This document shows positions 1 to 64,000 of a stretch of 64,000 nucleotides of DNA, piece after piece. The notes beneath the pieces were generated by a model. It made no database searches, had not been told where the DNA came from, and was given only the letters and a program-made list of their open reading frames with translations. The position numbers and the translations under genes were made by a program. Source of the stretch: Malania oleifera (Eukaryota; Streptophyta; Magnoliopsida; Santalales; Ximeniaceae); assembly GCF_029873635.1 (NCBI RefSeq), contig NC_080423.1, positions 106,997,988-107,061,987 of the forward strand, given 5' to 3'. Within the stretch, counting starts at the first letter, position 1, and each line of letters starts with the position of its first letter.

Positions 1-270
1 ACAGCGTAGTTTTGCATATGGCAATGTAATCGAGGTGAGACTAGGTGACCTTGTGTAGTTGCGTATGTAGCAATGTAATCACTATTGGGCCTAAGTCATA
101 GATCTTCGTAGTTGCATGTGTAGTAATGTAATCGCTATGAGACTAGGTGACCTTGTGTAGTTGCGTATGAGGCAATGGATTCACCATTGGGCCTTGATCA
201 TCGCAGCGTAGTTGCGTATGTAGTAATGTAATCACTGTGAGACGAGGTGACCTGGTGTAGTTGCGAACTA
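1..270 (+). repeat. Tandem array, about 105 bp dimer of two 52 bp units
   Basis: About two and a half copies of a unit of about 105 bp are seen. Each is built from two related halves of about 52 bp with the core GTAGTTGCGTATGTAG and AATGTAATC. One half carries GTGAGACTAGGTGACC and the other carries ATTGGGCC. The array continues past the left edge. It lies inside the LTR fragment and is probably an internal LTR repeat, not a centromeric satellite. Confidence 0.65.
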
Positions 271-902
271 GTGTGATGACACTGACCGTATGTATGTATG
301 TATGTATGTTGGGTATCGTATGAACTGGAATAGTTTTGTGAAAATATTAGAACTGTATGTATTTGTATGAAACTGTACGAATTGTTTCAAACTGTATCGT
401 ATGTATAGTGTCATGAAGTATGTAAAATGACACTGGTATGCCACACACTAATATAAACTGATATCTTCCTTACTGAGAGGTGTCTCACCCCGAATGTACG
501 TATAATGTTTTTCAGGTCCTTCTAGTAGTGGTAAGTAGCATTCTAGCGTTTGGAAGCAAGGGTGTCGTAGCTCCTGCTAGTACCTTTTAGGTACGAGTTT
601 TGGTATCCAGGTTGTCAGGATAGTTTTGTAGACACCTGAGTATGTTTTGTGTTATGGGAATGTGTATCCTAGCTTGTATAGCATAGACTTTGGTATGGTA
701 CCATTTATGTATAAAAGACCATTTTTTCGCTGCGTATCTGATGAGTATGGATTGGTATGAGTATGTATATAGGGCAACTGTGTACCCCACGGGGTTGGAC
801 CCTCTTATTTGTATTGTATCATGTATGTTTAAATTGATACAAAGGCAAGTTAGGTTACTGAAATTCACCCCCGGGTCCCATTTCCGGGTTTGGGGCGTGA
901 CA
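1..902 (+). mobile_element. Solo or partial LTR, family 2, downstream part
   Basis: This is the downstream part of an LTR whose start lies outside the window. It ends in GGGGCGTGACA at 902, which mirrors the TGTAACGCCCC end of the family-2 LTR at 19351. Bases 473-520 carry the block CTTACTGA, then CTCACCCC, then TTTTTCAGG, which recurs in every large LTR of this window. Strand is set by that block and by the end sequence. There is no coding capacity. Family assignment is by eye. Confidence 0.6.
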
Positions 903-1591
903 TAATTACCATGGGCAAACGTCATGTCTCGACTAAATACTGTGGGTGAGAGTGTTTGGCTCTATATCCGAGGGTGTGAAATATTACTTGTTTGTTCCGA
1001 ATGGTCACTAATGGGTGTGAGTGGACACTGTACTGGCAACGATATTGCTGTGAGGCTTCGGTTATTGTAGGGTATCGGGTGCTTGAGTGTGATGAAACTG
1101 ACCGTATGTTTGGTATCGTATGTACTGGAACTGGATTGTGAAAATACTAGAACTGTATCATGTTATGTTTTATGTTGAAATAATACATGTATGCCACACA
1201 CTGATATAACATGTTTTCTTTCTTACTGAGAGGTGTCTCACCCCGAATTTACAAATGTTTTTCAGGTCCTTTGAGTAGCCAAAACTAGCATCCTAACGTT
1301 CGGGAGCGTGGTTGTCAGTTAGCTACGTTTAGTACCTATGTAAGTATGAGTTGAGTTTTGTAACCGAATTGTCATTGTTGGGTTTGGTAGACACCTAGAG
1401 TACGTATTGTATTTTAGAGCATAGGCTCTAGTCATGTATAGACTCTCGTATGGTACGTTGTATAGTACATTGTATGTACTAGAAAGAACATTTCTGTTGC
1501 GTATTTGATGTGTATGAATATGTATGTGAACGTGTATAGGGTGTACGTGTACCCCATGGGATCGGACCCTCACTCAGTGTAGCATCATGTA
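903..1591 (+). mobile_element. Second family-2 LTR fragment
   Basis: Bases from about 1080 repeat the order seen at 265-810: a stretch rich in CGTATGT, the CTTACTGA and TTTTTCAGG block (1224-1268), and the CATGTATGTTT segment. The copy stops near 1591, where LARD LTR sequence begins abruptly without the expected LTR start, so the joint looks like a deletion or recombination point. Bases 903-1078 match nothing else I can place and may be the interior of this copy, with the first fragment inserted into it. Confidence 0.5.
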
Positions 1592-2766
1592 TGTTTTTTG
1601 TCTGTTCGTGCGACCGAACTTCAGGTCAAATGCCCAAAACTCTCGGGTTGCTCATTTTTAACTGGGATAATTAGGGTTAAAAATTATTAAATTTTTTTAA
1701 TAATTCCAAGCATGTCCCCAACGGTCAAAATTTTCCCTAATTCTATATATACCCCTTTCATAACTCAAATCAACAACTTTGATTAACCCATTTTCTTTCT
1801 AATTTTTATCCTAATCAAAGTTCTCTCAAAACATGTTTTTATTGCAAAATCTTTTATGGGGTAGATTTTATACTCTCCCAACACTCTTTGTTACCTTTTG
1901 AAAATCATTTGAAATAGTATATTCATTTTAATTGGGCTTTTATTTTATCAAAGTGCATTTGCTCTCACCTAAACCTATATTTTTTGAAAATCATTTTGAG
2001 GGTAAATTTTGGAGTTTCTCCCGTTTATTTGGTTGATAAATACTTTTGGAGAAAATATTTTATAGAATTTAAATCTTTATGTGCTTATCATATATATCTT
2101 TTTCATAAATTGAAAATACTATTTTGAGTAAAACACCCTTACCCCTTTCATATATATCTTTTTGCTTGTATTTTTCAAAAGCATTTTCATGTACAAAAAT
2201 TGTTTTAATGTACTAGTTGGGCTCAACCCGTTAATTAAATTGGGGAGTCTCAGCCCCATAAATGAGACTGATTCGGTTTAGCCCAAAAATTGAACTAGGG
2301 TGTCTCAGCCCCGTAAGTGAGACTAGTTCGGGTCAACCAAGTAATTGAGTTGGGGTTTTCCTCGCCCCGTAAGGAGAGGATGTAAACGGCTTCTACTTCG
2401 CCTGATTAAGTGAGTAGGTTCAGTGGAATCCTTGGGGGGTATGCCCAAGGCGGGGACGTAGGCTGGTTTAGTCGAACCTCAATAAAAATTCTTGTGTTTC
2501 TCTCTCCCTATCTCATTTAAATTACTGCACTTTAAATTCAGTATGTGTACGCCTATTTATTTTCTATTATATTTAGTTGCATGCACACATTTACTTTGAA
2601 TAAGATATGCATGTATGCACGAACTGAATAACTTAATCTTTTTACATACACGCGTTTAATATTGAATGAGATATGATATGTGGTGAATTGGCGAAACATT
2701 TAAATGAACCGAAAAGTTTTTAAATATCCAATTCACCTCCCTATTGGGATCACACCATTTCCAACA
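1592..2766 (+). repeat. LARD 5' LTR, left part missing
   Basis: The segment aligns with 15650-15820 and then 18245-19300 of the 3' LTR. It begins inside the CGACCGAAC motif array, so about 770 bp of the LTR start are absent. A TATATATA box lies at 1744-1751 and the segment ends in CCAACA at 2766. Confidence 0.8.
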
Positions 2767-2767
2767 A

Positions 2768-2780
2768 TTGGTATCAGAGG
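2768..2780 (+). other. Primer binding site (initiator Met tRNA type)
   Basis: TTGGTATCAGAGG follows the LTR end by one base. TGGTATCAGAGC complements the 3' end of plant initiator methionine tRNA and is the usual primer site of plant Copia elements. It fixes the element on the plus strand. Confidence 0.85.
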
Positions 2781-4537
2781 CTGGTTATAATAAGCTTAAC
2801 CGCTATTTGCATAAAGATTGCAACGACTCATATTTCGGTGTGTCCCTATTTTGAGGGTCAAGTCTTTACAAATCCTCTCCTGATTTTATTGCGTAGATTT
2901 TAGGGTTTGAAATTTGAAAATAATTTTGTAAAATCAATTGATTTGAAGATTTGGAAAGTATTTGTCAAAGTTATCATATCTCATTGAAAAATGATTTTTA
3001 AAAATGTATAATTTTCCAAAATTTGAAAATGAATTAAATTTGCATATCATGTGTTTTAATGCATATCATTTGTGTGTCATGCATATTTTTTCTGTGCCTT
3101 AGTCACTAATGCTTTTGCAAGTTTATATCTTTCCATGTGCTAAAATGTTTGGGAATCATAAGGATTTTGAAAAATTGAGAGAGAGAATGACACCACTCTG
3201 AGCATAAACTATTATGGAGGAGTAAAATACAAAGATATATATTTCCTCCTCCTAATTTATTTGTTAGTTCATGTTATGGTTCACTTGATGCATTTTATGT
3301 TAGATTTTTGTTATAAATCAAATGATAATTTTGTGATAACTACATACCATCCTATGAGGTGTATTTTAAAAGAATTTTTTAATACTCATAAGATTTTTAT
3401 TAGAATATAATATATAAAGGGAATATAATGCTTTAAATCTCTAAATAGTGTTTTGTGCTTAAAATTCTAAATTTTGTATACACTATTATGATACTAAAGA
3501 AAACCAAGCCAATACATGGGTTTTTGTGATCACTTCCAATCTATTTGTCTAATATATGTATATCATTATGATTGGTGAATATTTGAAGTTACTGGCTATC
3601 CCCTTCTAATGGAAGAAATGTTTTAAACTGCTAAATCTTTTTAAATTCTATACATTTGCTTAAAGTTTAAAACTCTTGAATATAGCATGACTTGTCCATC
3701 ACACAGATTTTAAGTTTAGGAAATTAATATTATATATATCATATAGCCCTAAATTCACAATGGAACTTAAAGCTCATCCCCATATTTGAAAATTTTGTTA
3801 TACCAAATACTGTTATTGAATATAAAATTCTTTGATTCATAACTGAGGGGGAACAAAGAATTTTTGTTTAAATTTGTTGTTTGAGCTCAATGTCACTATC
3901 CTGTACTTGTTAAATGTTTGCATTATTTAAAGGGTAGTTTATATTTTATTTGACATATTGATTGAACTACCCGATTGCATGCTTAGTCTAAAATGTCTCC
4001 TGCATGATGGATGCAGTTGATGAGAATTGCACGTTGGTAGTGGATATAGGTTCTCACATGCCTTTAACTGAATGGTATCTGCATGATGTAGATTATTTTA
4101 TATTACTTGCTTGAATCTATTAGGTTTCAGGTACATGGAAAAATGAGAAAAAAGTCCAATTTACAGACGTGCTGCAAAAAATTTCGGTAGAATTTTTCCC
4201 AAAAATAAAACCTTGTATCAAGATAATTAGTTATTACATGCCCAAATGTTTTTGAAATGATGAGTGAATGATAAATACAATATTTATTTTCATTCGTAGT
4301 TAAAAATGCATGCACAATAACATATAAAGAAGACCATACTGAACATATGATAAAATGCCTTAACAAATAACCAGTATAGTTGCATTAAAAGGACCGCTTA
4401 TACTGTTTGATATACTTAGTGATTAATTTTTGATTAGTATAAGCAACACATTTCCTTTCCCAGGATGCACAGTAATTGCATAGGTTAGTACATGTAAAAT
4501 CCAAACCGCTATATATTTTGAAGACATGTACACATTT
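2781..4537 (+). mobile_element. LARD interior, first non-coding segment
   Basis: AT-rich sequence with no open frame that resembles a protein. It lies between the primer site and the first nested LTR. I see no RNA gene or structured repeat in it. Confidence 0.6.
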
Positions 4538-6600
4538 TGTAACGACTTGCTTATCTTATCATATATTAAAACATAATTAATAAAATAGTCAACCCGAAAC
4601 CTGTGGGTAACAGGGACACCTGTCATACATAGCGAAACCTAGGCAGCAGTAAATGTAAAATCAGAAATTCATAACCATAAAATATAAATATCAGAGCCAA
4701 CTACAATCCACAGTGATACTGTATTCATATACAACCTCAAAATATCAAAACACATATAGGATCCCACAAAAATCTCCTGACCCTAGAACAAAACTTACCC
4801 TTCTAATGGGGTAACACTAGTAACTCAACGGCATTATTTCATGATACTGTCGGTCTTTCTAGGTTTCCTGAAAATTATTTAATATTCGAGGGTGAGACAC
4901 TTCTCAGTAAGGGAAAATACACTAAATACAACTGTGTGGCAACATGAATATTTAATGCTAATATAGATATACAATACATTTCATATACCTGAAAACATTC
5001 ATCAAAACATACTGAATAATCATATACTTTCATAATTTCTAATAATTCATACTAATCATGAAATATATTTTATAACTATTAATACTAAAATTCTACCCAA
5101 TATGTATAACTAGCTGATGTCATGTATTACCCCTCATGACAGGTTGTGCAACCCAAAGGCAGGACTCGACAATGGATGACCGACCACTGCCAAGTCAAAA
5201 ATGTTTGTAAGTATGATGTGTCTGCCACACCCTGGTCCGGACTATTAGGTGGACGTTTACAACTCTACACTGAAAGTCACATCAACTATCCATCTCTCAC
5301 CCCCTCGTGGGGCGGTTAGCACAAATATGAGCATAGTAATCTGATCTATATAGCTACGGTACGTTCTCTTGTAACTGAACAAAACTATCATCGGGGTTCT
5401 AATAATACATAATACATGATAATATACAGTTTATCGTAAAAAGGTTAGTAGCATTTTTTGTAATAATGTAAATACATACAGCCTTGCACCATTTACTTTT
5501 ATATTTGTGGCCTTGCACCAAAATCATACATGTACACGGCCTCGCGCCGGCTATCAATCACGACCTTGCGCCTAACATTCCATACATATCATTCTGATTA
5601 AGTAATCCATTTATCATGTATTTAAACATCATAATGTACTGCATTATTTCATAGTCTTTGAAAAACATGTTTTATTCATAAAATTGTCATATCATAATAC
5701 TTTTCATGAAAAATAACATTCATGCCACACAAAGCTGAGTAAATTCGTAAATTTCATTCTAAAATCACATTTCCTGGCATATCATACTAATATATATATA
5801 TATACATTTCAACATAATAGCAGTATTTTCACAAACATGCATTTTTACCAATCTCTTCATATATATTATACATGCTTCCTGAAGATAAATTTGCTTATAC
5901 ATAATAATAATATAATTTTCTTGGAAAATAACTATTTTAGTTTATTTCCTTACCTGACACTAAAAAAAAAACCCCCTAAAACACGCTCATCCTACACCCG
6001 CAGGGTTCCTCGTTCAACACCCTGAATTCAACAACTCCCAAAACTAAACTTCAGTATTTTCATGTGAATATCATTTCCTATAACTATGAAAAGACCAAAT
6101 TTGGCATAAAAAGTATTACCTCAACTCAGGGATGAATTTCAACTCGCTTCCACCAACGATCCACTTCGGCAGATTTGGAGAGAACTTTCCCAAGCGCGTT
6201 GTGATGGCTTCAGATCATTGAACCAGTAAATCCGGCCCGAGATCGTAGAGAGAAGGTAAGAGGGATGTATAGGAGAGAGAGAGAAAGGAGTGTTTGCGCA
6301 AGAATTCGGCCAAAAATGAGATTTTTACCCATTTATACACTGGCCTTCGTCGATGAGCCACATCACCTCGTCGACGAGGTCAAGAAGGAACTTTGTCAAC
6401 GAGTGCTCCCCTTCATCGATGAAATTTAGAGCTGTACAAAATGGCCTCTCGGGATTTTCTCGTCGACAAGACGCACCATCGTCGACGAGCCCTATATACA
6501 ACGTTCGCGTTCGTCGACGAAGCCTGCTGTCCCCCTTTTAAATTTCCTTTTCTTCCTTCCTTTTATTATTTAAATATTATAATTCCTCTAGGTCACTACA
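4538..6600 (-). mobile_element. Solo LTR, family 1, nested in the LARD
   Basis: The ends are TGTAACGAC and GGTCACTACA, flanked by the exact 5 bp duplication CATTT (4533-4537 and 6601-6605). Read on the minus strand it starts with a palindrome array (6346-6522), then TATAAAT (6331-6337), a purine/pyrimidine tract, a module conserved among copies, and a weak GGCCTCG-type array (5479-5572). It has no coding interior, so it is a single LTR left by recombination. The family is probably a Tekay-like chromovirus from the form of its ends, which is inference only. Confidence 0.85.
6346..6522. repeat. TCGTCGACGA palindrome array (7 sites)
   Basis: Seven sites match or nearly match TCGTCGACGA, usually flanked as TTC...GAA or CTC...GAG. 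Most variants, such as TCATCGATGA and TGTCAACGA, differ by C-to-T or G-to-A changes at CpG. The array ends next to the TATA-like box at 6331-6337 of the same LTR. Confidence 0.85.
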
Positions 6601-6605
6601 CATTT

Positions 6606-7507
6606 AATTTGTGTCTTAGGAGGGACTAATTCGTGGACACCATTTCGTCCAATTCTTTGGTTATGCACTTTCACTCAAGACTCAAATGATAAAACATCAT
6701 CCTCTCGATTAAACATACCATATTTTGATGATGGTCCATAAACTTGGAAAATTGCATGACTTGGGGGGAGTTTTTAATTTTATGCACTCTCGTTATGTTT
6801 TGAAGTGTGTCATCCTCTTTGATCCCCTATTGCATTACCCTTGAGTATAGCCTTGATTGGCTATTGTGTATTTAAATTAAAATGCAATATGTCATGTTGT
6901 GTGCTAAACGCTTATTATTTGCCGCATACTGAAATTCTTAGAAAGGATGAAATATGAGGATTGTTCTTAAAAGATTATCATACTTGAACTTAATGCAAGT
7001 ATGTATGCATGCAAATATACAGAGGGAGCTTAAGCCCCACTTTTAAGAAGAATGAACTTAATGCCTATAATCTTTTGCATGCTGAGTAATATTTAGAAGG
7101 ATGAACAAGTGATGAATGTGCTTGAATGAAATTCATCCTTGAGCATACATGCACTTATGTGTGCATGAGACTATACCGGGGAGTTTAAGCCTCATCATTG
7201 AAAAAGGATTTGAATCACCTGACCCATGGACTCATATTTTTCATTGTTTCTACTTTTTGAGTCTGAAATTTTTTCTCGTAACATGACCATCATATCCTGT
7301 CTTTACTGAATCATTATTTGATATGGATTGTTCACGGTATGGATGAACACCATGCAAGACCTATTGCTTGATATTTAGAGCATGTGTGTTTAAGGACATT
7401 TTATTTGTGAGATTCATTTATCCAGTAAAATCTGAAAAAGAGTACTTATACTATTTAAACTCTTAAACTTTCAAAATTTGTTTCGGTATAAGTTGCTAAT
7501 AGATTCT
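6606..7507 (+). mobile_element. LARD interior with a degenerate duplication
   Basis: No coding frame is convincing. Two related segments of about 100 bp (near 6946-7045 and 7098-7205) share AAGGATGAA, a GCATACATGCA-like stretch, and GGGGAGTTTAAGCC or GGGAGCTTAAGCCCC. A third weaker GGGCTTATCGC version lies near 9790. These look like old internal duplications of the LARD. Confidence 0.5.
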
Positions 7508-7595
7508 AAGCATGTAATGACCTGAAAAAAAATGGTATTTAAATAATAAAGAGAGATAGAAATGGAAAAAGAAATAGAAGGAGACAACAGACTTG

Positions 7596-7840
7596 CGTTC
7601 GTCGACGATATAGCACTTTGGGGATAATAACTGAAAATTTTTCCTTGGTCCTTGTCAATGAATACAGGGGATTTGTCGACAAGGGTATAGCAGGACCTCG
7701 TCGGCGAGGACAAGCTTCATCGACGAGAAGATACCGAGAGAGGATTATTGGGAAGTCTGAAATTTGCCGACAAGGGGGTAGGTTTGTCGACGAACTTTCT
7801 GCAGGACTCGTCGACGAGGTGATGTGGCTCGTCGTCGAAT
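7596..7840. repeat. TCGTCGACGA palindrome array (9 sites)
   Basis: Nine sites close to TCGTCGACGA occur in about 245 bp. Variants include TTGTCGACAA, TCATCGACGA and TCGTCGGCGA. The last site ends about 8 bp before the TATAAATA box at 7848, so the array occupies the upstream promoter part of the LTR. Confidence 0.87.
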
Positions 7841-7847
7841 CCCGCAA

Positions 7848-7855
7848 TATAAATA
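7848..7855 (+). promoter_or_regulatory. TATA box of solo LTR
   Basis: TATAAATA is followed within about 40 bp by a CT-rich stretch, as expected for a plant start site. The same box sits at the matching place in the copies at 12696, 10325 and 20571. Confidence 0.7.
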
Positions 7856-8379
7856 GTGTAAAACCTCGATTAAAAGCAAAAATTCAGCGTCGTGTTTCCC
7901 TCTTTCTCTCTCCTACTGTTCTCCTTCCAACTTTCTTCGATTTCGGTTCCGTCAATCACCGGATCGACGATCTGAGGCCACCATGACGCTCCTGGCGGAG
8001 TTCTCTTTAAGTCTGATGGGGCGGATCGTTTGTGGGATCGAATCGAATTTCTCCCCAAAATTAGGATAAGACCTTTTATTCAGTTTTTGACCTTATGACA
8101 GTTGTAGAAAATGATGTAGACTAAGAAATATTGATATTCTGTTCTGGAAAATGTGGTTTTCAGGGTGTGGAATAGGAAGCCCTGCGAGTGTAGGATCAGT
8201 ATACGATAGGGGCTTTTCAATAGTTTGGTAAGGGAAACATGCTATGCTAGGAAAACCTAGTATGATTTTAGTATGAAGTTTATGTTTTTACCGGATTATT
8301 ATTCAGAGCATAAATTTATGCAATTTATTATTGAGGTTAAAGTGTTTTAAATTATTGTGTGGCATGAGAGTAAGAATAC

Positions 8380-8600
8380 AGTATAAAAACATGTTTATAC
8401 AGTATTTTCAGAAATATGTTTTACAGAATATACAGACAGTAAAATGCGTTTACAGTATCTTTCAGAATACCATGATTTTACAATTTTACAGCACCATAAC
8501 AGGTAGATTTACAGTTATCTCAGAAAAATACAGTTGATGTAGTTACAGATTATTATAGCATCATGGTTTATACAATTATTACAGAATCATGGTAAAACAG
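8380..8600 (+). repeat. TACAG-rich degenerate array
   Basis: TTTACAG or ATACAG recurs about every 15-25 bp. The copy at 12696 has a similar array (13560-13870). The copies at 4538, 10325, 15821 and 20571 have a GGCCTCGTGCC array in the matching region instead, so this marks a subtype. Confidence 0.6.
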
Positions 8601-9468
8601 TTAGTTGTATATAGAATTGTATTATATAGTATCAGACCCTGATGGATCAGACAGCAGAGCATGGTACCGTAGCTACAGATATACAAATATTCAATTCAGA
8701 GTGCAACCACTATTCTCAAATAGTAAGTGGTATGAGGTCAATTGTGCCTAGTTGTGGACAAGCTCCCCATCATATATTGGTTGAGGAGGGCCGATCTGAC
8801 CGAGGAGTAGAGTGGTTTACCCTGGTCGGCCAGCCAGGATAGATCCAGCCTTCAGGACGCACAACTCTGTCATGAGGGGATAAATCATGACATACTGCCA
8901 TCCGGGGAAATATTCTCAGATATTATAGTATTATCAGATTTTTTGAAATAGTAATATTATTATGAAAAGTAATTTCATATAGTTTGACATATTAAATTAT
9001 GTAGTTAAAGGTTTTATAATATGTTATGTAGTATCAACATTTTCAGTTTTAGTTATTTGTTTTACTCTTATCTCGGATTAATCTTTGCAGATTCACATCT
9101 CAATTGCCACACACTAGTGATAGCATGTTTCGTCTTACTAAGCTTTGGCTCATCCCAGTGTTGAATTATTTTTCAGGTGAGCCAGTTGGGCGAGCGGAGC
9201 AGGCTCGCAAATAGAGGAGCTATTAGTTTGCCCTTTTTGAGGGTGAGTGCTTTGGGGTTCAATTTTGTTAACTCTGGTATTAGTAAGAGTAGTTTTTGAG
9301 AGTACAGTGAAATATGTAATATTTGTGGAATATTTAGACACTCTGGTATTGTATATATATAAGGTTGTGTTTCATGTTATTTGCTTTCCGCTGTGTAGGA
9401 AATTATTTTAATATAAAATATGAGAGAAGATTTTAGAATTTATTTTATAAGGAGGTCGTTACAAAGCA

Positions 9469-10319
9469 CGTATTCAAAATTGATAGGGGGAACATCTTTT
9501 CTTTAAATCTCTATCTTGTTATGCTTACCAAATTTTTCGCTTAGATCTGTGTTAATTCTTTGTGGCATGTGCTTTACTATAATATTTTATTGAATATCAT
9601 AAATGAAAATATTGTGTTTGCCACAATTCTTCGTTTTTCCATATGATCAATTTTTTTTAATTTATTTAATGTCTTTGGATCTATATGGTGGTTTTTACTG
9701 GTACTTTGTGATTTGTACTGAAATGATAAACCAGAAAAATAACGTTTGCTTGAGTTTAAATTAAAGTTTCATTTTCAACAAGCATAAGCCCCCAGGGCTT
9801 ATCGCAAATCATAAGGGGAGATATATATTTTTACGCATACATATATATATATATATATATATATGCATTTATAAAAGCAAGAATTAAACTCATATAGAAT
9901 ATATCTATATCTTGCTTGTGTGTTTTATGCTTCATGACACTATCTTGTTTTAAAATTATTTGTCATGAAATTTCTTTTTAAAGGTGTTGCATAACTTGTT
10001 CATGGATTATTCATGAATTGCATGTGAACTAATTAGACAACTTTTATGCTCAAACTTACATTTGCTATTATATGTCGTGTGTGTTGAACTCAAATCTTTC
10101 ATGGGTCTTATGATATATTTAAATTGTCATGGTTTTGGATAATCCTGGTCTGATCTTGTTTGTTATGTGGATTTCAATCTCTTAGTGACCAGTTATACTG
10201 TTGTGTGCTTTATTGCCATGTTTTTTTCAGAAAATGTAAGAATGATTTTCTATGCCCAAATCTTAGGCCAAAAAGAGGGAGAGTTTCAATAAGAAAAATA
10301 AAAATTATTTTAAAAGGGG
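9469..10319 (+). mobile_element. LARD interior, middle segment
   Basis: AT-rich non-coding sequence with an (AT)n run near 9838-9864 and GGGGG tracts near 9483 and 10315. No coding frame resembles a protein. Confidence 0.55.
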
Positions 10320-11221
10320 GGAGTTGTAACGACCTCAATTTCCTTAACATAAAATGTAATATAATGATAAAATGGTCAACCCGAACCCGTGGGTAACGGG
10401 GACACCTGTCAATCATAACGGAAACCTAAGCAACAACAAACATAAAATTGAAACCATCCATTCATCAAGTATAATACCAGAGTTAACTACAACATCATAA
10501 TACTGTACTTTTATACATTCTCATAAACATCAAAATAACTCTAAGGTCAAACACAAAATAATTCTGACCCTAGTACAAAAATCTTACCCTCATAACGGGG
10601 TAATATCCCTAACTCAACGATGGCCACGACCCACCGGTCACTCAGGGTCTCCTGAAAAATTAATGAATGTTGGGGGTGAAACACATCTCAGTAAGGGAAA
10701 ATAAACTAAATACAGTTGTGTGACGACATAAACATTTAATGCAATTATATATATACATACATTTCATATTTTCGTAAACATTCATCATATCATACTGAAT
10801 AATCGCATGCTTTCATATTTTCTAGTAAGTCGTATCGTACATAAAACATCGGTTATACTGATAATACTGAAAACATACCCAGGATGAATAGCTAGCTAAT
10901 GTCATGTATTGCCCCCCATGACAGGTTGTGCAGTTCGAAGGTGGGACCCGATAATGGCTGGCCGACCACTGCCGAATCAAATATGTCTGTAAGTACGATG
11001 AGCCGGCCACACCCTGGTCCAGACTGCCAGGTGGACGTCTACACTCTACTGAAAGCCACATCGACTATCCATCTCTTATCCCCTCGTGGGGTGGTTAGCA
11101 CTAATCTGAACATAGATATCTGATCTATATAGCTACGGTACCGAGCTCCTGAACTGAACTAAACTAACATTCAGGTTCTGATAACATATAGTACATGGTT
11201 ATATAGCATCTTTCATAATTA

Positions 11222-11378
11222 CTGCCTCGTGCCGAACATATCATAGTTACGGCCTCGTGCCAAACATATCATAATTACGGTCTCGTACCGAACATATCAT
11301 AATTACGGCCTCGCGCCGATCATATCATAATTATGGCCTCGTGCTGATCATATCATAATTACGGCTTCGCGCCGATAT
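11222..11378. repeat. GGCCTCGTGCCG tandem array (about 6 units of 27 bp)
   Basis: Units of about 27 bp carry TACGGCCTCGTGCC followed by a spacer like AACATATCATAAT. The core CGGCctcgcGCCG can form a short hairpin. Units differ mainly at CpG (CTCGCGCCG, CTCGTGCCA, CTCGTACCG). Confidence 0.8.
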
Positions 11379-12129
11379 AATACATAAATACGTCATTCTG
11401 AAAATAATCATTTTATCATGCATTTATAAGAATCATAATGTACTGTTTACCTTCATAACTTCTCAGATCATACTGCATTTACATCATTATCATATCAAAA
11501 TATTTTTCCACGTAAAATAATATTCATACCACACAGTTGTTGCATTAAAACTATTCATTGCATTTGGAAATCATGATTTCTGGCATCTCATACGTATATA
11601 CTCATTCCAACATACTAACAGTATTTTTCCAAAAGTGCATTAATTCCATAATATACTAATATCATACATATTTTTCGAAAATCAATTTACTCACAAATAA
11701 TAGTAATTTGCGTGAAAAGTAACTGCTTTAGCTTATTCCCTTACCTGACTACTGAGAAAAGCCCCTATAAACTCTAATCTCATATCCGTAGGGTTTCCTG
11801 ATCAATACCTTGAAACTGAAAACTTCTAGTATTAAACTTCAGTATTTCTACGTGTACATCATTTCCTATAACTGTCATAAGACCAAATTTGGCTTAAAAA
11901 TCCTTACCTCAACTCAGGGATGATTTCCAACTTGCTTTCATCAACGATCCGCTCCGACAGATTTGGAGAGAACTTCCTAGAAGCGTCGTGGTGACTTCGG
12001 AATGTTGAACCAGCGTAAATCTGGCCCAAAATCGATGAGAGAGAGAGAGAGGACCAAAGGGGGGAGAGAGAGAGCGAAGGTTGCTTAATAATGAAGTTAA
12101 AAATCCAGATTTTTCTATTTATAGAACTG

Positions 12130-12372
12130 AATTCGTTAACGAGCCACGTCATTCATTGACGAATCCTTCAATAATTTCGTCGACGAAATTCAATCCTTAT
12201 CGATGAAATTCAGTCAGCTCAAAAACTCTCTCGGTATTTCTTCGTCGACGAAATTTAGTCTTTGTCAACGAATTTTCTTAAGCCCTCGTTGACGAAGCCT
12301 TGATGATTCCTTTTGATTTTTTTTTTCCTTCCAAAATGCAATGTCATCGACGAACGCTTCGTGTTCGTCGAC
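12130..12372. repeat. TCGTCGACGA palindrome array (9 sites)
   Basis: Nine sites are seen, four of them intact or nearly so. The others include TCGTTAACGA, TCATTGACGA and TCGTTGACGA. The array lies next to TATAAATA (minus, 12116-12123). Confidence 0.87.
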
Positions 12373-12460
12373 AAAGTCGACTTCCTCATTCTATTACTGT
12401 TTCCATTTCCATTCCTCTTTATTATTTAAATACTATTTTTATTCGGGTTGTTACAGGAGT

Positions 12461-12690
12461 TCTCTTTATTAAGTTTGTTTTAAATGATCAAACTTTTCTA
12501 CTTAACTTAACCTTTTTTACTGATGCTAAAAGGGGGAGAATATATTCGAGCAAAATAATAATGACCGAAAGTGAAATTGTTAGGGGCAAATCATAGGAAA
12601 AATTGTGTGAGTGTGTGTTTTAATGCTAAAATTAAATGCATAATCATTTGTATTGTCTTCTATCTTAATATGCTTGAACTTTACTGCGTA
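12461..12690 (+). mobile_element. LARD interior, short segment with polypurine tract
   Basis: This 230 bp segment contains AAAAGGGGGAGAA near 12528, of the kind found near the 3' end of SIRE-like Copia elements. No coding frame is seen. Confidence 0.55.
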
Positions 12691-12775
12691 TATTTTGTAA
12701 CGACCCAAAAAATACTGAGATTTAAATATTAAAGAGAAAAAAAAATGGAAACATGAACAGAAGGAGACCGTAGAC

Positions 12776-13006
12776 TTCGTCAACGAACGCTCTGCGTTCA
12801 TCGACGACATCGCATTTTGGAGATAATAATAATAATAATTTCAAAGAAATTGTCAGAATTCGTCGACGAATACAGGGGTTCGTCGATGAAAAAATATCGA
12901 GAGATGGATATGGGATGCTCTGAATTTCGTCGACGAATACAGGGTTTCATCGATGAATTTAATGAAGGACTCATCGACGAGGTGACGTGTCTCGTCGACG
13001 AATCTA
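12776..13006. repeat. TCGTCGACGA palindrome array (8 sites)
   Basis: Eight sites occur in 230 bp, spaced 20-40 bp, three of them perfect TCGTCGACGA. Most of the rest differ at CpG positions. The array ends about 5 bp before the TATAAATA box at 13011. Confidence 0.88.
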
Positions 13007-13010
13007 GCAG

Positions 13011-13018
13011 TATAAATA
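13011..13018 (+). promoter_or_regulatory. TATA box of solo LTR
   Basis: TATAAATA lies directly downstream of the palindrome array and 30-40 bp upstream of a CT-rich stretch. It matches the box at 7848 in position and sequence. Confidence 0.7.
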
Positions 13019-13660
13019 GTGAAAAACCCAAATTTTTATCCATTTACAACGCTTGTCTCTCTCTCTCCTCTCTCTCTTTCTCTACGTCTCTCTCTCACTT
13101 CTCTCTTTGTTTCCGGGCCTGTTTCTTACCGGATCGAAGAACTGAGGCTACCACTACGCTCCTGGCGAAGTTCTCTACAAGTCTGCTAGAGCTGATCGTT
13201 GGAAAAGTCGATTTGGATTTCGTCTCAATCTCAGGGTAAGACATTTTATTCAGTATTTGTCTTTCCCTCAGTTATGAGAAATGTTGTAGGTAAGAAAATA
13301 CTGATATTTTGTTCTGGAAGATTGTGTTTTCAGGTTGTTGAGTTAGAAACCTTGCGGATATAGAGTTAGAATTTTATAGGGGCTTTTCAAAGTTAAGGTA
13401 AGGGAAATATGTTATGCTAGGAGTTTTCATAATGCTATTAGAGATTTCATGGACACATATTTATACCAGTTTATTATATAGTATTTATAGAATATGAATT
13501 TAAATGCTTGTGTGGCCTGAGTAGATTTTCATATGATAAATAATTTATATAGCTTTTATAATGTATCATACTATACTGAATGCCCAGAGATTATACAGAG
13601 AAATTTACATGCATATACAGCTTTTATACGAATGGTTTCATGATACAGATATATATATAG

Positions 13661-13693
<33 letters not shown>

Positions 13694-14775
13694 CATGTAT
13701 ACAGTTTTACTCAGATCAGTGTATATATTACAGTTTTATACAGAACAGTATGTACAGTGTTATAGCATGCCATGTTTTCCCATTACTATAACATACAGAG
13801 TATATAGACAGAGTATACAGATAGATATACAGATGTAGCATCAAGATGCTACAGATACAGTATACAGAGCTTACAGTATTTATAGTACATAAAGATAACG
13901 TTATGGTAATTTTGGGGAACATGATGAAAACAATAAAAGAGTATATATGTATATATGTATATAGTATCAGATCCATATGGAAAGATTACAGACAGATACA
14001 GTTACAGAGAACGGTATCGTTCCTATATACAGATAGAGTGCAACCACATATTTCAGATAATGTGTGTGTACCGTCTAACTGTGCTCGGAGTGGATGTAGC
14101 TCCCTAGTACGCTGGGTTGAGGGGGCCGGTTAGACGAGGTAGTAGCCAGTACCGTGCTTAGGAGTGGATGCAGTTTGGCTGGGTTGAGGTAGTGTAGAGT
14201 ATGATGACTTACCTGGAGGGCCGACCAGGTTAAGTCCCGCCAACGGGCCGCACAACCCTGTCATGAGGGGTCAAATCATAACGTACAAAGTTTCAGGGAT
14301 AAAGCACAATTATGTATATGTATACAGTTTTATAGTATATGAGAAGTATAGTATGGTATTATCAGTATGAAAAGTAGAAAATATAGACGATACAGTATAT
14401 TTTAAATTATGAAAGAAAGATATGCTTTATATATTATTCATTTCATTACAGTTCAATTACTATTTAAAAGTACTTTTAACTTAGTTGCCACACACTAGTA
14501 ATAGCATATTTCCACTTACTGAACGTCGACTCACCCTATTAATTTAACATTTTTCAGGTGAGCCAGTTAGGTGAACAGATCAAGCTCGCGGATAGAGAGA
14601 GTGTTGATTACCCTGGTTATAGGGTTAGTTTTTGACAGAGTTGTGTATATTTTTGGGTAGATGATTCTGGAGGGGTTAGTCTTGTATGGCTATGGTGAAT
14701 ATACACTGGATTTTGGTATTGTATGGTATATATATGTGAATGGTTGTATGATTTATGTTCCCGCTGCTTAGGTAT

Positions 14776-14812
<37 letters not shown>

Positions 14813-14841
14813 GGATAGAATTTTGAGGATGTTACATATTT

Positions 14842-14927
14842 TCAATTATGCACACTTTTAGGGGGAGCCTTTTTAGGTTGTACCCATTTTGCTCTAATGC
14901 GTTTATCATCATAAAAAATGGGGAGAT
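14842..14927 (+). mobile_element. LARD 3' interior end with polypurine tract
   Basis: The last interior segment ends in AAAAAATGGGGAGA just before the 3' LTR start TGTTGG at 14928. A purine run at this place is the usual plus-strand primer of LTR elements. Confidence 0.7.
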
Positions 14928-15224
14928 TGTTGGCTTTTTGAGTTCGATCCTTGGTTTTGATAATGACAAACCGCAAGTTTCTTATATGTGTTGTTAAGTG
15001 CATAAACAGGTACATTTCAGGTCACACATAAGATCAAGAGAACATGGAAGCCAATGCTGGTCTTAAAGCTCAAAATTGGTGTATTCTGTGAAGTCAAAGA
15101 GCAAAGGAGAAAAAGAAGACATGTTTTGTGTTGTAATTGCATTTGATTTTAATTTGGTTTGTAATAACTGCATTCATCCTGCATGATATGAATGTAAGCT
15201 CAGATGGAACTGTAAACATACCTT

Positions 15225-15712
15225 AAGTCAGTCGACCGACGTCAGGTTTTTTAGGATAAATTAAAATGCCTATAACTTAGATTGACCCTAAGTCCCTGCA
15301 CATAATTTTGCTAAAAATCATGACAAAATCGTAAGTGTGAAAGGGCTTCGGGTAACCGAAATGTGTGCGTTGAAAACGCCTCGATCGACCAAATGGTTAA
15401 CTAGTAAACAAGTTTGACTTGGTTTGAGCGACCAAACCAAATTGAACTAAGCGTCCCCGAGCGACTGAACCTTTATGCAGTCATTTTTCACCTTCCCTAG
15501 GCACCCGAACTTCACGTTCAAATCCACCTCAAGCAACCAAACATGTACGTTCGGTAAACTGAACTTTAGACCGGGCGACCGAACCGAAATCTTTTGAAAT
15601 CGTCTTCGGTTCAGCTACTCGAACATATTTTCAGGCACCCGAACCTCAAAAACTCGCTTTTTCTTTTGTGTCTATTCGGGCGACCGAACTTCAGGTTAGA
15701 CGCTCGAAACTC
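15225..15712 (+). repeat. CGACCGAAC degenerate array in LARD U3
   Basis: About a dozen short motifs such as GGGCGACCGAACC, GAGCGACTGAAC and AGGCACCCGAACC recur every 30-45 bp. The array ends about 100 bp upstream of the LTR TATA box. It resembles a regulatory motif array in position, though its motif is unrelated to that of the family-1 LTRs. Confidence 0.7.
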
Positions 15713-16693
15713 TCGAGTTGCTCATTTTTAACTGGGGTAATTAGGGTTAAAAATTAATTAAACTTTTTTAATAATTCCAAGCGTGTCCCCAATGGTAAAA
15801 AATTTCCCTGAGTCTATATATGTAACGTCCCTCAATTTCTTAATATAAAATGTTACATAATAGATCAAATGGTCAACCCGAACCTGTGGGTAACGGGGAC
15901 ACCTGTCAAGCACAGCGGAAAACCTAGCAGCAGTAAACATAAAATCTCAAACATCCAATCATAAAACATAATACCAGAGCTTTCTATAACATTATAAAAC
16001 TGTACTTCTATACATCCTCATATACATCAAAATATCTCTAGAGTCAGACACAAAATAACTCTGACCCTATTACAAAATCTTACCCTTTTCACGGGGTAAT
16101 CTCACTAGCTCAATGGTGGCCCTGACCCGTCGGTCTCTCAGGAGCTCCTGAAAAATTAATTAAGTTTGGGGGTGAGACACTTCTCAATAAGGGAAAATAA
16201 ACTAAATACAGCTGTGTGGCAACATGAATATTTAATGCAATTATACGTATACTGTACATTTCAGATTTCGTAAACGTTCATTATATCATACTGAATAATC
16301 ACATGCTTTCATATTTTCTAGTAAGTCATATCATACATAAATACTAAAAACAAATACCCAAGATGAATAGCTAGCTGGTGTCATGTATTACCCCTCATGA
16401 CGGGTTGTGCTGCTCGAAGGCGGGATCCAACAATGGATGGCCGACCACTGTTGAGTCAAATATGTCTATAAGTACGATGAGCCTGCCACACCCTGGTCCG
16501 GACTGTCAGGTGGACGTCCACACTCTACTGAAAGCCACATCGACTATCCATCTCCCATCTCCTCGTGGGATGGTTAGCACTAATCTGACGTAGATATCTG
16601 ATCTACAATATAGCTATGGTACCGAGCCCCTGAACTGAACTAAACTAACATTCTGGTTGTGATAACATATAATACATGATCATATATATAACA

Positions 16694-16800
16694 TCATTAC
16701 GGTCTCGTGCAGAAAATATAGTAATTACGGCCTCGTGCCGAAATCATGCATAAATACGGCCTCGTGCCGATAATATAAATACATGGCCTCGCGCCAAAAT
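16694..16800. repeat. GGCCTCGTGCCG array, short
   Basis: About four to five units with TACGGCCTCGTGCCG and short AT spacers occur in the solo LTR. Just downstream a segment of about 55 bp (16811-16860) is repeated almost exactly (16869-16918). Confidence 0.7.
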
Positions 16801-17859
16801 CGTTTCAGGTATATATATATTCTGAAAATAAATCATTTATCATATATTCGTCAAATTCATCACAATATATATTCTGAAAATAAATCATTTATCATATATT
16901 CGTCAAATTCATCACAACATAACTCATCTTTTCATAATACCTGAAATCATGGTTTGTTTGTAAAATCTTTCACATCATAATATATTTCACATAAAATAAT
17001 ATTCATGCCACACATATGCTGTTAAAAGTCATACTTCATATTCTAAAATCGTGATTTTTCAGCATCTCATACATACATATATATTTTAATCATCATAACA
17101 GTATTTTCCCAATCGCACCTTTCATTCATAATAAACAAATAGCATATGCTTTTCTGAAAATAAATTTACTCATAATTAATAATAATTTGCATGGAAAATA
17201 ACTGCTTTAGTTTATTCCCTTACCTGACTACTGAGAAATTCATTAGGACCCAAATCTTACGCCCTTGGCGCCCGAAATTTAACTACTGCAATTTATATTT
17301 TCCTCAGATTAATTAATCTATTTCTCCAAAATAATACTCACCTAGCCTTCCCTAGGCTCCATATATCTCAAATTAATATTTAAACTATTATTTAACATCT
17401 CCACTTAATTTTTTAAATTTTTCCTGCGGGTCTCAAAATTACACCCACGGTGTTCACCCGAGCCCTAAATTTCAGAAATCCTACTTCAGTCTCAGATGCT
17501 CAATATTTTAGCATTTCTAAATTAATGCTAATTAATTAAAGTAAACCCCTTAATAACCCCCGTACCCCAAATTTGGGATTTTTGCCCGACACCCCCACGA
17601 GAATTCCGTTCCGCTAGACTTGTAGAGAATCATCCCTAAATTATCGTGGTGGTGTCCGTTCGTCGATTGGGCTTATATTTTGCAAGAAATTAAAGAAAAA
17701 TGAGAAAATGGTTTACCCCAGGGAATATACCTACGCCGCTCCTACCACCGATCCGCTCTGGTAGAAATGACGGTAGCGGCGAATAGAGTCCAGTGGTATC
17801 TTCGGATTTTCGATCGGGCGAAAATCATCACAAAATCAAGGAGAGAGGGAGAGAGAATG

Positions 17860-17862
<3 letters not shown>

Positions 17863-17929
<67 letters not shown>
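17863..17929. repeat. (AG)n microsatellite
   Basis: A pure AG run of about 65 bp lies inside the solo LTR. Purine runs sit at the corresponding place, just downstream of the promoter, in several other copies, so this is an expanded conserved tract. Confidence 0.9.
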
Positions 17930-17932
<3 letters not shown>

Positions 17933-20900
17933 CAGTGCTGCGCGTGAAAAGAAAAAAAAAGAAAAGAAATGAAGAAGAAGATTGGAAGAGGGGGGGGGGC
18001 TATGCCAATTTCACTTCAAGAATCTACCCGAAGCTTTAAGCTTCAGGTAGTTTAATAATAATAATAATAATAATATATTTTATTAATAAATATAAAAATT
18101 AATTTTAATTAATTTTTTTTTATAAATCCGTTTAATTAAGTAATTATTTAATTAATTATTATTATTATTATTAATTTATTTTATTTTATTTTTTGAATCA
18201 CTTTACTAATCTTCTATAACCCTTTTTGGGGTTTTTACAACATATACCCCTTTCATAACTCAAATTAACAACTTTGATTAACCCATTTTCTCTCTAATTT
18301 TTATCCTAATCAAAGTTTCCCCAAAACATGTTTTTATTGCAAAATCTTTTATGGGGTAAATTTTATACTCTCCCAACACTCTTTGTTACTTTTCGAAAAT
18401 TATTTGAAAGAGTGTATTCATTTTAATTGGGCTTTTATTTTATCAAAGTGCATTTGCTCTCACCTAAACTCATATTTTTAGAAAATCACTTTGAGGGTAA
18501 ATTTTGGAGTTTCTCCCGTTTATTTGGTTGATAAATACTTTTGGAGAAATTTTTTTATAGAATTTGAATCTTTATGTGATTATCATATATATCTTGTTCA
18601 TAGATGGAAAATATTATTTTTAGTAAAACACCCTTACTCCCTAAGCATATTTCATATCATTCAAATGTGCATATTCAAGCTTTATTGTGTACACTTCTGC
18701 TTATATTTTTCAGAAGCATTTTCATTTACAAAATTTTTTTTAATGTACTGGTTGGATTCAACCCATTAATTGAATTGGAAAGTCTCAACCTCATAAATGA
18801 GACTGATTCGATTTAGCCCGAAAATTGAACTGGGCAATCTTAACCCCGTAAGTAAGACTAGTTCGGGTCAACCTAGTAATTGAGCTGGGTTTTCCTCGCC
18901 CCGTAAGAAGAGGATGTAAATGGCTTTTGCTCCGCCCGGTTAAGTGAGCAGGTTTAATAGAATACTCAGGGGGTATCCCCAAGGTGGGGACGTAGGCTGA
19001 TTTGAGCGAATCTCGATAACAAATCTTGTGTTTCTCTCTCCTTATCTCATTTAAATCACTGCACTTTAAATTCAGTATGTGTATGCTTATTTATTTTCTG
19101 TTATATTTAGTTGCATGCACACATTTACTTTGAATGAGATACGCATGTATGCATGAATCGAATAACTTAATTTTTTTATATACACACGTTTAATATTTAA
19201 TGAGATATGATATGCAGCAAATTAGCGAAACATTTAAATTAACCGAAATTTTTTTAAATCTCCAATTCACCCCTCTCTTGGGATCACACCATTTCCAACA
19301 AACAGTGGGGGGGGGGGGAAGGTACTGCTTTAGTTGTTCAAAGGCTTTACTGTAACGCCCCGAACCCCTAAACCCGGGTCTGGTGCGTTAGACCTTGTAT
19401 TATCCTAATAATCCATAATCTATAATATACATACGCAACTGAAAACATAACCATAATCTCCATAAACCTAGTTCTATAATACCAACATTCCATAATACCA
19501 GAGTTTTCTATTTCCTATTTATAAATCCATAAAAACCATCCATCACCAGCATTTCCATAAATACATACTCCATAACATTCCAGTATGTTTACAAACATTC
19601 TTTTCTCCACAAACTTAAAACATAATGACATAAAACATAAACATTTCCATTCCCAAAATATTATCAACATATACCCTATTTCTATAGTCCTCAAAAACGC
19701 TAAATACCCTCGAGCTCTCTAGGCTCGACCTTGAGGATGTCCTGAAAAAGAAACATTCATATTCGGGTGAGACACATCTCAGTAAGGGAAGAAATATCCA
19801 TATTAAAACAGCGTGTGGCTAACATGAGGTATATAGATAATATTTTAAAATACATTTGCAAATCATTACATAGCATTGAAATCATTTTCTAAACCTACAC
19901 AAACACATGCAAATATTTAACCTATGAGATTACCCAATGATAGGGGTGATTACCCGCCCCTACAAGTAGCACCCCTCTGTTCTGATATTTAGGTAACCCC
20001 AAGGTCACAACTAAAGCATACCAGGGCACTCACCTTACTCAGTATGCCCTCAAGTGCTAGTTTAATCTCGTACTCACACATTCAACAATAGTTTACTGGC
20101 AAAAGCCCTAAGGATAGGAAAATCTACCCGCCCATATAAGTAGGTTCTCTCTGCCTTAGTACGTTATGCAGCTACTACCACATCTGAAGCTACTAGTGCC
20201 CTCGCCTTTCTCAACAAGCCCTCAAGCGAAGAGTTTGCCCAATCATAACATGTTCTACGTACATACATACTTCTAATATTATAATACATCATTCCTTTCT
20301 GTCATTATACATTCATGCACATTCATTCACGTTCATAACTTAACTTTGCATTTCGTTTCACTTTAAGTGACTCTTTCCCATTTACATCGTTCACATTTGT
20401 CATTTCATTTCATTGCCATTTCATCGTCATTTCATTGCATAACATTTCATTTCATTACTTCGTACTACAACTGGTCTTTAGTCATTATTAGTTAGTCTAT
20501 AACTCCTTTTTCCTATCATCAGTTAGTCTACACAAAAGTGTGCTAGATCTGCTAACATGGTTGTCTTTCATGTAACATCCCTCAATTTATATACATAAAT
20601 ATCACATAATAAATGAAATGGTCAACCCGAGCCCGTGGGTAACAAGGATACCTGTTATACACAGGGGAAAACCTAGCAGCAGTAAACATAAAAATCCATA
20701 CATCCATCCATAAAACATAATACCAGAGCTTTCTATTAACATCAATATACTGTTCATATGTACAATCTCCAAAAAGTCAAAATAATACTAGGACTATGTA
20801 ACAAAATCTCCTAGTCCTAGCTCAGGGCTTACCCCTATAGTAGGAAAGCACCAATCACTCAACGGCGGCCCTGACCCGCCGGTCTCTATGGGTTTCCTAA

Positions 20901-21503
20901 AAAATATATTAATGTTGGGGGTGAGACACTTCTCAGTAAGGGAGAGTAAACTAAATACAGCTGTGTGCCAACATGAACATTTAAGATGCTTATACATATA
21001 CCATACATTTCATAGCTCTGGAAATAATCATAATATCATACTGGATAATCATGTATTTTCATATTCGTTAATAAATCATAACATACATAAACATCTGTTA
21101 TAACTCGTAATAACATACATAAAACATCTGTTGTAACTGTAGTACTAAAAATATACACCTATGATGAATAGCTAGCTAATGTCATGTATTACCCCCCATG
21201 ACGGGTTATGCAGCCCGAAGGCGGGACCCGACAATGGCTGGCTGACCACTGCCGAATCAAATATGTCTATAAGTACGATGGGCTCGCCACACCCTGGTCC
21301 AGACTGTCAGGTGGACGTCCACACTCTACTGAAAGCCACATCGACTATCCATCTCCCATCCCCTCGTGAAATGGTTAGCACTAATATGGCCTCGTGCCAA
21401 AATCTGAACTACCCATAGCTACAGTACCGAGCTCCTGGTGTGAACTAAACTAACATCCTGGTTGTGATAACATATAATAAATTATCATACATAATATCAT
21501 TAC

Positions 21504-21700
21504 GACCTCGTGCCGAAAACATAGATACGGCCTCGCGCCGAAATCATATGTATGGCCTCGTGCCAAAATCATAGTAAATATGGCCTCGCGCCAAAAATAT
21601 CAATACGGCCTCGTGCCGATAACATAAATACATGGCCTCGTGCCAAAATCATATAAATATGGCCTCGTGCCGATAACATAAGTATGGCCTCGCGCCAAAT
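21504..21700. repeat. GGCCTCGTGCCG array (about 8 units)
   Basis: Units of 20-28 bp alternate TACGGCCTCGTGCCG or ATGGCCTCGTGCCA with short spacers like AAATCATA. It is the longest of the four arrays of this type here. Confidence 0.8.
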
Positions 21701-22467
21701 ACATTTCAGGTATTTACATTTGAAAATAACTCATTTATCATGTATTCGTCAACTCAATATAACATAACCCATCTTTCCAAAATACCTGAAATTATATTTT
21801 ACTCGTAAAAGCATTCATATCATATCTCATTTTAAGTAAAATAATATTCATGCCACATATGCTTTATTAAAAGTCATACTTCATATTTTAAAATCATGAT
21901 TTTCTGACATCTCATATATACATATACTTTTAAGCATCATAGCAGTATTTTCCCAATCATACATTTCATTCATAATAAACGAATATATCATATGTTTTTC
22001 TGAAAATAAATTTACTCATAATCAATAATAGTTTGCATGGAAAAGAATTGCCTTAGTTTACTCCCTTACTTGGCTACTGAGAAAGCCCCTACTGAGAAAG
22101 CCCCCAAATATCCTAGGCTAACCCCTGTATGAGTTCCTGATCAACACCCTGAAACTCAAAACTCCCAGTATTAAACATCAGTATTTTCATGCGTACGTCA
22201 ATTTCTATAACTACCATGAAGTCTAATTTGGCTTAAAATGCCTTACCTCAACTAAGGGATGATTTTCAACTCCGTTTTCCCGACGATCCGCTCCGGCAAA
22301 CTTTGAGGGAACTTCACCAGGAGCGTCGTGGTAGCCTCAGATCTTCGATCCAGCGTAAAACCAGCCCAAAATTGAAGAGAGAGAGTGAGAGGGCTGAAGA
22401 GGAGAGAGAGATGCTTCTTAAAAAAATGAGATATTTCCTGGATTTCCATATTTATAAAGCAGCGAGA

Positions 22468-22707
22468 TTCGTCGACGAGCCCGACCTTCATCGACGAGTC
22501 CTTCACAAATTTCGTCGACGAGACCCTGTATTCGTTGACGAAATTCAGGCTGCCTCAGAACCCCTCTCAATATTTTCTCGTCGACGAAGCAATGTGTTCG
22601 TCGACGAAATTCTTAAAGACTTTGTCGACGAAACCCTGTGTTCGTCGACTAAATCCTGCTGAACCCCTATTTTAGCCCTTCCAAAATTCAATGTCGTCGA
22701 CGAGGTC
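22468..22707. repeat. TCGTCGACGA palindrome array (9 sites)
   Basis: Nine sites are present, five with the perfect TCGTCGACGA core, making it the best preserved array. It sits about 12 bp from TATAAATA (minus strand, 22449-22456). Confidence 0.88.
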
Positions 22708-23550
22708 GATGACTTCCTTCTATTTCCGATCTCTATTTCCCTATCTTTATTATTTAAATACCATTCTAAATTCGGGTCGTTACATTTCAGCTGTCTTACA
22801 TTTACATGGTTGCATTTAACATATACAAGCAACATTGTCCATATCATATTTTATTCATAAGCTTTACTTACTTAACTTGCATCTCGTATATCTAACATAT
22901 ATTTGCACAGAATCTCGTGCCACACAATTTTTGAAGTAAAATTTCATATACATTTCTTACAAAATAAGCCAACCCATAATTAACATTTATATACTGAAAA
23001 TACATTTAATTCCTTAGAAAAATACTTTCTCACTTTCATTCAATTATTTTCACATATACATAGCTATATAAGCATTCCTAAGCTCATAAGACATAAATTT
23101 CATGACTGGTATTTTAAACCCACATATAAACATATATACATAAATAGCATATAATTCATTTTAATTCATAAAAAACCTGATTTAATATATAAATTTCCCC
23201 CTTACCTGACTTCAAACTATGCCTGTGAGATCCTCGAACCGATACCCACAATGTTCACTTGGACGCTGAATCCAAAAATCCTAACTTAATCAAAATAAAT
23301 TCCAATTAACTCAGATCTTAAGAAAAATACCTATTTACTATTTCTTAGGCTCCATATAACATTATTCGTTAAGGAAAACCCAAAATAACTCACTTACCTT
23401 GATTTTGGGATGTTTCCCAAACCTTACAATCCAACGATCAGCTCATACATCCTTGAAGAGAATGATCCCACAAACCTCCTGACGGTTTTGAATTGTCAAA
23501 CTAGGTCAAAATCGGCCCGAAATCGAAGAGAGAAGGTTGGAGCTTTGTTT

Positions 23551-23551
<1 letters not shown>

Positions 23552-23630
<79 letters not shown>

Positions 23631-23632
23631 TT
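23552..23632. repeat. (AG)n microsatellite
   Basis: A nearly pure AG run of about 80 bp lies next to the TATA-like box of the family-2 LTR. Confidence 0.9.
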
Positions 23633-23681
23633 CACGAGATTTCACGCTGAAAATGAAGAACAACCTATTCATAGGCAGGGC

Positions 23682-23872
23682 TTCACCGACGAGACACGTT
23701 GATTTGTCAACGAGGCACTGTAGAGTCTTTGTCGAAGAGATGATACCTTCGTCAACGAAATTCAGGGTTTCCAAAATTCTCTCTCGGGATTTCTTCGTTG
23801 ACGAGAAACAGCCTTCGTCGACGAGCTTAGAAGGACATTCGTCGACGAATACAGGACATTCGTCGATGAGGC
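23682..23872. repeat. TCGTCGACGA palindrome array in family-2 LTR (8 sites)
   Basis: Eight sites are present, including TCGTCGACGA, TCGTCAACGA, TCGTTGACGA and TCACCGACGA. The array ends about 9 bp from TATGAATA (minus, 23666-23673). Family 2 differs from family 1 downstream but keeps this layout. Confidence 0.83.
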
Positions 23873-24174
23873 CTGCTTTTCCTTCTAATTTCTTTCCTTT
23901 TTCGTTCATTATCCATTAATCCATTTCATTTATTAGATTTTCTAATTATTTAAATTCCCGGGTCATTACACTTACCTTGTTCTTCTCCCAATTAAAATCC
24001 TCCATTTTTCCGCAATGCCTTGAAGAAGGGTAAGCTCATATCTCCCGAACAGGAGATAAACCTACTGAGTGAGGCAATTCTTTCGGTTAAGATTTGAATC
24101 TCCTTCTTGGTTCGAGGAGCCTTCATCTCTAGCAGTGCTCGTATCTTGTCAAGGTTAGCTTCTATTCCTCTGTG

Positions 24175-24670
24175 TGTATCATGAACCTAGAAACTTCCCT
24201 GCAGAGATGTCAAATACGCATTTAGAAGGGTTTAACTTCATTTGATACCTGCACAGCAGCTCAAATGCCTTATTTAAATCTTTGTAGTGCTTCTCTGCTT
24301 TCAGGCTTTTCACAATCATGTCATCAACGTATGCCTCCATAATTTTCCCGAGCAAATATTTAAATATCCTATTTACTAGCCTCTGATACGTTGCCCTTGC
24401 ATTTTTTAGCCCGAAGGGAACCCTATAACAGTAAAGCCCCCTTTTCATGATGAATGAAGTTTTCTCTTTGTCTCTTGGGTGCATTGGGATTTGGTTGTAA
24501 CCTGCATGCACATTCATGAAATTAAGGAGCTCGTGTCCAGATGTCGAGTCTACCAATTGATCGATACGAGGAAGGGGAAAGCTATCTTTTGGGCATGCCT
24601 TATGTAAATCCGTGAAATCAATGCACGTCTGCCACTTTCCATTTGACTTCTTTACCAATATCACATTACT
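24175..24670 (-). mobile_element. Gypsy reverse transcriptase segment
   Basis: The translated segment carries the Ty3/Gypsy RT signatures KSNGKWQTCIDFTDLHKACP, PFGLKNARATYQR and AYVDDMIVKS, in the usual order. YVDDM with a following VKS is common in Tat-type elements. It belongs to the broken element 19301-27542. Confidence 0.9.
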
Positions 24671-25099
24671 GAGCTATTCAGGATAGTTGACTTCCCTGAT
24701 GAACCTTGCATTTACTAGCTTTGTTACCTCTTCACCTATCACCTTGACCCACTCCAGCGTGAAGCTCCTCTTCTCTTGTTTGACAGGTTTGTGGTTAGGG
24801 TCTACCTGCAACCTGTGCTCCATGATCGCAGGGTCAATCCTCGACATGTCATCGGCCGATCAGGCAAAGATGCCCACAAACTCACTTAGCAATCTGCTCA
24901 ATTCCATTTTTCAAAGTGTCTGATAAGCAACTTCCAATATGGACACACTTCTCCTAATCATTGTTTATGGGAATATCCATTAGGTCTTCGTCAAGCGTGC
25001 CAATTTGTGGATATTCTCCTATTACCTCCAAGTTTTCGACGGTCAGGGCCTTCCGTGCCTCATTCTTGCCTTTTAGTGCCATCCCATAACAATTTCGGG

Positions 25100-25405
25100 A
25101 TGTTGACTGATCTCCTTAAATCATCTCAGTCCCATGTGAGGTAGGAAATCTTACCTTTAAATGGTAAGTGGATGTCACGGCTCGGGTTGCGTTAAGCGAT
25201 GGGCGGCCCACTATGATGTTGTAAACTGATGGACGATCAACCACCAAGAAGTCCGTCATCAAGGCGATTTGTTGTGAGGATGTCCCCATTGTCATTGGGA
25301 GCGTTATAGTGCCCATTGGATGTACCACGTCTCCTCCAAATCTAACCAATAGGGTGGAGATGGATTTTAGGCGTTCTTTACCTATTTTCATCTCTTGGAG
25401 CACCG
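25100..25405 (-). mobile_element. Gypsy protease-linked region
   Basis: The translation includes GDVVHPMGTITLP and YNIIVGRPSLNATRAV, a segment typical of Tat-branch polyproteins between gag and RT, where the retropepsin-like protease lies. The protease active-site motif itself is not clear in what I can read. Confidence 0.65.
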
Positions 25406-25989
25406 ACTAGAATATTATGTCGGACGAGCTCTTGTTGTCTATCAGCACTCGTCTCACCTTGTAGTTGGCTACTAGTAGCGACACCACCAAGGCATCATCA
25501 TGAGGCTGTTGTATTCCCTTCTCATCTTCCCTATTGAAGGTGACGATGTCTTCTTGATTTGTTTCTTATAGTCCAGCTTCTTTCCCTCTGTTAAGAGCAC
25601 TTGTTTGGCGTATCTCTTCTGGGCACCCCCGTTATCTCCACAACTGGCGGGTCTCCTGAAGATCACGACTATCTCTTTGACGACCTACTCTTCCTTCTCC
25701 TCTACATTAGGCTTTTTTCATTCTTGAACTTCCCTTCGACGGTCCCCTTTTCTCACGAACCCTAACAAATGCCCTTTTTTATCAAGGCCTCGATTTCATT
25801 TTTGAGGTGAATGCACTCCTTGGCATCGTGCCCGTGATCCTTGTGGAACTGATAATACTTTGACCTATTTCGCTTATATGAGGGTGTTCCCATAGGCTTA
25901 TACTATGAAACATATTGCTTCTCTCGTATGTGCATTAGCACATTGGTGCGAGGTGTGTTTAGGGGAGTATAAGATTGAAACTTACTAGT

Positions 25990-26760
25990 GTGTCATGATC
26001 CCCTGGAGACGCTTTGTGGTTTGCTACTCTCCTGTCTTTTCTCAGCCTTGGAGGATTCGCTGATATCTCTAGCCCCCTTTCTTTTCAATTCGGCTCGGTC
26101 TCTCCTCGTATCCATTACCTCCTGTAAGTTGATGTATTTGTGTGCCCTAGCCATAAGCTCTCCCACGTCGGCTGGTGGTTTCTTCCCTAATGAGTATAGG
26201 AAGGCATCGGGTTGGAGGGCCGTGGTTAGGGCCGCCAGTGTCACCCCATGATCTAGGTTGCGAATCTCTATGGTTGCTATGACGAAGCGGTGTATAGACT
26301 TCTTTAGTGTCTCCCGTTCTCCTTGAACTAGACTCATCAGATGGGACATGGTTTTGGAGATCCTTCGACTACTAATGAAATGGCTAGTGAATTGCTGCTC
26401 CATCTCAGAGAAAGAGTTGATCGATCCAGGCTTAAGGGTTTGGTACCACGCTCTAGCGTTACCCTTAAAGGTGACAATAAACGCACGACACATTATGGCA
26501 TCAAGTGTGCCCTACAATTGCATCAATACCTTGAAGGTATCCAGGTGATCAATTGGGTCAGTCGAGCCTTCATACCTTTCAAAAGTTGGCATTTTGAATT
26601 TGTTGGGCAACATAACCTCCATCGCTTCTTTAGTGAATGGTGGATCCGATGACTTTAACGAAGTCTCTCTATAAAAGGGGTTGGTTCGACCTTCTTTCAT
26701 CATCCTTTTTATTTGATTAATCTTTTTTATTCTTTCCTCTAGCTCATTTGATCATTGCTC
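25990..26760 (-). mobile_element. Gypsy gag (retrotransposon capsid) region
   Basis: Translations contain LPNKFKMPTFERYEGSTDP and then CRAFIVTFKGNARAWYQTL, GSINSFSEMEQQFTSHF and QGERETLKKSIHRF, the standard order of the plant gag domain. It lies between the primer-site-like sequence and the protease-linked region. It is part of a broken element. Confidence 0.88.
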
Positions 26761-27145
26761 ATTGACTCCTATGCCGTTCGTGTCCTCCACCTTCTTTGTA
26801 GGGTTGGTTTTTCCATTGCTCTCCTTCGGGTCTTCCGCTCTCTCTTGTGCGTTAGGATCAGCTAGCTGCTGGCTGGAGGCAGGTTCTCCATGACTTTTTT
26901 GTTGTAAGAGCATGTTGAACATGTCCTCCATCTTCTTCTAGGAGGCTTCCATTCTCTTTTGGAAGATAAGGAATTCTTCCCTTGTCACTCCCGAACGGTC
27001 TCCGGGTGCAGAAGGAACGGACTGGGGTGACTGATCACCCGCAGCAGGGTCGGATCTGGAATTGGTGGTTGCTGCTATGTTTCAAGAATCGAGATTGAAG
27101 GTAGGATGTGCACCTCTCAGAAGCATTCCCACAGACGGCACCAAC

Positions 27146-27542
27146 TGTTGTTGAATAAAAATGTTGATGACCTCTGACGAATCTTTCGATCTCAATCACC
27201 TGAAAAGGATGCAGGGAAGATTGGCTTGGAGGACCCAAGGTGTACTCTGAGGATCTCTCCAATATCTAAGTCAGGGATTGACTTTGAGGGGTATGAAGTA
27301 ACAGTAAAGTATGGTTTAAAAATGAGATACCTTTACTTTTCCACGTTACCTCCTTTTATAGTGGCGAGATTTGACTTTTGGGGAGACCTGCCATTATGAC
27401 GTCCGGCATGGATCTCTCGAGTCATTATTGGATTGGAGCTAAATGCTCTTAGTAGAGCATTTGACTTGGACAATGACCGCCCTCATCAATGTTAAGTTTT
27501 GGCTTCCTTCTACTTTGGCACTGATATATTTAGGGCATATCA
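27146..27542 (-). repeat. Gypsy 5' LTR (probable limits)
   Basis: On the minus strand it would start TGATATGCCC at 27542 and end CAACA near 27146, next to the primer-site-like sequence. A TATAAAAGG box reads on the minus strand near 27352-27360. The end at 27542 is chosen only because it starts with TG; no second LTR exists here to confirm it. Confidence 0.55.
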
Positions 27543-27734
27543 AATTTTATTATGTCTTTTAATGCTATTTTGTTAGATACCAATATCTTGTTCTATTATT
27601 ACGGTTTTTTGGTATCATCCTGTTGAGCATGTTGGTTCAAGTATGAAGTGGTTAATGAGTTATAATTATGCTTTAGAGCATGACTTCTTTAAATTTAGAA
27701 CGGTAAATATTTTTATTCCAAACAAAAAGCAAAT

Positions 27735-27752
27735 CACGTGTAACGCACGTGG
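27735..27752. promoter_or_regulatory. Paired G-box upstream of RNJ
   Basis: Two CACGTG motifs (27735-27740 and 27746-27751) lie in CACGTGTAACGCACGTGG, about 240 bp before the RNJ start codon. G-boxes bind plant bZIP and bHLH factors such as HY5 and PIFs and are common in promoters of genes for plastid proteins. A role here is inference. Confidence 0.6.
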
Positions 27753-27916
27753 AAGCATTTGCCATTACTTGCGAGCGAAACGATAAGATATTCCTCAGCC
27801 GTCAAGCAAAGATCTTCTTCTGCCCTCCCCATCCCTCCATTTTTCCCGCTCCGAGCTCCCAACTCACTCCTCGTTTTCTAGGTTTTTTACGGTTTGAATC
27901 TCAGAAACGTCCATAA

Positions 27917-27989
27917 ATGCATGCGAACTAGGATTTCTCGCTCCCTATACGTTGTGCTGAGCTCGTCGGCGAGCAGAGAGAGCCACTAA
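27917..27989 (+). promoter_or_regulatory. Two overlapping upstream ORFs in the RNJ leader
   Basis: ATG at 27917 opens a 4-codon frame ending TAG (27929-27931). ATG at 27921 opens a 22-codon frame ending TAA at 27987-27989, one base before the RNJ ATG at 27991. If transcription starts upstream of 27917, these could lower or tune translation of the main frame. Confidence 0.5.
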
Positions 27990-27990
27990 A

Positions 27991-60705
<32,715 letters not shown>

Positions 60706-61165
60706 TCAAAGGAGTGTAAGAAACCGCTTGCTTTGCTGAATTATTTCCCAGATGTTCGTTGAGCCAATACATGCACATTACAAAAGCGAGAACAATAACA
60801 GAAATGATTGTGGAGTCAATGATGACATTGGCAGTTCTACTGGATAGTGATCGTTGCTGCATAATTTCTGTACTATAGCATGAAATGTCTGATTATTGTG
60901 GAAGAGATGAGAAAAAGGAAATTTCGTAACCCCAGAGCCTCTGTAATTCACAATAGCTGTATTGGTGGAATTCCTTCCAAGGAAGCGATTGTTTCCCCCA
61001 TAAAATTTTCTCCTCTATGATTGATTGATTCGAATGAGCCTTTATAGGTAATTTGTTGCAGCCATGTTATATAATTGGAATTGAGATTTCTCTACTAATA
61101 TCTGATTAAAAAATGCCTCCAAGATGTCTTGGCTAAAGCCCTTTTGAAATGAACAACAGTGCGCA
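60706..61165 (+). other. RNJ 3' untranslated and downstream region
   Basis: Follows the TGA at 60703-60705. No perfect AATAAA is visible in the first 350 bases, which is common in plants. The transcript end cannot be placed. Confidence 0.5.
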
Positions 61166-61169
61166 AACT

Positions 61170-62560
61170 ATTATTATATTTTAGATCAGAGAAAATATAT
61201 TGATAAGAGTAACATAGTACAAAAGAGAAAAGATTTAAGATATCTTCCAAACGGGAAAAAAGGGATAAACATAGTGACAAATTATTGCGGAAGAGCTATC
61301 CTAGTAACCAGAAAGAATGAGCCAAATAGATGTAAGAAGCATGACATGACTCAATCTTGTAACATGCTAGTAGGAGTTGTGCAGTCCTTGAAGATTTTTG
61401 ATTCTTCGCGATCCTCATTGTTCGGAAGGTTGTAAACTCATGAATCTCTATAAAGCCTTGCCCTTTTTGGATTTACTAAAATTCCAAAGCTCACTTGTGG
61501 GAAATCCCCAATTACCTAGAAGGCCAACCAAGCTTTGCTAGAATGCAAGAAAAGAGCGTCTCAAAGAAGGCAAGCCACCATGCAATGTAGCAAGAGGTGT
61601 GCGTTTGTTTTGTTAATAATTGTTTAGATGAACGTCTTTATTATTTTAGCCTTCCAAGTGATGTGGCTCCAAGGAAATTGACTAGCAGTAAGGTGTTTGA
61701 AGGAGGCGAAGAAAAAGGGATTTGGTGGAAGAAGGCCTAGAGAATCCCCCTCCTAAACTCTCATATTTCTTGTTAGAAGAAACAAAAGACTCTAGGATGT
61801 TAAGCATGGTGGTGAGCTCATTAACCTCCCCTTCATTGAGATTTATGAGAAAATGGAAATCCCAAGAAAGAGAGCCCCTTACAAAGAAAAGAAAGAGTTG
61901 ATAGGTGCATTGTGAATAGAGGAAATCCTAACAAGATAGACGCCAATAACACCAATGAACTTATATCAACCCAGATATCCTCTTAAAATCAAATCTTATT
62001 GCCATTACCCACTTTGAAATGGGTGAAAAGATAAAAAATAAAATAAAATAAGCAACATGGGAATCAAACTTCCAACAAAAACAATATCATTTTCTCATTC
62101 CCGTCCATTTTGATGGGCAACAATGCAACATTTTTATCACCTTGTATCATAGGAAGTAACTTCTATGGGGAATTTTTCGCAACTATTTTCCAATTAGAGA
62201 AGTGCTTTTAGGAGTCACGTTGCCAAGACCTAGCCCCTTTCCATTTGGGTCTCCTAACAATTCCTAAACTAAGTAATCTCTCTTATTTTATCTAGACTTA
62301 TATACCAAATAAAGTCGTGCATCAATTTTTCAATAATCCTAGCGACACTCTTGGAACTCCTAAAGAGAAAAGAAGTAAATAGACATATTAGAAGAGGAGG
62401 CAGTAATGGGAGGAATACTAACTCTAGGAGATGAATACATCCTCTTTGACCCCTCCAACCTCCTTGACCTTCTTAATCATAGGTTCTCAAAAAGTCACAA
62501 AATTTGAATTGCCTCCCAAGGGAAGCCCAAATAGGATAGCTACTACTTTATGCTTGCTAA
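61170..62560 (-). mobile_element. L1-clade LINE remnant between RNJ and PBE
   Basis: Minus-strand pieces read LPLGGNSNFVTF followed by RRLEGSKRMYSS (about 62400-62560), matching the plant L1 motif LPLGGNP...W..RLEGWK. FHFLINLNEGEVNELTTMLN (about 61800-61860) is from the downstream RNase H/zinc-binding region. AGATCAGAGAAAA at 61182 resembles the L1 3' end. It is 5' truncated and inactive. Confidence 0.7.
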
Positions 62561-62984
62561 ACAATTTAAACTCAACTTGTATATAATCAAATCAAAACAA
62601 GTTGTAGATCAATTCAAGCTCGAATAGTTTATAAGTTGTCTTAATTCATTTATACTTATATCATGTGTTTAGAAGAGATTTTAAATTTAAATTTATGTAA
62701 ATTTGAACAAAATATAATATAAAATTGACTTGATTCCTTGGGAGCGTAAAATTTTGATCTTGAAATTTAACTAGTGAATTTGGATAAATTAATTAAATTT
62801 TTTTTAAAAAAATTTATTCAAATTCAAATTTAATTTCTAAATTTCATCTTTTCAAACATTACCTTTAAAAAATGACATTTTAATTTATTAATAATTTTTA
62901 ATTTTCACGCCAACAATTAGAAATATATATTTAAACATTTTCACAAATTTTAAAAACTATTTTCCAGAAAAGTAAAATAAAACA
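62561..62984. other. AT-rich intergenic stretch
   Basis: No gene or clear element. It is probably the distal promoter of the proteasome gene. A CTCAACTTGTATATAAT, CAAGTTGTAGATCAATTCAAGC-like stretch near 62570-62640 loosely resembles the GAGTTGAG MITE at 49244. Confidence 0.4.
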
Positions 62985-63619
62985 TAGTCTTATTCAACTC
63001 TCCGCCTCGACGTTTCTTTGTTCTCAAGCTTTTTGCCGCCCTCCTGCTTCTGTCGCGGAGATCTCTGAACGTCCCTCGCTCTTTCTTCTCCTTCAAGGTA
63101 TTTCCTAGGGTTTCTGCTAATAGCTCTGTAAATTCTAAACTTTATGAACGGAATCTTTGGAATCGGAAGGTAGAGCCGAACCAATCGTATGTTCGCGTTG
63201 AATTTCAAAAGTGTTTCTGTGTATTAGCTGTATAAAATTCGTTTCTTTCACCAACTGACCATAACTTTGAACACTGATAGAATCCGTGGTTTTGTATTCT
63301 GATTGCTTCACGCGTAGTCTCTATTTTGTAAGCGCACATTATAAGAAGCCTTTGCGTGTGAAGAAGTTGTTGTTTTAAATATATGTGTTTTTATTATTTT
63401 CAATCTCCACAACTGGATGCTCAAAATGCGATGGTTGCATAATGAGAGGGGAAGAATTCTGCTTAGTGTAGCATTTCTCCAACTTCAAGGGAAATATGTT
63501 AATTGAAAGTTTTCATTTGAAGCAACCACTGCATTTCTTATTCTAGTGTGTGGATGATTGGATGCTAGTGCAGTGTTTTTTCGCTCATTTATATATTTAG
63601 TTGGTGTAGGTTGATAATC
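62985..63619 (+). promoter_or_regulatory. PBE 5' leader with probable intron
   Basis: GC-richer sequence from about 62995 ends in TTCAAG|GTATTTCC (donor at 63098). TTGGTGTAG (acceptor ending 63609) precedes the ATG by 10 bases. A leader intron of 512 bp (63098-63609) is likely and is common in highly expressed plant genes. The transcription start is not known. Confidence 0.6.
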
Positions 63620-64000
63620 ATGAAGCTTGATACAAGCGGGCTCGAATCATTTCCCACTCAATTTGGAGCAAGCGGTGAGCTTTGTGGAGGGTTTTCAATC
63701 TCCCCATCATTTGAGCTTCCAAATGCTGCTGATGTGAGTATTCATGTGAAGTTCTTTTGAAAAATAATGTTCCATTTGAGTGCCAAAGAGGCAGAGAAGA
63801 AACTTTAGAATCTTTGAAGTTAAGAATTTTCAAGCTTCTGCCCTTTTGGCAATCATAGGGAGCATAGGGTTTCCCTGGAGCTGATTGATTTTTGTTTGCC
63901 AGTTTGATGGCTTCCAAAAGGAGGCCATACAGATGGTGAAACCAGCTAAAGGAACAACAACCCTTGCTTTTATCTTTAAAGAAGGAGTCATGGTGGCTGC
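63620..64000 (+). CDS. PBE: 20S proteasome subunit beta-5 (partial, 5' end)
   Basis: Exon 1 is 63620-63733 and exon 2 runs from 63903 past the window edge, joined in frame at GAT|TTT with a GTGAGT donor. The translation starts MKLDTSGLESFPTQFGAS and continues FDGFQKEAIQMVKPAKGTTT and LAFIFKEGVMVA, very close to Arabidopsis PBE1/PBE2. The subunit gives the chymotrypsin-like activity of the core particle. The propeptide is cut in KG|TTTLAF, freeing the catalytic threonine. The 5' location and propeptide of about 56 residues are normal. Only the first 70 or so residues are in view; PBE1 and PBE2 cannot be told apart. Confidence 0.93.

Follow-up and report, generated by a model that had tools for sequence, protein, structure and literature searches.

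Results

Numerous LTRs of the host genome carry, upstream of their TATA box, an array of about eight 10-bp palindromic sites (TCGTCGACGA) in a regular spacing and a fixed orientation, and the same sites and spacing, together with a shared centre element, occur in Ty3-type and in Ty1/copia LTRs. We propose, with a probability of roughly 0.6, that this array is a cis-regulatory module of the U3 region used by both Ty3 and Ty1 elements, probably the binding array of a dimeric host factor.

Arrays in the window

The window, the whole 64-kb stretch of DNA analysed, contains 17 exact copies of TCGTCGACGA, as against none in 100 shuffles. When sites are scored at no more than two mismatches from TCGTCGACGA, six arrays are recognised, holding 7, 7, 8, 8, 9 and 8 sites in coordinate order over spans of 174-242 bp (Table 1). 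The last site stands 9, 9, 9, 9 and 12 bp before a TATA box on the sense strand in the first five, and this order holds in copies of both orientations. Each of these five arrays, out of the six array-bearing copies, lies inside a solo LTR, 1.95-2.2 kb long, that has TG...CA ends and is flanked by a 5-bp target-site duplication; the TATA box sits 264-336 bp into the LTR. The end of the LTR at 12696 was chosen among six downstream places where TATTT follows CA, being selected for a preceding GTTACA and for the LTR length that results; that of the LTR at 20571 is one of four possible matches, picked likewise for its GTTACA and the LTR length.

The initial annotation had assigned arrays of 7-9 sites, each ending 5-15 bp from a TATA-like box on the sense strand, to six LTRs starting at 4538, 7513, 10325, 12696, 19351 and 20571. 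Five of these LTRs bear the array; no site at up to two mismatches exists from 13002 to 22468, hence none at the LTR start 19351, and the sixth array is instead that at 23683-23869. The count of 7-9 sites stands at up to two mismatches, exact sites numbering only 2-5 per array. The distance to the TATA box is 9-12 bp in five arrays, and in the sixth (23683-23869) neither a TATA box was recognised nor a second LTR edge found.

Three further observations concern the same window. An LTR-like sequence start, TGTAACGCCCCGAACCC, is present at 19351 with no palindrome array nearby. The segment 15821-17238 shows 77-80% likeness to the array LTRs in their downstream part and stops before the array region, so that it is seemingly a truncated LTR. 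In the part of these LTRs downstream of the promoter there is a second tandem array, at 11213-11375, 16696-16778 and 21501-21704, with a single unit at 5537; its units measure 25-29 bp and are built around CGGCCTCGTGCCG, which is an inverted repeat in its own right.

Table 1. Array-bearing LTRs of the window and their promoter features.
Feature	Position	Strand	Remarks
Solo LTR with the array in question	12696..14836	+	TGTAACGACC start, GTTACA end, TATTT on both sides
Palindrome array, 8 sites at up to 2 mismatches, 3 exact	12777..13001	+	
Centre element (AAAAATATCGAGAG), separating the two groups of sites	12890..12903	+	from sequence and motif profile
ACGTGTC word between the last two sites	12985..12991	+	
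TATAAATA box, 9 bp past the last site	13011..13018	+	
Solo LTR, 2063 bp	4538..6600	-	CATTT target duplication
Palindrome array, 7 sites, 3 exact	6347..6520	-	
TATA box (TATAAATG), 9 bp past the array in sense	6330..6337	-	
Solo LTR	7513..9463	+	AAGCA target duplication
Palindrome array, 7 sites, 2 exact	7599..7838	+	
TATAAATA box	7848..7855	+	
Solo LTR, 2131 bp	10325..12455	-	GGAGT target duplication
Palindrome array, 8 sites, 2 exact	12133..12374	-	
TATAAATA box	12116..12123	-	
Solo LTR, 2214 bp	20571..22784	-	TTTCA target duplication
Palindrome array, 9 sites, 5 exact	22469..22703	-	
TATAAATA box, 12 bp past the array	22449..22456	-	
Sixth palindrome array, 8 sites, 2 exact	23683..23869	-	one LTR edge, at 23970

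Abundance and order relative to TATA across the genome

Exact TCGTCGACGA occurs 132,361 times in the 1.494-Gb host genome, and the same word written backwards 1,383 times. It lies within 30 bp upstream of TATAAATA at 17,084 places (9,085 + 7,999; control 3) and within 30 bp downstream at 86 (48 + 38; control 4), which bears out the claim that the U3 includes the array as a constant component, its order and orientation set relative to TATA. In 6,897 of the 17,084 (3,551 + 3,346; control 0) the gap is exactly 9 bp, and gaps of 10-19 bp add up to 1,771 (886 + 885; control 2). Among the 86 places in the reverse order, about 20 (counted by eye) repeat TATAAATAGGGGATTTCGTCGACGA and close variants, e.g. 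C1:131792458, C2:15100059, C12:85136239 and C13:41046163, as though in some small family the sites came shortly after a TATA-like word.

Sampling of twenty 10-kb stretches, placed at round coordinates, gave 13 arrays of at least three sites, in 8 of the stretches; these 13 arrays give a coarse estimate of about 65 arrays per Mb, on the order of 100,000 per genome. Copies devoid of the array were searched for in the 200 kb of arbitrary genome that these twenty stretches make up, with the regions downstream of TATA (R/U5) of five window LTRs as queries. Six segments were found, one of them skipped at a stretch edge, and the remaining five promoter-proximal LTR segments all carry 5-9 sites; more diverged LTRs would escape such a search.

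Template, spacers and centre element

The array plan was derived from 95 arrays of at least four sites: 6 from the window, 12 from the twenty stretches, 38 from 40 pieces around exact sites of contig C1 and 39 from 40 TATA-anchored pieces. The C1 pieces come from clusters among the first 100 exact places, none taken beyond C1:951 kb, and L036 and L037, being single sites, were kept out. Five arrays were assigned by hand to copia and two (L014 and L052) to neither type; the other 88 of the 95 were labelled Ty3-type by default, nothing having marked them as anything else.

Six to nine sites at up to two mismatches are present in 79 of the 95 arrays. Adjacent steps in the 88 Ty3-type-labelled arrays are mostly 19-21 bp (267 times) or 24-25 bp (142 times), with 44-48 bp (74 times), 50-56 bp (35 times) and 26-43 bp (5 times) as the rarer lengths. 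The resulting template, read away from TATA, consists of eight sites at steps of 21, 24, 20, about 46-51, 20, 24 and 21 bp, that is, two quartets of sites around a second element, about GRARATACCGAGAG. This centre element stands directly after a site, between the quartets, and its seed is matched at 8 or more of 14 places in 80 of the 88 arrays; a site followed by the exact centre occurs 2,482 times in the genome (control 0).

The letters of the spacers are in part looser than their lengths. Among 65 template-fitting arrays, which were picked by site windows and thereby favour a kept spacer length, the P3-P4 spacer measures 10 bp within 1 bp in 63 and carries 0.36 bits per column, as compared with 1.2-1.6 bits for the palindromes and 1.48 bits for the first 14 bp of the centre. 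The P1-P2 and P2-P3 spacers, at 1.08 and 0.94 bits per column, are less free. Agreement with the modal length to 1 bp is also less frequent in the centre (37/65), P5-P6 (45/65) and P7-P8 (46/65). A common helical phase of the sites was considered and rejected, since steps of 20-21 and 24-25 bp cannot share one face.

Site variation and RNA folding

Variation was measured in 818 sites at up to three mismatches, a limit that biases the differences down. At the six CpG places 852 of 4,908 letters differ from the motif, 686 of the 852 being C-to-T or G-to-A, and at the four non-CpG places 116 of 3,272 differ. Each exact site holds three CpGs, and this concentration in CpG transitions is the pattern that decay of methylated CpG leaves, suggesting that the CpGs of present copies decay as methylated DNA does. 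Covariation of mirror positions, considered as a sign of dimer binding, was dropped because none was found in the genomic copies (OR 1.20, p 0.46; OR 1.00, p 1); the copies thus give no sign of their own that the dyad symmetry matters, as is expected of dead copies.

RNA folding was predicted for the first 200 nt of every third array. Against shuffled sequences, the array cores give a median z of -3.03, with 75% below -2 (32 of the 95 arrays), and 16 3' flanks a median z of +0.41, with none below -2.

Promoter classes of the Ty3-type LTRs

Pieces of Ty3 elements (RVT_1, RNaseH, Integrase_H2C2, Tf2-1 SH3) lie beside the array LTRs L028, L071, L072, L073 and L075; the Ty3-type LTRs are otherwise known from junctions with a purine run before the LTR. 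These elements may be Tekay-like; a chromodomain was looked for in the Ty3 element pieces tried and gave no match.

Two main distances to TATA were seen in 50 arrays that lie outside the window and were not TATA-anchored. With strict TATA words, 20 have the box at 8-13 bp (class A) and 15 at 19-22 bp (class B/C), the remainder comprising 5 copia arrays and 10 with no TATA box at 8-22 bp. Looser words give 25 class A, 16 class B/C, 5 copia and 4 without a box; this looser assignment accepted whichever site fitted first and put two or more arrays in the wrong class, among them one of the window and one of L010.

The classes carry different accompanying words. Of 54 class A arrays, 29 have ACGTG[GT]C in the P2-P1 spacer, which separates the last two sites, and between array and TATA GTCAA or TTGAC is found in 19 of 26 class B/C arrays and CACGTG in 2 of 26. 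We assume that these correspond to the ABRE, W-box and G-box, respectively, and that ACGTGTC at 12985..12991 is an ABRE-like word. A further promoter type, with GGCCACGTGG, a G-box word, between the last palindrome and TATA and a 19-bp gap, was seen at C1:29789898, C1:44222362 and other places.

The position of the first site was also measured from the LTR start. Where this start was recognised in class A (34 of 57), the first site lies at 79-88 in 21 cases, nine of these at exactly 82, and anywhere between 30 and 107 in the others. Among the class B/C arrays (15 of 26 recognised) it lies at 80-88 in six, at 71-75 in six and elsewhere in three.

The array in Ty1/copia LTRs

Copia LTRs make up five of the 40 C1 pieces (L061, L062, L046, L033 and L063). 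L061 and L062 are the LTR pair of one element of a family here called K2, with matches to gag_2 (PF14223, 2e-28) and RVT_2 (PF07727, 4e-39); the K2 anatomy is seen in the LTRs L069 and L070, which are 87-90% identical, with gag and RT between them and the primer-site word TTGGTATCAAAGC after the 5' LTR. L046, from a second copia family, has a copia RNase H tail (by eye) that is 80% like that of L062 over 274 bases. L033 and L063 form the K1 family (87% alike over 672 bases); about 1 kb from L033 there is a match to GAG-pre-integrase (PF13976, 2e-17). The K1 LTR has a TGTTGG-like start and a C run near its end, and looks like a Sirevirus LTR.

These LTRs follow the Ty3-type plan. The sites of L062 lie at 0, 20, 45, 65, 112, 134, 159 and 180 from the last site, the modal class A register being 0, 21, 45, 65, 111, 130, 155 and 176; L063 equals L062 within 1 bp and has two sites more, and L046 and L033 match the template with gaps. 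L046 also has a second centre-like word, GATACCAAGAG, between its site groups, leading to a 71-bp step. A centre profile made from Ty3-type arrays only scores all five copia centres above nearly all shuffles (fraction 0-0.0002, with a factor of two for the array strand having been picked by the centre), and the K2 centre compared with the Ty3-type one reaches z 11-12. A blastn comparison of a K2 LTR with the window LTR 20571-22784 aligns 193 bp in register at 68% (E 8e-16, small search), much of the alignment being made up by the palindromes.

A search with the R/U5 of K2 gave 3,719 first-look candidates, of which the best 40 matched at 87-100%. Five new K2 copies on five contigs, taken from these best 40 of 3,719, all have 7-8 sites and the same type of centre. 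Three of them equal the L062 register within 1 bp, L127 has one step of 30 instead of 25 bp, and L129 is without one unit. The first site lies at LTR position 82 in both LTRs of the K2 pair and at 81 and 82 in two of the further copies, the LTR start not being recognised in the other three; in L046 it lies at 94.

The recognised TATA box is 91, 91 and 97 bp downstream of the array in L061, L062 and L063. None was recognised in a TATA scan of L033 and L046, the latter having a TATA-like GTAAATA about 114 bp downstream. The statement that the array lies directly upstream of TATA therefore applies to Ty3-type LTRs (about 9-13 or 19-22 bp) and fails for copia LTRs (91-97 bp in three of five). Because the distance differs by class (9-13, 19-22 and 91-97 bp), strict core-promoter phasing is not general. 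The array module is common to Ty3-type LTRs and at least two Ty1/copia LTR groups of this genome.

Discussion

Proposed role and competing explanations

We propose that about eight 10-bp dyad sites (TCGTCGACGA), in two groups of four around about GRARATACCGAGAG, would together provide a platform on which a dimeric DNA-binding protein of the host assembles with a partner, placed in Ty3-type LTRs at a set distance 5' of TATA. The element would thereby gain transcription in any condition to which the host factor reacts, and the sharing between Ty3 and Ty1/copia could reflect an old exchange of U3 sequence or a common demand. That a protein binds here, that it is a dimer and that it activates are points we infer from the layout of the sites. 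The GTCGAC core fits a CBF/DREB-type RYCGAC site on both strands, which is a lead only for the candidate factor. A cis-regulatory binding array is preferred because the words are kept, the spacer lengths are mostly kept while the spacer letters are looser, and the order relative to TATA is fixed, all of which a multi-protein platform on DNA needs and hairpins or silencing alone do not. The array could instead be a hotspot of small RNAs and silencing. Self-complementary sites can anneal with one another in RNA, any one with any other, so that a transcript running through the 3' LTR would form hairpins that may feed small RNAs and RNA-directed methylation; the array would then be a target of the host, besides any service it renders the element. 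The stable predicted fold of the array cores (median z -3.03, +0.41 for the flanks), the CpG-decay spectrum and the precedent of maize Sirevirus palindromes, which attract small RNAs according to PMC10760457 and PMC5311732, are all consistent with it. However, repeated palindromes fold stably in any case, and this model predicts neither the favoured 9-bp TATA distance nor spacers of kept length (10 and 14/15 bp) nor a shared non-palindromic centre, so we regard it as unlikely to be the main explanation. The two roles can coexist, as PMC10760457 suggests for maize Copia elements. Least probable, and in our opinion quite unlikely, is that one ancestral LTR held the array by chance and spread it through its own success, the sites now being idle. 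Class A spacers are indeed related in register (rank 1/24 in the right-index test; identity 0.56 vs 0.47 shuffled), so that descent explains much of the resemblance among arrays of one class. When class A is compared with class B/C, this likeness is nearly gone (rank 16/24; 0.49 vs 0.45) but sites, steps and centre persist, whereas CpG-rich sites free of selection should presumably have decayed first, and the same plan in Ty1/copia LTRs would need a further event.

The sharing across classes suggests a control switch that was passed between them or kept by the same demand. Tentatively, and at somewhat less than even odds, we favour an exchange of the U3 module, sited at a set distance from the LTR start, between Ty3 and Ty1/copia elements within this lineage, with its geometry selected, so that about 100,000 LTRs may be tied to one host factor. 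Independent origin of the Ty1 and Ty3-type arrays, through convergence towards one host factor and without any transfer of DNA, appears rather unlikely, though it agrees with several comparisons. K2 and class A are 80% identical in the palindromes and 80% in the first 14 bp of the centre, but their short spacers are not significantly related in register (rank 5/24; K2 against B/C, 16/24), the identity being 0.50 vs 0.465 shuffled. Spacer homology between the superfamilies, indicated by two copia arrays (mean z 2.3), was dropped when six K2 copies gave this rank of 5/24. Copia and Ty3-type LTRs show only weak likeness in the segment ahead of the array (z 0.5-4.4; 3.3-3.5), the first site of L046 lies at 94, and near-identical boxes occur in otherwise unlike Sireviruses of distant hosts, as described in PMC2829016. 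Convergence would, however, have had much to reach: the same 10-bp word, nearly the same eight-site register and a non-palindromic centre on the same strand, along with a first site at 81-82 in the four measured K2 LTRs, as in class A. Since the likeness of A and B/C spacers is lost as well, the absence of likeness between K2 and class A could also have followed an exchange, and the weak likeness before the array together with the LTR position of the first site makes us lean towards it.

If our proposal is correct, one short site and its geometry would govern the expression of much of the retrotransposon load of this genome, under a control that spans two anciently diverged superfamilies. It would become directly testable whether there is a shared control point and whether LTR promoters move between superfamilies, and spacers of kept length and loose sequence would provide a natural experiment on the building of multi-site DNA-protein arrays. 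If exchange did occur, the array would be a transferable promoter cassette.

Comparison with known systems

Searches of the open-access literature for the motif, for such arrays in Ty3 LTRs or for an array shared by Ty1 and Ty3 elements found no paper among the matches listed, and those for palindromic LTR promoters and LTR exchange between superfamilies found, among the matches listed, nothing pertinent beyond the papers cited here.

Tobacco Tnt1 and similar U3 arrays consist of short symmetric or repeated activator boxes in the LTR. The present array is set apart from the Tnt1 boxes by description, its motif, copy number and two-quartet plan being its own. Such repeated boxes are mentioned in PMC2829016 and PMC10760457. 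In maize Sirevirus LTRs, a 2016 study cited in PMC10760457 and PMC5311732 is summarised there as finding palindromes clustered in the cis-region with strong predicted RNA structure, and one Copia palindrome is, according to PMC10760457, also the commonest in structured regions of Helitrons. The arrays described here resemble those palindromes in their clustering in the LTR cis-region and in their strong predicted RNA structure, and differ in having another motif and in lying mainly in Ty3-type LTRs.

The closest counterpart is the repeated-motif (RM) boxes of Sireviruses (Bousios et al. 2010, PMC2829016). In that paper, RM boxes are short motifs of dyad symmetry, eight or more to an element, which cluster in the LTR's upper half, before TATA, and are found in elements that otherwise differ. 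They are further described there as Sirevirus-specific, absent from the classic copia elements studied and mostly of a CGG-CCG signature, which the listed Sirevirus Tnd-1 lacks; they form a CpG island, and extra copies precede the envelope gene. Like RM boxes, the motif found here is palindromic, is present in at least eight copies per element (counting two LTRs each), is clustered in the LTR and precedes TATA closely, by 9-13 or 19-22 bp, in 35 of 50 arrays with strict and 41 of 50 with looser words, and the Vitis Sirevirus motif CGGTCGACCG given in that paper shares the core GTCGAC with it. Unlike RM boxes, most arrays here are carried by Ty3-type LTRs and not by Ty1/copia Sireviruses, the signature of TCGTCGACGA is TCG-CGA in place of CGG-CCG, and one motif in one register is common to the Ty3-type and copia LTRs of one genome. 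The kind of array is thus already known from the RM boxes, while its occurrence mainly in Ty3-type LTRs and its sharing across superfamilies look new within the open-access literature searched.
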